Part shown: positions 1-64,000 of the stretch, piece by piece
How positions within the stretch are numbered: the stretch's first letter is position 1
Layout of the letters: every line of letters starts with the position of its first letter
Assembly (NCBI RefSeq): GCF_000025005.1
Contig: NC_013525.1
Span: 1,452,501 to 1,516,500 of the forward strand
Length of the DNA stretch: 64,000 nt
DNA from: Thermobaculum terrenum ATCC BAA-798
Lineage (GTDB): Bacteria; Chloroflexota; Chloroflexia; Thermobaculales; Thermobaculaceae
Direction: 5' to 3'
The notes under the pieces: generated by a model
What the model saw: the letters and a program-made list of their open reading frames with translations, nothing else
What the model was told of the DNA's origin: nothing
Databases searched by the model: none
Made by a program: the position numbers and the translations under genes

Positions 1-2
1 CA

Positions 3-551
3 AAGGGTGTGGGGATACTGTACATACGTAGCGGCATTCCACTTGAACCGCAAATGCAGGGAGGCGGCCAGGAGAGCGGCAGGAGATCAGGTACTGAGAA
101 TGTGCCCTACATAGTGGGTATAGCAGAGGCGCTCAGGCTGGCACAGGAGAACCTGGAAGCTCACAATGAACATTGTATCTCACTAAGAGAGAAGCTATTT
201 GAAGGGATACTATCGGAGCTACCAGACACGCGAGTAAATGGGCATCGCACTCAAAGGTTACCCAACAACGCACATGTGGCCTTCAGGGGCATCGAAGCAC
301 AGTCCATACTCATGGGACTTGATCTAAAGGGTATATGTGCTTCCAGTGGTTCCGCTTGCCATTCAGCATCCATAGAGCCTAGCCACGTACTCAAGGCAAT
401 AGGCGTTCCAAGCGAATACATCTACGGTAGCGTGAGGCTCACGGTAGGGATAGATAACTCACAGGAAGATGTTAGCTACGTACTGGAAGTACTGCCTTCA
501 CTAGTCAGAAGGCTGCAGTCACTATCCCCGTTAGTTGAATCAGCTAGCTAA
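3..551 (+). CDS. Cysteine desulfurase, 3' part only (IscS/NifS family)
   Basis: This is the C-terminal half of a PLP-dependent class V enzyme that takes sulfur from L-cysteine for Fe-S cluster or tRNA thiolation. The reading frame is open to the left edge, so the gene begins outside the window; the GTG at 9 is internal. Visible family features are a GGGQESGRRSGTENV stretch typical of NifS/IscS, and the active-site loop SSGSACHSAS, whose cysteine (bases 357-359) carries the persulfide. The short loop is of the class I (IscS/NifS) type. The PLP lysine should lie a few residues upstream of the window edge. The gene runs convergently into rluD and their stops overlap by 12 bases. No iscU or mnmA partner is visible here, so the exact pathway cannot be told. 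Confidence 0.93.
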   Translation, partial: KGVGILYIRSGIPLEPQMQGGGQESGRRSGTENVPYIVGIAEALRLAQENLEAHNEHCISLREKLFEGILSELPDTRVNGHRTQRLPNNAHVAFRGIEAQSILMGLDLKGICASSGSACHSASIEPSHVLKAIGVPSEYIYGSVRLTVGIDNSQEDVSYVLEVLPSLVRRLQSLSPLVESAS

Positions 552-1481
552 TACAGTAACCTTCTCCAGGGATTGGCGCAGATCCTCAGGAAGAGGGCTG
601 TGCCATTCTTTGTACTCACCGTTTGGCATAACTACTCCTAGGCGCGAAGCATGCAAAAACTGCCTATTCAGACCTTCCAGTCTGCAGTTACCGTAGATAG
701 GATCCCCAGCTATTGGATGACCAATAGCCGCAAAATGTACCCTTATCTGATGCGTTCTGCCCGTTATGGGTCGAGCTATAGCAAGCGTGTATTTTCCCAA
801 TGACTGTATCGTAGAGTACTCAGTAACGGCTTCTTTGCCTCCGGCAATCACACTCATCTTAGTTCTGTCCCTAAGGTCTCTTCCTATAGGCGCTTCGATA
901 CGGCCCTCAGGAGGATCTAGAGCTCCACAACAAAGCAGAGTATATTCCTTGAATATCTTTCTAGCCTTCATCTGGCCCTGGAGGTAGTTTAGGGTATCCA
1001 GATCTCGTGCTACTATGATCAGGCCACTAGTATCTTTATCCAGCCTGTGTACTATACCTGGTCGATCGGTAGGTTGCTTTAGCAGATCAGGATATCTAGC
1101 TATTAGAGCATTTACCAGGGTGTTATCATAATGCCCAGGAGAAGGGTGGACCACCATGCCGGCGGGCTTGTCAATAACTATAATCTTGTCATCCTCATAG
1201 ACGACACGTAGGTCCACATAGGATGGGATCAATGCGACTTCCCCTTGTGGAACCCTGGGAATGGTCAGGATCAATATTCTATCCCCCTCTCTAAGTTTGT
1301 AAGAAGGCTTAGAGGGGTGATCATTCACCAGGATAGTACCTTGTTCGATAGCACGCTGAACTTGAGACCTTGAAACACTCTCAAGTTTATGAGCTAGCAG
1401 TGTATCGAGCCTTTCTCCGACATCTTCAGGACTAATGATAAGTAGGGCTTCAGCTCCGTCAGTTACTGGCTTCCCTCTCAT
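540..1481 (-). CDS. rluD: RluD-family 23S rRNA pseudouridine synthase
   Basis: A 313-residue RluA/RluD-type enzyme that isomerises uridines in RNA, probably in large-subunit rRNA. An N-terminal S4 RNA-binding domain (about residues 15-75) is followed by the catalytic domain. The hallmark HRLDKDTSG lies at 145-153 and its aspartate 148 is the expected catalytic residue. A second conserved stretch, GRTHQIRVH, follows about 90 residues later. The gene is last in a minus-strand operon after traR/dksA and lspA; its start overlaps the end of lspA by 23 bases, suggesting translational coupling. The lspA-rluD pair is common in Firmicutes and relatives. The precise target uridine (RluC, RluD or YlyB type) cannot be decided from sequence alone. 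Confidence 0.93.
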   Translation of the reverse strand: MRGKPVTDGAEALLIISPEDVGERLDTLLAHKLESVSRSQVQRAIEQGTILVNDHPSKPSYKLREGDRILILTIPRVPQGEVALIPSYVDLRVVYEDDKIIVIDKPAGMVVHPSPGHYDNTLVNALIARYPDLLKQPTDRPGIVHRLDKDTSGLIIVARDLDTLNYLQGQMKARKIFKEYTLLCCGALDPPEGRIEAPIGRDLRDRTKMSVIAGGKEAVTEYSTIQSLGKYTLAIARPITGRTHQIRVHFAAIGHPIAGDPIYGNCRLEGLNRQFLHASRLGVVMPNGEYKEWHSPLPEDLRQSLEKVTVLAS

Positions 1482-1995
1482 AAGTCTTTACTTCCGACTG
1501 CTTCTCACCTCCACTATGCAGGATTAAGTAGGCCAATAGCAGAACCACTCCTATGGTAATACTTGCATCACTTACGTTAAACACAAAGGGCCAGATCCGT
1601 ACATCTATGAAGTCAACGACATGCCCATATCTTATTCTGTCAGTAAGGTTGCCTATGGCTCCACCTAGTTCCATCCCAAGAGCCAGCCGCACTAGCCAAG
1701 GAGCGTATGCTATCCTTCTTGAGGACAGCAATATGATTACGGCTACCAGCACAGCAGCAATAGCAAATATCAAGGATGCTTCCCGAAACATTCCGAAAGC
1801 TGCGCCGGTATTATGGACAAGTCTTATCCACAAGATATCGTCTAGTACTTTCCTATAGGCCCCTTCTTCCTTGCCCAGAAGTCGGAGCACGTAAGCCTTG
1901 GATGTCTGATCTACAAATAGTATTAGAGCTGCCGTCATGTAAGTCAGCAGTAGTCTTCTGATAATGAATGATTTCTCCTCTTGCGCAGATCTCAA
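1459..1995 (-). CDS. lspA: Lipoprotein signal peptidase (signal peptidase II)
   Basis: A 178-residue integral membrane aspartyl protease that removes signal peptides from diacylglyceryl-modified prolipoproteins. Four hydrophobic segments are visible. Conserved motifs are HNTGAAFG at 61-68, GNLTDR with catalytic Asp119, and FNVSDAS with catalytic Asp143. The only good upstream start is TTG at 1995, six bases after the traR/dksA stop; an internal ATG about 20 codons in would remove part of the first membrane helix, so TTG is preferred. The gene lies between traR and rluD in one operon. Its presence implies the organism makes lipoproteins. Confidence 0.94.
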   Translation of the reverse strand: MRSAQEEKSFIIRRLLLTYMTAALILFVDQTSKAYVLRLLGKEEGAYRKVLDDILWIRLVHNTGAAFGMFREASLIFAIAAVLVAVIILLSSRRIAYAPWLVRLALGMELGGAIGNLTDRIRYGHVVDFIDVRIWPFVFNVSDASITIGVVLLLAYLILHSGGEKQSEVKTYEREASN

Positions 1996-2001
1996 TTTAC
2001 A

Positions 2002-2382
2002 TTACCTATGAACACGATCATATTTTTCCTGGTCAGCAACACATCTTACAGCGTAAGGCCTTGCCATAAGCCTCTCAATGGGTATCTCCTGACCACAATC
2101 TATACATATACCGTATGTGCCCTCATCCATGCGCTTCAAGGCTGCTTCTATCTCGTTCAAAACAGATCTAAGGTTTCTTTGGAGAGCTATTTCTTTTTCC
2201 TGCTCGAAGGTATCAGTACCTTCATCGGCCATGTGGTTGCCGTAGCTGCTATCTTCATCTCTAACAGACTCTCCCCATTGAGATGCATCCGATTGCAGAT
2301 CTCTCAACTCTGAAACTAGTCTAGCACGTTCATCCTCCAATCGCTTTCTTAGTTCGGATATCTGTTGGTCTCTAATGGCCAT
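2002..2382 (-). CDS. TraR/DksA-type zinc-finger family protein
   Basis: A 126-residue protein with an N-terminal helical coiled-coil region (about residues 5-85) and a C-terminal DksA/TraR finger. The finger begins CIDCGQEIPIERL and continues to a single CVAD, so only three of the usual four zinc cysteines are present and Asp replaces the fourth. Family members bind RNA polymerase through the secondary channel and modulate initiation; shorter ones such as YteA-like proteins are less well understood. It is the first gene of the traR-lspA-rluD operon, preceded by an AGGAG at 2394-2398 and an extended -10 promoter at 2440-2448. Which promoters it affects is not known. Confidence 0.85.
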   Translation of the reverse strand: MAIRDQQISELRKRLEDERARLVSELRDLQSDASQWGESVRDEDSSYGNHMADEGTDTFEQEKEIALQRNLRSVLNEIEAALKRMDEGTYGICIDCGQEIPIERLMARPYAVRCVADQEKYDRVHR

Positions 2383-2435
2383 GTTTGCTATAACTCCTTT
2401 CTCAGAAGTCCAGGTAATCTAAATAGTATTGGTTC

Positions 2436-2451
2436 GTGGATTATATCACAG
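2436..2451. repeat. 16-bp exact repeat also found at 51650-51665
   Basis: GTGGATTATATCACAG occurs here and again at 51650-51665. In both places it lies upstream of a minus-strand gene (traR here, selB there) and, read on the minus strand, contains the extended -10 element TGATATAAT. It is best read as a shared promoter core rather than a mobile repeat. Confidence 0.7.
2440..2448 (-). promoter_or_regulatory. Extended -10 promoter of the traR-lspA-rluD operon
   Basis: On the minus strand the sequence reads TGATATAAT, a full TGn-TATAAT extended -10. No convincing -35 is present at the usual distance. The predicted start is near 2433, giving a leader of about 50 bases that contains the AGGAG before the traR start at 2382. 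Confidence 0.65.
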
Positions 2452-2484
2452 CATATGTCGATCTCATTTGACGTTGCTCTGCCT

Positions 2485-2490
2485 TATAAT
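2485..2490 (+). promoter_or_regulatory. Candidate -10 element of murG, close to the start codon
   Basis: TATAAT ends ten bases before the murG ATG at 2500. Transcription starting about seven bases downstream would leave almost no leader. A TTGACG at 2468-2473 is too close (11-base spacer) to be its -35. No Shine-Dalgarno sequence precedes the ATG, which fits a leaderless message. Confidence 0.5.
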
Positions 2491-2499
2491 TCACTTGCT

Positions 2500-3648
2500 A
2501 TGAAGAGGAGACTAAGGCTTGCTATTACAGGCGGAGGCACGGGCGGACATCTAAGTCCGGCAGTGGCTGTCATAGACGAGATCAGAGCCAGAGAAGATCT
2601 GGAGGCGGAGATTCTGTACCTGGGCAGTAAGAACGGTATAGAATCCACTGTCATCCCACTAATGGGGATTGAATACAAACAAATACCTACTGGCAAGCTC
2701 AGGCGATATCTATCGTTACAGAATTTTTTAGACATATTTCGTGTAATAGTCGGTATCTTAAAGTCGCTCATACACCTTAGTAGTTTCAAGCCAGAAGTCT
2801 TATTTGCTACCGGTGGTTACGTATCGGTGCCTTCAGTCGTAGCGGCAAGTCTGCTGAAGATACCGGTAGTCATCCATGAGCAGACTGGCAGTCTGGGATT
2901 AGCCAACCGAATATGTGCACGCTTTGCCGATGTGATAGCAATTTCCATTCCAGATACCGCTAATTTGCCACATCACAAGAAGACTGTCCTTACGGGTAAT
3001 CCAGTCAGGAAGAACGTTCTCAGCGGCAGCAAGCAGAACGCAGCAAGGAGATTTGGATTCGACCTATCACTACCAACCATCTACATTACGGGCGGCGCCC
3101 AAGGATCTCACAAGATAAATACCATTGTCGGGGAAGCTCTGCCACAACTTTTGTCGATGGCGCAGGTAATTCATCAGACTGGCGACTCCGAACACGGTAA
3201 ACAAGACTACGAACACCTAACCAGAATCGCACTATCGCTCCCACAACAGCTACAACAGAGATACATTCTATTTAGATATATAGGTAATGAAATAGGTGAT
3301 ATATATGCCATCAGCGATCTGGTAGTTGGCAGGGCAGGAGCAGGCACGGTAAACGAGCTTACAGTTCTGGGCAAGCCGTCTGTACTCATACCTTTGCCGC
3401 ACTCCGCAGGGGACGAGCAAAGAGCAAACGCTGAGAGGCTAGCTCAAGTGGGAGTTGCAGTAGTCATAGAGGAAGCAGAGCTATCATCTAACATACTAGT
3501 AGACACCATTAGAGAGCTTGTTTCTACACCTGATAAGCTGAGGCACATGTCAGAAGCTGCATCACAAATAGCTCTAGAGAGAGCTGAACATAAGCTAGTA
3601 GATCTTATCCTGCAGGTTGTAGAGAGCAAGAACACAAACTCTAGGTAA
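2500..3648 (+). CDS. murG: UDP-GlcNAc:lipid-II-precursor N-acetylglucosaminyltransferase MurG
   Basis: A 382-residue GT28-family glycosyltransferase that adds GlcNAc to lipid I to form lipid II on the inner face of the membrane. The glycine-rich N-terminal loop GGGTGGHLSPA begins at residue 11, and the C-terminal half contains ITGGAQGSHKIN and the UDP-binding RAGAGTVNEL region. I start the gene at ATG 2500, where the protein begins MKRRLRLAITGGG, as in homologues; a frame open further upstream (to 2365) adds an unlikely extension. A TATAAT lies at 2485-2490, only nine bases before this ATG, so the message may be leaderless. The gene stands alone among convergent or divergent neighbours and is not in a dcw cluster here. 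Confidence 0.93.
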   Translation: MKRRLRLAITGGGTGGHLSPAVAVIDEIRAREDLEAEILYLGSKNGIESTVIPLMGIEYKQIPTGKLRRYLSLQNFLDIFRVIVGILKSLIHLSSFKPEVLFATGGYVSVPSVVAASLLKIPVVIHEQTGSLGLANRICARFADVIAISIPDTANLPHHKKTVLTGNPVRKNVLSGSKQNAARRFGFDLSLPTIYITGGAQGSHKINTIVGEALPQLLSMAQVIHQTGDSEHGKQDYEHLTRIALSLPQQLQQRYILFRYIGNEIGDIYAISDLVVGRAGAGTVNELTVLGKPSVLIPLPHSAGDEQRANAERLAQVGVAVVIEEAELSSNILVDTIRELVSTPDKLRHMSEAASQIALERAEHKLVDLILQVVESKNTNSR

Positions 3649-3666
3649 GGCTAGTCTTTAGGTAGG

Positions 3667-5049
3667 CTAGTCTTTGCCAGCCGGTGGATATAGAGACTTA
3701 CCAATAGCCTCAGCAAGGGTCTTGGCTTGGACGATTTGAATACTGTTTATCTTTTGAGCGTTCTTCTTGACGGGTGCGCAAACTGCTCTCTTGAATCCAA
3801 GGCTAGCAGCCTCGGATATCCTTCGATCTATATTAGGGACGCTGCGTAGCTCGCCCGATAACCCTACCTCCCCAACAAATATAGTATCCTCACGCACTGG
3901 TCTGTTGAGTGCACTCGAAGCTATAGCTACAGCAACAGCTAGATCGGATGAGGGTTCATCGAGCCTGAGACCCCCAACCACGTTCACATATATATCTTGA
4001 TCAGCAAGCTTGAGCCCTACTCTTTTGGTGAGCACTGCAATGAGAAGCAGAAGTCTGTTGTAGTCAAGTCCGTTACTGGTCCTTCTAGGTATACCAGTAG
4101 GATTATGTATAGCTAGCGCTTGCAATTCAACTAACAATGGACGGCTACCCTCGAGCAGCACAGCTATAGAAGACCCTACTGTGTCCTCAGGCCTTTCTGA
4201 TAAGAATACCTCCGAAGGATTGGGAACATCTATCAGTCCCTCTTGGGTCATCTCAAAGACCCCCACTTCATTGGTCGATCCATAGCGGTTCTTGGCCGCA
4301 CGAAGTAATCTGTACTGGTGGGCTCTGTCACCCTCGAGGTACAGGACCGTATCAACTATATGCTCGAGAACTTTGGGTCCTGCAATGGCACCCTCCTTGG
4401 TGACATGCCCCACAATAAACATGGGAATGTTCCTAGATTTAGCTGTCAGCATAAGAGCCATAGTACAGTCCCTTACCTGACTTACGCTACCTGCGGCGGA
4501 TTCAATATTCTCTGAGTATATAGTCTGAATAGAGTCTATGATAACTAGGCTTGGGGACTGTTCCTCGATAAGGTTCAATATGGCCTCCAGGCTCGTCTCA
4601 GAAACAGCCCAAAGATTATCTGGTATACGCCCTAGACGAGATGCTCGAAGTCTTATTTGCTCTATAGACTCTTCTCCAGAGACATATAAGACAGTGGACA
4701 GCTGATCGCATAGCAGACAACATAGTTGCAACAATAGGGTACTCTTACCCACTCCTGGATCTCCACCTATCAATACCAGCGATCCGGATACTATGCCCCC
4801 ACCAAGCACCCTGTTAACTTCAGGCATAGGCACATGTATTCTATGTATATCATCTGCTGATACGTCCTTAAGCCTTCTAGGACGCGAAGTAACGTTAGTC
4901 GATATCCCACTAGTAGTTGGTGCAGGCTGTTCTACTGTTTCCACATAGGTATTCCACTGCCCGCACTCAGGACACCTACCTTGCCACTTGGGGGAAACAT
5001 TACCACAACTGTTACAAACATAAACGGTTCTAGATCTAGTCTTAGACAT
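3667..5049 (-). CDS. radA: DNA repair protein RadA (Sms)
   Basis: A 460-residue RecA-like ATPase that promotes branch migration during homologous recombination. In order it has a C4 zinc finger (Cys 12, 15, 26, 29), a RecA-type core with Walker A GGDPGVGKST near 95-104, the RadA signature KNRYGS, and a C-terminal Lon-protease-like domain. Length and order match the family. It starts with ATG behind a weak AGGA. It lies downstream of clpC on the same strand, as in many Firmicutes, but a strong hairpin at 5079-5103 separates them, so it is probably transcribed at least partly on its own. Its end faces the end of murG. Confidence 0.95.
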   Translation of the reverse strand: MSKTRSRTVYVCNSCGNVSPKWQGRCPECGQWNTYVETVEQPAPTTSGISTNVTSRPRRLKDVSADDIHRIHVPMPEVNRVLGGGIVSGSLVLIGGDPGVGKSTLLLQLCCLLCDQLSTVLYVSGEESIEQIRLRASRLGRIPDNLWAVSETSLEAILNLIEEQSPSLVIIDSIQTIYSENIESAAGSVSQVRDCTMALMLTAKSRNIPMFIVGHVTKEGAIAGPKVLEHIVDTVLYLEGDRAHQYRLLRAAKNRYGSTNEVGVFEMTQEGLIDVPNPSEVFLSERPEDTVGSSIAVLLEGSRPLLVELQALAIHNPTGIPRRTSNGLDYNRLLLLIAVLTKRVGLKLADQDIYVNVVGGLRLDEPSSDLAVAVAIASSALNRPVREDTIFVGEVGLSGELRSVPNIDRRISEAASLGFKRAVCAPVKKNAQKINSIQIVQAKTLAEAIGKSLYPPAGKD

Positions 5050-5078
5050 ATGTTCCTACTCACTTCTCCATAAAATAT

Positions 5079-5103
5079 GGAATCGGGGTTTTACCCCGAT
5101 TCC
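5079..5103 (-). terminator. Hairpin terminator after clpC
   Basis: A perfect 10-bp inverted repeat, GGAATCGGGG and CCCCGATTCC, with a 5-base loop. On the minus strand it follows the clpC stop by about 40 bases and is followed by an ATATTTTAT tract, so it fits an intrinsic terminator between clpC and radA. Confidence 0.8.
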
Positions 5104-5142
5104 AGATAGATTACAGATAGCATCTATTTGTGAGAACTCGAG

Positions 5143-7605
5143 CTATGCGGTTACAAGCTCCTCTTCAAGATGCAGCACTATCTCGTCGTCGTGAGCATCA
5201 ACCACTACTGTAGATCCTGGCTGGAACTTACCCTCAAGGACACCCTCAGCCAGTTTGTCTTCAACCTCTGTCTGTATCAACCTCCTCAGTGGTCGAGCAC
5301 CATAAGTTTGGTCGTAGCCTCTTCTGGCCAGCGTGTTTAGAGCTTCCTCGGTCAGCTTCAGCTGAATCTGCTGTTCAGCCAGGCGTTCCCTCACGCGATC
5401 AATCTGTATGTCTACTATCTTGCGTATATGCTCAGGCGACAACGAGTGGAACACTACCACAGCATCGATTCTATTCAGGAACTCGGGCCTGAAGTGCTTC
5501 TTCAGCTCACTCAGAACCTTGTCCCTCATGTTCTCATAAGCCCTCTGTTGGGCCTTAGCCTCATCGGTACGGATCGTAAAGCCTACTGTCGTATCTCGGT
5601 TGATCATCTCCGCACCGATGTTGCTGGTCATGATTATGATTGTGTTACGGAAGTTTACCCTCCTACCCTTGGCATCCGTAAGGTGACCATCCTCCAGTAT
5701 CTGGAGCAGCATATTGAATGCCTCTGGGTGAGCCTTCTCTATTTCATCTAGAAGTATGACAGAGAAGCTCTTCCTGCGGACAGCCTCTGTCAGCTGGCCA
5801 CCCTCTTCATATCCAACGTATCCTGGAGGAGCTCCAACCAATCTCGCTACCGCATGCCGCTCCATGAACTCTGACATATCAATCTTGATAAGAGCGTCTT
5901 CGCTACCAAACATGAACTCGGCAAGCGTCTTAGCGAGCTCAGTCTTACCAACTCCAGTAGGGCCAAGGAATATGAAAGAACCTACTGGCCGCCTTGGGTC
6001 TTTCATACCTGTCCTGGCTCGACGCACGGCCCGAGCCACAGTAGTGATAGCCTCATCCTGGCCCACGATGCGCTTGTGGAGCTCTTCCTCCATCTTCAGG
6101 AGCCGCTCCGACTCTTCACCAGCTATCCTAGTTAGAGGAATGCCAGTCCACATGCTCACTACCTGGCTTATATCCTCTTCGGTTACATAAGGCTCCTCAG
6201 CTTGTTGTTCTTCCTGCCACTGCTGCTCAAGCATGCCTATTCTTTCCTGAAGTCTCTCTTCGCGGTCACGGAAAGCAGCAGCCATCTCATAGTTCTGAGC
6301 ATTGATAGCGGCTTCCTTCTCGTCCTGTATCGCCTTCAGATGTCTGAGAGCATCCTTCAGGCTTGGAGGACTTGCAGCCCTGTGCATCCTTACTCGGCTG
6401 GCAGCCTCATCTACCAGGTCTATAGCCTTATCTGGCAAGAACCTATCGGATACATATCGGGCAGCAAGATAAGCAGCAGCCTTCAGAGCCTCATCGGTAA
6501 TCTTGAGCTTGTGGTGAGCCTCGTATCTGGGTCTTACACCCTTGAGGATCTCGATAGTCTCCTCAACAGTTGGCTCTTCGACCATGACGGGTTGGAATCG
6601 CCTCTCAAGCGCAGCATCTCTCTCTATATACTTGCGATATTCATCCAGAGTGGTAGCACCTATAACCTGGATCTCACCCCTGGAAAGTGCTGGCTTGAGG
6701 ATATTGGCTGCATCTACAGCACCTTCAGCAGCACCAGCTCCCACTAGTGTATGGAGCTCATCTATGAACAGGATAGCTCCAGACTCCTTGATTTCAGCCA
6801 TAATCTTCTTGAGGCGCTCCTCGAATTCGCCCCTGTATTTAGTCCCTGCCACAAGAGCTCCCATATCTAATGAGAGCACTCTCTTGTTGAGCAAGGTGTC
6901 CGGCACATCGCAATTGACTATTCGCTGAGCCAGCCCCTCTACTATGGCTGTCTTACCAACCCCAGGCTCACCTATCAACGCGGGGTTGTTCTTAGTTCTC
7001 CTCGACAGGATCTGCATGACACGCTCGATCTCTTTCTCGCGACCCACTATTGGATCGAGCTTATCATTCCTTGCAAGCTCAGTCAGGTCAGTGCCTAGAG
7101 CATCTATGTAGGGTGTCTTTGTAGCAGCTTTACCCTGCTGCGAGTAGGCACTGCTCTGATTTATAACCTGCAGCACCTGAGCCCTTACCTTCTCAAGGTT
7201 CACGCCCAGGCTCTCGAGAACCCCAGCTGCTATGCCCTCACCTTCTCGCACTAGGCCAAGCAGGAGGTGTTCGGTACCTATGTAATGATGATTCTGCCTT
7301 TTGGCCTCATCAAAGGCGAGCTCTATTACCCTTCTGGCACGAGGAGTCAACCCAATTTCACCCTGAGGCGGTCGCTCACCCCTGCCTATGATAAACTCTA
7401 CAGCAGCTCTTACCTTTTGGAGCTGGACTCCCATGCTCGCAAGCACGCGCGCAGCTACACCATCACCCTCACGCACCAGACCTAGAAGTATATGCTCGGT
7501 GCCAATATAGTTATGATTAAAGCGCGCTGCTTCCTCATGGGCCAAGCTCAGAACCTTACGTGCCCTCTCAGTAAATCGATCGAAGCGTTCGCCTCTATCA
7601 CTCAT
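5143..7605 (-). CDS. clpC: ATP-dependent Clp protease ATPase subunit ClpC
   Basis: An 820-residue Hsp100 unfoldase that feeds substrates to ClpP. It has two N-terminal Clp_N repeats, each containing an [11 protein letters not shown]-like stretch (residues about 1-150), a first AAA+ domain with GEPGVGKT, a UVR-type middle coiled coil ([12 protein letters not shown] region), and a second AAA+ domain with GPTGVGKTE and the sensor region. The middle domain and length identify ClpC rather than ClpA or ClpB. ClpS, its likely adaptor, is encoded at 44884-45189. No ctsR, mcsA or mcsB genes are next to it, so the classic Firmicutes regulatory operon is absent. A GAGGGAG ribosome site lies before the ATG, and a sigma-70-like promoter lies at 7653-7681. 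Confidence 0.96.
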
Positions 7606-7652
7606 CTTTCTAACTCCCTCTAGCGAACGAAGGGGACAAAACCCCTACCAAA

Positions 7653-7681
7653 AGTTTAGCAACGGTATGGACTAGGTGCAA
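7653..7681 (-). promoter_or_regulatory. Sigma-70-type promoter of clpC with a 5'-terminal hairpin
   Basis: On the minus strand TTGCAC and TAAACT are separated by 17 bases. The predicted start, near 7646, falls exactly at the first base of a small inverted repeat AGGGG/CCCCT (7631-7646), so the clpC message would begin with a 5-bp stem-loop. No CIRCE-like or CtsR-like operator was recognised. Confidence 0.65.
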
Positions 7682-7746
7682 CTAGTTTTACCACCATCAT
7701 ACACCTAGCACAACCCCTCTATGTAATTTCAACCGAAAAGAGACTT

Positions 7747-9042
7747 TTATTCTTCCCTTTCTCCTCCCTCCGCAGACTCCTCTTCCCCTTCGCCGGCAGC
7801 ATAGTCAGGCTCATCCAACTGTCGAACGCTCAAACCTATGCGACGCCTCTGCGTGTCCATTTTGATGACACGAAGCCTCAACTTGTCACCAACCTGTACT
7901 TTAGTATCTCCCAGCTCGGACATATGAACCAGGCCCTCTATGCCATCTTCTAACCTTACAAAAACTCCAAAGGGGGCTATCTGTGTCACCTCCCCTTCCA
8001 CAATCTGACCTACATCATATCTTTCCATTGCAGTGGCCCAGGGCTCTGGTTGCGTCCGCTTCATGCTCAGGGCTATTTTCTTGTGCTCGCGATCTATATT
8101 GAGCACCATGACATCAACCTCATCACCAGGCTTTAACACCTCGCTGGGATGGTTGATTCGCCCCCAAGATATCTCCGACAGGTGTATGAGCCCATCAGCG
8201 CCTCCTATATCTACAAAGGCACCGAAATCCGCAAGGCTAGTTACCCTACCCTTTACTATCTGTCCTTCACGTAGCTCCTCAATTAGTCGTTCTTTACTAG
8301 TTTCCTTTCTTTCCTGGGTGGCTATCCTCTCAGAGAGTATCAAGCGGTTACGCTTTCTGTTGACCTCTATTACTTTAGCTTGCAGTGTTCTGCCCACCAA
8401 GTTAGCAAGCTCAGACTGCCTATCAGCATCATTTGAACTGACAAGGAAGCTGATCTGAGAGGAAGGAATGAAGCCTCTTAGTCCGCCTAGATCTACGAGT
8501 AGTCCTCCCTTGTTATACCCCACAACCTTGCAATCGACGATCTCGCCGGTTTCAAGCTTCTGCTGAAGTTCACGCCACAAGCGCTCTGCTCTAGCCCTAT
8601 CTACAGATAGAACTATACGTCCCTCATTATCCTCACTGGCATTGAGCACGGAGACCACGATAGGCTGCCCCGGCTCAAGAGACTCCTTCTCTTCCTCGCT
8701 TAGCGTAGTCAACTCAGAGGCCGGAACTATACCTTCGCTCTTCCCACCCACATCCACTATCAGGTCGCCGTTATCGAACCCCATTACTACACCATCTACG
8801 ATCTCGTTTCGGTGCAGAGTCCGATAGTCCGCCTCCCCGCTAGCCAGAATATCCTCCATGGTGATATCTTCTTCTGGCTGGGAGTTTTGTTGCTCTCTTT
8901 GGGAGCGCGGATTGTTATCTTTGTCCTGTGAACCAGCGGATGGGTTACCCGAACCGCTGCCTTCTCTGTCTAACTCCTCGTTCTCTCCAGGAAAAGGATC
9001 GTTATAGTGTTGACCTGTGGTGCCCATGGATTCGTGTGTCAT
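7747..9042 (-). CDS. rpsA: S1 RNA-binding domain protein (ribosomal protein S1 homologue)
   Basis: A 431-residue protein with an acidic, disordered N-terminus (about 75 residues) and four S1 OB-fold repeats at roughly 77-150, 165-235, 255-325 and 340-410, with a short acidic tail. The third and fourth carry the typical VTSLADFGAFVDIGGADGLIH and similar cores. Four-repeat S1 proteins replace the six-repeat proteobacterial S1 in many other phyla, where they may help mRNA binding on the 30S subunit. The start follows GGGAG-ATAA. Its leader holds a consensus promoter and two competing hairpins (9056-9112), so control at the RNA level is likely. No cmk gene adjoins it. Confidence 0.9.
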   Translation of the reverse strand: MTHESMGTTGQHYNDPFPGENEELDREGSGSGNPSAGSQDKDNNPRSQREQQNSQPEEDITMEDILASGEADYRTLHRNEIVDGVVMGFDNGDLIVDVGGKSEGIVPASELTTLSEEEKESLEPGQPIVVSVLNASEDNEGRIVLSVDRARAERLWRELQQKLETGEIVDCKVVGYNKGGLLVDLGGLRGFIPSSQISFLVSSNDADRQSELANLVGRTLQAKVIEVNRKRNRLILSERIATQERKETSKERLIEELREGQIVKGRVTSLADFGAFVDIGGADGLIHLSEISWGRINHPSEVLKPGDEVDVMVLNIDREHKKIALSMKRTQPEPWATAMERYDVGQIVEGEVTQIAPFGVFVRLEDGIEGLVHMSELGDTKVQVGDKLRLRVIKMDTQRRRIGLSVRQLDEPDYAAGEGEEESAEGGEREE

Positions 9043-9055
9043 TTATCTCCCTTTT

Positions 9056-9112
9056 GCCGTAAGTAGAACTAACGGCTCCGATGTGCGCCATTGGGTCGCA
9101 CTCGTGAGCCGT
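9056..9112 (-). promoter_or_regulatory. Structured 5' leader of the S1 gene with two competing hairpins
   Basis: Hairpin I: ACGGCTC/GAGCCGT (9072-9078 with 9106-9112) closes a 4x4 internal loop and an inner stem GTGCG/CGCAC (9083-9087 with 9097-9101). It begins within two bases of the predicted transcript start. Hairpin II: bases 9056-9064 pair with 9068-9076 (eight of nine positions pair, 3-base loop). Both hairpins need the same GCCGT segment (9072-9076 read on the minus strand), so they exclude each other. Hairpin II ends just before the AAAAGGGAG ribosome site. This pattern suggests a regulatory switch, possibly S1 autocontrol, but that is inference. Confidence 0.6.
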
Positions 9113-9120
9113 CTGCTGAC

Positions 9121-9149
9121 ATTATAGTAAATTAGGGAATACCTATCAA
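9121..9149 (-). promoter_or_regulatory. Consensus sigma-70 promoter of the S1 gene
   Basis: On the minus strand TTGATA and TATAAT are separated by exactly 17 bases. This is one of the best promoters in the window. The predicted start is near 9114, so the leader is about 72 bases. Confidence 0.82.
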
Positions 9150-9195
9150 CGAAAGCTCGAAAGGCAAGACATATGAGCTATTGGAATAAATTTCA

Positions 9196-10287
9196 CTAAG
9201 GGGCTACCTTCAAGCTCTCGAGCTCCATCTGGATGGCATCACAGGCTGTGGAGATATCCTCTTTAGTAAAGTACCCTAGGTGTCCCAGCCTGATAATCCT
9301 CCCAGAGAGTTCGGCTTGCCCTCCGCCTACTATGACTCCGTGTTTATCTCGCAAGTTATTCTTGAAGGCTTTACCATCTATACCTTCAGGGACTTTGATA
9401 GCCGTAACTGTGTTGGAAGCATAGCGCTCATCAGCAAATAGCTCTAACCCCATTTCTTTTATACGATTCCTCGTATAAGCCCCTGCTTCAGCATGCCTCT
9501 CCCATATAGCCTCAAGTCCTTCTCGCATCATCAAATCTAGAGCAACTTCCAAGGCATAGAAAAGACTTACAGCAGGAGTGTAAGGTGTCTGACCCTTCTC
9601 GAGCGAGGATTTTGCTGCCCTGAAATCCCAGTAATACCTGGGAAGCTTTGCAGCCTGAACAGCTTGCCATGCACGCTCACTGACGCTAACCATGACCATA
9701 CCCGGTGGTATCATCCAAGCCTTCTGGGATCCTGAAACCACAACATCCAGGCCCCATTCATCTGTCAGAACAGGGATAGCCCCCATAGAACTCACAGCAT
9801 CTACCAAAAGCAGCAGGTTTCTTTCCTTTACTATAGTTGCCAGATCCTTGAGAGGATTAGTAACGCCTGTTGAAGTTTCGTTATGGGTAATCAATACTGC
9901 CTTCACGTCAGGGTTTTCATCGAGAGCCTGGCGGAGTTGCTCAGGATCAACAGCTCTACCCTTGGGTATGGAGACACGTCGCACATCAAGTCCAAAGGTC
10001 TCGGCTATCTTGGCGAACCTGTCACCGAAAACTCCTATACTAACAGCCAGTACTGGATCCCGTGGCGACAAAGTGTTTACAATCGCCGCTTCCAATCCCC
10101 CGGTACCCGAAGCGGGAAATATTAACACATCTCCCTTTGTACAGTAGAAATACTTGAGCGACTCGGTGCACTGATTTAGAATATTGGCGAATTCCGGTCC
10201 TCTATGGTCTATCATGTCCCTGTGCATCGCTGCTTGCACTTGTGCAGGCAAAGGGGTTGGCCCCGGAATTCTTAGGTTCTGACGCAT
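9196..10287 (-). CDS. Class V aminotransferase (alanine/serine-glyoxylate aminotransferase family)
   Basis: A 363-residue PLP enzyme of the serine-pyruvate/alanine-glyoxylate aminotransferase group. It begins MRQNLRIPGPTPLP, matching the family's IPGPTP start. The PLP lysine is in VVSGSQKAWMIPPG, preceded by the cofactor-binding Asp in LLLVDAVSSMG. I chose ATG 10287 because AGGAG (10298-10302) lies ten bases before it; ATGs further upstream are only one base from this site or lack one. A TATAAT lies at 10325-10330 on the minus strand. It could serve glyoxylate, serine or purine-degradation metabolism (PucG-like enzymes are relatives); substrate cannot be told. It stands alone between the S1 gene and a divergent AI-2E operon. 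Confidence 0.88.
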   Translation of the reverse strand: MRQNLRIPGPTPLPAQVQAAMHRDMIDHRGPEFANILNQCTESLKYFYCTKGDVLIFPASGTGGLEAAIVNTLSPRDPVLAVSIGVFGDRFAKIAETFGLDVRRVSIPKGRAVDPEQLRQALDENPDVKAVLITHNETSTGVTNPLKDLATIVKERNLLLLVDAVSSMGAIPVLTDEWGLDVVVSGSQKAWMIPPGMVMVSVSERAWQAVQAAKLPRYYWDFRAAKSSLEKGQTPYTPAVSLFYALEVALDLMMREGLEAIWERHAEAGAYTRNRIKEMGLELFADERYASNTVTAIKVPEGIDGKAFKNNLRDKHGVIVGGGQAELSGRIIRLGHLGYFTKEDISTACDAIQMELESLKVAP

Positions 10288-10378
10288 AACACTCATTCTC
10301 CTAATAAAGATGCACGCTTTCACTATTATAAGAGATTACACATGCTATTAGTTATCACGACACAACTATCAGAGCTTA

Positions 10379-10387
10379 TGCTATATT
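10379..10387 (+). promoter_or_regulatory. Extended -10 promoter of the AI-2E/GNAT/pth/mfd operon
   Basis: TGCTATATT fits the TGn plus -10 pattern. The predicted start is near 10394 and the GTG start at 10419 follows a GAGG at 10405-10408. Confidence 0.45.
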
Positions 10388-10418
10388 CCCGCTGAGAAAT
10401 AGCTGAGGTTCCATAAAG

Positions 10419-11735
10419 GTGAGAGAAATAAGGTTTACCAAGAGGGCTAAAGAGATAACTATATGGATCTCGATAGCCGTAATTCTTTACTTCCTCCATA
10501 GCACTGCTCACCTGCTTACACCGTTTATCTGGGCTATTGTAGCTACATATATCTTCCATCCACTTGTAAGTTTTTTGTCCAGAGAATCGGGAGTACCTAG
10601 AGCTATATGGATCATACTATTGTACATAGCTGCTTTCTCAGCGGTCGCATGGAGCCTGATAAACGTCGTACCTATCATCAGAGACCAATCACTAGCCCTT
10701 GCTAACCAAGTACCGTACATCCTTAACCAAATAGAGGGCATTATCAATCGAAACCAGATGTTGCGAGAGTGGGGAATATCAGTCGATCTCAAGCAATTGG
10801 AATCACAGGTCGTAGCTCTTAGCGATAACTTCGCAGATTACGCACGCCGGATGGCAGTACCTATACTAACTGTGGTTATAGACAAAGCAGTTAAGTTCTT
10901 TATATTTCTCGTAGCTACATTCTTTCTACTTCTCCATGCGGATCACATCAAGAGCTCACTTCTTGAGTTCACCCCAGCCCCGTACAGGCACGAGATAGAG
11001 AACTTACTGAGGAGAATCAACGATACGTTAGGGGCTTACCTAAGGAGCCAGCTAATTCTGCTAGCCATAATGACCATAGCTACCTGGATATTCCTATCCG
11101 CTATACATGTGCAGTACGCCCTGCTTCTGGGAGTATTGACCGGTTTTCTGGAGCTCATACCTATTATCGGACCTTACACGGCAGGAGGTATAGCTGTTAG
11201 CGTAGCCTTGTTCCAGTCAAACCCTCCATTTGGGTGGAGTAACTTCACGCTCGCGGCAGTGGTAGCGCTAGGATACTTTATATTACGTCAGTTAGAAGAC
11301 AATTTAGTAATACCGTTTCTGATTGGTAGGGTGGTACATCTCAACCCAATAATAGTCATATTCTTTATAATGGCTGGGGCCAGCTATGGAGGTATATTGG
11401 GACTTCTAATTGCTGTGCCAATTGCCTCGGTCCTGCGCATAATCGCTCAGTATCTTTATAGCAAGATAATCGCTCCTGAGCCGGCGTTCTTCGTTACACT
11501 GTCAAAGGATGATAACCCCATCGAGCAAACTATTAAGGCCATACAATCTGGAGCAAGGCGCATAGTGTTGATCTCAGCAGAGGGCAATAACGCTCTAAGG
11601 GAACACGTTACTTTCCAACAACTGGTAAATCTTATGAACACAGAAGATGTCGAGATAACCGTGATCGCTCCGGATTCGATTACTCAGGCTCTAGCTACAG
11701 CCCACGGGATGAAGCTGAATGGGAACGGATGTTAG
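10419..11735 (+). CDS. AI-2E-family (TqsA/PerM-type) membrane protein with extra C-terminal module
   Basis: A 438-residue polytopic membrane protein. About eight hydrophobic segments lie between residues 10 and 350, and the family signature around FLELIPIIGPYTAG sits near 250. Members export varied small molecules or ions; the 'autoinducer-2 exporter' name applies to only a few. Typical members end around residue 350-370. Here about 70 further residues form a soluble alpha/beta-like tail, with two predicted strands (RRIVLISAEG and EITVIAPDS) flanking helices, like a small Rossmann-type half-domain. It starts with GTG and is the first gene of an operon with a GNAT enzyme, pth and mfd. Function of the tail is unknown. 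Confidence 0.82.
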   Translation: MREIRFTKRAKEITIWISIAVILYFLHSTAHLLTPFIWAIVATYIFHPLVSFLSRESGVPRAIWIILLYIAAFSAVAWSLINVVPIIRDQSLALANQVPYILNQIEGIINRNQMLREWGISVDLKQLESQVVALSDNFADYARRMAVPILTVVIDKAVKFFIFLVATFFLLLHADHIKSSLLEFTPAPYRHEIENLLRRINDTLGAYLRSQLILLAIMTIATWIFLSAIHVQYALLLGVLTGFLELIPIIGPYTAGGIAVSVALFQSNPPFGWSNFTLAAVVALGYFILRQLEDNLVIPFLIGRVVHLNPIIVIFFIMAGASYGGILGLLIAVPIASVLRIIAQYLYSKIIAPEPAFFVTLSKDDNPIEQTIKAIQSGARRIVLISAEGNNALREHVTFQQLVNLMNTEDVEITVIAPDSITQALATAHGMKLNGNGC

Positions 11736-12279
11736 TAATATAATGATCAGAGCTGGAAGGTTGTCAGATATAGCCTTATGTGAGAGGCTAGATGCCAGCT
11801 TCACCACCGATCTGGTTTGGCAGATAGCACTAGACTCCTATGGGATAGGTTCAGAAGAAGATATTTCCCTTCGACTACTAACCGCTAGGCTACCAAGGCC
11901 TAGAGCAATAACTGATCCTCCGATCCCATCACATCTCGAGAGCAAATGGGACAGGTTAGGTCTGTTCTTAGTGGCCGAGATAGACAAGCTAGTTGGCTTC
12001 CTATGCGCAAGTATAGAGGAGCAATACCTCAGGATCGAGCAAATAGTGGTAGATAAGCCATTCCGCAGATTAGGCATCGGTAATTCCCTGATGGGTGCTA
12101 CTATCAGCTGGGCTAGAGAAAACCATATGAAGGCAATTACTTGCACAATATCGACTAAGAACTATCCAGGTATAACGTTCTTTAGGTCGCAGGGCTTTCA
12201 TATATGTGGCTATAATGAGAAGCATTTCACTTCTGGAGATATAGCTATCTATATGGCACTGGAACTACTAGATGAATAG
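11719..12279 (+). CDS. GNAT-family N-acetyltransferase
   Basis: A 186-residue acetyl-CoA-dependent acetyltransferase. Motif A is visible as VVDKPFRRLGIGNSLM (about residues 112-127), which carries the acetyl-CoA pyrophosphate-binding R-R-x-G-x-G loop, and motif B follows near FFRSQGFHICGYN. The N-terminal half is longer than in minimal GNATs. The start at ATG 11719 overlaps the previous gene by 17 bases; an ATG at 11743 is an alternative. It overlaps pth by eight bases, so it is firmly within the operon. Acceptor substrate is unknown; a ribosomal-protein or antibiotic target cannot be inferred. Confidence 0.85.
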   Translation: MGTDVSNIMIRAGRLSDIALCERLDASFTTDLVWQIALDSYGIGSEEDISLRLLTARLPRPRAITDPPIPSHLESKWDRLGLFLVAEIDKLVGFLCASIEEQYLRIEQIVVDKPFRRLGIGNSLMGATISWARENHMKAITCTISTKNYPGITFFRSQGFHICGYNEKHFTSGDIAIYMALELLDE

Positions 12280-12853
12280 AGAATTTTTGATCGTTGGTCT
12301 CGGCAATCCTGGAAAAGAGTACGAACATACACGACACAATATAGGCTTCCTAGTAGTAGATGAGCTAGCCCGTAGATATAAATCATCTGGATTCTCTCTA
12401 ATCGACAGAGCATTAGTGGCAGAAATCTGTATAGATGGTCACAAAGCAATCTTGGCCAAGCCCGTTACCTACATGAACAACAGTGGGCAGGCAGTCAAGC
12501 TTCTGCTCAGACGCTACAATCTGGAATATCAGAGTTCCCTGATAGTTATATATGATGACCTAGATCTACCATTTGGAACCATTAGGGTGAGAACCAAAGG
12601 TAGCTCAGGAGGTCATCGAGGAGTTCAGTCGATAATAGATACTATTGGAAGTAACGAATTCTTAAGAGTTCGAGTGGGTATAGGGAGAGACCCCAAGTTA
12701 GATCCAGTAGATTACGTCCTTGGAAGATGGAACAAGGAGCAACTGCCTTACATTGATCACATGATCACTCACGCAGCAGATGCAGTGGAATCTTTGATCA
12801 AAGAAGGTGTTGAGATTACCATGAATAGCTTCAACACCAAATCAACGAAATAG
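12272..12853 (+). CDS. pth: Peptidyl-tRNA hydrolase
   Basis: A 193-residue Pth1 enzyme that rescues tRNAs from prematurely released peptidyl-tRNA. It has GLGNPGKEYEHTRHNIGF near the N-terminus with the catalytic histidine in TRHN, the substrate-binding asparagine in TYMNNSGQ, the catalytic aspartate in YDDLDLPFG, and the SSGGHRGVQSI motif. Length is normal. It overlaps the GNAT gene by eight bases and precedes mfd by 56 bases; pth-mfd is a well-known pairing in many bacteria. Confidence 0.97.
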   Translation: MNREFLIVGLGNPGKEYEHTRHNIGFLVVDELARRYKSSGFSLIDRALVAEICIDGHKAILAKPVTYMNNSGQAVKLLLRRYNLEYQSSLIVIYDDLDLPFGTIRVRTKGSSGGHRGVQSIIDTIGSNEFLRVRVGIGRDPKLDPVDYVLGRWNKEQLPYIDHMITHAADAVESLIKEGVEITMNSFNTKSTK

Positions 12854-12909
12854 GTATAAAACGACTTGATATACTAGATAGGTTACCAATATTACTTTCC
12901 TGGATATAA

Positions 12910-15900
12910 ATGACAACAAAGCCTCTAATAGAACTACTATCTAAGTCCAATCAAATCCAGCATCTAAAGGCACAACTCAGTAGAGGAGAAAAGGTCTGTT
13001 ATCTTCCATCTGCTGTCCCTTCTGCCTACCCAGCTTTGTGGGCAACATTATTTGCCGAGATGCACACAGACACTCTGTTGATAGTGCCAAGGCCAGAAGA
13101 AGCTCAGAACGTAGCTGACTCTCTATCTACATACCTATGGGATCCTAAGAGGGTACTGCTATGGCCGGCACACGATGATCTACCTTATGAGAGAATAGCT
13201 AGTCCAACTCAAGACTCTCCATTCAGAAGGCTATCAGCCTTGGAGCGAATATTACGAACAGATAGGGAGCCACTGCTAATCGTCGCAAGCGTTAAATCCA
13301 TCTTGGAACCCACGTTGGCTCGACGCTACTTTGAGGATCATAGAGAGTTTGTCAAGACAGGAGACGCTGTAGATATCATTGCCTTGGCTAACAGAGTGGC
13401 CGAGCTCGGTTATTCACCCGTTGCCAGTGTCGAAGAAGTCGGTCAGTTCTCACGGCGAGGCGGTATCTTTGACATATGGACACCATCATCAGATCTGCCA
13501 ATTAGATTAGAACTCTTTGGCGATGAAGTTGAAAGCATAAGGCTGTTTGATCCAGAAACACAAAGATCCACCCGAGAAATAGAATCATTCTCTATAATTT
13601 CGCCATACGAGATACCAGTTGCTGAGTATGAGTCAGCACTGGAACGCCTTCAGCAGATAGATCTGTCTAATCTGCGCCATGAAGTAACATCCAGCTGGAA
13701 ACAATCCCTGGAAAAGCTATCAGCAGGTGACCTTCCGGCCATACATAGCATAATAGCTCCATACTTTCCAAGTGGCCTGGGTAATCTGCTTGACTACCTT
13801 AGCGAAGGCACTATAGTCTTCACCGATCTGCCTGACAGGCTTGCGCTTACAGCGAGCACCCTGCGTTCACACATTGAAGGTATGCGACTGGAGATGGAGC
13901 AGTCAGGGGATATACCCTCGAACCTGCTTAGTCCTGTATTTGAATGGAGCTATATAGAGGATAGACTCAAGGCGCTACCGAAGATAGAACCTGTCAATTC
14001 GGCTGAGGGAAACCTTAAATTCTATCCCGCTCCACAGATTAGATCCAGCACCATAGACATAGTGGATAACCTGCGATCTTGGATTGACGAGGGTAGAACT
14101 GTATTTATCGTAACACGGCACCACGAGAGAATCCGCCACGTAGCCAAAGAGCACAACTTGCCACTGGCACTAGATGAAGATGTTAAACAGGGGCAGATGT
14201 TCATAGTACCTGGCTCCATTCAAGATGGTTGGATATGTGACGATATCAATCTGGTGGTTCTTTCAGACACTGAACTTTGGGGCTATAGGGAGCCAAGAAG
14301 GGCACGCTCTCCAAGGAAAGCTCCTCAGAGAGTCTTCCTAGCTGACCTCCAGCCAGGTAGCTACGTAGTACATGTAGACCATGGGGTAGCTAAGTACGTA
14401 GGCAATGTTATGAGAGGTAGCTCGGGAGCAGAACGAGAGTACCTGGTGTTGGAGTATGCCGGAGGGGACAGACTATACGTACCCGTAGATCAAATAGATA
14501 GAATCTCTCCATACATTGGTGGAGGTGAGCCTGCGCTCAGTCGGTTGGGAACCGCCGACTGGGCGCGTACCAAAAGAAGAGCCAAGAAGGCAGCAGATCA
14601 ACTAGCTAAAGAGTTACTTCAGCTATACGCAGCCCGAGAGATAGCCAAGGGTCATAGCTTTTCTCCAGACAATGAGCTCCATAAAGAGTTCGAAAGTGCG
14701 TTCCCTTACGTGGAAACGGATGATCAATTGGCAGCCATTGAAGATGTCAAGGCCGATATGGAATCGCCAAAGCCTATGGATAGGTTGATATGCGGAGATG
14801 TGGGGTACGGCAAAACCGAAGTGGCGCTTAGAGCTGCATTCAAGGCTGTGGCAGATGGCAAACAAGTCGCAGTACTCGTCCCCACAACCGTGCTTGCATT
14901 GCAGCATTATGAGACCTTTAGATCCAGATTTAACCCATTTGGCATACGAGTTGAGATGCTGTCCAGGCTACGGACCAAGAAGGAGAGGGACCAAGTCCTG
15001 GAAGATTTGCAGAAGGGTAATGTTGATATAGTTATAGGCACGCATACCATCCTTCAAAAAAATGTAGTTTTCAAGGACCTTGGGCTAGTCATAGTAGATG
15101 AGGAGCAAAGATTTGGCGTCAAGCACAAGGAGACGCTTAAGCAGATACGTACTCAGGTAGACGTGCTGACTCTTACAGCCACCCCTATACCCAGGACTCT
15201 GCAAATGGCGCTTTCGGGAGTGAGGGATATGAGTGTGATAGAAACTGCTCCCGAGGATCGCTTGCCTGTATACACCTATATTGTTCCGAAGAATGACAGC
15301 ATTATCAGGGACAGTATCATAAGGGAGTTGGAACGAGGCGGTCAGGTCTTCTACGTGCATAATAGAGTGCAGGACATCTACAAGGTAGCGCACAAACTAC
15401 AAGAGATGGTGCCAGAAGCTCGCATCACTGTTGCCCATGGTCAAATGCCAGAACAGCAGCTAGAGCAGGTAATGCTGGACTTCATGCATCACCATTACGA
15501 TGTTCTAGTATGTACCACCATTATCGAGTCAGGATTGGATATCCCCAACGCTAATACGCTAATAGTGGACGATGCCACACATATGGGCTTGGCTCAACTC
15601 TATCAGCTACGGGGTAGAGTGGGTAGAAGCAGCAATCGAGCATACGCATACCTCATGTACAGACCTGATGCCAGGATGACAGAGGATGCACAGAAAAGAC
15701 TGGAAGCAATTTCAGAAGCTACGCAGCTGGGTGCTGGCTTCCGAGTAGCTATGAAGGACCTTGAGATAAGGGGAGCAGGCAATTTCTTGGGGCCAGAGCA
15801 AAGCGGGCATGTTTATGCCATTGGACTAGAGCTTTACACCCAAATGATAGAGAGAGCGGTACAGGAACTGCGTACAGGACAACCCATAAGTGAGCCCCCA

Positions 15901-16362
15901 GCAGTAACGATAGATCTACCGATTCCAGCTCTGATACCCGAACATTACGTCTCTGATAGAGACACCAGAATCAGGTTGTACAGGCGATTAGCATCTACAT
16001 CAACGGCACGTGAGCTTAGATCGATGGAAAGCGAGATGCGAGATAGGTTCGGACCGCTACCTGAAGAGGCTATCAACCTGATCAAGCTCATAGATCTCAA
16101 GATAGTAGCAGCAAAAGCAGGTGTCACTGCAATACGAGCAGCTGACAACGAAGTAATAATCAAGACTGACAACCCTCCACCTGCTGAGAGGCTGGCACAT
16201 TGGCGAGGAGTTAGAGTAGTGCCTGGTCAGGTAAGAGTAGAGATTAGTGGCAAGCCCGATCGATGGCTTACTAGGTTAAGGTCCGTACTACTTCAGATGT
16301 CCTACACGCCCGAGGAGTATCAGTCAACCGGCCTGGAAGATAGGATGGTTAGCGGGAGATAA
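12910..16362 (+). CDS. mfd: Transcription-repair coupling factor Mfd
   Basis: A 1150-residue translocase that removes RNA polymerase stalled at DNA damage and recruits UvrA. Domains in order are the UvrB-like N-terminal part (to about 330), a CarD-like RNA-polymerase-interacting domain (around LADLQPGSYVVHVDHGVAKY, near 480-560), and the RecG-like helicase motor with Walker A CGDVGYGKTE, the DEEQRFG box and a PIPRTLQMAL motif. The C-terminal TRCF domain follows. All motor motifs look intact. It is the last gene of the AI-2E/GNAT/pth operon, and its stop overlaps the convergent mutS2 stop by 14 bases. Confidence 0.97.
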   Translation: MTTKPLIELLSKSNQIQHLKAQLSRGEKVCYLPSAVPSAYPALWATLFAEMHTDTLLIVPRPEEAQNVADSLSTYLWDPKRVLLWPAHDDLPYERIASPTQDSPFRRLSALERILRTDREPLLIVASVKSILEPTLARRYFEDHREFVKTGDAVDIIALANRVAELGYSPVASVEEVGQFSRRGGIFDIWTPSSDLPIRLELFGDEVESIRLFDPETQRSTREIESFSIISPYEIPVAEYESALERLQQIDLSNLRHEVTSSWKQSLEKLSAGDLPAIHSIIAPYFPSGLGNLLDYLSEGTIVFTDLPDRLALTASTLRSHIEGMRLEMEQSGDIPSNLLSPVFEWSYIEDRLKALPKIEPVNSAEGNLKFYPAPQIRSSTIDIVDNLRSWIDEGRTVFIVTRHHERIRHVAKEHNLPLALDEDVKQGQMFIVPGSIQDGWICDDINLVVLSDTELWGYREPRRARSPRKAPQRVFLADLQPGSYVVHVDHGVAKYVGNVMRGSSGAEREYLVLEYAGGDRLYVPVDQIDRISPYIGGGEPALSRLGTADWARTKRRAKKAADQLAKELLQLYAAREIAKGHSFSPDNELHKEFESAFPYVETDDQLAAIEDVKADMESPKPMDRLICGDVGYGKTEVALRAAFKAVADGKQVAVLVPTTVLALQHYETFRSRFNPFGIRVEMLSRLRTKKERDQVLEDLQKGNVDIVIGTHTILQKNVVFKDLGLVIVDEEQRFGVKHKETLKQIRTQVDVLTLTATPIPRTLQMALSGVRDMSVIETAPEDRLPVYTYIVPKNDSIIRDSIIRELERGGQVFYVHNRVQDIYKVAHKLQEMVPEARITVAHGQMPEQQLEQVMLDFMHHHYDVLVCTTIIESGLDIPNANTLIVDDATHMGLAQLYQLRGRVGRSSNRAYAYLMYRPDARMTEDAQKRLEAISEATQLGAGFRVAMKDLEIRGAGNFLGPEQSGHVYAIGLELYTQMIERAVQELRTGQPISEPPAVTIDLPIPALIPEHYVSDRDTRIRLYRRLASTSTARELRSMESEMRDRFGPLPEEAINLIKLIDLKIVAAKAGVTAIRAADNEVIIKTDNPPPAERLAHWRGVRVVPGQVRVEISGKPDRWLTRLRSVLLQMSYTPEEYQSTGLEDRMVSGR

Positions 16363-18733
16363 GATTGATAACAGTTACCCCATCTCCTCCCTCACCCGGA
16401 CCACCAGGCCGAAACCCAGAGACCAGTGGATGACCTTGCAGCATGCTCCTGACTGCATCCCGCAGAGCTCCAGTACCATAGCCATGAATTATACGTGCTG
16501 TTGGTATACCCTGTATGTAAGCATCATTAAGGTATTCATCAAGCTTAGAAAGAGCCTCCTCAGCTCTCATTCCCCTCAAGTCAAGTTCTGTAGAGATGTT
16601 GGCCCTAACATCGACATTTAGCCTGACACCACGGGTACGCGTTTGAGACGATGTCTCAGTACTTTGCTTCCCCCCTACGACCTCCAGATCAGATAGTGGG
16701 ACCCTAGAACGGAGGCTACCTACTTGTACTTCAGCGGTAGAATCACTTATACTGAGAACCTTTCCCTCAGTACCAAAGCTCTTTATTCTCACACTATCTC
16801 CTACCTGAGGGAGCCTTCTAATGACACTAGGTCTCTTCGAACCTCTTGTAGACTTCCTTACACGGCGCTCAACATTCTCCACTGCTCTTAGAGCATCAGC
16901 GATCTCCCCCAGTTTGCTCGCTGCCTGAGAGGCACTCAACCTTCTTCTAACCTCATCGATCTCCCGACGTACATCTTCCAGTTCTCTTAGAGCCTGCTGA
17001 TATCCCTCTTCAAGAGCTTGCTCCCTTATTCTTTCAGCTTCCTGGAGTTCAGCTGCAGCACGTGAACGAAGCTCTTCCGCCTCACGTCTAATCTGTTCTG
17101 CCTCAGCTAATCTCTGATCTGCCAGCTTCTTTTCGGCCTCTATCTGTTCCAATAGATCGTTGGCAGCTCTGCTTTCAGGAGAGACCCTAGATTTTGCCGC
17201 CTCAATGACCACCTTAGGTAAGCCCAACCTCTGGGCAATATCTATGGCATAGCTACGACCCGGAAGACCAATCGTTAGCCTATACGTGGGGGAGAGTGTC
17301 TCCAGATCAAACTCTACAGCCGCATTAGTAACGCCTGGAGTAGTCTGAGCATATACCTTGATCTCGGGATAGTGGGTGGTAGCTACCACCAAAGCCCGCT
17401 TTTCAAGCAGATAATCGATAATTGCTTCGGCTATAGCTGCCCCTTCTTCCGGATCTGTACCTGCTCCCAACTCGTCCAGCAGCAGTAAAGTATCAGGACC
17501 AGCCACCTCTAGCATCTTCTTAATATTGATGACGTGAGAAGAGAATGTCGACAAGCTTTGCTCAATGCTTTGCTCGTCGCCTATATCAGCCAAAATGTAC
17601 TTCAACACTGGCACGCGCGCACGCTCGCTAGTAGGTAAGTGCAGCCCACTTAGAGCCATTAGAGAGAGGAGTCCTGTAGTCTTGAGGGCAACTGTCTTAC
17701 CGCCAGTATTGGGTCCAGTTATAACCAGTACTCTGAAATCTCCCCCCAGGAAAATGGTTATGGGCACTACATCCCTACCTAATAGCGGATGCCTAGCATC
17801 GGGCAGGAATAGTTTATCTCCTTCATACTCAGCGCTTACAAGCTCAGGCTCACAAGCATGCAAATGCTGAGAGAACTTCGCCTTGGCCAAGGCAAAGTCC
17901 AATCTAGCGAGAGCAAGCAAAGTCCTCATAATATCTGAAGCAACCGAAGCAACCGCTTCGGATAGCTGGGCAAGTATCCTTTCTATCTCCTCGGATTCCT
18001 GCCTACGAAGCTCAGTAATCCTGTTACCCATGTCTACGGTAGCTAGTGGTTCTACAAATAGCGTCTGCCCACTACCCGACACATCGTGAACTATACCTGG
18101 TATCCTGTGTCTCGCATCCGCACGTACGGGAACTACATATCTCCCATCTCTCTGAGTAATGATCGGCTCCTGCAGGGCATCTCTATAAGAGGAGGAGCTA
18201 ATCAGACTATTGAGGTGCTGCATTAAGCGATCATGTGCAGATCTCAGTTGCGATCTTATCCTTGCAAGAGTCGTACTGGCAGAGTCGCGTACCTGAGCCT
18301 GGTCATCTATGGCCGCGTCTATTTGTTTACGCAGATCAGACAGGTCAACTATGTGCCTCAACTGAGCAGATAGCAGAGAAAAGGAGTCTGCATCTTCCAA
18401 GACCTTACCAAGCTGCCTGGAGAAGCTGTTGGCAGCTGCTATAGTATCAGAGATCTGTAACAGCTCCGAAGGATCCAGTACGCCTCCCAGACTCGCCTTT
18501 GTGACCAGGCTTCTAATATCCCTTGCTCCGCCTATCGTTATATCTGGCTTAAGCTGTAAAACTCTGAGAGCCTCAGTTGTCTCCCGCTGAGACCTTATAG
18601 CCCCATCCAGATCATTCAGCGGACGTAGGGATAGAGCCAGCTCTCTACTAAGGCTAAACGAGGTGTGCTTACTTAAGAGCTGTAGTATCTTATCGTATTC
18701 TAGGCTTGTATATGCTTTATCCTGTATATCCAA
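16349..18733 (-). CDS. mutS2: Endonuclease MutS2 with Smr domain
   Basis: A MutS-family ATPase without the mismatch-recognition domain. Members suppress recombination and, in some bacteria, rescue collided ribosomes. It has the core/lever region, Walker A GPNTGGKT, Walker B LLLDELGAGTDP, a long charged coiled coil, and a C-terminal Smr nuclease domain beginning ELDLRGMRAEEAL with the HGYGTGALR motif. The start is uncertain: the frame is open to TTG 18787, but that codon is only a few bases from the likely -10 element, so I use TTG 18733 (MDIQDKAYTSLEYDKIL), which matches the usual N-terminus. GGAG lies 14 bases before it, which is far. Its 3' end overlaps mfd. Confidence 0.93.
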   Translation of the reverse strand: MDIQDKAYTSLEYDKILQLLSKHTSFSLSRELALSLRPLNDLDGAIRSQRETTEALRVLQLKPDITIGGARDIRSLVTKASLGGVLDPSELLQISDTIAAANSFSRQLGKVLEDADSFSLLSAQLRHIVDLSDLRKQIDAAIDDQAQVRDSASTTLARIRSQLRSAHDRLMQHLNSLISSSSYRDALQEPIITQRDGRYVVPVRADARHRIPGIVHDVSGSGQTLFVEPLATVDMGNRITELRRQESEEIERILAQLSEAVASVASDIMRTLLALARLDFALAKAKFSQHLHACEPELVSAEYEGDKLFLPDARHPLLGRDVVPITIFLGGDFRVLVITGPNTGGKTVALKTTGLLSLMALSGLHLPTSERARVPVLKYILADIGDEQSIEQSLSTFSSHVINIKKMLEVAGPDTLLLLDELGAGTDPEEGAAIAEAIIDYLLEKRALVVATTHYPEIKVYAQTTPGVTNAAVEFDLETLSPTYRLTIGLPGRSYAIDIAQRLGLPKVVIEAAKSRVSPESRAANDLLEQIEAEKKLADQRLAEAEQIRREAEELRSRAAAELQEAERIREQALEEGYQQALRELEDVRREIDEVRRRLSASQAASKLGEIADALRAVENVERRVRKSTRGSKRPSVIRRLPQVGDSVRIKSFGTEGKVLSISDSTAEVQVGSLRSRVPLSDLEVVGGKQSTETSSQTRTRGVRLNVDVRANISTELDLRGMRAEEALSKLDEYLNDAYIQGIPTARIIHGYGTGALRDAVRSMLQGHPLVSGFRPGGPGEGGDGVTVINLISR

Positions 18734-18787
18734 AGTGTGCAGGTTTACTCCACGTAGTATATGACAGGCATCATGAGTGCCATTCAA

Positions 18788-18804
18788 AGATTATGATATA
18801 ATCT
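18788..18804. promoter_or_regulatory. Palindromic divergent promoter core between mutS2 and gcvPB
   Basis: AGATTAT-GAT-ATAATCT is a perfect 17-bp palindrome. On the plus strand it contains the extended -10 TGATATAAT (18794-18802) for gcvPB. On the minus strand it contains CATAAT (18790-18795), placed to serve mutS2. The two -10 elements overlap, so the promoters should compete. It might also be a regulator site. Confidence 0.6.
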
Positions 18805-18847
18805 AGCCGCGTATAGGATTTTTAGAGTTCTCGGAGCATCGAGCATA

Positions 18848-20299
18848 ATGACCATACCTCTAATCTTCGAATGGAGCCGAGATGGCGCCACTGGATACAG
18901 TCTACCAGATAGTCAAGTCCCTACAGTAAATCTCCCAGAGGAGCTGTTAAGGGAAAATCTCGCTCTGCCAGAAGTCAGCGAGCTTGAGGTAATTCGTCAC
19001 TTCGTGAGGCTGTCTCAGTTAAACTTTGCCATAGATACTACCTTTTATCCTCTTGGCTCTTGTACGATGAAGTACAACCCCAAAGTCAACGAAGAGGTGG
19101 CTGCTCACCGGGGCATTAGGAGAGTTCATCCATATACTCCTATCGAAAAGGTCCAAGGGGCATTACAAGTTATGTATGAGCTCCAGCAGGCATTAGCCGA
19201 AATTGCTGGCATGGACGCCGTCTCATTGCAACCGGCTGCAGGCGCACATGGCGAGCTGACCGGTATGCTCGTGATTAGAGCGTACTTAGATAGCATAGGA
19301 CAGACACACAAAACTAAAGTAATAGTGCCAGATTCCGCTCATGGCACAAACCCAGCCACCGCCGCTATGGCCGGATATCAGGTAGTAACCGTCAGGAGCG
19401 ATGATCGCGGTAACGTTGACCTCGAGGAACTAAAGCGCCTGGTGGATGAGGAAGTGGCCGCCATGATGCTTACTAATCCCAATACCCTTGGGTTGTTTGA
19501 TGAGCATATCAGAGAGATATGCGAAGTTATTCATGAAGCTGGCGGACTGATGTACGGTGATGGCGCAAACATGAATGCCATAATGGGTATAGTTAAACCA
19601 GGCGAGCTTGGGTTTGACGTGCTTCACTTTAACTTGCACAAAACCTTCACAACACCCCATGGTGGAGGAGGTCCCGGGGCAGGGCCAATAGCAGTTAAAG
19701 ACTTCTTAGCTCCATTTTTGCCATCGCCAATAGTAACAGCTCGAGATACAGAGGAAGGTAGGATCTATCAATTCCAAGATCCCCCCAAGAGCATAGGAAA
19801 AGTAAGATCTCTATGGGGGAATTTTGCAGTACTGGTAAGGGCGTACACATATATAATGCAGCAAGGCTCTGAGGGTCTAAGGTCTGTCAGTGAACACGCT
19901 ATACTCAATGCAAACTATCTTTTGTCTCTACTAAGAGACGCTTATCAGGTACCCTATGATCGTCCCTGTATGCACGAGTTCGTACTTTCAGGGTCAAAGC
20001 AGAAGCGATTTGGTGTTCGTACCCTAGATATAGCTAAGAGGCTCATCGATTATGGCTTTCATCCGCCGACAATCTACTTCCCGCTTATTGTAGAAGAATG
20101 TCTGATGATTGAACCTACTGAGACGGAAAATAAGAGAACCTTGGATGAGTTTGCTGCAGCTATGATAAAAATAGCCGAAGAAGCTGAGAAAGATCCGGAA
20201 CTAGTAAAGTCAGCACCGCATAATGCTGTCGTAAGAAGGCTAGATGAAACGACGGCAGCTAGGAAACCTGACCTGGTGTACCAGCAAGCAGTGGAATGA
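18848..20299 (+). CDS. gcvPB: Glycine dehydrogenase (decarboxylating) subunit 2, GcvPB
   Basis: A 483-residue PLP-dependent C-terminal subunit of the split P-protein of the glycine cleavage system. The PLP-lysine motif is [18 protein letters not shown] (about residues 262-279), and the N-terminal part has [11 protein letters not shown], typical of the family. The enzyme needs a GcvPA partner, plus GcvH, GcvT and lipoamide dehydrogenase, none of which is nearby. Upstream is divergent mutS2 and downstream an unrelated fabF. The leader is only about 40 bases and has no glycine riboswitch. A weak ribosome site precedes the ATG. Confidence 0.95.
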
Positions 20300-20343
20300 A
20301 AAACAGTTACCAAAAATAAACTACGGGGGTGTTTTGTAGCTTA

Positions 20344-21765
20344 ATGACTACCGAAAACAAAGTCGACCTGAGGGAAAGGCTTATAGAAAAACTTAGAGCA
20401 ACCATAAAGGAAGAGGGTGGAGAACTCACAGAAACCATAGAGCGTCAAATTGCGCAGATCGCCACCAACGTAGCTCACGAGCCCCAATCCCTTGTAGAGC
20501 CTTTGGAAGTAACTGACAACTCCAGACAAAATAGAAGAGTTGTAATCACGGGTATGGGAGTAATCTCTCCTGTAGGCATAGGAAAAGAGGCTTACTGGGA
20601 ATCACTTGTCAACGGAAAGTCTGGAATAGACATTATCACCATGTGCGATACCGAAGGTTGCACAACGAAGATAGCCGGAGAGGTAAAAAACTGGAATCCA
20701 GAGGAGTATATCGATCCCAAGCAGATACGTAGGATGTCCCGAGCATCACAATTTGCTGTTGGGGCCGCAAAACAGGCTGTACAAGACGCAGAGCTATGCT
20801 TTGAAGAGCAAAATCCCAGGGTAGGTGTGCTGTTGGGGACCGGAACTTCGAGCTTCCCTGATACCGAGGCTGCTGCGCAGACTCTATTTACACGGGGGCC
20901 TATGAGAATTAGCCCCTTCTTTGCACCTATTAGCCTGGCAAATGCACCTGCAGGGCAGGTGGCAATGACGTTCAAGGCTCATGGGTATAACGGCACTATA
21001 GTGACCGCTTGTGCCGCAGGTACTCAGGCCATTGGTGAAGCCTTTGAAGTGATAAGGCGCGGTGAAGCAGATGTCATGCTAGCCGGGGGCACTGAGGCTC
21101 CTATCTGTCGCTTGGGCTTGGCTGCGTTCTGCGTCATGCGTGTTATGAGCACTCGTAATGATGAGCCACAAAAGGCTAGCAGACCATTTGATAAGAACAG
21201 GGATGGCTTCGTACCAGGCGAAGGCGCAGCAATACTTGTACTCGAATCATTGGAACATGCATTAGAAAGAGGTGCAAAGATCTATGCTGAGGTAGTAGGC
21301 TATGGAGCTACATCAGATGCCTACCACATGGTCATGCCTGAGCCTGATGGAACTGGTGCTGCCAGAGCCATGCGCAAGGCACTAGAGTGCGCACACCTGA
21401 GTCCAGATCAGATAGACTACATCAACGGGCACGGTACGAGCACACAGCTAAACGACGCCGCAGAGACCGCAGCCATAAAAGCAGTCTTTGGCGAATACGC
21501 ATATAAGGTGCCTATAAGCTCTACCAAATCCATGACGGGGCACTTGCTAGGAGCCGCAGGAGCCATAGAAGCAGTGGCTTCTGTAATGACAATTTACGAC
21601 AAGGTAATTCCTCCCACTATCAACTATGAAACACCCGACCCCGAATGTGACCTCGACTACGTGCCAAATGAGGCCAGGAGGGCGGATGTCAGAACAGTTA
21701 TGTCCAACTCCTTCGGCTTCGGTGGTCAGAACGCAGTACTGATATTTAGGGAGTATCAAGGGTAA
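20344..21765 (+). CDS. fabF: Beta-ketoacyl-ACP synthase II-like (FabF) with N-terminal extension
   Basis: A condensing enzyme of fatty acid elongation. The catalytic Cys is in VTACAAGTQAIG, and the two histidines are in NGHGTSTQLND and SMTGHLLGAAG. The core begins at RRVVITGMGVISPVG, which is residue 60-65 here, whereas ordinary FabF starts within a few residues of this point. The extra 60 residues are charged and predicted helical (LRERLIEKLRATIKEEGGEL region), with no recognised domain. Start is ATG 20344; a GTG at 20329 would add five residues. It heads a cluster with a NERD protein, a delta-prime-like ATPase and a PSP1-like protein. No acpP or other fab genes are adjacent. Confidence 0.9.
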   Translation: MTTENKVDLRERLIEKLRATIKEEGGELTETIERQIAQIATNVAHEPQSLVEPLEVTDNSRQNRRVVITGMGVISPVGIGKEAYWESLVNGKSGIDIITMCDTEGCTTKIAGEVKNWNPEEYIDPKQIRRMSRASQFAVGAAKQAVQDAELCFEEQNPRVGVLLGTGTSSFPDTEAAAQTLFTRGPMRISPFFAPISLANAPAGQVAMTFKAHGYNGTIVTACAAGTQAIGEAFEVIRRGEADVMLAGGTEAPICRLGLAAFCVMRVMSTRNDEPQKASRPFDKNRDGFVPGEGAAILVLESLEHALERGAKIYAEVVGYGATSDAYHMVMPEPDGTGAARAMRKALECAHLSPDQIDYINGHGTSTQLNDAAETAAIKAVFGEYAYKVPISSTKSMTGHLLGAAGAIEAVASVMTIYDKVIPPTINYETPDPECDLDYVPNEARRADVRTVMSNSFGFGGQNAVLIFREYQG

Positions 21766-21770
21766 AACAA

Positions 21771-22517
21771 GTGCAAGTAGCAGTTAACGCAGAATACGTA
21801 AGAAGTCGCCAAAGCCTTATACAGAGAACCTTACTAATAGGGTTCTTCTTCCTAACAGCATCAGTAGTAATAGTCCTGCTTTATCAGCAGCTGATATTTG
21901 TTGCATGGCCACTCATGATTATCGGCTATATAATAACGAGCCTTACTAGGCAGATCCAGTTCGATCTAGGACAAAACGTGAGGACAGATCAGAGACTGGC
22001 CACAGCTTTGAAATCCCTGAGCAACAGGTACTGGCTAGGCAATTGGATACCTGTAGGCTCTGTGATAGTAGATGGCATACTCGTAGGTCCCGAAGGCGTA
22101 CTGGTAATTGAGACCCGTAATCATGGCGGCGTGACGGAATGTAATGGTAACAAGTGGAAAAGACGAAAGAATATCTTAGTACGTTTCTTTACTGGCGAAC
22201 CATCCCTGGGCAACCCTTCAATAGATTTGCAGGCATCTCTTGAAGCTATAACAAAGGACCTACAGGAGGCAGGTTTTGGGGATGTCCCCGTAAGCGGTGC
22301 CGTAGTATTTACATCACCTGATGCTGTATTGATGTTAGACGACTGTAAAAACACAGCCTTAACTTCCGCACAGCTACTGCGTTGGGCCAATAGTAGGCAA
22401 GTACCTTCGGTTGTGATCTCAGATGCAACTAGACAGAAGATAATTGAACACTTTTCTGCGAAAATAACATCAGCTAAAAGCCCAGCCCATCAGGAACAAG
22501 AAGTAAAAGCTAAGTAA
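21771..22517 (+). CDS. NERD-domain membrane protein
   Basis: A 248-residue protein with two adjacent membrane helices near the N-terminus (about residues 20-37 and 42-60) and a cytoplasmic NERD (nuclease-related) domain. The domain shows DGILVGPEGVLVIETRNHGG, the typical acidic residue, and conserved E-x-R/K and G-x-V positions of a restriction-endonuclease-like fold. The biochemical role of such stand-alone NERD proteins is unknown. It begins with GTG six bases after fabF and is followed closely by the delta-prime-like gene, so the four genes probably form an operon. Confidence 0.78.
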   Translation: MQVAVNAEYVRSRQSLIQRTLLIGFFFLTASVVIVLLYQQLIFVAWPLMIIGYIITSLTRQIQFDLGQNVRTDQRLATALKSLSNRYWLGNWIPVGSVIVDGILVGPEGVLVIETRNHGGVTECNGNKWKRRKNILVRFFTGEPSLGNPSIDLQASLEAITKDLQEAGFGDVPVSGAVVFTSPDAVLMLDDCKNTALTSAQLLRWANSRQVPSVVISDATRQKIIEHFSAKITSAKSPAHQEQEVKAK

Positions 22518-22530
22518 CAAGAGAAGTGTT

Positions 22531-23568
22531 ATGATCAGCACTAGCTCGTCAGAGTTCGTAGGCAATAAGCAAGCATTACGACTGCTGTCTGCAGCCAAGG
22601 CGAAAAACAGAGCTAGTGGCTCGTGGCTATTTACCGGTCCTCCATCCGTAGGCAAGAGCACTTTGGCAAGATGGTTCGCCGCATTACTACTATGCTCCGA
22701 TGAAACATCTGATTACCCATGTGGTCAATGCATCCACTGCAGGAAGATCTATCATGGCTCACATCCTGATGTCGAGACGATTAGTCTGGCATTACAGGCT
22801 GAACAATCGGGTAAACCCTCCAGGGAGATTGGTATAGATTCCATCAGGAATATCATCGAGCGCATATATCTTAGACCTTTCGAGGCTAACAGAAAGGTCT
22901 ATCTGATCGAAGACGCATCTACAATGACAGAGGAAGCAGCCAATGCCTTCCTGAAGACTTTGGAAGAACCCCCAGACTTCGTGACGATAGTACTCATAGC
23001 TATAGATGACTATTCGCTCCCTGAGACGATCAGATCACGTTGCTACAGGGTAAACCTGCAACCTGTGCCACACAGTGAAATTACCCGCTACTTAGTCAAT
23101 AGCCTAGGCTTCGAGCAAGAAGAGGCAAACATGATAGCGACTCTGTCCAATGGCAGGCCAGGATGGGCAATTAGGGCAACCCACGACAGAGCGCTAGTAG
23201 CACAGGTAAATGATGATTGGAAATATCTGAACAAAATCCTCCAATCAAATGACATTGAAAGGCTGAAGTCCGCTGAAGAAATATCCAAAGATTGGTCCAA
23301 TAAGCCTAACAATAGAGATGATTTGTACTCCCTCTTGTTTAACTGGATAGGAATTATAAGGCTAGCAACTATCAAGTCGTTTCAAGAAAACGGCAGTAAA
23401 GCATATCTATCTGAAAACGTAGATCTTATTCGGTTCCTATCCTCCTTAGGGCCACAACATGGCTACGAGTTGATACAGCAAATTCTAAAGGCTATATATA
23501 TGCTCGACTCAAATGCTAACGTGAGGTTAGTGCTAGAAAACCTTTTTCTGAAGTTACCTAGAGTATGA
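22531..23568 (+). CDS. holB: DNA polymerase III clamp-loader delta-prime subunit-like ATPase
   Basis: A 345-residue AAA+ protein of the DnaX/HolB family. It has Walker A GPPSVGKST, a four-cysteine zinc module (CSDE...CGQCIHC), Walker B-like LIEDASTMTEEAANAF, the LKTLEEPP motif and the SRC arginine-finger box (IRSRCYRV). Delta-prime often has a degraded Walker A, whereas this one looks intact. The true DnaX is encoded at 51734-53386, so this is most likely HolB. It overlaps the next gene by four bases; holB followed by a PSP1/YaaT protein is a familiar arrangement in Firmicutes. Confidence 0.88.
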   Translation: MISTSSSEFVGNKQALRLLSAAKAKNRASGSWLFTGPPSVGKSTLARWFAALLLCSDETSDYPCGQCIHCRKIYHGSHPDVETISLALQAEQSGKPSREIGIDSIRNIIERIYLRPFEANRKVYLIEDASTMTEEAANAFLKTLEEPPDFVTIVLIAIDDYSLPETIRSRCYRVNLQPVPHSEITRYLVNSLGFEQEEANMIATLSNGRPGWAIRATHDRALVAQVNDDWKYLNKILQSNDIERLKSAEEISKDWSNKPNNRDDLYSLLFNWIGIIRLATIKSFQENGSKAYLSENVDLIRFLSSLGPQHGYELIQQILKAIYMLDSNANVRLVLENLFLKLPRV

Positions 23569-24140
23569 GCTATATTCTAGGCATCAGGATACTTGGCCGT
23601 AATAAGCTAATGTGGATAGAAAACCACACCTCAGCATCTCTAAGCGCGCCTTCCTACTGCCTGATAGATGTAGCAAATGAAGGACTAAGATGGGCAAGAA
23701 TAGTATGCACAGCGCGCAACTTGGCCAAAATCAATGTTGAATCTCACGCTAGCATCCAGATGTTCGTTACAGAGCCCTCTCCACCAGAAGAGGACGCTGT
23801 AGTTCAAAGCTTAGTAAGGGAAATACAATCAACAGCAGGAACAACCGTAAATACCAGCCTGGATCCTTTACTCAGGTTCCTAAGAATAGAAATAAATACA
23901 GACGATAGCGATCTAACAAGCAAGATCAAGGAAATATCTTCACGACTAGGGATAGCAATACTCGTAAATAAACCTCAGCTCCAAAGATTGTACATACCAA
24001 AGCTGGGAGAAAAGATCGCCTGGAGAGGCCAAGAATACAAAGTAGCTAAACTGAACTTATACCAACAGACAGTCATCCTCATATCCGAAGAAGGTCAGGC
24101 ACAACAGATAAGACTTTCAGATCTAGCCGGCCACAGCTGA
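23565..24140 (+). CDS. Divergent PSP1/YaaT-like protein
   Basis: A 191-residue soluble protein. Its start, YILGIRILGRNKLMWI followed about 20 residues later by CLIDVANEGLRWARIV, resembles the PSP1 start in which a ligand-like beta region precedes a 'ERGLEYGKVV' stretch. Its position directly after holB, with a 4-base overlap, supports this, because yaaT (ricT) follows holB in Firmicutes. The cysteines of RicT are not evident and the match is weak, so I regard it as a fast-evolving relative or a replacement. The C-terminal part has no recognised domain. It overlaps the convergent yggT gene at its end. Confidence 0.55.
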   Translation: MSYILGIRILGRNKLMWIENHTSASLSAPSYCLIDVANEGLRWARIVCTARNLAKINVESHASIQMFVTEPSPPEEDAVVQSLVREIQSTAGTTVNTSLDPLLRFLRIEINTDDSDLTSKIKEISSRLGIAILVNKPQLQRLYIPKLGEKIAWRGQEYKVAKLNLYQQTVILISEEGQAQQIRLSDLAGHS

Positions 24141-24383
24141 GTAAAATAGCCTCTCTATTATCCAAAGAATTATCAAAGCAACCAAAGGGGAAAAATCAAT
24201 CATCACTCCCCCAGGCATAAAGTTACGTATTGGTCTAAGAATAGGTTCAGTGACATCATAGAGAAAACGCGATATTGGATTCCTGAATAAAGGGTCAAAC
24301 CACGATATTAGTGCTCTACCTATAATGGCTATCTCTAATACCCTCAACAGCAGACCTACGAAGGTTACCAAAAACTCTGGCAA
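24123..24383 (-). CDS. YggT-family membrane protein
   Basis: An 86-residue protein with two membrane helices separated by a polar loop, and the characteristic RALISWFDP and PILRPIRNFMP motifs. YggT proteins are linked to cell division or osmotic tolerance and often lie near sepF or ylmH, which is not the case here. It starts with TTG behind GGAGG with a 6-base spacer, a good ribosome site. It overlaps the end of the PSP1-like gene by 18 bases and is followed by no gene on its strand within the plus-strand cluster. Confidence 0.85.
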   Translation of the reverse strand: MPEFLVTFVGLLLRVLEIAIIGRALISWFDPLFRNPISRFLYDVTEPILRPIRNFMPGGVMIDFSPLVALIILWIIERLFYSAVAG

Positions 24384-24446
24384 GGTTTTCCTCCAATAAA
24401 TAACTATTGTGTGCTCTATGTATTAGATAGCTGCAGACTTAAGATT

Positions 24447-25616
24447 CTAATCAGGCAGTATCCTAACAAACACCTCGTTAGAAAGTAGCCTGCCCTTAGG
24501 AGTAAGCCTGAAGTAGTTATCCTTCCACTCTACAAGCCCCAAACCAGCAACATCGTCGATTTTACCGCTCAGAAAAGAGTGTAAGCTCTGACCGTATCGG
24601 GACTGAAACTCTTCAGCGTTCACACCCTCCGCAAGCCGTAGATGCAGGATAACGTATTCAGATCTCTCGATGGGCACGCTCAACTCTTCTTGCCAAACTA
24701 TCGGGCTCTGCCCATTATTTATAAGTGAAATATACTTAGAAGGCAATAATTCGTTGTAATAGCGCACGCTGTTTAGAAAACCATATGCTCCTGCCCCAGC
24801 CCCTATAAACGGCTCTTCTCTCCAATAAATCATATTGTGTTTAGACTGCTTACCTGGTCTGCACCAGTTACTTATCTCATAGTGTATATATCCAGCCTTC
24901 TCCAAGACCTCCTGAGCCAACTCATACATGTCCGCCATCAAATCATCATCCGGAGATGGTAGCTTACCTCTTGATATCAATCTATGTAATGGCGTTCCTT
25001 CTTCAACGGTCAGTGCGTAAAGGGATATATGATCAGGCTCTATATCTACTACACGGGATAAGTTATGTCTCCAGTCATCTAGAGTTTGAAAAGGCAGGCC
25101 ATATATTAGATCTACACTAATGTTCTCAAATCCTGCTGCCCTTGCGGCTCTATAAGCCTCCAAAGCCTCTTCAACTGTATGGTGTCTAGCTAGCCTACGT
25201 AAATCATCATCCTTGAAGCTTTGTATACCAATACTGATTCTATTCACACCCATAGCTAGGATATCCCTAAAGTACTGCTCGCTAACCGTGCCAGGGTTAG
25301 CTTCCATTGTTATCTCAGCGCCATCAACCAATCTAAGATAATCACGTGCAGTACCGACGATATACAGAACCTGACTGGGAGAAAGAAGACTAGGTGTGCC
25401 CCCTCCCATGTAGAGCGTCCTCGCCACAAGTCCCTGATCACTATAGGTTACTAGCTCCTTACCAAGGGCAAGCACATAATCAGGTATAAGGGCATTTTTC
25501 CCGGCATAACAGTTGAAATCACAGTAGATGCACTTGGTTTTACAAAAGGGTATATGAACGTATAATCCTACATAGGAGGATATATTGGTTTGTTCTAGCT
25601 CATTACCTCTATTCAC
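24447..25616 (-). CDS. hemW: HemW-like radical SAM protein (coproporphyrinogen III oxidase-like)
   Basis: A 389-residue radical SAM enzyme. The 4Fe-4S motif is CKTKCIYCDF (Cys 25, 29, 32), with the family's GGGTPSLL SAM-binding loop and a NPGTVS stretch. HemW proteins bind heme and are probably heme chaperones, rather than true HemN oxidases, which have extra N-terminal residues. This one lacks the HemN N-terminal part, so HemW is the better call. The start is GTG 25616, without a clear ribosome site. It is transcribed away from pepA. Confidence 0.9.
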   Translation of the reverse strand: MNRGNELEQTNISSYVGLYVHIPFCKTKCIYCDFNCYAGKNALIPDYVLALGKELVTYSDQGLVARTLYMGGGTPSLLSPSQVLYIVGTARDYLRLVDGAEITMEANPGTVSEQYFRDILAMGVNRISIGIQSFKDDDLRRLARHHTVEEALEAYRAARAAGFENISVDLIYGLPFQTLDDWRHNLSRVVDIEPDHISLYALTVEEGTPLHRLISRGKLPSPDDDLMADMYELAQEVLEKAGYIHYEISNWCRPGKQSKHNMIYWREEPFIGAGAGAYGFLNSVRYYNELLPSKYISLINNGQSPIVWQEELSVPIERSEYVILHLRLAEGVNAEEFQSRYGQSLHSFLSGKIDDVAGLGLVEWKDNYFRLTPKGRLLSNEVFVRILPD

Positions 25617-25672
25617 ATATGGAATCTTAGCTGCACAATGAGTTACATGTCCAGAACGACATTGGTTTGGCT

Positions 25673-25681
25673 TGCTATAAT
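25673..25681 (+). promoter_or_regulatory. Extended -10 promoter of pepA
   Basis: TGCTATAAT is a perfect TGn-TATAAT. No clear -35 is present. The predicted start is near 25688, giving a leader of about 58 bases that ends with GGAAGAG before the pepA ATG. Confidence 0.6.
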
Positions 25682-25745
25682 CTCTTCGGTTTTAGGTAAG
25701 ATACCTATGATCACAAAGGTTGATGGCTAGGTAAAAGGAAGAGAT

Positions 25746-27224
25746 ATGAAAATTACTTACCGTGTCGGCGGGCTACTTGAATCTGAAAGCAGATACATAG
25801 CAGTACCGATGTTTGCGGGGCAAGATATGCCCTACATGAATCAAATAGATTCGAATACACCGTCAACAGATTTGGTCGATGTGGCGTCACAGAAGGAGCA
25901 AGTATCCCTAATAAACACAGGGCAACAGGATAAGTTCATCCTTCTAATTGGGATGGGCGAACTTAGTAATACCTTGGAGGCCATCAGAAAGTTCTCTGGG
26001 GCCGCTGTCAGGTGGGCCAGGAAACGCAAAATCGATAACCTATCCATATTCTTACCATCACTCTCAAATCCAAACAATGCACTGGTAGCGGCAGCAGTAC
26101 ATGGCGCTATAGTAGGCAATTTTTCACCCGAAACATATAAAACTTCATCTCAGGAGATAAACGTAGAAAGTACAGAGTTCATACTAGAATCATCAGGCTC
26201 TGATATATCTGATATGGAAGCCACCATCAACAGAGCTACGGCAATCGGAGAGTCGGTTAACCTGGCCAGAACCCTTGCTAACGAGCCTCCCAATGTACTA
26301 ACAACGCGAGAATTTGCTCGCAGAGCACAGAGTTTATGCGAGGTCAATGGATTGACCTGTGAGATACTTGAGGAAGAGGATCTAAGGCAAAGAGGATATA
26401 GTGCCATTCTTGCGGTCGCAAGCGGCAGCTCAGAACCTGCGAGAATGGTAATCATCAAATATGAGGCCAGCGATAGCCCCTATACTATAGGGTTCGTAGG
26501 GAAAGGCATAACCTTTGATACTGGTGGTATATCACTCAAGCCGGCTGAGAACATGCACAGAATGAAGTCGGATATGTCTGGCGCTGCAGCGGTACTCGGC
26601 GCAATGATAGCGATATCTAAGATTAAACCGAAAGTAAACGTAGTTGGTGTTCTATGCCTGGCTGAAAACATGCCTAGCGGATCAGCTATGAGGCCTGGAG
26701 ATGTAATAAAAGCTGGCAGTGGCAAAACTATTGAGGTACTAAACACTGATGCTGAAGGCAGATTAGTGCTTGCTGATGGCATCGTACAAGCCAAGAAAGA
26801 GGGTGCAACACATCTAGTAGATGTTGCCACACTCACAGGAGCCTGTGTAGTAGCTCTTGGAACTATTACCACGGGAGTATTCGGATCCCATCAGTATTGG
26901 ACGGATATAGTGCTCAACGCCGCCTCACAAGTAGGTGAGAAGATGTGGCAGATGCCTACTTTTGCAGAGTATAGAGAGCAGCTAGATAGCGACATAGCTG
27001 ATATAGCTAACAGCGGTGGCAGAGAGGCTGGGGCTATAACTGGTGCTCTATTCATCAAGGAGTTTGCTGAAGACACTCCGTGGGTACACCTGGACATAGC
27101 AGGTACAGCTTGGAATAACAAAGATCTTCCGCATATAGCTAAAGGGCCAACAGGAGTGGCTACTGCTACACTAACTAAGATAGCTGATATAGTGGCAAGT
27201 CGTGGCATAGATAGTAATGGCTAA
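25746..27224 (+). CDS. pepA: Leucyl aminopeptidase (M17, PepA)
   Basis: A 492-residue cytosolic, two-metal M17 aminopeptidase. The C-terminal catalytic domain shows VGKGITFDTGGISLKP, SDMSGAAAV and the signature NTDAEGRLVL, which supply the metal ligands and the catalytic Lys and Arg. The N-terminal half is the usual macro-like domain, less conserved. Length is normal. The next gene, a polyprenyl synthetase, starts 11 bases after its stop, so they may be co-transcribed. Physiological role is general peptide turnover; a DNA-binding role like that of E. coli PepA is unknown here. Confidence 0.95.
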   Translation: MKITYRVGGLLESESRYIAVPMFAGQDMPYMNQIDSNTPSTDLVDVASQKEQVSLINTGQQDKFILLIGMGELSNTLEAIRKFSGAAVRWARKRKIDNLSIFLPSLSNPNNALVAAAVHGAIVGNFSPETYKTSSQEINVESTEFILESSGSDISDMEATINRATAIGESVNLARTLANEPPNVLTTREFARRAQSLCEVNGLTCEILEEEDLRQRGYSAILAVASGSSEPARMVIIKYEASDSPYTIGFVGKGITFDTGGISLKPAENMHRMKSDMSGAAAVLGAMIAISKIKPKVNVVGVLCLAENMPSGSAMRPGDVIKAGSGKTIEVLNTDAEGRLVLADGIVQAKKEGATHLVDVATLTGACVVALGTITTGVFGSHQYWTDIVLNAASQVGEKMWQMPTFAEYREQLDSDIADIANSGGREAGAITGALFIKEFAEDTPWVHLDIAGTAWNNKDLPHIAKGPTGVATATLTKIADIVASRGIDSNG

Positions 27225-27247
27225 TATTATTCAACTTGAGGTTTGAT

Positions 27248-28216
27248 GTGACTACACTCACTTCCTTCGGAATCATATCGTCGGAACTCAGACAAGTAGA
27301 ACAGAAACTACTGGAATCAGTGCCAGAAGAGATACCAGAGCTAGCATCAGTAGTAAGATCACTGATTTTAGCCGGTGGCAAGAGACTAAGACCTGCCCTG
27401 GTCTTTCTTTCTGGCAGCATCAACTCGCCGGATCACGAAAAGCTGCTCAACGCTGCCGTGGCCGTTGAATTACTGCATACTGCAACTCTTATACACGATG
27501 ACACAATAGACCAAGCCGACGTCAGAAGAGGTATAGCTACTGCTAACTCGATATTTGGTCCTGGAGTCGTCATTCTCCTAGGAGATTTTCTGTTTGCAAA
27601 AGCTGCTCATTACGCGGCTATGACATCAGATCCCGAGGCGATTGATCTTTTTGCGAAAGTTCTGATGGTTATAGTAGATGGAGAGCTGAGGCAGAGTCTG
27701 GGGAAGCACAACGGAGTGCCCTCAGAAGAAGAGTACTATCGACGAATATACGCAAAGACCGCAGCTCTCTTCGAGTGTTGTACCGAAACTGGGGCTATAC
27801 TCTCCAAAGCACCGGAACCTCATAGAAGGGCATTGACTACTTATGGTAAGAAGTTAGGATTAGCTTTCCAGATCATAGATGACTTGCTAGATTTCACGTC
27901 CACTGAGCAGATAGGCAAACCTGCGGGTAACGATATAAGGCAGGGCACTATAACTCTACCGGTAATACTGTTCCTCCAAAGTGCTGCCGTCGGTGATCCT
28001 AGAGCCGAACACGTTAAGGCAGTCATATCAGGACTCAGCAAAGATTATGACGGAGCAATAGATATTATCAAGTCCTCAGGTGCTCTGGAAAAGGCAAGAG
28101 ACAAAGCAGCAGCCCTTATTGAGGAAGCCAAGGCCGCTCTCCTAGTATTACCTAATAGTGATTCTCGTGAAGCCATGATGGAGATAGCTCAGTTTACTTT
28201 AGAGAGGACTTTGTAG
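27248..28216 (+). CDS. Polyprenyl (isoprenoid) diphosphate synthase
   Basis: An all-helical trans-prenyltransferase of about 322 residues that condenses IPP with allylic diphosphates. It has the first aspartate-rich motif DDTIDQADVRRG and the second, DDLLDF, both complete. Chain length (GPP to long-chain quinone tail) cannot be decided; small residues before the first motif (LIHDDT with preceding ATL) suggest a medium or long chain. I chose GTG 27248 because GAGG lies six bases before it; TTG 27236 is an in-frame alternative. It probably shares a transcript with pepA. Its stop overlaps the end of the convergent GIY-YIG gene by 18 bases. Confidence 0.92.
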   Translation: MTTLTSFGIISSELRQVEQKLLESVPEEIPELASVVRSLILAGGKRLRPALVFLSGSINSPDHEKLLNAAVAVELLHTATLIHDDTIDQADVRRGIATANSIFGPGVVILLGDFLFAKAAHYAAMTSDPEAIDLFAKVLMVIVDGELRQSLGKHNGVPSEEEYYRRIYAKTAALFECCTETGAILSKAPEPHRRALTTYGKKLGLAFQIIDDLLDFTSTEQIGKPAGNDIRQGTITLPVILFLQSAAVGDPRAEHVKAVISGLSKDYDGAIDIIKSSGALEKARDKAAALIEEAKAALLVLPNSDSREAMMEIAQFTLERTL

Positions 28217-29860
28217 GGAATCGCATTGCTCCTCTACCAACTGCTGGACTCTACTGATCACCTCTTCTACAGTAATTGGTAGGAAGCATATCCTAGTATC
28301 AAATCTATGTTCATAGAGCCACTCAGTTGTAATCGAAAGCGCATACGTAGGTACGTTCGTCAATTCTTGACATGAGTCCAATAAGATTAATAGTTCCTTT
28401 ATCTTCTTTCGAACATCCTCGATATCATCCCATCTAGCCCTGGCGGAGACCGTAGGGATGTTTACAACTCCCGTAAATAACAGCTCTCGACTCAGGCGAC
28501 AATAGCTTATTATGATAGCAGGACCTTGGAACCTACCAGGCATCAAGCTGAACTGACCATTCTCAATCTTCTGCAAAACCCTTGTCATACTTGACCGTTC
28601 TAAGCTACGCTTACTGTCTACTCCTGTTATATAAATAAGTCGGCTTATTATTGGCTGCAGTTTCTCAGGATCCTGAACTACTTGCGCAAGCCCTTCGGGT
28701 TCCTCGGGAAGCATAGATGGACAGAGAGTTAGTGCTGATTGAACCACGATCTTTAGGTCGTAGAGCAGCTTCCTGTTAGGTAAAGGGCCTAAGTGAAAAG
28801 CACCCTCTTTCCTGTTATCACTGACAACAGCTAGCTTGATGTTATCTTTTTTCTCTATCCTCAACCACCAAAGCTTGCGAGTTCGCATCTTTTGGATGTT
28901 GTATTTGGGATTTAGACGCGATATTAGAGCCATTTCCTCAATTTGCGCCTCAAGGTGTGTAGCTAACAGCACATATTCAAAATCGCTCACATTCTCAAGA
29001 AAGCCCTTCATATTACGAGTTATGTCCACCTGTCCCGCGAGATAAGTCCTAAGCCTGCTGCGGAGATTGGAGGAGCTACCTACATACATCGGGGTACCAT
29101 ACGAATCGTAAAAGATATACACTCCTGGCCATTCCGGTACAGCTCTCACCTTTTCCTGCATATGACGTAGCCTATAACTTACGTCCTGAGCAGCGTGATG
29201 TGTGTAGCTATCCTTGATAGCACTCAAAATCATCTGTATCTCTTTTGCAAGGGGGTTAGAGTTTGAAAATGGGCCCGGCGATAACCCCTTGAGAAGATAG
29301 TTTGATTTGTCCCTATCCCAGCCCTTAGAACTTACAACCACAGGCTCAGCCAGATCTGGAGACAATCCTATCCTAGAGAACTCATGGGCTAGAGAATTCC
29401 AGACCTTGATATCAAGTACGTATACATTTCTACCCACTAAGTAGTGGCTGATATCCTTTGCTACATGCTCAAAAGGCACGGGTTCTATATCCGCAAACCA
29501 ATCGTACAAACCTTCCTGATACAACGGCACCTTGGAGTTAACAGAAAATCTCCAATACCTTATCGTAGGTTCTTCAAGCGCATATATTGCTAGCAAAAGC
29601 AATCGACCTCTATTGGCTCTAGTTGTACGACCAGTAAGTAAAACTGGTTGCCTGGATATAGCATCTTCCTTAATTCTCCAAACCCCTATTGGGTCCTTTT
29701 CTAAGCGGGGGTCCCCATCTAGACACTGCTCCAAGATCCGAATCCAAGCTGGACCACTATTTATAGCGCCAAAAAGTTCCCGAGCCAAAGAATCTTCACT
29801 CATCGGGCCATTTTTAAGCAGCGCTACAGCACGAGATCTGATTTTATCCTGAGAATCCAT
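28199..29860 (-). CDS. GIY-YIG nuclease-domain protein with winged-helix and degenerate exonuclease-like N-terminus
   Basis: A 553-residue protein. The central GIY-YIG domain (about 240-330) has GVYIF at 246-250, YVG at 259-261, Arg266 and a probable catalytic Glu309 before LISRLNPKYN, as in UvrC and Cho. Residues 1-65 look like a winged helix. Residues 85-170 align loosely with DnaQ-type DEDDh exonucleases: YALEEP sits where the first acidic motif should be, and GRNVYVLDIKVWN replaces the usual V-x-H-N-x-x-F-D. Catalytic residues are mostly lost, so this part is probably inactive. Exonuclease-UvrC/Cho-like fusions are known in actinobacteria. A DNA-repair role is plausible. About 220 C-terminal residues are unassigned. 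Confidence 0.75.
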   Translation of the reverse strand: MDSQDKIRSRAVALLKNGPMSEDSLARELFGAINSGPAWIRILEQCLDGDPRLEKDPIGVWRIKEDAISRQPVLLTGRTTRANRGRLLLLAIYALEEPTIRYWRFSVNSKVPLYQEGLYDWFADIEPVPFEHVAKDISHYLVGRNVYVLDIKVWNSLAHEFSRIGLSPDLAEPVVVSSKGWDRDKSNYLLKGLSPGPFSNSNPLAKEIQMILSAIKDSYTHHAAQDVSYRLRHMQEKVRAVPEWPGVYIFYDSYGTPMYVGSSSNLRSRLRTYLAGQVDITRNMKGFLENVSDFEYVLLATHLEAQIEEMALISRLNPKYNIQKMRTRKLWWLRIEKKDNIKLAVVSDNRKEGAFHLGPLPNRKLLYDLKIVVQSALTLCPSMLPEEPEGLAQVVQDPEKLQPIISRLIYITGVDSKRSLERSSMTRVLQKIENGQFSLMPGRFQGPAIIISYCRLSRELLFTGVVNIPTVSARARWDDIEDVRKKIKELLILLDSCQELTNVPTYALSITTEWLYEHRFDTRICFLPITVEEVISRVQQLVEEQCDSLQSPL

Positions 29861-29941
29861 TCTAACCTCGTAAATACATAAGCAAAGGCATAAATACTGC
29901 TAGAAATAGCAAAACGCAACAATATTTATACCCTAACGCGG

Positions 29942-29947
29942 TATAAT
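29942..29947 (+). promoter_or_regulatory. -10 element of the 69-residue gene
   Basis: TATAAT lies 23 bases before the GTG at 29971; GGAGGG sits between them. A -35 is not clear. Confidence 0.5.
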
Positions 29948-29970
29948 TGTGGGAAGGTAGGGAGGGTTAG

Positions 29971-30180
29971 GTGTTGGGTAATAACGAAGGTTTTCACAAA
30001 GATCCGTTTCTATCTACCGTGCGTACCATCGGCCGCGTTTCACAAATAATAACTGAGCTTAGAGCTGAATACGAACGCAGGCCAAATCCAGCTACTTTAG
30101 CTCAGATCAGATATCGTATTCGCGAGCTAGCAGAGCTTGAGCGGCAACTGGACTCAGACGATATACTAGCTACGGGTTGA
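29971..30180 (+). CDS. Small uncharacterised protein (69 residues)
   Basis: A short protein with a strongly helical, charged C-terminal half (ITELRAEYERRP and YRIRELAELERQLD regions) that may form a coiled-coil hairpin. I do not recognise a family. Support for it being a gene is a TATAAT at 29942-29947, a GGAGGG ribosome site about 6 bases before GTG 29971, and coding-like sequence. It overlaps the end of pyrE by 11 bases in the opposite direction. Confidence 0.65.
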   Translation: MLGNNEGFHKDPFLSTVRTIGRVSQIITELRAEYERRPNPATLAQIRYRIRELAELERQLDSDDILATG

Positions 30181-30757
30181 CCTTAGCAGAAGTTCCCCTT
30201 TTAGTAATTGGCACTCCAGCAGAACAAAGAGGACACACTTCTGGGTCGTAAGTCGGTATGTCAAGAGTTATGGTAGACCAATAGTCAACCCCCAAATCAA
30301 CTTTCCCCCCCGACCTGTCCACAAGCAGACCAACGCCTACCACATTACCTCCCAGCTGATTGACAGCTTCAATGGTGTCTTTCACAGATCCGCCAGTAGT
30401 CATGACATCGTCTACTATTAGCACTCGCTCACCAGGCTTGATCTCGAACCCACGCCTGAACTCCCTACCACCTGTAGGAGCAGGTTCAGCGATTATACTT
30501 CGTAGCCCCATCTGTCTCGCCACCTCGAAGGCTAGTATTGCCCCACCAGTGGTAGGTCCTGCAACAACATCTGGGTTTCTATCGGCAAAATGCTGTACGA
30601 TCTGGCTACATAATGATGAAGCTAAATCAGGTTTCTCAATGATCCGAAACTTCTCAACATAGTACTGCGCGTGTAGTCCACTCGAAAGTAAGAAATGCCC
30701 CTCAAGAAGTGCGCCATTTCGAACTAATAATTCTCTGGTGTCAGTCGTTTCCCTCAT
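30170..30757 (-). CDS. pyrE: Orotate phosphoribosyltransferase (Thermus-type)
   Basis: A 195-residue type I PRTase making orotidine-5'-phosphate from orotate and PRPP. The PRPP loop is VLIVDDVMTTGGSV. The C-terminal tail contains a CPLCSAGVPITKRG motif like the Thermus-type PyrE, rather than the E. coli form. It is the last gene of the pyr operon, separated from carB by an antiporter gene. AGGAGG precedes the ATG closely. The PyrR-controlled leader at 40441-40596 probably governs it as part of an approximately 10-kb transcript. Confidence 0.94.
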   Translation of the reverse strand: MRETTDTRELLVRNGALLEGHFLLSSGLHAQYYVEKFRIIEKPDLASSLCSQIVQHFADRNPDVVAGPTTGGAILAFEVARQMGLRSIIAEPAPTGGREFRRGFEIKPGERVLIVDDVMTTGGSVKDTIEAVNQLGGNVVGVGLLVDRSGGKVDLGVDYWSTITLDIPTYDPEVCPLCSAGVPITKRGTSAKVNP

Positions 30758-30764
30758 AATCCTC

Positions 30765-31829
30765 CTAAACAGGTAAGAAATAGAATGCTATTCCCAATAT
30801 GACATATGCTGTAATAAGCTGTGCGCCCTCAAGCCAGTTACTTTCACCATCCAACACCACTAGATTACCTATTAGAACAGCGGCTATAAGTGCAACTATC
30901 TCGAATCTTGTGAATACCAGGTCCATATGCTTAGAGAAAAACAGGCTTATTAGGACCAGCACTGGGGCTACAAACAGTGCCACTTGCAAGCTACTACCTA
31001 AGGATATAGAAAGACTCAGATCCATCCTATTCTTTACAGCTACCTGTACCCCTACCAGATGCTCAGCCACATTACCGACAAGGGGTATGATCATTACTCC
31101 CAGGAAGACCTCTGTCCACCCTAATGCACGTACAACCTCTTCTACAACCCCCACTAGTATCTCGCTCATTACCACGATGCCTATGGTGGAAGCAACAAGT
31201 AGTCCCAGTGAAACAGGCAGGCTCCAGCTAGCCGTATGCTCACTCTCAGCACTATCAGAAGTACTTTTATGGGAATTAGAAGAGGTAAAGAAAGAATACA
31301 GTAGATATAGTACATATACCACTATCATGGCGATAGCTACACCATCGCTTAGAAGCTGTACGTCTTCATGACCCGACTCACGCTGTATCGTGGCTGAAAA
31401 TATAGTTGGAACAGATATCGATATAACAGCAAGCAGCATCATGGATGCAACAGCACCCATGCTACTCCTATCGAATCTTTGGATGCCATTCTTTATACCA
31501 CCTGCTAATAAGCTTGCTCCCATAACTATTAGGATGTTGCCTATGATAGACCCAGTTACAGAAGCCTTTACCAGGTCTACCAAACCTGCACGAAGAGCAA
31601 CTATGCTTATGATCAACTCAGCTGCGTTTCCGAGAGTAGCATTCAATAAACCTCCTACCTGTGGGCCAGTATAAACAGCCAATTCCTCAGTAGCCTGGCC
31701 TAACACAGCCGCAAGAGGAACCAGGGCAATAGCGGAAGTGATAAATATAAGCAGATATAAGTCTGGGATAAAGAAGTGTAGAAGTACTGCTATGGGTAAA
31801 AAAACAAGCAGTGCATATATATATTTCAC
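30765..31829 (-). CDS. Calcium/proton antiporter (CaCA superfamily, CAX/ChaA type)
   Basis: A 354-residue protein with about ten or eleven membrane helices in two repeated halves. Each half carries the alpha-repeat of CaCA exchangers: GNAAELIISIVAL and GNVAEHLVGVQVAVKNR, with the acidic ion-binding glutamate in each. It should export Ca2+ in exchange for protons. It starts with GTG 31829 after GGGAG. It lies inside the pyr operon between carB (29-base gap) and pyrE (7-base gap), an unusual location for an ion transporter. A functional link to pyrimidine synthesis is not known. Confidence 0.93.
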   Translation of the reverse strand: MKYIYALLVFLPIAVLLHFFIPDLYLLIFITSAIALVPLAAVLGQATEELAVYTGPQVGGLLNATLGNAAELIISIVALRAGLVDLVKASVTGSIIGNILIVMGASLLAGGIKNGIQRFDRSSMGAVASMMLLAVISISVPTIFSATIQRESGHEDVQLLSDGVAIAMIVVYVLYLLYSFFTSSNSHKSTSDSAESEHTASWSLPVSLGLLVASTIGIVVMSEILVGVVEEVVRALGWTEVFLGVMIIPLVGNVAEHLVGVQVAVKNRMDLSLSISLGSSLQVALFVAPVLVLISLFFSKHMDLVFTRFEIVALIAAVLIGNLVVLDGESNWLEGAQLITAYVILGIAFYFLPV

Positions 31830-31858
31830 ACATCACTCCCAATAGTGTAATAGAGAAA

Positions 31859-34800
31859 TTACACAGCCAAAAGATCCACCGCCCCCTGCCTGTACTCCAC
31901 AACAGTAGCGATATTATAATCTCCTCTTCTCTGCAATGCTTTCACAAGAGACTTGGCTGTATCCAGGGATGTCAGGCAGGGAATACCAGACTCTGCAGCC
32001 GCACGACGAATCTCAAAGCCATCTCTTATGGTCCTACCAGACCTGGAAGGCGTATTGATTACTAAGGAAACCTGTCTCCTCCGGATGATATCAGTGATAT
32101 CTGGGCGTACTGAGCCTATCTTGTGCACTACCTGGTTTACACGAATACCATTGTCCTCAAAGAAGGTTGATGTACCCTCAGTGCATACCAATGCATAGCC
32201 CATGTCAACCAGAGCAGCAGCTAGCGGCAGAGCCTCAGGTTTCTCATGATCAGCTATAGACATCAGCACCGATCCTCCTGGAGGAGGATTTATACCTGCG
32301 GCTATCATAGCCTTCATAAGTGCTGGCTCATATTCAACATCTACGCCCATAACTTCGCCAGTGCTCTTCATATCGGGCCCAAGAACCGTGTCAACCCCAG
32401 CTAGTTTCGACATGCTAAATACCGGAGCCTTCACGGCATATAGTGGCACCCTGGGTACTAATCCTGTAGCATAACCCATATTAGCAAGCTTACTGCCAAG
32501 CATCACATGAGTTGCCAGAGTTACCAAAGGCACCCCGGTGACCTTGCTAATAAAGGGTACTGTACGACTGGCTCTGGGGTTTACTTCAAGGATATACACC
32601 TGATGATCCTGAACCACAAACTGAACGTTCATCAGCCCTTTGACGTTCATAGCTCGAGCTAACTTGACCGTGATCTCCTCAATTTGTGAGACATCCCGGT
32701 CGTCCAGAGTTATCTGCGGGTATACACCAAAGCTATCTCCTGAATGCACGCCTGCTCGCTCAATATGCTCGACTATACCGGGGATAACCACCGTCTCTCC
32801 ATCAGATACAGCATCCACTTCCACTTCAGTGCCTTCGATGTACCTGTCAAGCAGAACGGGATGGTCTCCACTTACCTCTGTAGCAGCATCTATATAATCT
32901 AGAAGTTCAACCTCGTTGTAGACTATTCTCATAGCCTGTCCACCTAGAACATAAGAAGGCCTTACAAGAAGCGGATAACCTATCCTGGTGGCAGTCTCCA
33001 AAGCAGAATCCAGATCTCTAGCGGTCCCTCCAGGAGGCCTAAGTAAGCCCAGGCTATTGAGCAACCCGTCAAAGCGCTCTCGATCCTCCGCCAAATCTAT
33101 GGACTCCAGCGAGCTGCCTAGGACCTTAAAGCCAGCTCTGTGCAACTTGGATGCAAGATTTATGGCCGTCTGTCCACCAAATTGTACAATCACAGGAGGA
33201 CCTGCTACCGGCAGCTCATCACCCTCAAGCGTAGATTGAGTGGGGTAGCCTTCGGCAAGTGTCTCCAGACGCTCATTCTCGACTATATCTCTAATGCTTT
33301 CGTCGTCAAGCGGATCAAAGTACAGTCTATCCGAAGTATCAAAGTCTGTAGAAACAGTCTCAGGATTGCTATTGATCATTATGCTCTTTACCCCAGCTTC
33401 CCTTAGGGATCTTGCACTGTGGACGCTACAGTAGTCGAACTCTATACCCTGCCCAATTCGTATGGGACCAGAACCTATGACAACAGATGACCTACCTTCT
33501 TGTGGTAAAGCCTCATTCTCCTCTTCATATGTACTGTAGAAGTAAGGAGTTGTAGCCTCAAATTCAGCGGCACATGTGTCAACCATCTTCCATACGGGAG
33601 TTATACCCCATTGCTTGCGTAACTTCCTAATGTCCTCAGAACTTACTCCTTTAATCTGAGCTATGTACGCATCGGAAAATCCCAGCCTCTTTGCCCTCCA
33701 CAATAGCGCTTTATCTAACTTGGAATTCCTGATGGCACCTTCTAAGGAGACTATATTTTCTATGCACTTTATGAACCAGGGATCGATTTTCGTCTTCTTA
33801 GAGACGTCCTCAACTGTATAACCTCTTCTCAGTGCAGTAGTTATGGCCCAAAGCCTCTCATCTGTAGGCACTCGTAGAGCCCTATCCAGCTCCTCTGGAT
33901 CATTCCACTTTGGAGACTCCCAGAGCAGGTTTCTCCCCGAAATCTCCAGAGAGCGTACAGCCTTCTGTAGAGCTGCCTCGAAGCACCGGTCGATAGCCAT
34001 AACCTCGCCGGTAGCCTTCATCTGGGTACCTATCCTCCTGTCACCTTCGGTAAATTTATCGAAAGGCCAACGAGGTATCTTGACCACACAATAATCCAGT
34101 GAAGGTTCCAAGGCAGCCGTTGCTGAGGACGTAACTGCATTAGGTATCTCATCCAGCGTAAGACCTAGCGCTATCTTGGCAGCAACCCTAGCTATGGGAT
34201 AACCAGTGGCCTTCGAAGCCAGAGCTGAGCTTCTACTAACTCTTGGGTTGACCTCTATAACATAGTAGTCATCCGACTTAGGATCCAGGGCGAATTGGAC
34301 GTTACAACCCCCCTCGATTTTCAGAGCACGCACTATTCTAAGCGCTGAATCCCTAAGTATTTGATATTGGCGATCAGTCAGAGTCTGGCTTGGCGCCACC
34401 ACAATAGAATCGCCAGTATGTACCCCTACAGGATCTATGTTTTCCATGTTGCAGACTATTATGGCGTTATCTGCACTATCTCGAATGACCTCGTACTCGA
34501 TCTCTTTCCACCCCTCTATAGATCTCTCGAGCAGGGTTTGGCCTATCGGGCTAGCTCTTAGGCTATGTTCTATTAGCTTAGTCAGCTCTCCCTGGTTGTG
34601 GGCTATACCACCTCCAGTTCCCCCAAGCGTGTATGCAGGCCTGCTGATGAGCGGGTAACCAATCTGATTGGCGAAAGCTATAGCTTCCTGTACAGAATGC
34701 ACAGTCATGCTCTCAATTACAGGCTCTCCTATCTCCTGGAGCAGCTGCTTGAACAGTAATCTATCTTCTGCCTGCTTGATACTCTCCAGGGAAGTCCCAA

Positions 34801-35146
34801 GAAGCTTAACCCCGTACTTATCAACAATACCCGCGGAGGCTAGCTCAACTGCCAAGTTTAGTCCTGTCTGTCCGCCAAGCGTTGGTAGTATACCATCAGG
34901 TCTCTCCCTGCTAATTATCTTCTCCAACACATCCACATTCAGAGGCTCAATGTACACTCTATCTGCCGTGGCCTCATCAGTCATGATGGTCGCGGGATTA
35001 GAGTTCACAAGCACAACAAATATGCCCTCTTCTCGCAAAGCTTTACATGCCTGACTACCAGAGTAGTCGAACTCCGCAGCTTGGCTGATAATTATCGGGC
35101 CAGAACCTATAACCATAACTTTCTTTACGTCGGACCTGATGGGCAT
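31859..35146 (-). CDS. carB: Carbamoyl-phosphate synthase large subunit
   Basis: A 1095-residue enzyme that makes carbamoyl phosphate from ammonia released by CarA, bicarbonate and two ATP. It has two homologous ATP-grasp halves, each with PVIVRPS/PLISRPAYTLGGTGG-like loops, and a C-terminal MGS-like allosteric domain (about 950-1095). Length is normal. It overlaps carA by one base (TAATG), so the two are translationally coupled. It sits in the pyr operon under the PyrR leader. The same carbamoyl phosphate could serve arginine synthesis, since no other car genes are visible here. Confidence 0.97.
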   Translation of the reverse strand: MPIRSDVKKVMVIGSGPIIISQAAEFDYSGSQACKALREEGIFVVLVNSNPATIMTDEATADRVYIEPLNVDVLEKIISRERPDGILPTLGGQTGLNLAVELASAGIVDKYGVKLLGTSLESIKQAEDRLLFKQLLQEIGEPVIESMTVHSVQEAIAFANQIGYPLISRPAYTLGGTGGGIAHNQGELTKLIEHSLRASPIGQTLLERSIEGWKEIEYEVIRDSADNAIIVCNMENIDPVGVHTGDSIVVAPSQTLTDRQYQILRDSALRIVRALKIEGGCNVQFALDPKSDDYYVIEVNPRVSRSSALASKATGYPIARVAAKIALGLTLDEIPNAVTSSATAALEPSLDYCVVKIPRWPFDKFTEGDRRIGTQMKATGEVMAIDRCFEAALQKAVRSLEISGRNLLWESPKWNDPEELDRALRVPTDERLWAITTALRRGYTVEDVSKKTKIDPWFIKCIENIVSLEGAIRNSKLDKALLWRAKRLGFSDAYIAQIKGVSSEDIRKLRKQWGITPVWKMVDTCAAEFEATTPYFYSTYEEENEALPQEGRSSVVIGSGPIRIGQGIEFDYCSVHSARSLREAGVKSIMINSNPETVSTDFDTSDRLYFDPLDDESIRDIVENERLETLAEGYPTQSTLEGDELPVAGPPVIVQFGGQTAINLASKLHRAGFKVLGSSLESIDLAEDRERFDGLLNSLGLLRPPGGTARDLDSALETATRIGYPLLVRPSYVLGGQAMRIVYNEVELLDYIDAATEVSGDHPVLLDRYIEGTEVEVDAVSDGETVVIPGIVEHIERAGVHSGDSFGVYPQITLDDRDVSQIEEITVKLARAMNVKGLMNVQFVVQDHQVYILEVNPRASRTVPFISKVTGVPLVTLATHVMLGSKLANMGYATGLVPRVPLYAVKAPVFSMSKLAGVDTVLGPDMKSTGEVMGVDVEYEPALMKAMIAAGINPPPGGSVLMSIADHEKPEALPLAAALVDMGYALVCTEGTSTFFEDNGIRVNQVVHKIGSVRPDITDIIRRRQVSLVINTPSRSGRTIRDGFEIRRAAAESGIPCLTSLDTAKSLVKALQRRGDYNIATVVEYRQGAVDLLAV

Positions 35147-36252
35147 TAGCTTTGCCTCCTTGAATAAGTCTCAACCATTGAAAGGAAGTTAGAAAATAGG
35201 TATTCGTTCTCATCGGGGCCTGGAGAGCCCTCCGGGTGGTACTGCACTGAAAAAGCTGGCCTGGTTACGTGCAGCATACCCTCCACAGAGCCATCGTTCA
35301 GACTAACGTGACTGACCCTCCAACCTTCATGAGCCGGTATGCTATCAGCGTCTACCTGGTATCCATGATTCTGAGAGGTTATGTGTACTTGCCCAGTAGC
35401 TAATTCCTTTACTGGGTGGTTTGCTCCACGATGACCAAACTTAAGTTTGCTTGTGGTAGCACCGATGGCAAGTCCAAGGATCTGGTGCCCCAGGCATATA
35501 CCAAAGAAAGGCACTTCGTTGTCCAGCACAGCTTTCACAGCTCTAACTGGAGCTTCAGCATTTTCGGGATCGCCCGGGCCAGGTGATGTCAGTACTCCAT
35601 CAGGAGATAGCTCTAGTATGTCCTCTGCAGTAGCTGAATAAGGAACTACTATTATCTCCACAGGGTACTTAGCCAACGACTTGAGTATATTATGTTTGAG
35701 GCCGCAGTCTATTACTACTATTCGCTTGCCAGCTACGTCCGTCTTGTACTCATATCTCTTACCAAGGCTAACTGTGTCCACACTGGGAAGATCATCTGGT
35801 GTAAGTGCCCTCTGGGCTTTATCTAGTAGCTCCTCAAGCGAGTACTGAGACATATCGGATACAAGCACACCTCGCATCGTGCCATGAGACCTTATATGAC
35901 GGGTCAATGCCCTAGTGTCGACCCCACTTATCCCGGGAATTCCATGTCTCTTGAGGTATGAATCAATCGTTCCCTGACTAGACCAATGGGAAGGATGATC
36001 GCAGTGCTGCCTAACTACTAATCCAGCTATCCAAGGACGGACAGACTGATCGAAAGCTTCACTTATCCCATAGTTACCAACAAGAGGATATGTAAGGCAT
36101 AGTATCTGCCCATAGTAGGAGGGATCGGTGCACATCTCTTGATATCCGGTCATGGACGTGCTGAATACAACCTCTCCCTCTGTATAGCCAAGGTAGCCGA
36201 ATGGCTCTCCTTTGAATATCCTGCCATCTTCTAGAACTAATGCTGCTTCCAT
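35146..36252 (-). CDS. carA: Carbamoyl-phosphate synthase small subunit
   Basis: A 368-residue glutamine amidotransferase subunit. The N-terminal CPSase_sm domain is followed by a class I GATase with the nucleophile in FFGICLGHQILGLA and the His-Glu pair in VQYHPEGSPGP. All catalytic residues are present. It overlaps pyrC by 16 bases and carB by one base, part of the pyr operon. It feeds ammonia by tunnel to CarB. Confidence 0.97.
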   Translation of the reverse strand: MEAALVLEDGRIFKGEPFGYLGYTEGEVVFSTSMTGYQEMCTDPSYYGQILCLTYPLVGNYGISEAFDQSVRPWIAGLVVRQHCDHPSHWSSQGTIDSYLKRHGIPGISGVDTRALTRHIRSHGTMRGVLVSDMSQYSLEELLDKAQRALTPDDLPSVDTVSLGKRYEYKTDVAGKRIVVIDCGLKHNILKSLAKYPVEIIVVPYSATAEDILELSPDGVLTSPGPGDPENAEAPVRAVKAVLDNEVPFFGICLGHQILGLAIGATTSKLKFGHRGANHPVKELATGQVHITSQNHGYQVDADSIPAHEGWRVSHVSLNDGSVEGMLHVTRPAFSVQYHPEGSPGPDENEYLFSNFLSMVETYSRRQS

Positions 36253-37583
36253 TTTGCCTTCAATTCCTCTCTTACATAGCGCTTATTTCCCGATATGGTC
36301 ATAAGTACTCGCCCCATGACCTGCCTACCAATCAAAGGTGTATTCTTGCCCTTGGAAAGCAGGGCCGATGGAGTAACTGTCCACTTCAGGTTGGGATCGA
36401 ACAACACAAGATTTGCATCTCTACCCTCCTCTATTCCCCAATGGTCAATGCCAAAGGCCTTGGCTGGCGAGATGGTTAGCAAGCTCACCATCTTCATCAT
36501 AGAGATTCTTCCTGTTCTGACTAACTCCAGACTAAGAGGCAGAGCGGTCTCAAGGCCACTAATACCGAAGGCGGCTTCCTCAAACGGACAATCTTTTTCG
36601 AGAACTGAGTGCGGAGCATGATCAGTAGCAATTGCATCAATCGTCCCATCAACCAAGCCATCAATGACCGCTTCAACATGCTCCCTAGACCTAAGAGGAG
36701 GATTGACTTTAGCATTAGTATCGTACGCTGAAATGCTCAAGCATCGATCAGTACTAGAATCTCGCCATCCTGCCACCCACTCATCAGTGAATGTGAAATG
36801 ATGAGGGGTAGCTTCAGCCGTGACTCTCACACCTATCTTCTTCGCATGTCTGATGGCTTCAACTCCTCCAGAAGTGCTCACATGCGCAATATGTATATGC
36901 CCACCCGTCTCGGCAGCCAGTGATAGATCCCTATAGATCATGGCTTCCTCCGCGCTAGCGGGTATTCCGGGGAGCCCCAATCGAGCACTAACAGCTCCGT
37001 CATGCATACAACCTTTAGCTGACAGTTCAGTATCCTCACAATGAGAGGATATGGGCACTCCCAATGTTCTGGAGTAAAGTAAAGCCAGACGCATCATTCG
37101 GGAGTTCATGACAGGACTGCCATCATCGGAGAAAGCTACGGCCCCCGCCTTAACCATAGCTTCGTAATCAACCGGTACTTTACCCTGCCTTGCAATGGTA
37201 ATAGCACCTATTGGAAGAACCCTTATGCCGGTACCATTCGCCCTATCTATTACCCACCTGACTAACCTGGAATTGTCTATGGCAGGATTCGTGTTAGGCA
37301 TAGCGCATATAGTGGTGAATCCACCAGCTAGAGCTGCACTTGCTCCAGATGCTATCGTTTCCTTATGTTCCTCTCCAGGCTCTCTGAGGTGCACGTGCAC
37401 ATCTACGAACGCAGGGGATAATACCAAACCTTTGCAGTCCACACTTTCAGCTTGATCCACATCCAGCGACTTACCAATGCAGACGGCAGCTACGCGACCA
37501 TCCTCTATTAGCACATCTCCTGTACTATCAATCGAGGTATAAGGACATACTATTCTGGCTCCACTCAGCAGTAATCTACTCAC
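36237..37583 (-). CDS. pyrC: Dihydroorotase
   Basis: A 448-residue class I dihydroorotase (amidohydrolase) that cyclises carbamoyl aspartate. Metal ligands are visible in DVHVHLREPG and IATDHAPH. The GTG start at 37583 has a strong AGGAGGAG ribosome site. It overlaps pyrB by eight bases and carA by 16, so it is inside the pyr operon. Class I type matches the non-proteobacterial setting, where the enzyme may associate with PyrB. Confidence 0.96.
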   Translation of the reverse strand: MSRLLLSGARIVCPYTSIDSTGDVLIEDGRVAAVCIGKSLDVDQAESVDCKGLVLSPAFVDVHVHLREPGEEHKETIASGASAALAGGFTTICAMPNTNPAIDNSRLVRWVIDRANGTGIRVLPIGAITIARQGKVPVDYEAMVKAGAVAFSDDGSPVMNSRMMRLALLYSRTLGVPISSHCEDTELSAKGCMHDGAVSARLGLPGIPASAEEAMIYRDLSLAAETGGHIHIAHVSTSGGVEAIRHAKKIGVRVTAEATPHHFTFTDEWVAGWRDSSTDRCLSISAYDTNAKVNPPLRSREHVEAVIDGLVDGTIDAIATDHAPHSVLEKDCPFEEAAFGISGLETALPLSLELVRTGRISMMKMVSLLTISPAKAFGIDHWGIEEGRDANLVLFDPNLKWTVTPSALLSKGKNTPLIGRQVMGRVLMTISGNKRYVREELKAKWKQH

Positions 37584-38511
37584 TATCTCCTCCTAGAAGC
37601 ATGCTAAGAACTGCCATCCTGACTAGCACGCCGTTCGCAACCTGCTTTTGGATCAAGCTGTTGGGAGCAACCATAAGATCCGCAGATATCTCTATCCCCT
37701 CGTTAGCTGGCCCAGGATGCATAATCAATGCGCCCGGACAGTACTTTGCTATGACTTCCGGGGTGATGCCATAGTTCGTTATATAGTTGCGAATACTAGG
37801 TATATATCCCTGATCCTGTCTTTCTCTCTGTATGCGCAGAGCCATAACTACATCAGCGCCTGTGATGCCTTCTTCGAGAGAGGTATGTATGCTAGCTGAC
37901 AGGCCAAGTCCATGTAACCAATCTGGATGTATAGACAATGCTGGGGGAGATACGAGCCTAACATTAGCTCCGCACATAGCGAGTGCGATTGCGCTTGATC
38001 TGGCGACCCTACTGTTCTGGATATCACCTACGATAGCCACGGTAACATCCTCAATACGGCCAAATACCTGATAAACAGTCAGCAGGTCCAGGAGCGCCTG
38101 AGTTGGATGAGCATGCCTCCCGTCTCCGGCATTGATAATCACACCAGAATAATGCTTTGCCAGCAGGTAGGGAGCACCAGCAGCCTGATGCCTCAAAACT
38201 ATAGCATTCGCCCCCAGAGCCTCGATAGTCCGAACAGTATCTATCAGAGACTCACCCTTTTCTACACTGCTCCCAGCCACAGCAAAATTTATTACCTCAG
38301 CCCCAAGCTTACGGGCAGCTATCTCAAAAGACATCCTCGTCCGGGTACTTGGTTCATAGAATAGGTTGACAACCAACTTGCCAGCTAGCTGATGCGAATA
38401 GCTAGTTGAATTGGTGCTACCAAACCACTCAGCCTTCTTTAATACTCTCTCTATCCCGGCTCGCCCTAGCGTATCTACATCAAGTAAGTGGTTACGAATC
38501 GTAACAGTCAT
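37576..38511 (-). CDS. pyrB: Aspartate carbamoyltransferase catalytic subunit
   Basis: A 311-residue ATCase. The carbamoyl-phosphate loop FYEPSTRTRMSFE and the HPGPANEG motif are intact, as is the LDLLT region near the middle. No pyrI regulatory subunit is present, so it is of the unregulated or pyrC-associated type. It starts three bases after the uraA stop and overlaps pyrC by eight bases. Confidence 0.97.
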   Translation of the reverse strand: MTVTIRNHLLDVDTLGRAGIERVLKKAEWFGSTNSTSYSHQLAGKLVVNLFYEPSTRTRMSFEIAARKLGAEVINFAVAGSSVEKGESLIDTVRTIEALGANAIVLRHQAAGAPYLLAKHYSGVIINAGDGRHAHPTQALLDLLTVYQVFGRIEDVTVAIVGDIQNSRVARSSAIALAMCGANVRLVSPPALSIHPDWLHGLGLSASIHTSLEEGITGADVVMALRIQRERQDQGYIPSIRNYITNYGITPEVIAKYCPGALIMHPGPANEGIEISADLMVAPNSLIQKQVANGVLVRMAVLSMLLGGDSE

Positions 38512-38514
38512 CTA

Positions 38515-39876
38515 TCAAACCTCTGCATCAGCTACGGCAATAGACTCTCCGTGTTGTGGCTGAGACTCCAATCTGAGCAACAATTGATTGAGAAGTATCG
38601 CGGCAAATGTGGCCAGCGCCATATCTCCAAGGGCAAAATTGCCTATATTGATGGTCCCGGTAGGTACTTGCGACAGGACATCAGCAGGCAATTTGTTGGC
38701 CTGTACTAGACTACTTACTGTAGAATGTGCAAACTGTAGTGCTGCACTACCTCCCCCGATGACAAGGGTAGCTCCAAATACTATCAGAGGTCTGGGGCTA
38801 GTAAAATCAATACCCGCATCTCGAATAATCCTTCCTGAGGTAGCCACTATAAGCCCAAATAGCAATATTGATATGCCACCCATAACCGGAACAGGTATCG
38901 AGTTAATCAACGCCCCAAACTTTGGACAGAACCCGAGAATTATGGCTGTAATGGCTGCAGCTATGAAGACATAGATACTGTATATTCTGGTCATAGCCAT
39001 GACGCCTATGTTTTCAGCATATGTCGTTTGTCCAGGGCCTCCACCCAAGGCGGACACCATAGTAGCCACAGCATCACCTAGAAAGCCTTTGCCAAGATGG
39101 GGGGTAAGATCACGACCCATATTGGAATCAAGAGCTTTGATATGGCCTGCGTTCTCGGCTACGAGCACCAAAGCTACGGGCGCTATCAGGGATATAGCCC
39201 TCCAGCTGAACGTAGGAGTCACAAAATTGGGTAAGCCTATCCAGGCAGCATTACGTACAGGAGTAAGATCTACCTCGCCCATTATTAGTGCAACAACGTA
39301 AGCTACTATCGCACCGAGAAGTATCGGGACGAGGCGAGGGAAGCCTCGAGCTCCCACTGCGATAATGCCGGCAGCCAGCAGGCTTATGATTGCTAGCGTT
39401 ATGTTACCTGAAGCCATGTTGATCGCAGTAGGGGCAAGAGCCAAGCCTATAACAGCTACAACCGAAGCGGTAACCACAGGAGGCATCACAACATCTATCC
39501 ATCGTGGCCCAGCCAACATAACTATTACCGCAATAACCGCATAGACAACTCCTGCTGCGAAGATTCCTCCTAGGGCTGCCGGTATGCCACCCTGAGCCTT
39601 AGCTGCGATGACTGGAGCAATGAAGGCAAAAGAACTTCCCAGGTAAGATGGGATCTTGCCTCTTGTAATTAGGATAAAGATGATCGTTCCCACACCAGAG
39701 AAGAAAAGCGCTAGACTTGGGTCAAAACCCATGACTATTGGCGCCAGGACGGTTGCACCGAACATAGCTAGCACATGTTGTATGCCAAGTATCAGCGTTC
39801 TACCCAGTGGTAGCCTGGTCTCAGGATAAGCTACAACTAGCTGATTGCTTTCTACTGTCTGCGCATTTGAACTCAT
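38515..39876 (-). CDS. uraA: Uracil permease (NCS2 family)
   Basis: A 453-residue NCS2 nucleobase transporter with about 12-14 membrane helices. The signature region near the middle contains VALVLVAENAGHIKAL, with the conserved glutamate of the substrate site. Its place between pyrR and pyrB supports uracil rather than xanthine as substrate, as in Bacillus pyrP. The start codon lies two bases after the pyrR stop. Confidence 0.93.
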   Translation of the reverse strand: MSSNAQTVESNQLVVAYPETRLPLGRTLILGIQHVLAMFGATVLAPIVMGFDPSLALFFSGVGTIIFILITRGKIPSYLGSSFAFIAPVIAAKAQGGIPAALGGIFAAGVVYAVIAVIVMLAGPRWIDVVMPPVVTASVVAVIGLALAPTAINMASGNITLAIISLLAAGIIAVGARGFPRLVPILLGAIVAYVVALIMGEVDLTPVRNAAWIGLPNFVTPTFSWRAISLIAPVALVLVAENAGHIKALDSNMGRDLTPHLGKGFLGDAVATMVSALGGGPGQTTYAENIGVMAMTRIYSIYVFIAAAITAIILGFCPKFGALINSIPVPVMGGISILLFGLIVATSGRIIRDAGIDFTSPRPLIVFGATLVIGGGSAALQFAHSTVSSLVQANKLPADVLSQVPTGTINIGNFALGDMALATFAAILLNQLLLRLESQPQHGESIAVADAEV

Positions 39877-39878
39877 GA

Positions 39879-40439
39879 TCAGTCTTCTCCCCTCCTTACG
39901 AGATACACCCCTTCCACCCCATCAACATCCGATATCCTTACTAACACCTCTTCCTCTCGAGAAGATGGAAGGTTTTTGCCCACATAATCAGGTCTTATAG
40001 GCAATTCCCTGTGTCCCCTATCGATAAGGACAGCTAGCTGGATCCTCGCCGGCCTGCCCATATCAATCACGGCCTCCATGGCAGCCCGAGCCGTGCGTCC
40101 AGTGTAAAGGACATCATCGACAAGTATCACTGTGCGGTTTTCAACCTGGAAATCTACATTGGAGTAATTAGATTGATAGTCATCTCTTCTTAAGAGGTCA
40201 TCTCTGTAGGGGGTGATATCTATCTCCCCAACCGGGACTTTTACACCCCCTATACGGAGCAGCTCAGTCTGAAGCCTATGGGCGAGGTGTACTCCCCGGG
40301 TACGGATACCTATCAAAACTACATCGTAGAGGTCAGGATTGTTCTCAAATATCTGATGTGCCATGCGGATAAGCATCCTTCGCATGGCAGACTGATCTAT
40401 AAGATTCTTCGCTCGCTCATCTAATCTATTTGGACCCAT
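39879..40439 (-). CDS. pyrR: Bifunctional pyr operon RNA-binding attenuator / uracil phosphoribosyltransferase
   Basis: A 186-residue type I PRTase that senses UMP and binds a hairpin in the pyr leader to favour termination. The PRPP motif is VILVDDVLYTGRTARAA and the YVGKNLPSS stretch is typical of PyrR. It is the first gene of the operon and the leader before it holds a PyrR-type binding loop, an intrinsic terminator and, within the terminator's 3' arm, the GGAG ribosome site, eight bases before the ATG. Its own expression should thus be autoregulated. Confidence 0.96.
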   Translation of the reverse strand: MGPNRLDERAKNLIDQSAMRRMLIRMAHQIFENNPDLYDVVLIGIRTRGVHLAHRLQTELLRIGGVKVPVGEIDITPYRDDLLRRDDYQSNYSNVDFQVENRTVILVDDVLYTGRTARAAMEAVIDMGRPARIQLAVLIDRGHRELPIRPDYVGKNLPSSREEEVLVRISDVDGVEGVYLVRRGED

Positions 40440-40440
40440 A

Positions 40441-40482
40441 ATAAAAGCTCCTGCTTTTTCCGCAAGGCGGCAGGCAGGAGCT
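40441..40482 (-). terminator. pyr attenuator terminator that also masks the pyrR ribosome site
   Basis: On the minus strand AGCTCCTGC pairs with GCAGGAGCT (9 bp), with an inner CCGC/GCGG stem, followed by TTTTATT. The GGAG in the 3' arm (complement of 40448-40451) is also the ribosome site for pyrR. An alternative antiterminator can form, because GCAAGGC upstream (minus strand, near 40525-40532) is complementary to GCCTTGC inside the terminator. Confidence 0.85.
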
Positions 40483-40529
40483 TAGGCTAACAGACATATT
40501 TATATAGCTATAGCCAGATTGTCCTTGCC

Positions 40530-40553
40530 TTGCCAGCCTCACGGGACTGGATT
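40530..40553 (-). promoter_or_regulatory. PyrR-binding loop (anti-antiterminator)
   Basis: On the minus strand AGTCCCGTGAGGCT (40535-40548), with CCAG/CTGG closing pairs, agrees well with the conserved PyrR-recognised loop (a purine-rich GNGAGG core within AGUCC...GGCU) seen in Bacillus pyr leaders. It lies upstream of the terminator as expected. Confidence 0.85.
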
Positions 40554-40566
40554 TAAAGGCTAACTG

Positions 40567-40596
40567 ATTATAGGAACACTAATGGTCCAATTGCAA
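40567..40596 (-). promoter_or_regulatory. Promoter of the pyr operon
   Basis: On the minus strand TTGCAA and TATAAT have an 18-base spacer. The predicted start is near 40560, giving a leader of about 120 bases before pyrR, enough for the whole attenuator. Confidence 0.75.
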
Positions 40597-40604
40597 GCAC
40601 CACG

Positions 40605-42248
40605 TTACTTACTATATTCCTGCAGAGCTGCCTGTAGCATGGCCTTAGCAATAGGAGCAGCAACCTTGTACCCTTCGCCACCGTTCTCAACTAAAACTGT
40701 CACAGCAAACTGAGGATTGTCGGCTGGAGCAAAAGCAGTAAACCAGGCATGAGGAGCTTGCCCTTCTCCTAGTTGAGCTGTACCTGTTTTGCCGGCAACC
40801 TTAACACCAGGAATCTTCGCGTTCTGACCACTGCCGCTGTCAACAGTAGCCACCATCATTTCCTTGACCTTCTGGGCAGTCTCCCGAGTCACCACCTGTT
40901 CCAGGGGTGTATATTCCCTTTCTTCAATTACCCGGCCACCAGGTGAGACTATTTTCTTTACCAGATATGGTGCTGGCATAACACCTTCGTTAGCTATAGT
41001 AGAAGTGATCAAATTAATCTCCATGGGCGTTGCCAGAATCTCTCCTTGGCCGAAAGCAGTATCCGCAAGCAACACTCGATTGCTCAGATCCGCTGGATAC
41101 TTGGCCAATTGACTAACCGATATTGGTAGATCAAAAGGTATACGCTTCTCGAAGCCAAATCTTCTTGCGTATTCCCTAAGTCCAGCAGCTTCAACTTGTA
41201 GGCCCACCTGGGCAAAAACAGCGTTCAAGGACCACTTGTAAGCCTCTAGCAACGTCCACTTAGTCTTGCTTTCATCAGGTCTGTTAGGATCCCTTACTAT
41301 ATGACCCTCAACCACGAATTCACCGTCATCCTCATAGATGTCGTCAGGCTCCGCAACTCCAAGATCTATAGCCGCAGCGGCCGTAACGGTCTTGAAGGTG
41401 GAGCCTGGAGAGTATAGCCCCTGCAGAGCCCTGTTAATTAGCCTGGCATCAGCACCACTGCTTATCTTAGAAAGTTCCTCTCTCAACCTATTGATCTCTT
41501 GATTTCTTACAGATGGATCAGGGTTCATAGTCAGATCCTGGGCGTTGTAGGTGGGATTGCTCACCAGAGTCAGAACCTCACCAGTCTTAGGATTCATCAT
41601 CACGATAGCCCCTCTTCTGCTGCCTAGCAGGCGTTGCCCAAGATTCTGTAGTCTAGCATCTAAGGTCAATACAAGATCATTGCCTACCATTGGAGTGTGG
41701 AAGACTTTGCTTCTAAGCCTCTCGATGGGATCACCAGCACGACCAGAAAGATAATCGTCATAAGCTTTCTCAAGAGCTGATTTACCGATCACAGCATCTG
41801 GAGTGAAATAACCAGCTATATAAGACGTGGAAGGGTCTGAGTAAGTACGCCTAACATAGCCTTGCTTAGTGATCACCCTTCCTGCTATCTCGATGCCATT
41901 TCGGTCGTATATACGACCACGCACTACCCTTAGCTCTGCATTCAGTAGCCTAGGATTATAAAGCCCTCCTACCGGAGTGGTAGCGTAAGTATCAGCTATG
42001 ATGAACTGCTGGCGTAGAAGCTGCAGGCTAAGCATGATAAAGCTCGCCATCAACACCCCCACGATTCTCCATGTATTCTTTTTCCAATCAGGCGCATCGA
42101 CCGGAATCATGGAAAATATCAAATAGCAGAGAGGCAGCATGCTCAGGTAAAGACAAGACATCCATATTACATCTGAACCAGAGGTTGCACCATAGATGAG
42201 CAACCCAGCTATGCATACAAGGCTAAGAAGGCGCAGGAAAAACTTCAA
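40605..42248 (-). CDS. Peptidoglycan transpeptidase (penicillin-binding protein 2/FtsI family)
   Basis: A 547-residue class B PBP. The active-site triad is STFK (serine nucleophile, near residue 283), SLN, and KTGTAQ. The N-terminus has about three membrane helices (residues 1-85), more than the single anchor of most class B PBPs. The start codon TTG overlaps the ftsW stop (TTGA). Pairing with an adjacent FtsW/RodA polymerase suggests that the two form one complex for septal or side-wall peptidoglycan synthesis. Which of the two it serves cannot be decided here. Confidence 0.9.
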   Translation of the reverse strand: MKFFLRLLSLVCIAGLLIYGATSGSDVIWMSCLYLSMLPLCYLIFSMIPVDAPDWKKNTWRIVGVLMASFIMLSLQLLRQQFIIADTYATTPVGGLYNPRLLNAELRVVRGRIYDRNGIEIAGRVITKQGYVRRTYSDPSTSYIAGYFTPDAVIGKSALEKAYDDYLSGRAGDPIERLRSKVFHTPMVGNDLVLTLDARLQNLGQRLLGSRRGAIVMMNPKTGEVLTLVSNPTYNAQDLTMNPDPSVRNQEINRLREELSKISSGADARLINRALQGLYSPGSTFKTVTAAAAIDLGVAEPDDIYEDDGEFVVEGHIVRDPNRPDESKTKWTLLEAYKWSLNAVFAQVGLQVEAAGLREYARRFGFEKRIPFDLPISVSQLAKYPADLSNRVLLADTAFGQGEILATPMEINLITSTIANEGVMPAPYLVKKIVSPGGRVIEEREYTPLEQVVTRETAQKVKEMMVATVDSGSGQNAKIPGVKVAGKTGTAQLGEGQAPHAWFTAFAPADNPQFAVTVLVENGGEGYKVAAPIAKAMLQAALQEYSK

Positions 42249-43564
42249 TTTGCGTCCCTCCCCCTAGCTCCACTAATACCGAGGAGCAATCCCGCCATGA
42301 TAAAGTTGGTCAAAGTGGAGCTGCCTCCATAAGCGATGAACGGAAGAGTGACGCCAGTTAGGGGAATAAGCTTGATATCTCCTGCTATGATTATGAAGGT
42401 CTGTACGCCAAATATAGTTGTTATACCTATGCCCAGCAACTGGTAAAAACCATGTCTCGCAGCCATAGATATCATAAATCCACGATATATAAGCACTATA
42501 TATAAGGCAAGAATGGCGATGGTGCCTATCAATCCCAACTCTTCACCAATGGCTGAGAATATCATGTCGGTATGTACATACGGCATGTTCTGGGGGGCAT
42601 CGTAGCCTATGCCAGTACCAAACACACCGCCGGTACTAAGAGCAAACAAAGACTGTATTATCTGAAAACTCGAATCATACGGGTCGAACGCCGGATTCAG
42701 CCATGCAAGCACCCTGACCTGTACGTGTGCGAAAAGCTGGTAGGCTACATAAGATCCAGCCACGAACATACCACCCAGTACCCAAATATACAATCCCCTA
42801 CCAGTAACAACGTAGAGCAGAGCTAGAAAAATAGCAAAGAATAGTAGAGCTGTGCCAAGATCCTTGAGCAGAACTATAACCAACATCGACAGCCCCCACA
42901 TAGTAACCATAGGAGCGAGGTAAGGCAGGGGAGGTAGCTTTAGCGGTCCAACCCTGTAGAAAGAGGTTAAAAGTTCCCGACGTTCATCAAGATATGAGGC
43001 CAAAAAGATAACTAACAGTACTTTGACTATCTCCGAAGGCTGAAAGAGAATAGGACCAAGCCTATACCAGAGCTTGGCCCCATTTATCTCCACACCAACG
43101 TAGGGTATAAGGAGAGCCGCCATTAATAACAAACCCAGAACGGCGATGGAATATTTATATCTACGCAGTCTATAAACTAGATCCACCTTGGCCGCAACTA
43201 CCATCATGGCGATAATGCCAAGCAGAACCCATAAGCTCTGTCTTATAGCTATGCCGCCCAAGGGGTTGTCGCCACCAGACATGATAAGCTCTAGCCTTCT
43301 TATGACAACTAGACCCACAGCCGTAAGTATAGCTACTGTAGGAAGGATAACCTGGTCGCCAGCAAAGCGAGTGACCGTGAAATAAAGGTGAACAACAAAT
43401 AGCGCGCCCACGAAGGCTAGAGCTGTAGATAGGTCTGATAGAGTCCAGTAAGCCTCGCCACGACTTACTAAAGTTATGAGTAGAAAACCTGCTACTATAA
43501 GCAGGGCTGCTAATATCAGTAGCTCCAGTTCTATAAACCTAAATCTACGTACAGTCTTGACCAT
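42245..43564 (-). CDS. FtsW/RodA/SpoVE-family peptidoglycan glycosyltransferase
   Basis: A 439-residue SEDS protein with about ten membrane helices. It polymerises lipid II together with a class B PBP. The family signature is present near residues 290-330, around FGTGIGYDAPQNMPYVHTD and FSAIGEELGL. It overlaps the PBP gene by four bases (TTGA). The initial ATG at 43562-43564 has no strong ribosome site. FtsW and RodA cannot be distinguished on this evidence. Confidence 0.92.
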   Translation of the reverse strand: MVKTVRRFRFIELELLILAALLIVAGFLLITLVSRGEAYWTLSDLSTALAFVGALFVVHLYFTVTRFAGDQVILPTVAILTAVGLVVIRRLELIMSGGDNPLGGIAIRQSLWVLLGIIAMMVVAAKVDLVYRLRRYKYSIAVLGLLLMAALLIPYVGVEINGAKLWYRLGPILFQPSEIVKVLLVIFLASYLDERRELLTSFYRVGPLKLPPLPYLAPMVTMWGLSMLVIVLLKDLGTALLFFAIFLALLYVVTGRGLYIWVLGGMFVAGSYVAYQLFAHVQVRVLAWLNPAFDPYDSSFQIIQSLFALSTGGVFGTGIGYDAPQNMPYVHTDMIFSAIGEELGLIGTIAILALYIVLIYRGFMISMAARHGFYQLLGIGITTIFGVQTFIIIAGDIKLIPLTGVTLPFIAYGGSSTLTNFIMAGLLLGISGARGRDAN

Positions 43565-43651
43565 GCTTATACTATTACACCATCTATGAGAGGATTAGGC
43601 AAACAAGCCGAGTTGCTAATCAAGCAACGAAGGATACCTAACCGAATGCAT

Positions 43652-43681
43652 TTGACTTGAATATGTTAGCTACAATATACT
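43652..43681 (+). promoter_or_regulatory. Promoter of the small acidic protein gene
   Basis: TTGACT and TATACT are separated by 18 bases. The predicted start is near 43688, which lies beyond TTG 43682 and supports use of ATG 43715. Confidence 0.6.
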
Positions 43682-43714
43682 TTGGAAAAATCACTTGATA
43701 ACAATACAGAACAA

Positions 43715-44011
43715 ATGGAAGAATTAGAAAGACAGGACCACGAAGAAGAAATCGACGTACAGCCCAACGAAGCCAAGGTGCTTATAACGCTCGTTAGAGG
43801 CGAGGATGGCATCGATGGATTCATCCTTACTAGAGAGGGTTTCGATTTTGATCCTGGCGATACTGAAGGCTTTCCTCAGAGCGATGTGCTCAGATTAGCC
43901 TCTGAGCTCCTGCTAAGGGCATCAGGGTACGAAGACAGAGATGTACAACAATTCCTAGATTCTGCGCCTAGAGGTCCTATAAGGCTTGAAGAGAGGGAAG
44001 TAGAAGAATAG
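43715..44011 (+). CDS. Small acidic uncharacterised protein
   Basis: A 98-residue acidic protein with no recognised domain. A central stretch (KVLITLVRGEDGIDGFILTREG) looks like two beta strands and the rest is helical. The frame extends to TTG 43682, but the good promoter just before it would place the transcript start inside, so I favour ATG 43715; no ribosome site precedes either. It ends four bases before the convergent methyltransferase stop. No function is proposed. Confidence 0.6.
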   Translation: MEELERQDHEEEIDVQPNEAKVLITLVRGEDGIDGFILTREGFDFDPGDTEGFPQSDVLRLASELLLRASGYEDRDVQQFLDSAPRGPIRLEEREVEE

Positions 44012-44015
44012 ACTT

Positions 44016-44771
44016 CTATATGTTTCCCTTTGCTCCCACAACTATCAGCCTGTCACCTTGGCCATAATAAGGCGTCATGTCCCAACTACCGAAGACGTTT
44101 TCTATCTTCAGTCCTGCAGCCTTGAATAGAAGATAGATCTCTCCAAGAGTATAATTTCTCATCTCAGCCTCAAAAACCACCCTCTTGAGGGTATCAGAGC
44201 TACTTATATCCCAGATAATAGTAACGTGATCAATAGAGTTAGCTTGGTCTGTCTTTGCAGACACCAACTTCAGAATAATATCCTCACCTCTCCTAAACTT
44301 GCCAGCTAGTAATACCTCTCCGTTGCCAGGTCTCCTGCCAGCAACATCCTCCATGTCCAGAATGAGCAACCCAGACGGCCTCAAAGCTTTCTTAATACCC
44401 TCCAAAATCTCCATCGCCTGCTGTAGATCGTGCACATGCGACCAAGTATTGAGAGCACATATGGCTAGGCCAAAAGTTTCCTCCGGCAAGTTATACAGGC
44501 TGTCTTGCATCACACCATGGATCAGCTTGAATCTCGCCTCAGGCAAACCTGATAGTCGTCTCCTGGCCCTGTCTAACATATGAGGAGAGGCATCAAGACC
44601 TACCACCTCGTACCCATGCTTTACTAAGGGAAGCATCACTCTACCAGTACCACATCCGAGATCAAGCACCGGACCGCCAGTGCGAGCTGCATAGCTGAGA
44701 TAGAGGTCTATGTCCTCAGTTACCGAATCATGCTCCAAATCGTATAGTTCCGCAACTAACTCGTCGTACAT
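44016..44771 (-). CDS. SAM-dependent methyltransferase (class I)
   Basis: A 251-residue Rossmann-fold methyltransferase. The SAM-binding motif I is VLDLGCGTGRVMLPL, and motif II VVGLDASPHMLDRA follows. The C-terminal half contains beta-strand-rich segments typical of small-molecule methyltransferases. I start it at ATG 44771 (MYDELVAELYDLEHD), as homologues do; the frame is open to 45008 but there it overlaps clpS on the other strand. Substrate is unknown. It diverges from clpS. Confidence 0.85.
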   Translation of the reverse strand: MYDELVAELYDLEHDSVTEDIDLYLSYAARTGGPVLDLGCGTGRVMLPLVKHGYEVVGLDASPHMLDRARRRLSGLPEARFKLIHGVMQDSLYNLPEETFGLAICALNTWSHVHDLQQAMEILEGIKKALRPSGLLILDMEDVAGRRPGNGEVLLAGKFRRGEDIILKLVSAKTDQANSIDHVTIIWDISSSDTLKRVVFEAEMRNYTLGEIYLLFKAAGLKIENVFGSWDMTPYYGQGDRLIVVGAKGNI

Positions 44772-44883
44772 ATCTGAAGCATAAAGAAAGCAGTAACAAG
44801 CAAGCAAGTGCCAAACATGACCAAACAGATGATAAAATCCAATCTGTAGCAAAAAGACAAGCCAGGATGACGGGAGTGAGATA

Positions 44884-45189
44884 ATGGGGCTTGATTTTGA
44901 TATGCCTATATACAGAGAAGTCTCTGGCGAAGAGAAGGAATTACTAGATATACCCGATAGCCTTTTTGGTTGGAAGGTCATACTATGGAATGATGACGTC
45001 CATAGCATGGACTACGTCGTACTCGTCCTCATGAGATGCCTAGGCATGAGCCTAGAGAAAGCAACTCAGGTAATGCTTGAGGCTCATCACAATGGCCAAT
45101 CGGTTGCTTGGGCAGGAGCTAAGGAGACTGCAGAGCTCTATCAAGATAGACTACTATCATTTGGACTTACCGCAACGATTGAGAAGTAA
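44884..45189 (+). CDS. clpS: ATP-dependent Clp protease adaptor ClpS
   Basis: A 101-residue adaptor that delivers N-degron substrates to ClpA/ClpC. The core motif VILWNDDVHSMDYVV and the LEAHHNGQSVAWAG loop are conserved; the acidic residues and histidine forming the N-degron pocket are present. The N-terminal extension is about 25 residues. Its probable partner ClpC lies at 5143-7605. It is followed 15 bases later by mutS, probably in the same transcript. Confidence 0.93.
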   Translation: MGLDFDMPIYREVSGEEKELLDIPDSLFGWKVILWNDDVHSMDYVVLVLMRCLGMSLEKATQVMLEAHHNGQSVAWAGAKETAELYQDRLLSFGLTATIEK

Positions 45190-45204
45190 CCTCGAAGCAC
45201 TGTC

Positions 45205-47793
45205 ATGTCTACACCCGCAAGGCAACAATATCTAAGAATTAAGCAGCAATATCCGGACGCCATACTATTTTTTCGCCTGGGAGACTTTTACGAGACTTTT
45301 GACGAAGACGCTAAGATAGTGTCTTCAGAACTGGACATAGTTCTAACCTCAAGGGAGGTTCGAGGCAAAAAGATACCCATGGCGGGCGTTCCTTACCATG
45401 CTGCCGAGGGGTATATCGCAAAGCTCATCGCTAACGGCCACAAGGTAGCCATATGTGATCAAATAGGTGAGCCAGATGGCAAAAACCTAGTTGAAAGAAA
45501 GGTAACCAGAGTACTTACACCGGGCACAGTTGATCACCCATCTTTGATAGAAGCTCAAAGAAACAATTACTTGATGGCCCTTTGTTTTAGCAGAGGCAGG
45601 GTCGGCTTAGCTTTCGCTGATGTATCTACCGGAGACTTCTACGCTACAGAGATAACAGGTGAAGACAGGCTAGATAAGCTCAGAGATGAAATAACTCGGA
45701 TTCAGCCTTCAGAGGTTTTGGTAAGCGAGGGCCCAGACAAAGTCCATACTAGTGAAGAACATGTGTGGATGAAACAATCAGGACATCCAGCGCAGATCAC
45801 GGTATTGGAGTCCTGGAAATGGAAAACCGATGTAGCTAGGGACTCGGTATTGTCGCTAACCGATGCCCAATCGTTAGAGGCGTTCGGGCTTGACTCTATG
45901 CCAGTAGCTTTGAAATCAGCTGGGGCCCTAGTTCAATACATCTCTGATACCAATCCAGCTGCTTTATCTACCCTGCGCCCTCCCAGCACATACTTCCTGT
46001 CTAACTTTATGCCTCTGGATGATAGAACGCGTAGGAACCTAGAGTTGATAGAGAGCACTAGAGGAGATAAATCTCTGTCACTGTTAGCCGTGCTCGATCA
46101 TACCAGCACCGCCATGGGCGCTAGAATGCTCAGGAACTGGATTAACCAGCCACTGATATCCAAAGAATCCATAGAAAATAGACTAAACAGAGTACAGGAG
46201 TTTGTAGCACATAGCGAAGCTAGAGAAAGAATAAGAGAAGCACTCAAGCAAGTCTCCGATTTGGAGAGATTAGCCAACCGACTGGTCCAAAAGACTATTA
46301 CTCCAAGAGAGCTACGTTCCCTTGCCCTCAGCTTGGAGAAGATTCCAGAACTTGTACAGATACTTCAGCAATGTAACATGCAGCTACAAGTATCCATCCA
46401 TAACTTCCAACATATAGTCGACCTTATATTGTCAGCATTGGTGGACGATCCTCCAGCAGTCAGAGGAAGCGGCACGATCATACGTGAGGGTTACTCTCAA
46501 GAGCTGGATAGGTTAAGGAGCGCATCAACAAATGCAAAGCAGTGGATAGCATCTCTCGAGCGCAAGGAACGCGAGGCTACCGGAATCAAAAACCTGCGGA
46601 TAGGTTACAACAAGGTATTTGGTTATTACATAGAAGTTACCAACTCATTCAAACACCTAGTACCAGACAGATATATAAGAAAGCAGACACTTGTGGGGGC
46701 GGAACGTTTCATAACTCCTGAGCTGAAGGAGTACGAGTCACTCATACTGAACTCGCAAACAGAAGCTGAGACCATAGAAGAGCAATTGCTTGATGAACTC
46801 ATAACTAGAATAGCTGGAGAAGCAGGCAAGATATTCTCAACAGCCAGACAGATAGCCGAGATAGACTGTTACGTATCGCTAGCAGAAGCAGCAGTTAGAC
46901 ACCAGTATGTTAGACCCATAGTATCTGAGGATGATGTTATAGAAATCAAGGGGGGCAGACATCCGGTAGTTGAGCTGAGAGCCAGCGAGGGCTTTGTACC
47001 TAACGATGCCTTCCTTGATCAGGAGACCCATCAAGTACTTATCTTAACCGGGCCCAATATGGCGGGCAAAAGCACCTATCTTAGACAGGTTGCGCTTATA
47101 ACCCTCATGGCACAAATAGGGAGCTTCGTACCTGCTGACAGCGCTCGTATAGGGATAGTAGACAGGATATTCACCAGAGTGGGTGCTCAAGACGATATAG
47201 CCAGCGGGCAAAGCACATTTATGGTAGAGATGACTGAGACCGCCTATATACTCGCCCACTGCACTCCCAAATCCCTGGTAATACTGGATGAGATTGGGAG
47301 AGGTACAAGTACCTATGATGGAATGGCAATCGCACAGGCTGTAGTTGAGTACCTTCACAACAACACTCGGACAAGAGCCAGAACCCTATTTGCTACACAC
47401 TACCATGAGCTCACATCATTAGAAGAATTCCTGCCAAGGGTCAAGAACTTTAGGATGGAAGTTCTTGAGGAAGGCAACGATGTGGTTTTCCTTAGAAAGG
47501 TCGTGCCAGGTGGAGCAGACAAATCCTATGGCATCCATGTGGCCAAGCTAGCCGGTATTCCGAAATCTGTAATCCGTCGGGCACAAGAGCTCCTAAAAGA
47601 GCTAGAAGCACAACTCAAGAAGGAAGAGGAAGATGATAATCCTCAACTAACTTTTCTCAATCCGGATGATGGATTGCTTCAGGAGCTGGCGGATCTAGAC
47701 GTGGAATCAATGACTCCTGTGGAGGCATTGACCAAGCTGTTCGAGATCCGCCAGCGGGCAGCCACTAAGTTGCTTGATCTAAGTAATCCCTAA
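45205..47793 (+). CDS. mutS: DNA mismatch repair protein MutS
   Basis: An 862-residue mismatch sensor. The N-terminal domain has the Phe-x-Glu mismatch motif in [11 protein letters not shown], followed by connector, core/clamp, and an ATPase with Walker [10 protein letters not shown] and [12 protein letters not shown]. It starts ATG 45205, 15 bases after clpS. No mutL is adjacent. Its stop overlaps the convergent ndk stop by four bases. A separate mutS2 is at 16349-18733. Confidence 0.97.
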
Positions 47794-48245
47794 TCCCTCT
47801 CCAGTATCCAGTTATCTATAGCTCTCTCGTAGCTAAGTATCTCATCGGGAGAGAAAAAGATTGATATCTCCCTCTCTGCCGACTCAGGGCTATCCGAGCC
47901 ATGTATAACATTTCTGCCCAGACTAATAGCCAAGTCCCCTCTTATGCTACCGGGAACAGAATCAACAGGGTTAGTAGCCCCCATAGTCTTTCTAACTATG
48001 GAAACGGCATTAGGTCCCTCAAAAACGGCCAGAACTACTGGGCCGGAAGTTATAAAGTTCACCAGTCCTTGAAAGAAAGGCTTATTTACGTGCTCCTGAT
48101 AATGTGTATGCGCAGTCTCTCGATCTATCTTAGAGAGCTTTAAAGCAACCAGTTTCAAACCTGTACGCTCTATCCTGGCTATAACCTCTCCTATAAGGCC
48201 TCTCTGTACAGCGTCTGGCTTTACTATTACTAATGTTCTTTCCAA
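47790..48245 (-). CDS. ndk: Nucleoside diphosphate kinase
   Basis: A 151-residue NDK that phosphorylates nucleoside diphosphates via a phosphohistidine. The active-site His is in [13 protein letters not shown]. The usual start is [14 protein letters not shown]; here this codon is TTG 48245, with GGAGGG five bases before it. The frame is open a few codons further upstream, but that part is not part of the protein in homologues. It is downstream of the P/E-rich gene on the same strand, with about 90 bases between. Confidence 0.95.
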
Positions 48246-48334
48246 ATGATCCCTCCTATAACACAAAGTAATCTATGCCTGGGCCTTGCTGACCCAAGAT
48301 CAAGAATACCAATAAACAGATCAGAAGTTAGTAA

Positions 48335-48550
48335 TTAGCCTATAGCTGGGACCGGTTCTCTCTCTGGCTCCACTTCCGGAGGTTCTTCAGGAGTAGGCTC
48401 CAGAGGTATATCTGGTCCTATGTCAGGTACAGGTTCAGGTATATCTGGTTCTGGCTCGGGCGGCGTGTCCACCTCGGGATAGTCTGGTGCAGGATTAGTA
48501 TCTGGTTCATCTGGGATGACTGGTATACGCATGTAAGTAATATCAGGCAT
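48335..48550 (-). CDS. Proline/glutamate/aspartate-rich small protein
   Basis: A 71-residue protein in which proline and acidic residues make up well over half of the sequence, in irregular PEPEPDIPEPVPDI-like runs. It is probably disordered and strongly acidic. ATG 48550 is favoured because AGGA lies nine bases before it; ATG 48556 is only three bases from the site. It overlaps the end of the metalloprotease gene. It has no signal peptide or membrane helix. It might be an artefact of a biased frame, but the start context and operon position support a gene. Confidence 0.5.
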   Translation of the reverse strand: MPDITYMRIPVIPDEPDTNPAPDYPEVDTPPEPEPDIPEPVPDIGPDIPLEPTPEEPPEVEPEREPVPAIG

Positions 48551-49709
48551 TAGCATCTATCCTTTCTATCCATAGCTGGGGAGACTTTATCTCCTCAAGG
48601 GACGGCAGATTCTCAGGCCCCTCCCATACTTTGTTCATGAAGCTTATTCCGCGTTCAGCCACCACCTTGTTCACAAAAGCCTCACCCTGACGGTACTGTT
48701 CCATCTTTATATGAAGTCCTGTCAAGCGCGCAAAGAGTTTATCCGCCCAAGAGGCATTGGTCTGTCTTGCATCAAACCTTGATTTAATATAGCTGTAATC
48801 CGGCAGTACAGATGAGCCTATAGAATTCATAATATGGTTTGAATACCCCTCCAATAGGCTCATTACCGCCTGAAGCTTGCGAAAGATCTCTCTTTGAGCT
48901 TGAGGCATGAATATCTCCATCCAACCCTCATAATTATCTCTCGAACGCAGGCTGGATATGGCAGTGTTGAGCAGATCCTTACCCCTGAAAGTCTTTACCT
49001 GACTGTTTACTACATCAAAATAACTCTCCAATAGGCTATTGAAATAATCCCTTAGCCATGGATTAGCCTCAAACTCAAATGCATGAGTAGTTTCATGAAG
49101 CGCTATCCACAAGCGCAAATTATATCCTGGCAGCCTCAAGTCCCTTTCAAGCTTGCGAATGTTAGGCTCCACGAAATATAAACTGCCACCAACAGGTTCC
49201 TTCCCAAGTAGGCTTAGATCATATTGTCCAAGCACTCTTCTTGAGAGGTAGCCAAGGAGCACCCCCATCTGTGTGCTCATAAGCTGCTTGTTTACCTGAG
49301 AGAACACTAGAGCGCCCAACGAGCTAGAATTGTCAAGGTGCGCTTGTATCTCTTCTATCTTACTGAAGAGCTTGCGAAACCCTTCGATATTAGCCTTTAT
49401 CCACTCTACGCGATCAAACACGTAAACAGTGCCGGTACCATGGATCAGATCCAATCCAGTGTAGCTATGAATGAAAGCTACACTTTGCTGAACCATATCG
49501 TTGTACATAAATCCCAAGCGATGCCTATCGATCACCTCTGAATCTGGTAGAGATTGCACCATATTGATAGCCATCTGCTCTACTTTAGACCAATTAACTA
49601 GCCTAGAAGAATCATGATTTGTAGTTCTCGGTCTGGTAGCAACGTATATAGCACCAAGAGCGGCGCCAATTAGTATCCCTGTTTCTATCTTTCTCCTGTT
49701 ATTCAGCAT
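48543..49709 (-). CDS. Membrane-anchored zinc metalloprotease-like protein (DUF2342 type)
   Basis: A 388-residue protein with an N-terminal hydrophobic helix (about residues 8-25) and a predicted extracytoplasmic or cytoplasmic helical domain. A HETTH zinc motif at 205-209 sits in RLWIALHETTHAFEFEANPWLRD, which agrees with the DUF2342/F420-associated metalloprotease family. In that family the motif is HEXXH with the conserved FExxPWLR run. It starts with ATG behind GAGG and follows selB by 18 bases. Substrate is unknown. The 'F420' association is historical and no F420 gene is nearby. Confidence 0.82.
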   Translation of the reverse strand: MLNNRRKIETGILIGAALGAIYVATRPRTTNHDSSRLVNWSKVEQMAINMVQSLPDSEVIDRHRLGFMYNDMVQQSVAFIHSYTGLDLIHGTGTVYVFDRVEWIKANIEGFRKLFSKIEEIQAHLDNSSSLGALVFSQVNKQLMSTQMGVLLGYLSRRVLGQYDLSLLGKEPVGGSLYFVEPNIRKLERDLRLPGYNLRLWIALHETTHAFEFEANPWLRDYFNSLLESYFDVVNSQVKTFRGKDLLNTAISSLRSRDNYEGWMEIFMPQAQREIFRKLQAVMSLLEGYSNHIMNSIGSSVLPDYSYIKSRFDARQTNASWADKLFARLTGLHIKMEQYRQGEAFVNKVVAERGISFMNKVWEGPENLPSLEEIKSPQLWIERIDANA

Positions 49710-49727
49710 CTTTTTCCTCTAGCTATA

Positions 49728-51587
49728 CTACCTTCTTACCCTGTAGTCTCCCGATCTCCTGGTGATTCTCTGCTCATCCATGTACTCCAGCAAAGCCAGT
49801 ACATACTTCCTGCTGGTTCCCAGCAGATCTCTTGCCCTCGCTACAGTTATAGGTCCACTCTTATCAATATCAGCAAGTATCTTATCAACCATGTCTTCAT
49901 AAACGTCGATAGAAAAATAAATATCATCATCCACCTTAACAAGTTTACCCATATCTACCAGAGCCTGTAACAGCTCCCTGTCAGCATCGATTTCTGTTGG
50001 AGATGGAGGAGAGCTACCACCTGCTCTTATGCTCTCTAATATCCTGTCTGCCTTATACTTTAAGTATGCTGGCACCTCCAAACGCCAATCAGTAGCGCTT
50101 ACAGAGTCACCTAAATCTTTTATTATGTTATCCTCTATTAACTTATGTAAAACGGCCGATGTAAACCTAAGAGGTACAGGCAGCTTCTTTCTGAACTCCT
50201 CCTTCGGCATTCCCTTTCTCAAGGGAAAGTTACTATGGTACTCATGGAGCTCTATAGTAACACCTTGCTCGATAGAGTCCCAGAATTCTCTAGTCATTAC
50301 TAGAGAGTCTGAGTTATATCCAGAGCTGATTGATATTAACTGGCTATTCGCTATCATTCCCCTTATGTCATCTTCATGAGCATATCCTAGAGACATCAAT
50401 AGATCGTTCAAGGGCATAGGTCCATAGAGGCTTAGGATGGATACAACCTTATCGTTGATGCTACCTCTATGAAGGATATTCATCAGCTGTAATATCGCTG
50501 AATCGCTACGCTTATGCCTTCTAGGATATGGGGACAATACTATTCCTCCGCCCACCGTAACAGAAGGAGATGCTTTCCTCAGTATGAAATAGTCGCCTGG
50601 AGAGACCACCACAGGATCACTCAACCTAAGTTGGGCATATCCAGAACTCCCAGGATCTATGGTATCTATTCCCAATAAGCTCAGGATAGCCTGAGATTGA
50701 GTGGTACCTGAGAAGAACTCCAACTTATCGGCATGGGTGATTGGATCATCTAGGTCACTTACTGCTCTCACATACACATCAATTCGCTTTGTTGGTCTAA
50801 ACTTACCAGGAGTAACAAGCACATCTCCTCTCTGGATATCAGAGACATCTACTCCCGACAGGTTTACAGCCACCCTCCTACCCGGACCAACAGAACTAAT
50901 TTGATTCTTGTGGCTTTGAAGCCCTCTTATTCGAGCCCGTTTCCCAGTAGGAAGTATCTCTACTTCTTGCCCCAGAATAAGAGAGCCCTCGATTAGGGTC
51001 CCTGTAACCACAGTACCAAAACCCTTGATAGTAAAAACTCGATCGATTGGTAACCTAGGCACACCTTTTACACTTCGAGGGGAATCCACCAAAATAGAAT
51101 CTAAAATCTTAACTAAGTCACCCAGCCCCTTACCAGTGCGCGATGAAACACAAACGATAGGCGATCCCTCCAATACTGTACCCTTAAGGAGCTGGAATAC
51201 ATCCTCGTATACGAGAGATAACCACTCTTCATCCACCAAGTCCACTTTAGTCAGAGCTACTACAGCCTTAGATATCTCAAGCAGGTCGAGAATCGCCAGG
51301 TGTTCCTTCGTCTGAGGCATGACACCCTCATCTGCAGCTATTACTAGAATAGCCGCATCTATGCCTCCTACACCTGCAAGCATATTTTTGATGAACCTTT
51401 CATGACCAGGAACATCTACTATCGATACCTCCCTGCCAGAGGGTAGCTTCAGCCAAGCAAATCCCAGGTCAATAGTCATCTCACGGGCTTTCTCTTCTTG
51501 CAGCCTGTCAGGATCGATTCCTGTGAGAGCCTTGACTAGAGTACTCTTGCCATGATCTACGTGACCAGCGGTGCCAATGACAAACAC
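49728..51587 (-). CDS. selB: Selenocysteine-specific translation elongation factor SelB
   Basis: A 619-residue GTPase that brings Sec-tRNA to UGA codons marked by a SECIS element. It begins with GTAGHVDHGKSTLVKALTG and has DVPGHERF, TKVDL and the SelB-type linker IDPDRLQEEKAREMTIDLGFAW. Domains II and III follow, then C-terminal winged helices (about 390-619) that bind SECIS RNA. I start it at GTG 51587, with AGGAG seven bases before it; TTG 51593 is too close. No selA, selC or selD is nearby, so an active selenocysteine system is inferred only. EF-Tu is ruled out by the linker and winged-helix tail. Confidence 0.93.
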   Translation of the reverse strand: MFVIGTAGHVDHGKSTLVKALTGIDPDRLQEEKAREMTIDLGFAWLKLPSGREVSIVDVPGHERFIKNMLAGVGGIDAAILVIAADEGVMPQTKEHLAILDLLEISKAVVALTKVDLVDEEWLSLVYEDVFQLLKGTVLEGSPIVCVSSRTGKGLGDLVKILDSILVDSPRSVKGVPRLPIDRVFTIKGFGTVVTGTLIEGSLILGQEVEILPTGKRARIRGLQSHKNQISSVGPGRRVAVNLSGVDVSDIQRGDVLVTPGKFRPTKRIDVYVRAVSDLDDPITHADKLEFFSGTTQSQAILSLLGIDTIDPGSSGYAQLRLSDPVVVSPGDYFILRKASPSVTVGGGIVLSPYPRRHKRSDSAILQLMNILHRGSINDKVVSILSLYGPMPLNDLLMSLGYAHEDDIRGMIANSQLISISSGYNSDSLVMTREFWDSIEQGVTIELHEYHSNFPLRKGMPKEEFRKKLPVPLRFTSAVLHKLIEDNIIKDLGDSVSATDWRLEVPAYLKYKADRILESIRAGGSSPPSPTEIDADRELLQALVDMGKLVKVDDDIYFSIDVYEDMVDKILADIDKSGPITVARARDLLGTSRKYVLALLEYMDEQRITRRSGDYRVRR

Positions 51588-51649
51588 AGACAAGCTCCTG
51601 AGAAGAATGACGAGAAGTGTAAAAGAATAAAGAAAAGTAAAGTTGGCAA

Positions 51650-51665
51650 GTGGATTATATCACAG
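51650..51665. repeat. Second copy of the 16-bp promoter repeat
   Basis: Identical to 2436-2451; see that entry. It forms the -10 region of selB. Confidence 0.7.
51654..51662 (-). promoter_or_regulatory. Extended -10 promoter of selB
   Basis: On the minus strand TGATATAAT within the 16-bp sequence shared with 2436-2451. The predicted start is near 51647, giving a 60-base leader ending with AGGAG. Confidence 0.6.
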
Positions 51666-51733
51666 AGAATAAGTAAAGTAATAAAGCATATATACGCAGA
51701 CACTCAACGGTTATAATGGCAGTTGGAGGTATG

Positions 51734-53386
51734 ATGTCGCAGTCACTGTACCGGAAATATCGCTCGCAAACTTTTGATGAACTTGTAGGCCAGGAGCACG
51801 TCAAGAAGACTCTGATAAACGCTATTAAGTCTGGCAAGATTGCCCACGCTTACCTGTTCTGCGGTCCTAGAGGCACTGGCAAAACCTCCACTGCCAGGCT
51901 ACTGGCTAAGGCAGTAAATTGCCTTTCAGAAGGTACCAAACCCTGCAATAGTTGTAGCGCATGCCTATCTATAAATGAGGGTAGAGCAGTAGATCTTATA
52001 GAAATCGATGCAGCCAGTAGGAGAAAGGTAGAAGATGTAGCTGATATCATCGAGAGGGTCAACTTTGCTCCTGCTGAGCTAAGATACAAGGTCTATATAA
52101 TAGACGAAGTCCATATGCTAACTACCCACGCATTCAATGCGCTTCTCAAAACCCTAGAGGAACCTCCAGCACATGCCATCTTTGTGCTAGCAACAACCGA
52201 GGTCTGGAAAGTACTACCCACCATCATCTCCCGATGTCAAAGGTTTGACTTTAGAAGAATCACACCTAGGGAAATAGTAGAGCGATTGGCGTTTATAGCT
52301 GAGAACGAAAATATTAAGATACAGAAAGATGCCCTTATCGCTATAGCAAAAGCCAGCACAGGAAGTCTAAGAGATGCAATAAGCATCCTAGACCAGCTTA
52401 CAGTATATGGTGACGAGGAGATAACGCTGGAGCATGTAAAACAGCTGCTGGGCATAGTGGGGGAAGACGTAGTAGCTAATTTCGTGGGAGCAATCATAGA
52501 TAACGATACTCAAGCAGCTCTCTCACTGCTGACACAACTCTCTGAGCATGGCGTAGACCCTAGACAATTTACTCAGGAGCTCGTGAGCTACTTGAGAGAT
52601 CTAATGTTGCTCAAAGCCTATAACCAAAACGCCAGTAAGGCGGGGATAGAAAGGGTATCACTTCAGGCCATAAGCGATCAAGCAAGCATGGTTAGTATCG
52701 GTAGGTTACACGAAATCACTGAGAAGTTTAGCACACTGGACTATACGATACGTACTGGGTCCTACGGTTACCTACCGCTGGAATTGGCAGCTGTCGCACT
52801 CACAAATAAAGATTCACAACCCTATGAAAGGACAGAGAATCAAAGGCAGCAACCTAACCCGGCCCACACAAACAGTAAATCTGTTATCCATAGAGTCGAA
52901 GAGGTAGCAGAAGACGTTAAGGATGCAATAAGCGACATAGTTGCCAAGGTAACATCAAAGAACGATGCTGCGTTGCCTGAAGCTCAAACCTCACAAAGCG
53001 AACCAATAACGTTAGATAGGGTACAAGCAAACTGGCAAAGAATATTGGATAGATTAAAAGCAAGCAGTCTCAAGGTTCAAGCCCTTCTAAAGGCAGGAAG
53101 ACCAGTAGCGGTTGAAGATGGCAACACTTTAGTTATAGAGTTTCAATTCGACTTCCATAAAAAGAGCATTGAAGAACCCTCAAACAGAGAGCTCGTGGAG
53201 TCTACCCTTCAGAAGGTCTTGGGTGGAACATGGAAAATACAATGCATACTAAGTAGTGAGCAATCAGGCCTAAATCCAACAGATACAAGAACTGAGAGGG
53301 AGAAACTTAGCTCAGATCCCAGAGTAAGAGCCGCAGTACAAATCTTTAACGGTAGAATCATCGAGATAAATGGAGGAGAGTCATGA
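51734..53386 (+). CDS. dnaX: DNA polymerase III clamp-loader subunit tau/gamma
   Basis: A 550-residue AAA+ ATPase. It begins MSQSLYRKYRSQTF, close to the usual start; I therefore use ATG 51734, with GGAGG four bases before it, rather than ATG 51716 or 51731. Walker A GPRGTGKTS, a four-cysteine zinc module in the 80-residue region, DEVHMLTTHAFNALL, and SRC (IISRCQRFDF) are intact. The C-terminal tau-like part binds the polymerase. No convincing gamma frameshift site was found; a T-AAA-AAG near 53157 is late and imperfect. A TATAAT overlaps the upstream ATG. ybaB follows with a 4-base overlap. Confidence 0.95.
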   Translation: MSQSLYRKYRSQTFDELVGQEHVKKTLINAIKSGKIAHAYLFCGPRGTGKTSTARLLAKAVNCLSEGTKPCNSCSACLSINEGRAVDLIEIDAASRRKVEDVADIIERVNFAPAELRYKVYIIDEVHMLTTHAFNALLKTLEEPPAHAIFVLATTEVWKVLPTIISRCQRFDFRRITPREIVERLAFIAENENIKIQKDALIAIAKASTGSLRDAISILDQLTVYGDEEITLEHVKQLLGIVGEDVVANFVGAIIDNDTQAALSLLTQLSEHGVDPRQFTQELVSYLRDLMLLKAYNQNASKAGIERVSLQAISDQASMVSIGRLHEITEKFSTLDYTIRTGSYGYLPLELAAVALTNKDSQPYERTENQRQQPNPAHTNSKSVIHRVEEVAEDVKDAISDIVAKVTSKNDAALPEAQTSQSEPITLDRVQANWQRILDRLKASSLKVQALLKAGRPVAVEDGNTLVIEFQFDFHKKSIEEPSNRELVESTLQKVLGGTWKIQCILSSEQSGLNPTDTRTEREKLSSDPRVRAAVQIFNGRIIEINGGES

Positions 53387-53682
53387 ATCAGAGAATGGTA
53401 AGAGAACTTCAAAATCAGATGATGAAGATCCAGGAACAACTAGAGCACGAAACCGTAGAGGTTACAGCTGGTGGCGGGGCGATCACTGCGGTCATGAACG
53501 GACATATGAAGCTTCTGAGCATCAAGATTGACCCAGAGGTTGTGGATCCTGAAGACGTTGAGACTTTGGAAGATCTAGTAGTTGCCGCGGTAAACGAAGC
53601 AATAACTAAGGCCCAGGAGCTAGCCGCACAACGCATGTCCGTACTAACTGGTGGTATGAAGATTCCGGGACTCAACTTCTAA
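53383..53682 (+). CDS. YbaB/EbfC nucleoid-associated protein
   Basis: A 99-residue YbaB-family protein. It has the helical N-terminus and the central VTAGGGAITAVMNGHMKLLSIKID stretch characteristic of the fold. Family members bind DNA as dimers. It overlaps dnaX by four bases. recR usually follows in this cluster but is absent here; a pucR regulator follows instead. Confidence 0.93.
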   Translation: MNQRMVRELQNQMMKIQEQLEHETVEVTAGGGAITAVMNGHMKLLSIKIDPEVVDPEDVETLEDLVVAAVNEAITKAQELAAQRMSVLTGGMKIPGLNF

Positions 53683-53694
53683 ACTTGCAATTTA

Positions 53695-53715
53695 TTGTGC
53701 ACTATGCACTATAAT
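53695..53715 (+). promoter_or_regulatory. Candidate operator and -10 element of pucR
   Basis: TTGTGCACTATGCAC (53695-53709) is immediately followed by TATAAT (53710-53715). The GTG start of pucR is five bases further on, so the message is probably leaderless. A TTGCAA at 53685-53690 may be a -35 with a 19-base spacer filled by the operator. Occupancy should block transcription. Confidence 0.6.
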
Positions 53716-53720
53716 CTCTT

Positions 53721-55253
53721 GTGGTCTCAATAAGCGATCTGCTGTCTGGTCCTCTCAGTGGAAAGGCATCAGTGGTTGCAGGTGCACAATCCCTCAACCA
53801 CATAGTTACCTGGGTTGCCTCGGCTAGATCACGTACCCCTGCACTATCTAGACTTGAGGGAGGAGAGCTGGTTCTCATTCCGCCATCGACATATGAATAT
53901 TTAGGCGGGGATCAGACACTAGAAGATCTGCTTAGATCCTTAAAATCAGCCGACATAGCTGGTATATGCCTATGGCAGGTGCCTTCCGTTAGGGCTATAC
54001 AGGTTGCTAACGAAATAGAACTACCGATTCTAGCTGTGACTAATGTATCCCCTCCAGAGCTTGAGAGGGATCTGGTTGAGTTCATCTCCAACAGGATCCG
54101 ATCCGGTATCCAGAGAACCAATCAGACACAAGTACAGCTTTTGGATATTCTTGCTAGCAATAGAGGCCCAGAGGCACTAATCAGATTGCTAGCACAGAGC
54201 CTCAATATGCCAGTGGCTTGCTATCAGATCGATGGGCAAATGATTTCAAGCCCTAATTTCCCCGATATAGATCCTCCTGACCTAAATACAGACTGGAAGG
54301 AAAGCACGATCTATACAAATAGGTCAACAGACACAAGGCATTCCGGATGGATCTGGCAGATAGCAGTACGTAGGAGCAATAAACCTATCGCAGTATTAGT
54401 AGTTCTAGCCGATAAGCCAGACCCAACCCCGCAGGAAGCCTTGGATATAAAGCAGACAGCCGCAGCTATCTCTGTAGAGTTGAGCAGGCTATTAGCAGCT
54501 GAGGAGAATAAGGCCAGGCTACGTTCAGAACTAATCAGGGACCTGTTCTATAAAGGATCCGTTGAAAATCTAGCTGTAAGAGCAGATGTTGTAGGGGTAT
54601 CCATTCCAAATAACGGTATAGTAGCGGTAATAAGAGGGATACCACCTGAAACTAATGCTATGGAGTTATTAAGGGATCTGCTACCAAGGGTATCAAGCCT
54701 GCTTTCAAGTTACCCTATTCTGTATGAGAAAAGTGAAATCGCTATGCTCTTACCTGCCAACCTAAGGGGTGAGAGCACAACATCTATGCTGAGTAGAGGT
54801 GGAACAATAAATGTACCCAATATTGCCATTGGGATTAGCTCTCAGGTGAAACAGATAAGCGAAATACCTAACCACCTTTATGAGGCTAGGGTAGCAGCCC
54901 TTGTCAGCGAGAAGGTCTATCAAGGGAGAATGGTAACCTTAGAAGAAGCTAAAGCTTATGGACTTATAGCCCCCTTGGCTGGCTTGGAACCTATAAAAAG
55001 AAGAGTCATCGATATTCTAACTCCACTTATCACAGAAGCAGAGGGTAACAGATCGGAGCTATTCGCGACTCTGAAAGTATATTCTGAATGCAACGGCAAT
55101 TTATCAGAAGCTGCTCGCATTCTGCACATACATCGCAATAGCCTGGCCTACAGATTGCACAAAATAGAGCAGCTTACTGGAAGGAATTTGGATGACCCTG
55201 AAGACAGATTTATGTTAGCTATTGCCGTACACCTTTATCCCTTCTTGGTGTAG
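53721..55253 (+). CDS. PucR-family transcriptional regulator
   Basis: A 510-residue regulator. The N-terminal PucR domain (residues 1-120) carries VSISDLLSGPLSGKASVVAGAQSL and the typical SxxxRTPALSRLEGGELVL run. The central part is a GGDEF-like/GAF-like region that I cannot assign with confidence. The C-terminal PucR HTH shows CNGNLSEAARILHIHRNSLAYRLHKI. Family members control purine, allantoin, or amino-nitrogen genes. The neighbours are two glutamine synthetase genes, so a nitrogen role is likely. It starts with GTG 53721 with no ribosome site, close to a TATAAT. Confidence 0.9.
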   Translation: MVSISDLLSGPLSGKASVVAGAQSLNHIVTWVASARSRTPALSRLEGGELVLIPPSTYEYLGGDQTLEDLLRSLKSADIAGICLWQVPSVRAIQVANEIELPILAVTNVSPPELERDLVEFISNRIRSGIQRTNQTQVQLLDILASNRGPEALIRLLAQSLNMPVACYQIDGQMISSPNFPDIDPPDLNTDWKESTIYTNRSTDTRHSGWIWQIAVRRSNKPIAVLVVLADKPDPTPQEALDIKQTAAAISVELSRLLAAEENKARLRSELIRDLFYKGSVENLAVRADVVGVSIPNNGIVAVIRGIPPETNAMELLRDLLPRVSSLLSSYPILYEKSEIAMLLPANLRGESTTSMLSRGGTINVPNIAIGISSQVKQISEIPNHLYEARVAALVSEKVYQGRMVTLEEAKAYGLIAPLAGLEPIKRRVIDILTPLITEAEGNRSELFATLKVYSECNGNLSEAARILHIHRNSLAYRLHKIEQLTGRNLDDPEDRFMLAIAVHLYPFLV

Positions 55254-55265
55254 CGCTAATTTCTG

Positions 55266-55280
55266 TTGCTAACTGCACAA
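55266..55280 (-). promoter_or_regulatory. Candidate nitrogen operator, glnA site 1
   Basis: On the minus strand TTGTGCAGTTAGCAA; it matches the TTGTGCA half exactly and the rest in part. It lies 31 bases before the second site, about three helical turns. Confidence 0.45.
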
Positions 55281-55296
55281 CCAAGTAGTGGTTTTA

Positions 55297-55311
55297 TTGT
55301 GCAAAATGCAT
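55297..55311 (+). promoter_or_regulatory. Candidate nitrogen operator, glnA site 2
   Basis: TTGTGCAAAATGCAT, two bases before TAGAAT (55314-55319), a possible -10 of the first glutamine synthetase gene. The layout copies that of the pucR operator. Confidence 0.6.
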
Positions 55312-55373
55312 ACTAGAATGATAGCCTTCGACCTATACCATATACGCGTAACTATTATACTCAGGAGTTGCAA

Positions 55374-56726
55374 ATGGCCTTAGTAGATGTCCAGCCCGAT
55401 GTTCTGCAACGAGTAAAGGAAACTATAGAAAGAGAAAATATCAAATTCATCAACCTACAATTTACAGACATAATAGGTATGGTAAAGAGCGTAACCATAC
55501 CTGTATCCCAATTCGAAGACTGTGTAGAACACGGAAAATGGTTTGACGGATCCTCTATCGAAGGTTTCGCTCGTATCGCAGAAAGCGACATGCTTCTTGT
55601 TCCCGACCTCGAGACCTTTAGAGTTATACCTTGGGAAAGAGGCGAGAACGCTGGAGCTAGAATCATATGCTGGGTAAGGGAACCTAATGGGTCTGAATTT
55701 CCTGGAGATCCCAGAGCAGCTCTCAAAAGGGTAGTCGAAGAAGCCAAGGCTTTGGGCTATGACTTCATGACCGGCCCAGAGTTGGAATTCTTCCTATTCA
55801 AACTGTCCGACCTTGAGAAGACTGAAGTACTACCCCACGATAAGGGTGGTTACTTCGACCTAACCACTGATCTCGCATATGATGTACGTAAAGATATGGT
55901 AAATGCCCTGGAAGACATAGGCATAAAGGTAGAGACCAGTCATCACGAAGTAGCTCCAGGGCAACATGAGATAGACTTTCAGTATGATGCCGCCATTCCT
56001 ACTGCTGACGCTGCGGTAACTCTTAAATACACCTTGAAGGCCATTGCGGAGCGTCACGGACTTCATTGCACTTTCATGCCAAAGCCTATTTACGGCGTCA
56101 ATGGATCAGGCATGCATACTCATCAAAGCCTATTCAAGGATGGTGAAAATGCATTCGCAGATCCGTCAGATACCTATGGGCTGTCGAAGATCGCTAAGCA
56201 CTTCATAGCTGGACAGCTGGCTCATGCTCGTGCCATGATCGCAGTTCTAGCTCCCACCGTGAACTCCTACAAGCGTCTGGTACCAGGTTATGAGGCTCCT
56301 GTGTACTTGTCATGGGCAAGAGTAAATCGATCGGCCTTGATCAGAGTACCTAAGGTAAGCAAAGGTCAACTGAAGGCTACTAGGGTAGAGTTGAGATGTC
56401 CAGACCCAAGTGCTAACCCATATCTAGCCTTCGCAGTTATGCTCAAAGCTGGCCTGGACGGTATTAAGAGAGAACTAGAGCCGCCGGATCCCGTGGAGGA
56501 GAACCTCTACCTATTTGATGAGCATATGCTTGCCAAGCATGGGGTCGGTACACTACCTGGTAGCCTGGGAGAAGCAATAGAAGAGCTTAAGAAAGACGAA
56601 GTTATACAAGATGCACTTGGCGAACATATATATGAAAGATTCATAGAAGCCAAACAGATAGAGTGGGAAGAGTACAGCAAGTATGTAACCAAGTGGGAAA
56701 TAGATCGATACCTACCCATTTACTAG
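55374..56726 (+). CDS. glnA: Glutamine synthetase, type I (GSI-alpha-like)
   Basis: A 450-residue GS that makes glutamine from glutamate, ammonia and ATP. It has FDGSSIEGFARIAESDM, NGSGMHTHQSL and the KRLVPGYEAPVYLSW motif. There is no NLYDLP-like adenylylation site, and the length and 25-residue insertion pattern are those of GSI-alpha, so regulation by covalent modification is unlikely. I start it at ATG 55374, with AGGAG seven bases before; TTG 55368 is too close. A terminator follows at 56758-56794. The leader carries two motif sites shared with pucR. Confidence 0.95.
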   Translation: MALVDVQPDVLQRVKETIERENIKFINLQFTDIIGMVKSVTIPVSQFEDCVEHGKWFDGSSIEGFARIAESDMLLVPDLETFRVIPWERGENAGARIICWVREPNGSEFPGDPRAALKRVVEEAKALGYDFMTGPELEFFLFKLSDLEKTEVLPHDKGGYFDLTTDLAYDVRKDMVNALEDIGIKVETSHHEVAPGQHEIDFQYDAAIPTADAAVTLKYTLKAIAERHGLHCTFMPKPIYGVNGSGMHTHQSLFKDGENAFADPSDTYGLSKIAKHFIAGQLAHARAMIAVLAPTVNSYKRLVPGYEAPVYLSWARVNRSALIRVPKVSKGQLKATRVELRCPDPSANPYLAFAVMLKAGLDGIKRELEPPDPVEENLYLFDEHMLAKHGVGTLPGSLGEAIEELKKDEVIQDALGEHIYERFIEAKQIEWEEYSKYVTKWEIDRYLPIY

Positions 56727-56757
56727 CCTATTAGATTAGAAGAAATACGTGCTTTCG

Positions 56758-56794
56758 CGGGAGAGATAACATGTCTCTCCCGTTTCTGTTTTTA
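56758..56794 (+). terminator. Intrinsic terminator of the first glnA
   Basis: CGGGAGAGA pairs with TCTCTCCCG (9 bp, 7-base loop) and is followed by TTTCTGTTTTTA. This separates the two glutamine synthetase transcripts. Confidence 0.88.
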
Positions 56795-56799
56795 GTTTT

Positions 56800-56814
56800 A
56801 TGCATATTGCACAA
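56800..56814 (-). promoter_or_regulatory. Candidate nitrogen operator, second glnA site 1
   Basis: On the minus strand TTGTGCAATATGCAT, a full match to the pucR and first-glnA motif. Confidence 0.6.
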
Positions 56815-56832
56815 AAAACCTGTTCATCTTTG

Positions 56833-56847
56833 ATGGGTATTGCACTT
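56833..56847 (-). promoter_or_regulatory. Candidate nitrogen operator, second glnA site 2
   Basis: On the minus strand AAGTGCAATACCCAT, which matches the previous site at 11 of 15 positions, in the same orientation and 33 bases away. Confidence 0.35.
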
Positions 56848-56935
56848 ACAAAAGTCCCTTTATGACCAGTAAAGTCATGCATAACAGATGAGACTAGTGC
56901 GTACCGCAGGTAAAAATTCGGAGGTAAGAGAATAA

Positions 56936-58393
56936 ATGGGTAAGGTCTTGATCGAAGAGCAAATCGTTCAGGAAGGAATGACGCCTAAAGAAGTCATCGC
57001 TCGTGCACACGAAGCTGGAGTGGCTATTGTTGACTTGAGATTTGTCGACCTGCTAGGTACTTGGCAGCACTTTAGCATTCCAGTATCCGAACTGAGTGAA
57101 AAACTGTTTCTGGAAGGAGCAGGCTTCGATGGTTCTTCCATAAGGGGATTCCAGCACATACATGAGTCCGATATGATACTTATCCCTGATCCCTCAACGG
57201 CTGTCGTAGACCCTCTACTGAAAGTACCGACCATGTCAATTACGTGCTCCGTATACGACCCAGTAACAGGGCAGCCTTACAGTAGAGATCCTAGATACGT
57301 AGCTCAAAAGGCCGAGAACTATCTTAGGGAAACTGGCATAGCTACTGTTAGCTATTGGGGGCCTGAAGCCGAATTTTACATCTTCAACTCAATAAGGTTT
57401 GATCAAGACAGTCACTACGGTTTCTATTTTATAGACAGCGAAGAGGGCATATGGAACAGCGGTAACGACGGTGGAGTTCCTAATCTTGGGTACAGACCAA
57501 GATTCAAAGAAGGTTATTTCCCCGTTCCACCCACCGATAAGCTTCAAGACCTCAGATCTGAGATAGTACAGAACCTTATAGCTGCCGGTATCGATGTAGA
57601 AGTGCATCATCATGAGGTCGGCACTGCTGGTCAAGCCGAGATAGACATGGCTTTCAAATCCCTCACCCGTATGGCTGACCAGCTGATGATGTACAAATAC
57701 GTGGTGAAGAATACTTGTTACCAGAAGGGCTATGTGGCTACGTTTATGCCCAAGCCGATTTTTGGAGACAATGGTTCAGGTATGCATGTACATCAAAGCC
57801 TATGGAAGGAAGATCAAAACCTGTTTTTCAGTCCAGAAGGCTATGCTGGGCTAAGCGACCTGGCCAGGTGGTATATCGGCGGGATATTGTTACACTCTCC
57901 GTCTATACTAGCGTTCGCAGCTCCAACTACCAACTCATATCGAAGATTAGTTCCAGGATTTGAGGCTCCGGTATACCTCATGTACTCAAAGCGCAATAGA
58001 TCAGCTTGTGTACGAATACCGATGTACAGCAATAATCCTAAAGCCAAGCGAATAGAATATAGAGCTCCGGATCCTAGCTGTAACCCATACTTAGCATTCG
58101 CGGCGATGCTTATGGCTGGTCTGGATGGAATCAAGAACAAGATAGAGCCTCCTGCTCCTATGGATCAGGATCTCTACGAACTACCAGAAGAAGCTATTAC
58201 TAAGCTGCCGTCTGCTCCATCTTCACTAGCCGAGTCACTCTCTGCACTGGAGAATGATCACGATTACCTGTTGCAGGGAGATGTATTTACCAAGGATCTC
58301 ATAGAAACCTGGCTGTCTATAAAGAAGAAGGAAGTTTCCGAGATAAACAGAAGACCTCATCCTTACGAGTTCTTCATGTATCACGATGCGTAG
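56936..58393 (+). CDS. glnA: Glutamine synthetase, type I (GSI-beta-like)
   Basis: A 485-residue GS with FDGSSIRGFQHIHESDM, NGSGMHVHQSLW and KRLVPGFEAPVYLMY-like motifs. Near the C-terminus it has DLYELP, matching the NLYDLP adenylylation site of GSI-beta, so covalent regulation by GlnE is possible. The start ATG 56936 is behind GGAGG about ten bases away. A direct IR ATGAC-N7-GTCAT (56862-56878) precedes it. It follows a GSI-alpha-like gene; the pair may serve different nitrogen conditions. A strong terminator follows at 58401. Confidence 0.94.
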   Translation: MGKVLIEEQIVQEGMTPKEVIARAHEAGVAIVDLRFVDLLGTWQHFSIPVSELSEKLFLEGAGFDGSSIRGFQHIHESDMILIPDPSTAVVDPLLKVPTMSITCSVYDPVTGQPYSRDPRYVAQKAENYLRETGIATVSYWGPEAEFYIFNSIRFDQDSHYGFYFIDSEEGIWNSGNDGGVPNLGYRPRFKEGYFPVPPTDKLQDLRSEIVQNLIAAGIDVEVHHHEVGTAGQAEIDMAFKSLTRMADQLMMYKYVVKNTCYQKGYVATFMPKPIFGDNGSGMHVHQSLWKEDQNLFFSPEGYAGLSDLARWYIGGILLHSPSILAFAAPTTNSYRRLVPGFEAPVYLMYSKRNRSACVRIPMYSNNPKAKRIEYRAPDPSCNPYLAFAAMLMAGLDGIKNKIEPPAPMDQDLYELPEEAITKLPSAPSSLAESLSALENDHDYLLQGDVFTKDLIETWLSIKKKEVSEINRRPHPYEFFMYHDA

Positions 58394-58400
58394 TCTGATC

Positions 58401-58443
58401 AAGTATTCCAGGGCAGGTTTTATGATCCTGCCCTGGAATACTT
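58401..58443. terminator. Bidirectional hairpin between glnA and the PHP-AlbA gene
   Basis: A perfect 17-bp inverted repeat, AAGTATTCCAGGGCAGG and its complement, with a 9-base loop TTTTATGAT. It overlaps the stop codon of the PHP-AlbA gene at 58442-58444. The T-run lies in the loop, not after the stem. It likely ends both convergent transcripts. Confidence 0.75.
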
Positions 58444-60202
58444 AGCTGATGACTTCAACTGGCTCTTTAGATACGGTATCCTGGGAATCCTCCAGCTCCT
58501 CAGCTGGAAGCGCAAATGCCCTCCACGCCCCATGTAAGCCTTCATCGGTCACACCATAATAAACGTGCAGCCTACCATCTGCGTCCCTCTGCACCAAGTT
58601 GTAGCGTATCTCATTGCCGCGCCTGTAAGTCTTCCAAATACCCATGCCCTCACGCCACTGGATCTTTGAAGGATCAAACTTTCCGCTCTCATGCTCTTCG
58701 ATTGCATACCTCCACAGCTTCCGAGCAGAACCCCTGGTTACGTTTGTTACGATCGATCCGTTACGCAGGTCCTTCATCGTGTAGTAGTTGACGCCATCCC
58801 GAGTAGTATAGTCAATTATCTCAACTCCATTCTTTGGAGGATCGTGCAGGGAATGAGTTTGTTGCGGCTGAACATCGGGACCAAAAGATAAGGTTTTTTC
58901 AGAATGATACTTGCTAACCAGCTTCACAATATCCTCAGGCGATGCTGGTACGGTAGAAGCGTCCTTACGTACCCAGACCTGAGCTGGCTTCAAAAGGTAA
59001 GGAGGACTAGTGCCATCGGGAACGGACACTATGAGTACATTCTTTCCCTGCGACTGCACTATCTCTACCTTTACTTTAAGTCTGGGCTGCACCGCAGATT
59101 CTATATACTGCTGAACCCTTTCGGCAAGAGCCTCGGGGTTGTCTACACCCTTGACCGCCCCGGGCTCACGAGCTGCACCGATAATTATCCTTCCCCCTCC
59201 CCCATTGGCTAAAGCAACAGCATCCTTTGCAACCTCTTCCATCTGTTGCTTTCTGCTACTTAGACGCTCGTAGAACACTAGTGAGGGGCCCGGTCCGGAC
59301 TGTTGAGCCTGCATGATAACATCAGGCAGAGAGATCTGCTTGGCAGGACGAGTTCGATCGAAGTCCGTGCTGGTAAGCAAGTCCTTTATGGCTTCGAAGC
59401 TAACTTCCGGAAGAAGCATCTCAGTACACCTATCACCTATGCCCAGCCTGCCACTCTTATCTGAAGGATCCCTCTCTAACCTGTGAGCATCAGAACCTTG
59501 TATGCAGTGCATCCTCCTTGGGTACTCAGGCTTGGTACCATTGTAAAATCTAGCAGTAGCCTTTTTACTACGGCTAGCCAGATCTGTAACCTCCAAAGCA
59601 TGCAGGTTAGGATCCTGAGTATATGATATTTTGGTTTGCCCTCCAAAATTAAAGTCCTGCATAGCCACCCCATGGTTACTATTCGCATGAGCAGCTATCA
59701 CTAAAGCGCCAGCCTTATTGAGCAGGGAGTAAGCCGTCAGGACGTCCGTAGTGGCCCCAATCTCGCTAGTGCCCTCATCAAGCTTCTCTTCGGGAACATT
59801 TAGCTCGAGCAATATGTGTTCAAGTTTTCTAATAGATGTCTCTGGTGGAAATATAGCCAAAATATGGAAACCAAGGGTAGCTGTGAATTCAAAGCCTGGC
59901 AGGACAAGGATCCTGGACAGCAATTGCTCGCATTCTTCAAGCTCGGAGGCCTCTGCGGGAGTGAGACGATGAGTATCCCGCAAAAACCTCAGTGTATCCA
60001 ACCTCCTCCGAAATTCAGCTATACCAACAACAGTATTGTGGTCAGTTATAGCTATGGCATCCAGCTGCTTTTCAGCCGTCTTGCGCAGTATATCTATAAA
60101 CCTAACGTTCTTGTCCAAGTAGCAGAGGGAAGACGCAGGAGTATGGATATGCAAGTCAACTCTAAACCATTTCATCTGACTCTTATTTTTTGATTTCGCC
60201 AA
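58442..60202 (-). CDS. PHP-domain phosphoesterase fused to an AlbA_2 (Schlafen-like) domain
   Basis: A 586-residue protein. The PHP domain has HIH (18-20), ITDHN (52-56), GFEF with Glu105, His113, His172 and GSDAH (236-240), giving most metal ligands of the DNA polymerase III/histidinol-phosphatase family. Residues about 315-425 match AlbA_2 of Schlafen-type proteins (EVAKDAVALANGGGGRIIIG, then VWVRKDASTVPAS). About 150 C-terminal residues are unassigned, with a possible wing-like RNA/DNA-binding fold. PHP-AAA proteins (TrlF) are known, but this pairing is unusual. TTG 60202 is the likely start, ATG 60175 the alternative. Function is not known; a nucleic-acid or defence role is speculation. 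Confidence 0.75.
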   Translation of the reverse strand: MAKSKNKSQMKWFRVDLHIHTPASSLCYLDKNVRFIDILRKTAEKQLDAIAITDHNTVVGIAEFRRRLDTLRFLRDTHRLTPAEASELEECEQLLSRILVLPGFEFTATLGFHILAIFPPETSIRKLEHILLELNVPEEKLDEGTSEIGATTDVLTAYSLLNKAGALVIAAHANSNHGVAMQDFNFGGQTKISYTQDPNLHALEVTDLASRSKKATARFYNGTKPEYPRRMHCIQGSDAHRLERDPSDKSGRLGIGDRCTEMLLPEVSFEAIKDLLTSTDFDRTRPAKQISLPDVIMQAQQSGPGPSLVFYERLSSRKQQMEEVAKDAVALANGGGGRIIIGAAREPGAVKGVDNPEALAERVQQYIESAVQPRLKVKVEIVQSQGKNVLIVSVPDGTSPPYLLKPAQVWVRKDASTVPASPEDIVKLVSKYHSEKTLSFGPDVQPQQTHSLHDPPKNGVEIIDYTTRDGVNYYTMKDLRNGSIVTNVTRGSARKLWRYAIEEHESGKFDPSKIQWREGMGIWKTYRRGNEIRYNLVQRDADGRLHVYYGVTDEGLHGAWRAFALPAEELEDSQDTVSKEPVEVIS

Positions 60203-60266
60203 ATCACATCAACCCCCTAGATCGGTAAGATTTACAATTTCTATTTTTGCCAATTCTAGCAAAATA

Positions 60267-60297
60267 GGGTGCGAGGTTTTTATGTCACCTCGCACCC
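60267..60297 (-). terminator. Terminator after lon
   Basis: A perfect 11-bp inverted repeat, GGGTGCGAGGT and ACCTCGCACCC, with a 9-base loop. On the minus strand it is followed by TATTTTG. It follows the lon stop by about 20 bases. Confidence 0.75.
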
Positions 60298-60317
60298 CAC
60301 TAATCAAAGCACCAAGT

Positions 60318-62720
60318 TCAGCTACTCTTGCTTTGCACTGATAGATCGTAGCTGGACGTTTCAGTTGGCAGGTCTATTGGAGAGTCTGAATTCTCTGCTC
60401 TGGGAGCAAGAGCTATCTTTAGCACTTCGTCCATGCTCTCAACCCAGTAGAACTTGAGGTCTCTCTGTACGTTCTTAGGTATTAGGTTTAGATCTGGCTC
60501 GTTATCTTTGGGTGCAATTATGCAGCGTATTCCCGACTGATGTGCAGCCAGCACCTTCTCTTTGAGTCCGCCTATAGGGAGCACTCGTCCCCTTAGAGTA
60601 ATCTCACCAGTCATGGCCACATCAGATCTCACAGGTCTATGAGTAAGTGCGCTAATCATTGCTGTAGCCATAGTTATCCCTGCGCTGGGACCATCCTTAG
60701 GCACAGCCCCTTCAGGCAAGTGTATGTGCCAATCTGTTGTCTCTTGGAAGTTCTCGGGAATATTAAGTTCCTTTGCTCTGGATCTAGCGTAGCTTAGTGC
60801 TGCCTTAGCTGATTCCTGCATTACATCACCTAGACGACCAGTGATTATCAACTGACCTTTTCCAGGTAATGTAGCCACCTCCACCGGTAGTAGCACACCA
60901 CCAAGTTCCGTCCAAGCCATACCTATAGCCACACCTACCTGGTCACTGGCATTACGCATATCCTGTATCTTCCTGGGTGGGCCAAGGTATTCTTGGAGTA
61001 AGTGAGTAGTAACTCTAATCCTAGAGGTCCTACCTGAAACGATCTGTCTTGCAGCTTTCCTACATATTGCGCCCAGCTGGCGTTCAAGATTTCGCACTCC
61101 AGCCTCACGAGTATAAAAGCGCACTATATGTCTCAGCATCTTGTCCGAGATCTCTATGTAGTGAGGCTGAAGTCCATGAGACTGTATCTGCTTAGGCAAC
61201 AGGTATCTCCGCGCTATTTGGACCTTCTCATCCTCGGTATAACCACCTATCTGTATTACTTCCATTCTGTCGAGTAGAGGACGAGGTATAGTATCGAGTG
61301 TATTGGCAGTAGCTATAAAGAGCACATTAGAAAGATCAAATGGGAGCTCCATGTAATGGTCAACAAACGTCTTATTCTGCTCAGGATCCAGCACCTCAAG
61401 CATGGCAGCAGATGGATCCCCCTTGTAATCAGCACTCATCTTATCGATTTCATCCAGCAACATGACCGGATTGTTGGTCTTAGCCTGCCTTAGGCCATGA
61501 ATGATCCTTCCGGGAAGAGCTCCCACATAGGTTCGCCTATGACCCCTAATCTCAGCCTCATCCCTGACTCCTCCTAGGCTAATACGTACAAAGCTTCTGC
61601 CTAAGGCCCTTGCTATGCTCTGTCCCAAACTGGTCTTCCCAACACCTGGAGGCCCCACCAGACAAAGTATAGGAGTTTTCGGCTTACTACCAGATTTGCT
61701 AGTCAGCTCTCTTACAGCTAAGAACTCGAGTATTCTTTCCTTTACCTTTTCGAGTCCATAATGATCTTCATCAAGTATCTGTTCCGTTCGCCTGATATCG
61801 TAGTTGTCCTCAGTACTATGTGACCAGGGTAACGCTAGTATCCAGTCTAGATACGTTCTTATAACCCCACTTTCTGGGGATGTGCTAGGGGTTCTCTCGA
61901 GTCGGTTTATCTCTCGTAGAGCTTTCTCGCGAACCTCATCCGGCAAGTTGGAGCTCTCGACCTTATCGCGCAGCGCCTGTATCTCGTTGCCACCCTCGCC
62001 GCTTAGCTCGTCATGAATAACCTTGAGCTGCTCACGTAGATAGTATTCCCTCTGGCTCTTATCTATCTGCTGTCGGACTCGCGCTCTTATACGTGACTCG
62101 AGCTCTTCGATTTGAGAAGAACCCGTAAGCATGATAGCCAGGCGCTCCAACCTGTCCATAGGATGAAGAATACTCAGGAATTTCTGCCTTTCCTGCCAAT
62201 CCGTAATAAGGATATTCCCCAAGTAGTCTGCCAACTCAGAAGCCGAGGAGAATGCTTCCAGCTCATTCCTGGCGTCGCTCGGAGATTTGCCCTTAGACTC
62301 AACGTGCTGGGCATAGAGATCTACTACGTGATCTATCATTAATCTCTCTACAGAAGATGTGGTCTCAGGCTCCTCGACAGGCGAAACAAGAGCTCTATAT
62401 CCTTTTTCGGACACTTCTACTCTGTGCAGGCTAACCCGCTTCAGGCCCACAACCACAACCTGCATCAATCCCTCTGGTAGCCTTTCCCAATGGCGCAATC
62501 GCACTAAGGTGCCTATACGGTTGAGTCCCTCTGGAGAGGGATCGTCCTCATCGCCGTTTCTCTGAGCACTAGTAACGAGCAGGCAGTCTCTAGCTATAGC
62601 CCACTCTGCGGCTTCAAGAGATTTTGGCCTCCCTATCGTGAGCTTACTTTCGGTCCCAGGTAAAATAACCGTTCTCTTGAGTGGCAGAAGCGGATAAACA
62701 TCGGCAGACTGCGCATACAT
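60318..62720 (-). CDS. lon: ATP-dependent protease Lon (LonA)
   Basis: An 800-residue serine protease with an N-terminal substrate domain, an AAA+ motor with Walker [10 protein letters not shown], and a C-terminal protease domain with Ser in [10 protein letters not shown] and Lys in [11 protein letters not shown]. Both catalytic dyad residues are present. The start codon ATG 62720 follows a long AT-rich leader. No heat-shock operator of known type was found. It lies alone between the PHP-AlbA gene and moaC. Confidence 0.96.
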
Positions 62721-62963
62721 AAGTCAAACCCCTAACTCATAAACCATATAAAATTACGTCTTCTAGATAAGCTCGATACTAAGAGCTATAACTAAAAATC
62801 AAGCAAAAATCAGCACTACAAGTTAGTAATACATTATAAAAACCGATAATTCCGTGCGCCAATATATAACTAGTCCTAGCCAATAGCTTTCGCTTTATGT
62901 ATAGTTTATCTAATCAAAGTTAAACTATCGTTATAGTCAAATGACTTTAGTATTACTATTCTG
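62721..62963. other. AT-rich intergenic region between lon and moaC
   Basis: About 243 bases without a coding frame of note. It contains the lon promoter candidate, several inverted repeats (AGCTC-N8-GAGCT at 62770-62787, ATAGTTTA-N12-TAAACTAT at 62901-62928 and AGTCA-AA-TGACT at 62935-62946) and no T-tract terminator with a GC-rich stem. It is the longest gap in the window. Confidence 0.5.
62833..62862 (-). promoter_or_regulatory. Candidate lon promoter
   Basis: On the minus strand TTGGCG and TATAAT are separated by 18 bases. The predicted start lies about 105 bases before the lon ATG. Confidence 0.5.
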
Positions 62964-63446
62964 TCATTCGGTTTCGGCCTTGTAGTCCCCATGCACACCA
63001 CCCGTCTTTTTGAGGAGCCGGATATCCCCTATAACCATGCCTCGCTCGACCGCCTTGGACATATCGTAGATCGTTAAGGCCGCAACAGACGCCGCAGTTA
63101 GAGCCTCCATCTCAACTCCAGTTTGAGCTTCCGTTCTGACTGTGGATACTACTCGTATCGATGGAGGGTCTTCAATAAATTGCAGATCTAGGTCAACCGA
63201 GCTAAGAGAAATGTTATGACACAAAGGTATTAGCTCCCAAGTGCGTTTAGCAGCCATAATACCTGCTAACTTGGCCGCAGATATCACAGAACCCTTCGGT
63301 AAATTACCTTGCCTTATCTTTCGAAGAGTATCCAGACTCATGTACACCGTAGCTTCCGCCACGGCCTCTCTATGCGATGTAGGCTTGCTTCCCACATCAA
63401 CCATATGTACATCCCCTGAAGAATCTATGTGCGTGAGATCATCCAT
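62964..63446 (-). CDS. moaC: Cyclic pyranopterin monophosphate synthase MoaC
   Basis: A 160-residue enzyme that, with MoaA, makes cyclic pyranopterin for molybdenum cofactor. It shows IPLCHNISL, GVEMEALTAAS and TIYDMSKAVERG with the catalytic Asp and Lys. The last motif is KKTGGVHGDY instead of the usual KSGGKSG, so one lysine of that region is replaced, although the likely active-site lysine before GG is kept. I start it at ATG 63446, with GGAG seven bases before it; ATG 63452 is one base from it. No moaA, moaB or moe gene is in view. It overlaps the previous gene. Confidence 0.95.
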   Translation of the reverse strand: MDDLTHIDSSGDVHMVDVGSKPTSHREAVAEATVYMSLDTLRKIRQGNLPKGSVISAAKLAGIMAAKRTWELIPLCHNISLSSVDLDLQFIEDPPSIRVVSTVRTEAQTGVEMEALTAASVAALTIYDMSKAVERGMVIGDIRLLKKTGGVHGDYKAETE

Positions 63447-64000
63447 TAGCATTCTCCCATGCTGCGAGTACTACGTCATGTATAGCTTTGGGGAGAAATT
63501 CACAGCTATACGGTATATATAGCCTCTCGGTATACTTGTGAGCATCAAATCCGAGTACGCCCATATTGACTACATCCAGGTTAACCTTGCGCATGCTCTC
63601 AAAAGGAACATTGTATGATCCGCTTTCACGCTTATTGGACCAAATGGGCATGTTTTTGCTTAGCGAGTCTAAGGATGAGGATTCAACCTCCAGCTTCATG
63701 TAACTGGCATCGGATATGTATGGATAGTAATGCTGTATCTTAGTGCCCAAGTTAGCAGCCAACTCGGTAACAGCTCGCACAAGTGGGTTGTCTTCTCCCC
63801 CTTTTACGCTCGGATAATAAGGGGGAGAAAAGTAGACTACGGCAGCTGGACCAGACATTCCACTCATATTCCAAGCTGTTCTTACCAACTCCGCACACCT
63901 CATTCTTGAGTCTGTGCCGGATTCAAACAACCGTTGGTTTATTTCCCTTAAAGCTTGTGCCACTTTATCCTTCCCCAGTATAGAGACGGCAGCTTCTACC
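63439..64000 (-). CDS. RocB-like M20-family peptidase, C-terminal part
   Basis: The frame is open to the right edge, so the 5' part is outside. The visible 187 residues match the C-terminal portion of RocB-type proteins (arginine-utilisation, M20 peptidase family): a PYISDASYMKLE stretch, SKNMPIWSNK, NLDVVNMGVLGFDAHKYTERLYIPYS. The GDAH-like histidine of the family is at DAHKYTER. It overlaps moaC slightly. Function in arginine or peptide use is inferred from the family only. Confidence 0.8.
   Translation of the reverse strand, partial: VEAAVSILGKDKVAQALREINQRLFESGTDSRMRCAELVRTAWNMSGMSGPAAVVYFSPPYYPSVKGGEDNPLVRAVTELAANLGTKIQHYYPYISDASYMKLEVESSSLDSLSKNMPIWSNKRESGSYNVPFESMRKVNLDVVNMGVLGFDAHKYTERLYIPYSCEFLPKAIHDVVLAAWENANG

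Follow-up and report, generated by a model that had tools for sequence, protein, structure and literature searches.

The S1-type mRNA of Thermobaculum terrenum is predicted from sequence to open with a real, selected RNA hairpin, H1, that probably serves to control the S1 gene. With the single strand that follows it, H1 may form a cis-acting element through which surplus S1 lowers its own translation, a reading that we put first but hold tentatively. It is based on sequence comparison, namely on the promoter, on H1 itself, on the conservation and compensatory changes of H1, and on its specificity for the S1 gene.

The S1-type gene and its leader

The window, the whole stretch of 64,000 nucleotides that was analysed, is part of chromosome 1 of T. 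terrenum YNP1, an organism with a growth optimum of 67 °C (PMC3035366). The S1-type gene lies on the minus strand with its ATG at 9042, and its four-domain product contains no counterpart of E. coli domain 6. No other full-length S1-type protein is encoded in the genome (one full-length match); a protein search of the genome contigs returned two distant relatives only. The protein scores under the NCBIfam cut-offs for 30S S1 (for NF005208, for instance, 337 versus 368 bits), so that a ribosomal status is likely and its place on the ribosome putative. Many genomes of families f6, f8 and f10 of the class carry at least two long S1-type proteins, against one in Thermobaculum. Elsewhere in the window, a PyrR binding-site RNA (Rfam RF00515, 54.3 bits against a cut-off of 54) was found on the minus strand at 40440-40563, directly before the ORF 40439-39879.

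Upstream of the S1-type gene, a strong promoter TTGATA-17-TATAAT matches 11/12 of the consensus, and transcription is therefore expected to start near 9114. The leader is then 72 nt long from this predicted start to the ATG, and H1 begins 1-2 nt past the predicted 5' end. The sequence and coordinates thus agree with the initial annotation, which had described a leader of about 72 bases with a hairpin at most two bases from the predicted start. A transcript start downstream of 9072, which the same annotation had set against its own reading, looks unlikely: the promoter, from which the start is predicted, is kept in 7/7 genomes of the order as TTGNNN-17-TATAAT before the S1 gene. The ribosome site AAAAGGGAG is SD-like, of moderate strength, and only partly paired in the predicted folds. 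The features are, in the direction of transcription:

9121-9149, minus strand: promoter, -35 TTGATA at 9149-9144 and -10 TATAAT at 9126-9121, spacer 17
9114, minus strand: predicted transcript start, +/-2, placed from the -10
9106-9112, minus strand: 5' arm of the H1 outer stem P1, ACGGCUC, 7 pairs, nearly invariant, with G-U variants and two lone mismatches
9105, minus strand: unpaired A bulging from H1, replaced by U in relatives
9102-9104, minus strand: 5' side of the H1 middle stem, CGA, pairing with UCG 9081-9079, C-G to U-A compensated in L009
9097-9101, minus strand: 5' arm of the H1 inner stem P2, GUGCG, covarying over five genus lineages
9083-9087, minus strand: 3' arm of P2, CGCAC, with compensatory changes
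9079-9081, minus strand: 3' side of the H1 middle stem, UCG, from the fold and relatives
9072-9078, minus strand: 3' arm of P1, GAGCCGU, including the GCCGU common with H2, from the fold and relatives
9056-9076, minus strand: second hairpin H2, GCCGUUAGUUCUACUUACGGC, 8/9 pairs, not conserved, probably incidental
9056-9070, minus strand: region separating H1 from the ribosome site, expected from the folds to be unpaired at 50-70 °C, putative S1/standby region by analogy with tisB
9047-9055, minus strand: ribosome site AAAAGGGAG, which reads AAGGGAG or AAGGAAG in the relatives
7747-9042, minus strand: S1-type gene, 431-aa protein with four S1 domains (Pfam PF00575, four stretches)

Predicted structure and stability of H1

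In the predicted fold, H1 starts with a G9113-U9071 pair and the 7 bp of P1, followed by the bulged A9105 and by CGA:UCG adjoining GUGCG:CGCAC with the bulged A9082. Beyond these come the bulged A9096, CC:GG and the loop CAAU. Modelled in this way, H1 would be a nearly continuous helix with bulged A's. The leader with its ATG folds at -29.7 kcal/mol (z = -4.54), and none of 200 shuffled sequences was equally stable. The hairpin that the initial annotation had placed at the 5' end of the leader is thus confirmed, whereas the architecture that it had drawn (7 bp, a 4x4 loop and 5 bp) scores only -19.5 kcal/mol and gives way to the best fold. As a small control, we folded the 62-nt leaders lying behind the best sigma-70-like promoter of the nine genes of the 64-kb window that have one. 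The S1 leader reached z = -5.5, while the others ranged from -0.4 to +0.8.

Conservation and covariation in the order

The sample of the order comprised seven genomes from five genera, treated here as genus-level lineages. In 7/7 genomes, the S1 start follows a promoter, a hairpin that begins near +1, a spacer and a ribosome site of the form AAGGGAG or AAGGAAG. Across the order, P1 (ACGGCUC/GRGCCGU) hardly varies: besides G-U variants, there are one A.C mismatch and one C.A mismatch. Judging from these seven sequences, it is kept mainly as sequence and not via covariation. The position of the H1 bulge and the nucleotides adjoining it are also conserved, and the next two pairs after P1 include one full compensation from C-G to U-A.

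The inner stem behaves differently from P1. On a structural alignment made by hand, 24 of the 25 cells of P2 pair, with 7 two-sided compensations over the five lineages. Permuting the P2 arms gave an average of 16.2 paired cells, and 24 was reached by 2 of the 120 permutations, the true pairing and one other. P2 thus shows the covariation among S1-gene leaders of relatives that the initial annotation had pointed to as a check. On a model-fitted alignment, two two-sided pairs were counted over the whole structure, a number reached by 19 of 500 shuffles; support is weaker on this alignment, in which P2 is misplaced in some members. Taken over five genus-level lineages, the sequence support for H1 from covariation is modest. 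Between genera, the S1 leaders resemble one another more closely (63%) than the 80 nt before clpC do (55%), against 48% and 47%, respectively, after shuffling. The GC-rich member L006, taken alone, gave an insignificant leader z of -0.1.

Between S1 and clpC, which starts at 7605 in T. terrenum, L005-L010 share a conserved ATGTCTRAGG-like block no more than about 75 nt ahead of clpC, perhaps the clpC promoter. In genus g2 it adjoins a long inverted repeat, GAGGGTTT...AAACCCTC, which may terminate S1.

We built a covariance model, R1, from the leaders of all seven genomes of the order. By construction R1 recovers these 7/7 leaders (E 7.6e-14 to 2.7e-22), with one significant match each, at the S1 start. 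Among 158 genomes of the class, no other match fell below E 0.03, the next best having E 0.03. In a 400-genome sample of the phylum, in which two of the seven were included, R1 found S1 leaders and one further weak match (E 0.005). Rfam 15 gave no match at E up to 10 in 9000-9180, and none at gathering score in the relatives.

S1 leaders of sister families

The S1 leaders of families f7 and f12 of the same class also carry a hairpin from about +1, of a different build from that of the order. It consists of P1 (GUGUC/GRCAC type), a short 5' loop, P2 (GCUAACC/GGUUGGC type) and RAAWCU in the 3' loop, the conserved loop bases being GGC-RAAWCU. We analysed these leaders in an alignment, A5, from which variable apical loops were removed and in which one A was dropped from the ribosome site of rows G015 and G130. 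In A5, 91.4% of cells pair (0/500 shuffles), slid controls collapse, and 12 cells show two-sided changes against 3.8 after shuffling (0/500); part of this support is expected, since the structure was chosen from the same sequences. A second model, R2, recovers S1 leaders outside its training set in G129, G021, G050, G128, G122, G124 and G042 and, more weakly, in G121, G030 and G048, with two matches away from S1 leaders (E 1e-4 and 2e-3). The f7/f12 leaders (L062-L080, L104-L106) are covarying, S1-specific and not in Rfam, and their motif is probably a better r-leader candidate than the leader of the window.

R1 found nothing convincing on the f7/f12 leaders (best 12 bits, E 0.15), and R2 did not find the leaders of the order. 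As neither model recognises the other's leaders, homology between the two was rejected. In the few f6, f8 and f10 leaders tested, no strong +1 hairpin was seen. The f9 leaders show similar +1 hairpins by eye, with a mean z of only -1.05, and MAFFT/RNAalifold gave no consensus for them. Many of them (L082-L103) open with a hairpin of the GCUUUCC / GGRAGC type, after which come a GCG-rich, U-rich stretch and AAGGAAGG, and they may represent a third type of S1 leader.

Proposed autocontrol and its main rivals

In the mechanism that we propose, the S1-type mRNA would open with the conserved, bulged H1, with a largely unpaired segment and then the ribosome site downstream of it. Free S1 protein would bind H1 and the adjacent single strand, at the site where S1 bound to the 30S subunit would otherwise anchor the ribosome, and surplus S1 would in this way reduce translation of the S1 mRNA. 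H2 would have no conserved part in it. S1 would thus be the ligand and repression the effect, presumably acting on initiation. Autocontrol by the S1 protein, put forward by the initial annotation, remains the function of first choice, and the second, unrelated motif of f7/f12 lends it further weight; the E. coli precedent which that annotation had invoked is weak as a mechanism. Because two unrelated, S1-restricted +1 structures occur in one class, control by the gene's own product seems the best explanation, as it is for other ribosomal-protein genes (PMC7247131). The f6, f8 and f10 leaders count against it. With greater reserve, we suggest that the class possesses two or more S1-specific leader RNAs of unrelated structure at the extreme 5' end of the transcript, that of the order and that of f7/f12 with its conserved RAAWCU loop. 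Both would be operators through which S1 proteins control themselves by way of structured RNA, unlike the E. coli mechanism.

The main rival is protection of the 5' end: H1 would be a 5'-terminal mRNA stabiliser that, by pairing the first bases, blocks 5'-end-dependent decay without any ligand. We consider this unlikely, though deserving serious attention. H1 is a stable hairpin that in T. terrenum begins 1-2 nt away from the predicted 5' end and in all members of the order lies close to it, which is where a stabilising stem-loop would be expected, and E. coli ompA and other mRNAs are stabilised by 5' stem-loops (Emory 1992; Bouvet and Belasco 1992; listed in PMC3997798). Matches to RNase Y and RNase J were obtained in T. 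terrenum, and none to RNase E/G; the RNase J enzymes of B. subtilis have 5'-3' exonuclease activity (PMC7509114). A stabiliser would also explain why sister families share the position of the hairpin but not its sequence. However, such a hairpin is missing from the remaining promoter-borne leaders of the window, and the P1 sequence, the bulge position, the adjacent nucleotides and the f7/f12 loop bases are all conserved beyond what a clamp needs. We infer that autocontrol by S1 is to be favoured over a generic stabiliser because S1-specific leader structures recur.

Alternatively, H1 and the following single strand could be a ribosome standby or enhancer element that raises S1 translation without feedback. 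The layout resembles that of tisB, where a 5' structure and a single-stranded region are needed for S1/30S binding (PMC7708055), and the moderate SD would fit such a role. This reading is nevertheless rather improbable: the tisB ribosome site is strongly sequestered while that of T. terrenum is only partly paired in predictions, and inspection by eye of the five lineages revealed no conserved complementarity between the H1 loop and the tail, and hence no conserved pseudoknot.

Proposed alternating structures

In L005, L007, L008 and L010, the H1 5' arm GGCUCUC could base-pair with GGGAGCU, made up of the ribosome site and the bases that come next; T. terrenum has lost this complementarity. A switch could be drawn from it, in which the P1 5' arm alternates between H1 and the ribosome site and hides the site when H1 opens. 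In the four remaining genus lineages, the corresponding duplexes have energies from -8.6 to -12.3 kcal/mol, with p values of 0.009 to 0.135 against shuffled arms. In T. terrenum the duplex is absent (-3.1 kcal/mol, p 0.75), the arm and the SD show no compensatory change, and likeness to an anti-SD is expected of any CUC-rich arm, all of which makes this switch very improbable.

The initial annotation had read the leader as a switch of two mutually exclusive hairpins, H1 and H2 alternating and competing for GCCGU. Its description of the sequence was accurate: both hairpins can be drawn, H2 is present in T. terrenum with 8/9 pairs, and ACGGC occurs twice on the minus strand, at 9112-9108 and at 9060-9056, each copy complementary to GCCGT 9076-9072. 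H2 is also rare by chance in this genome, being matched by just 21 of 20,000 shuffles of the tail. The switch itself was not upheld, since H2 is neither conserved in the order nor thermodynamically appreciable. The downstream ACGGC partner is found in T. terrenum only, and H2 is missing from three of the five genus-level lineages, so that the two helices are not conserved together: no such hairpin forms in L005 or L009, and that of L006 reaches only -2.3 kcal/mol. Genus g2 has a weak counterpart of 5 pairs at -4.3 kcal/mol, which is equalled by about 12-15% of shuffles. When enforced, H2 trails H1 by 6.5 kcal/mol at 37 °C and by 5.3 kcal/mol at 65 °C (5-6.5 over 37-70 °C). At 65 °C, the five GCCGU:ACGGC pairs of H2 are predicted to form with a probability near 0.001, an occupancy of about 0.1%. 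H1 moreover comes first in transcription, the ribosome site is occluded by neither hairpin, and no terminator-like site follows. A switch conserved in the order is thus ruled out by conservation and energy, and alternation of H1 and H2 is extremely improbable. Given how rarely shuffles match H2, it might still have a species-specific role in T. terrenum. Transcription attenuation was rejected, no terminator-like site being present downstream on the minus strand.

Comparison with known systems

Autocontrol of S1 has been worked out in gamma-proteobacteria. In E. coli, S1 represses its own mRNA (Boni and co-workers; reviewed in PMC10931766), and this repression requires domain 6 of the protein and the absence of a canonical SD (PMC10931766). 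Like the T. terrenum leader, the gamma-proteobacterial rpsA leader precedes an S1 gene, contains conserved hairpins and probably offers S1 a target ahead of the start codon. The E. coli translation initiation region, however, has a specific fold with AU-rich single strands between hairpins and acts with a six-domain S1, whereas T. terrenum has a single +1 hairpin, the SD-like AAAAGGGAG and a four-domain protein, and does not share the defining traits of the rpsA operator. Because its S1 lacks a counterpart of domain 6, the E. coli mechanism is not simply transferable. No S1 leader outside gamma-proteobacteria was found in the main texts of the open-access literature.

The r-leader motifs of Eckert and Weinberg (2020, PMC7247131) are similar in being lineage-restricted, conserved RNAs directly upstream of one r-protein-type gene, with unrelated structures serving the same gene in different lineages. 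The S1 leader of the order likewise shows a covarying structure (in P2, the whole-structure count being weaker) and lies only upstream of an r-protein-type gene (7/7, with nothing else in the class at E < 0.01 and one weak match in the phylum). It differs in that the motif rests on seven genomes only. None of the 20 new motifs of these authors belongs to S1 (PMC7247131).

In the E. coli tisB mRNA, the S1-binding site is formed by a 5' structure and a single strand (PMC7708055). The T. terrenum leader shares with it a 5'-terminal structure and an adjacent single strand as a candidate site for anchoring S1, but tisB relies on a pseudoknot, and its ribosome site is distant and sequestered. The ompA-type stabilising stem-loops resemble H1 in lying a few bases from the transcript start, and differ in that the conservation of sequence and bulge seen in the order would be unneeded for a clamp.

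If the autocontrol reading is true, a structured operator combined with a four-domain S1 would show that a general RNA-binding protein has another route to recognising its own mRNA, besides the one that depends on a sixth domain and a missing SD. The two motifs, both outside Rfam 15, supply concrete sequences and compensatory pairs, and a heat-stable protein-RNA system would suit structural work.

What the first reader, a model, noticed from the sequence alone, without database searches (positions are those of the whole stretch)
53695..56847. Shared TTGTGCA-N2-ATGCAT motif at a PucR gene and two glutamine synthetase genes
Four to five related 15-bp sites occur in 3.2 kb: TTGTGCACTATGCAC before pucR, TTGTGCAAAATGCAT and a reversed TTGTGCAGTTAGCAA before glnA, and TTGTGCAATATGCAT and a weaker AAGTGCAATACCCAT before the second glnA. 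Pairs are spaced 31 and 33 bases apart (about three turns). At pucR the site abuts the -10 and at glnA it is two bases from a TAGAAT. I saw no such site outside this locus, though I scanned only by eye. It does not match the GlnR, TnrA, NtcA or NtrC consensus. It is a candidate operator of an undescribed nitrogen regulon controlled by the PucR protein.
Basis: partly seen in the sequence, partly recalled or inferred. Interest (0 to 1): 0.78.

Follow-up and report, generated by a model that had tools for sequence, protein, structure and literature searches.

The report
PucR-type nitrogen regulon operator in Chloroflexota
A 17-letter DNA palindrome marks the switches of ammonia-assimilation genes (glutamine synthetases, ammonium transporter) across the bacterial phylum Chloroflexota, and it is most likely read by a PucR-type regulator, a protein family not previously linked, in the papers I could search, to central nitrogen control.

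Summary
The motif is a 17-bp palindrome, TTGTGCA-N3-TGCACAA. The 3.1-Mb genome has only five sites with at most one mismatch to TTGTGCANNNTGCAYAA: pucR, glnA1 and glnA2 in the window, plus amtB and a queuosine-precursor-transporter gene elsewhere. In all six other genomes of the family pucR precedes glnA1; the five with DNA upstream of pucR keep the palindrome against the pucR -10. amtB keeps a site in all five genomes where its upstream is held. Across 400 Chloroflexota genomes the exact palindrome occurs 88 times against 5 for the reversed control; of 69 loci inspected, 30 lie just upstream of a glutamine synthetase and 5 of an ammonium transporter. Others precede nitrate reductases and amino-acid permease/PEP-carboxylase pairs.

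PucR as the binder is well supported: pucR-glnA adjacency in several lineages, and the same palindrome at promoters of distant PucR-type genes (12 of 57; permuted controls average 0.065). Binding is not shown. Position suggests autorepression at pucR and activation at several glnA/amtB promoters, often with a weaker second site 33 bp away. The family has no PII protein. I found no prior description, but could not check RegPrecise's Chloroflexi collection.

The parts
53695..53711 (+). Operator at pucR, TTGTGCACTATGCACTA (13/14), abutting the -10
   Evidence: same element TTGTGCA-N3-T(G/A)CACTATACT in five relatives
53685..53690 (+). Putative -35 TTGCAA of pucR (spacer 19 here; TTGCNN with 17-18 bp in the five relatives)
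   Evidence: read; consensus reading only, not found by the promoter scan
53710..53715 (+). Putative -10 TATAAT of pucR; GTG start at 53721, so a leaderless mRNA is likely
53721..55253 (+). pucR: 510-aa PucR-family regulator (PF07905 7-107, HTH_30 447-504)
55264..55280 (.). Upstream, weaker operator of the glnA1 pair, TGTTGCTAACTGCACAA (11/14)
   Evidence: 33 bp from its partner, as in relatives
55297..55313 (+). Promoter-proximal operator of glnA1, TTGTGCAAAATGCATAC (12/14)
55314..55319 (+). Putative -10 TAGAAT of glnA1
   Evidence: TAG-type hexamer at the same place in relatives
55374..56726 (+). glnA1, glutamine synthetase I, 450 aa
56757..56783 (+). Terminator-like hairpin after glnA1, so glnA2 probably has its own promoter
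56798..56814 (-). Strong operator of glnA2, TTGTGCAATATGCATAA on the minus strand (13/14)
56831..56847 (.). Weak downstream partner at glnA2, TGATGGGTATTGCACTT (8/14), 33 bp from the strong site
   Evidence: +33 spacing tested
56936..58393 (+). glnA2, glutamine synthetase I, 485 aa

Best explanation
Shown: the sites, their positions, conservation and gene associations. Inferred: the protein encoded at 53721-55253 binds the palindrome as a dimer of its C-terminal HTH_30 domain; pairs of sites 33 bp (three turns) apart bind a higher oligomer; on its own promoter, where the site fills the -35/-10 spacer, it represses itself; at glnA2-type and amtB promoters, where sites lie roughly 45-85 bp upstream of the likely start, it activates when nitrogen is scarce. 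Because no PII protein was found in the family, the signal (glutamine, 2-oxoglutarate or feedback-inhibited glutamine synthetase) is probably sensed by the PucR/GGDEF-like part or by glutamine synthetase itself. Confidence by step: operator of a nitrogen regulon 0.97; PucR is the binder here 0.85; autorepression 0.7; activation of glnA2/amtB 0.55.
For: Only five genome sites with at most 1 mismatch: pucR, glnA1, glnA2, amtB, queuosine-precursor transporter. pucR-glnA1 adjacency in 7 of 7 family genomes, with the palindrome against the pucR -10 in all five relatives whose upstream DNA is held. amtB sites in 5 of 5. Exact palindrome in 400 Chloroflexota: 88 vs 5 control; of 69 loci inspected 30 before GS and 5 before amtB, plus nitrate reductase-like, NirB-like, permease/PEPC. 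pucR-site-glnA order also in Ardenticatena and families f21 and f46. Same palindrome at promoters of distant PucR genes: 12/57 vs mean 0.065, maximum 1, for 200 permuted arms. In clostridial genomes the strongest or near-strongest site lies at the PucR gene. +33 is the best of 125 partner offsets. No PII in 7 of 7 family genomes while 13 of 14 controls have it.
Against: No binding or expression data. In families f7 and f29, whose glnA sites are exact, the PucR genes inspected have no such site at their own promoter, so the binder there is less certain. glnA1 sites are lost in genus g2. glnA2 orthologues in G001 and G006, and the transporter orthologue in G003, lack strong sites. Only 35 of 69 exact sites lie at GS or amtB; some others lie inside genes or near genes with no nitrogen link (L167, L211, L218). 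The +33 signal is modest (z about 3.1, best of 125 offsets) and its sites are degenerate. Promoter positions are consensus readings.
Confidence: 0.83

Rival explanations
1. The palindrome is the operator of a nitrogen regulon, but a different regulator binds it; pucR is only one of its targets.
For: In f7 and f29 the PucR genes inspected carry no strong site at their own promoter although glnA sites are exact; pucR adjacency to glnA is not universal.
Against: The same palindrome sits at promoters of PucR-type genes in Clostridia that are not next to glnA, which a separate Chloroflexota nitrogen regulator would not explain. HTH_30 proteins occur in 22 of 23 site-bearing genomes checked; the exception's only exact site is inside a PAPS-reductase gene.
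Confidence: 0.13
2. PucR acts purely as a repressor at all sites, as B. subtilis GlnR mainly does: in nitrogen excess it shuts pucR, glnA1, glnA2 and amtB.
For: At pucR the site fills the -35/-10 spacer in six genomes; at glnA1 the strong site abuts the -10; at the transporter gene it covers a CATAAT hexamer. GlnR represses its own glnRA operon (PMC9249791).
Against: In glnA2-type promoters of f29 the sites lie well upstream of the conserved TATNAT-like hexamer, and the amtB sites are about 30 bp upstream of the likely -10, which fits activation better. Characterised PucR-type regulators are mostly activators (PMC7652997).
Confidence: 0.35
3. Chance recurrence or relic palindromes with no regulatory role.
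For: At 2 mismatches the genome count equals the reversed control; within the window alone the excess is mild.
Against: 88 vs 5 exact sites in 400 genomes with half of those inspected at GS or amtB; conservation at the pucR -10 while the flanks diverge; 12/57 vs 0.065 at distant PucR promoters.
Confidence: 0.01

Closest known systems
GabR of Corynebacterium glutamicum (PucR family)
   Same: PucR-type protein; binds two inverted repeats in one promoter, more strongly when both are present; nitrogen-related target (PMC7652997)
   Different: Local activator of GABA use; 21-bp repeats; no GGDEF-like domain; not a regulator of glnA or amtB
PutR and AdeR of Bacillus subtilis (PucR family)
   Same: PucR-type with inverted-repeat sites; PutR's is 17 bp, the length found here (PMC7652997)
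   Different: Proline or alanine catabolism; PutR site letters could not be read here, so identity of sequence is untested
PucR of Bacillus subtilis
   Same: Namesake family, same domains; acts as activator and repressor (PMC7652997)
   Different: Purine catabolism; non-palindromic box; no link to glnA or amtB
GlnR-glnA circuit of Gram-positive bacteria
   Same: Regulator gene directly before glnA, regulating itself and glnA (PMC9249791)
   Different: GlnR is a different protein family; its operator TGTNA-N7-TNACA is not matched by TTGTGCA-N3-TGCACAA
CdaR/SdaR of Escherichia coli
   Same: HTH_30 relative; TGCACAA/TTGTGCA half-sites occur near garP-garD and cdaR
   Different: No full palindrome with N3 spacing; sugar-acid regulon

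Membership tests
PucR family of transcription factors | C-terminal HTH_30 domain (PF13556) | tested here: met
   83.3 bits vs cut-off 27, residues 447-504
PucR family of transcription factors | N-terminal PucR domain (PF07905) | tested here: met
   45.1 bits vs cut-off 33.5, residues 7-107
PucR family of transcription factors | GGDEF-like middle domain (PF17853; present in about half of members) | tested here: inconclusive
   24.3 bits, just under cut-off 24.5, residues 282-393
PucR family of transcription factors | Inverted-repeat operator, often paired | tested here: met
   17-bp palindrome; pairs 33 bp apart at glnA1 and glnA2; binding itself not tested
PucR of B. subtilis (orthologue) | Control of purine-catabolism genes | tested here: not met
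   The genome's strong sites lie at pucR, glnA1, glnA2, amtB and a queuosine-precursor transporter
GlnR/TnrA (MerR-type) nitrogen regulators | Operator TGTNA-N7-TNACA | tested here: not met
   C, not A, stands at the required position of the half-site in all strong sites (consensus)
GlnR/TnrA (MerR-type) nitrogen regulators | MerR-type DNA-binding domain | tested here: not met
   The adjacent regulator has HTH_30; no MerR family among its Pfam matches
NtrC-type control | AAA+ sigma-54 activator acting on sigma-54 promoters | not tested
   NtrC and sigma-54 were not searched genome-wide; the adjacent regulator is not of that family
PII-based nitrogen signalling | GlnB/GlnK protein (PF00543) present | tested here: not met
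   0 of 7 family genomes; 13 of 14 control genomes positive

The most novel reading that the evidence does not exclude
A PucR-family protein is the ancestral master regulator of nitrogen assimilation in Chloroflexota, working without PII in at least one family, through a palindrome shared with clostridial PucR-type regulators of other pathways; it takes the place that GlnR, NtrC, NtcA or AmtR hold in other phyla.
Probability: 0.6. Interest if true: 0.8.

Novelty: new variant of a known kind. Interest (0 to 1): 0.74.

Why it matters
How Chloroflexota, a large and mostly uncultured phylum, control nitrogen assimilation is not described in any paper I could find. A defined operator with a named regulator gives a phylum-wide regulon that can be tested directly in vitro, adds a family known for local catabolic control to the master nitrogen regulators, and, with no PII protein in this family, raises the question of how nitrogen status is sensed. 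It also gives a sequence-specific operator for a PucR-family clade, most of whose sites are unknown.

Tried and rejected
Reading the motif as a 15-mer with fixed ATGC: rejected for the 17-bp palindrome, which removes the register problem. Treating all matches with 2 mismatches as sites: rejected, no excess over the reversed control. Conservation of glnA2 and transporter sites within the family: looked for, not found. Sites at PucR genes of families f6, f7 and f29: not found. E. coli CdaR promoters: half-sites only. RNA hairpin: set aside because the palindrome lies upstream of or inside promoters. The structure prediction did not finish. A PDB sequence search found only two distant HTH-region matches, Rv2242/MabR and a polyketide-synthase regulator. 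Literature searches found no prior description.

Full report
What is in the sequence. In the best register they are copies of a 17-bp palindrome, TTGTGCA-N3-TGCACAA: pucR 53695-53711 (13 of 14 letters), glnA1 55297-55313 (12) with a partner at 55264-55280 (11), glnA2 56798-56814 (13) with a weak partner at 56831-56847 (8). Both pairs are exactly 33 bp apart. The genes are a PucR-family regulator (PF07905 and PF13556 above cut-off) and two class-I glutamine synthetases. A terminator-like hairpin separates glnA1 from the glnA2 site.

Genome-wide test. The window lies in a 3,101,581-bp genome in two contigs, which fits Thermobaculum terrenum from memory. TTGTGCANNNTGCAYAA has exactly five places with at most one mismatch: the three here, one about 60 bp before an ammonium transporter gene (C1:1790605), and one at a queuosine-precursor transporter gene (C1:1169286). 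At two mismatches there is no excess over the reversed pattern, so weaker matches are not evidence.

Family test. In all six other genomes of the family pucR stands directly before glnA1 (74-83% identical by segment). The five with DNA upstream of pucR carry TTGTGCA-N3-T(G/A)CAC-TATACT, with the palindrome ending in the -10 and TTGCNN 17-18 bp upstream as a likely -35, while the surrounding DNA has diverged. amtB has a site in all five genomes whose upstream region is held. glnA1 has two sites 32-33 bp apart in three relatives (weaker in one) and has lost them in genus g2. glnA2 and the transporter keep no strong site in the few relatives that have them.

Phylum test. The exact palindrome was sought in 400 Chloroflexota genomes without reference to any gene. 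It occurs 88 times in 55 genomes; the reversed control occurs 5 times (my sum of the per-genome rows). Of 69 loci inspected, 30 have a glutamine synthetase match starting within 700 bp downstream and 5 an ammonium transporter. The rest include three molybdopterin oxidoreductases that look like assimilatory nitrate reductases, a NirB-like reductase and several amino-acid permease/PEP-carboxylase divergent pairs, besides genes with no evident nitrogen role. With about five such GS or Amt genes per 5-Mb genome, chance would put well under one of 69 sites there (my estimate).

Which protein binds. Four lines point to PucR. First, adjacency: pucR-glnA in this family, in Thermoflexus MAGs, in Ardenticatena and in families f21 and f46; in the last three an exact site lies between the two genes. 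Second, self-control: the site is fixed at the pucR promoter in this family. Third, 12 of 57 distant PucR-type loci, ten of them outside Chloroflexota, have at least 12 of 14 letters at their own promoter, against a mean of 0.065 and a maximum of 1 for 200 permuted arms. Fourth, in clostridial genomes the best or near-best site lies at the PucR gene, often divergent from an old-yellow-enzyme-type oxidoreductase. Those loci were retrieved through the shared recognition-helix pattern [LI]HRNSL[AS]YR, so a shared operator is plausible. Against this, PucR genes of f7 and f29 carry no such site, so assignment there is inference. A tree places the f7 proteins next to this family's with moderate support (88/90) and the clostridial ones in a separate clade.

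How it probably works. At pucR the operator occupies the spacer between -35 and -10, which suggests autorepression; the -10 lies 5 bp before the GTG, so the mRNA is probably leaderless. At f29 glnA2-type promoters the strong site, a degenerate second site and a TATNAT-like hexamer follow each other at about 0, +33 and +79, which puts the sites near -83 and -50, an activating arrangement. The window's glnA2 has the same two-site layout with a TAAAGT at 56870. Across 30 non-redundant promoters +33 is the best of 125 partner offsets, with +34 and +32 among the next three, z about 3.1: suggestive, not strong. GabR of C. glutamicum is an octamer that needs two repeats for strong binding (PMC7652997), a possible model. 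No PII protein was found in seven family genomes, so sensing is probably by PucR itself or through glutamine synthetase, as with GlnR (PMC9249791); that is conjecture.

Novelty. I found no paper describing a PucR-type regulator of glnA or amtB, nor this operator in Chloroflexota. The libraries searched hold open-licence papers only, and RegPrecise's Chloroflexi collection (PMC3840689) could not be read. The components are of known kinds; the combination is new as far as I can tell.

Noticed in passing
L099, L106, L111, L116, L121, L125 (clostridial loci): PucR-type genes divergent from old-yellow-enzyme-type oxidoreductases, in L116 near xanthine-dehydrogenase-like molybdenum hydroxylase subunits, carry the same palindrome between the two genes; possibly regulators of anaerobic purine breakdown.
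   Followed up: partly
L193, L198, L201, L216, L230, L232, L235 (family f29): Exact palindrome at an amino-acid permease, in several loci divergent from PEP carboxylase; suggests anaplerosis is tied to the nitrogen regulon.
   Followed up: partly
L007:1501-1517 (G000:C1:1169286): A perfect palindrome covers a CATAAT hexamer at a queuosine-precursor (VUT family) transporter gene; not conserved in the one relative that has the gene.
   Followed up: partly
G000-G006: No PII protein (PF00543) in any of seven genomes of the family, unusual since 13 of 14 control genomes have it.
   Followed up: partly
L079, L080: MAGs titled Rubrobacter sp. (LC5_2, LC3_1) carry the same pucR-glnA loci as genomes G002 and G004 of the window's family; the record titles look misassigned.
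   Followed up: no
L164:5035, L164:5277, L166:2406 (E. coli garP-garD and cdaR): TTGTGCA/TGCACAA half-sites at promoters linked to the HTH_30 protein CdaR, without the N3 partner arm; the half-site may be shared by a wider part of the family.
   Followed up: partly
L204, L209, L218, L189: In f29 the exact palindrome also lies near small 80-90 aa proteins with a shared KIGR(Y/L)xSW-like motif; the one tested has no Pfam match.
   Followed up: no
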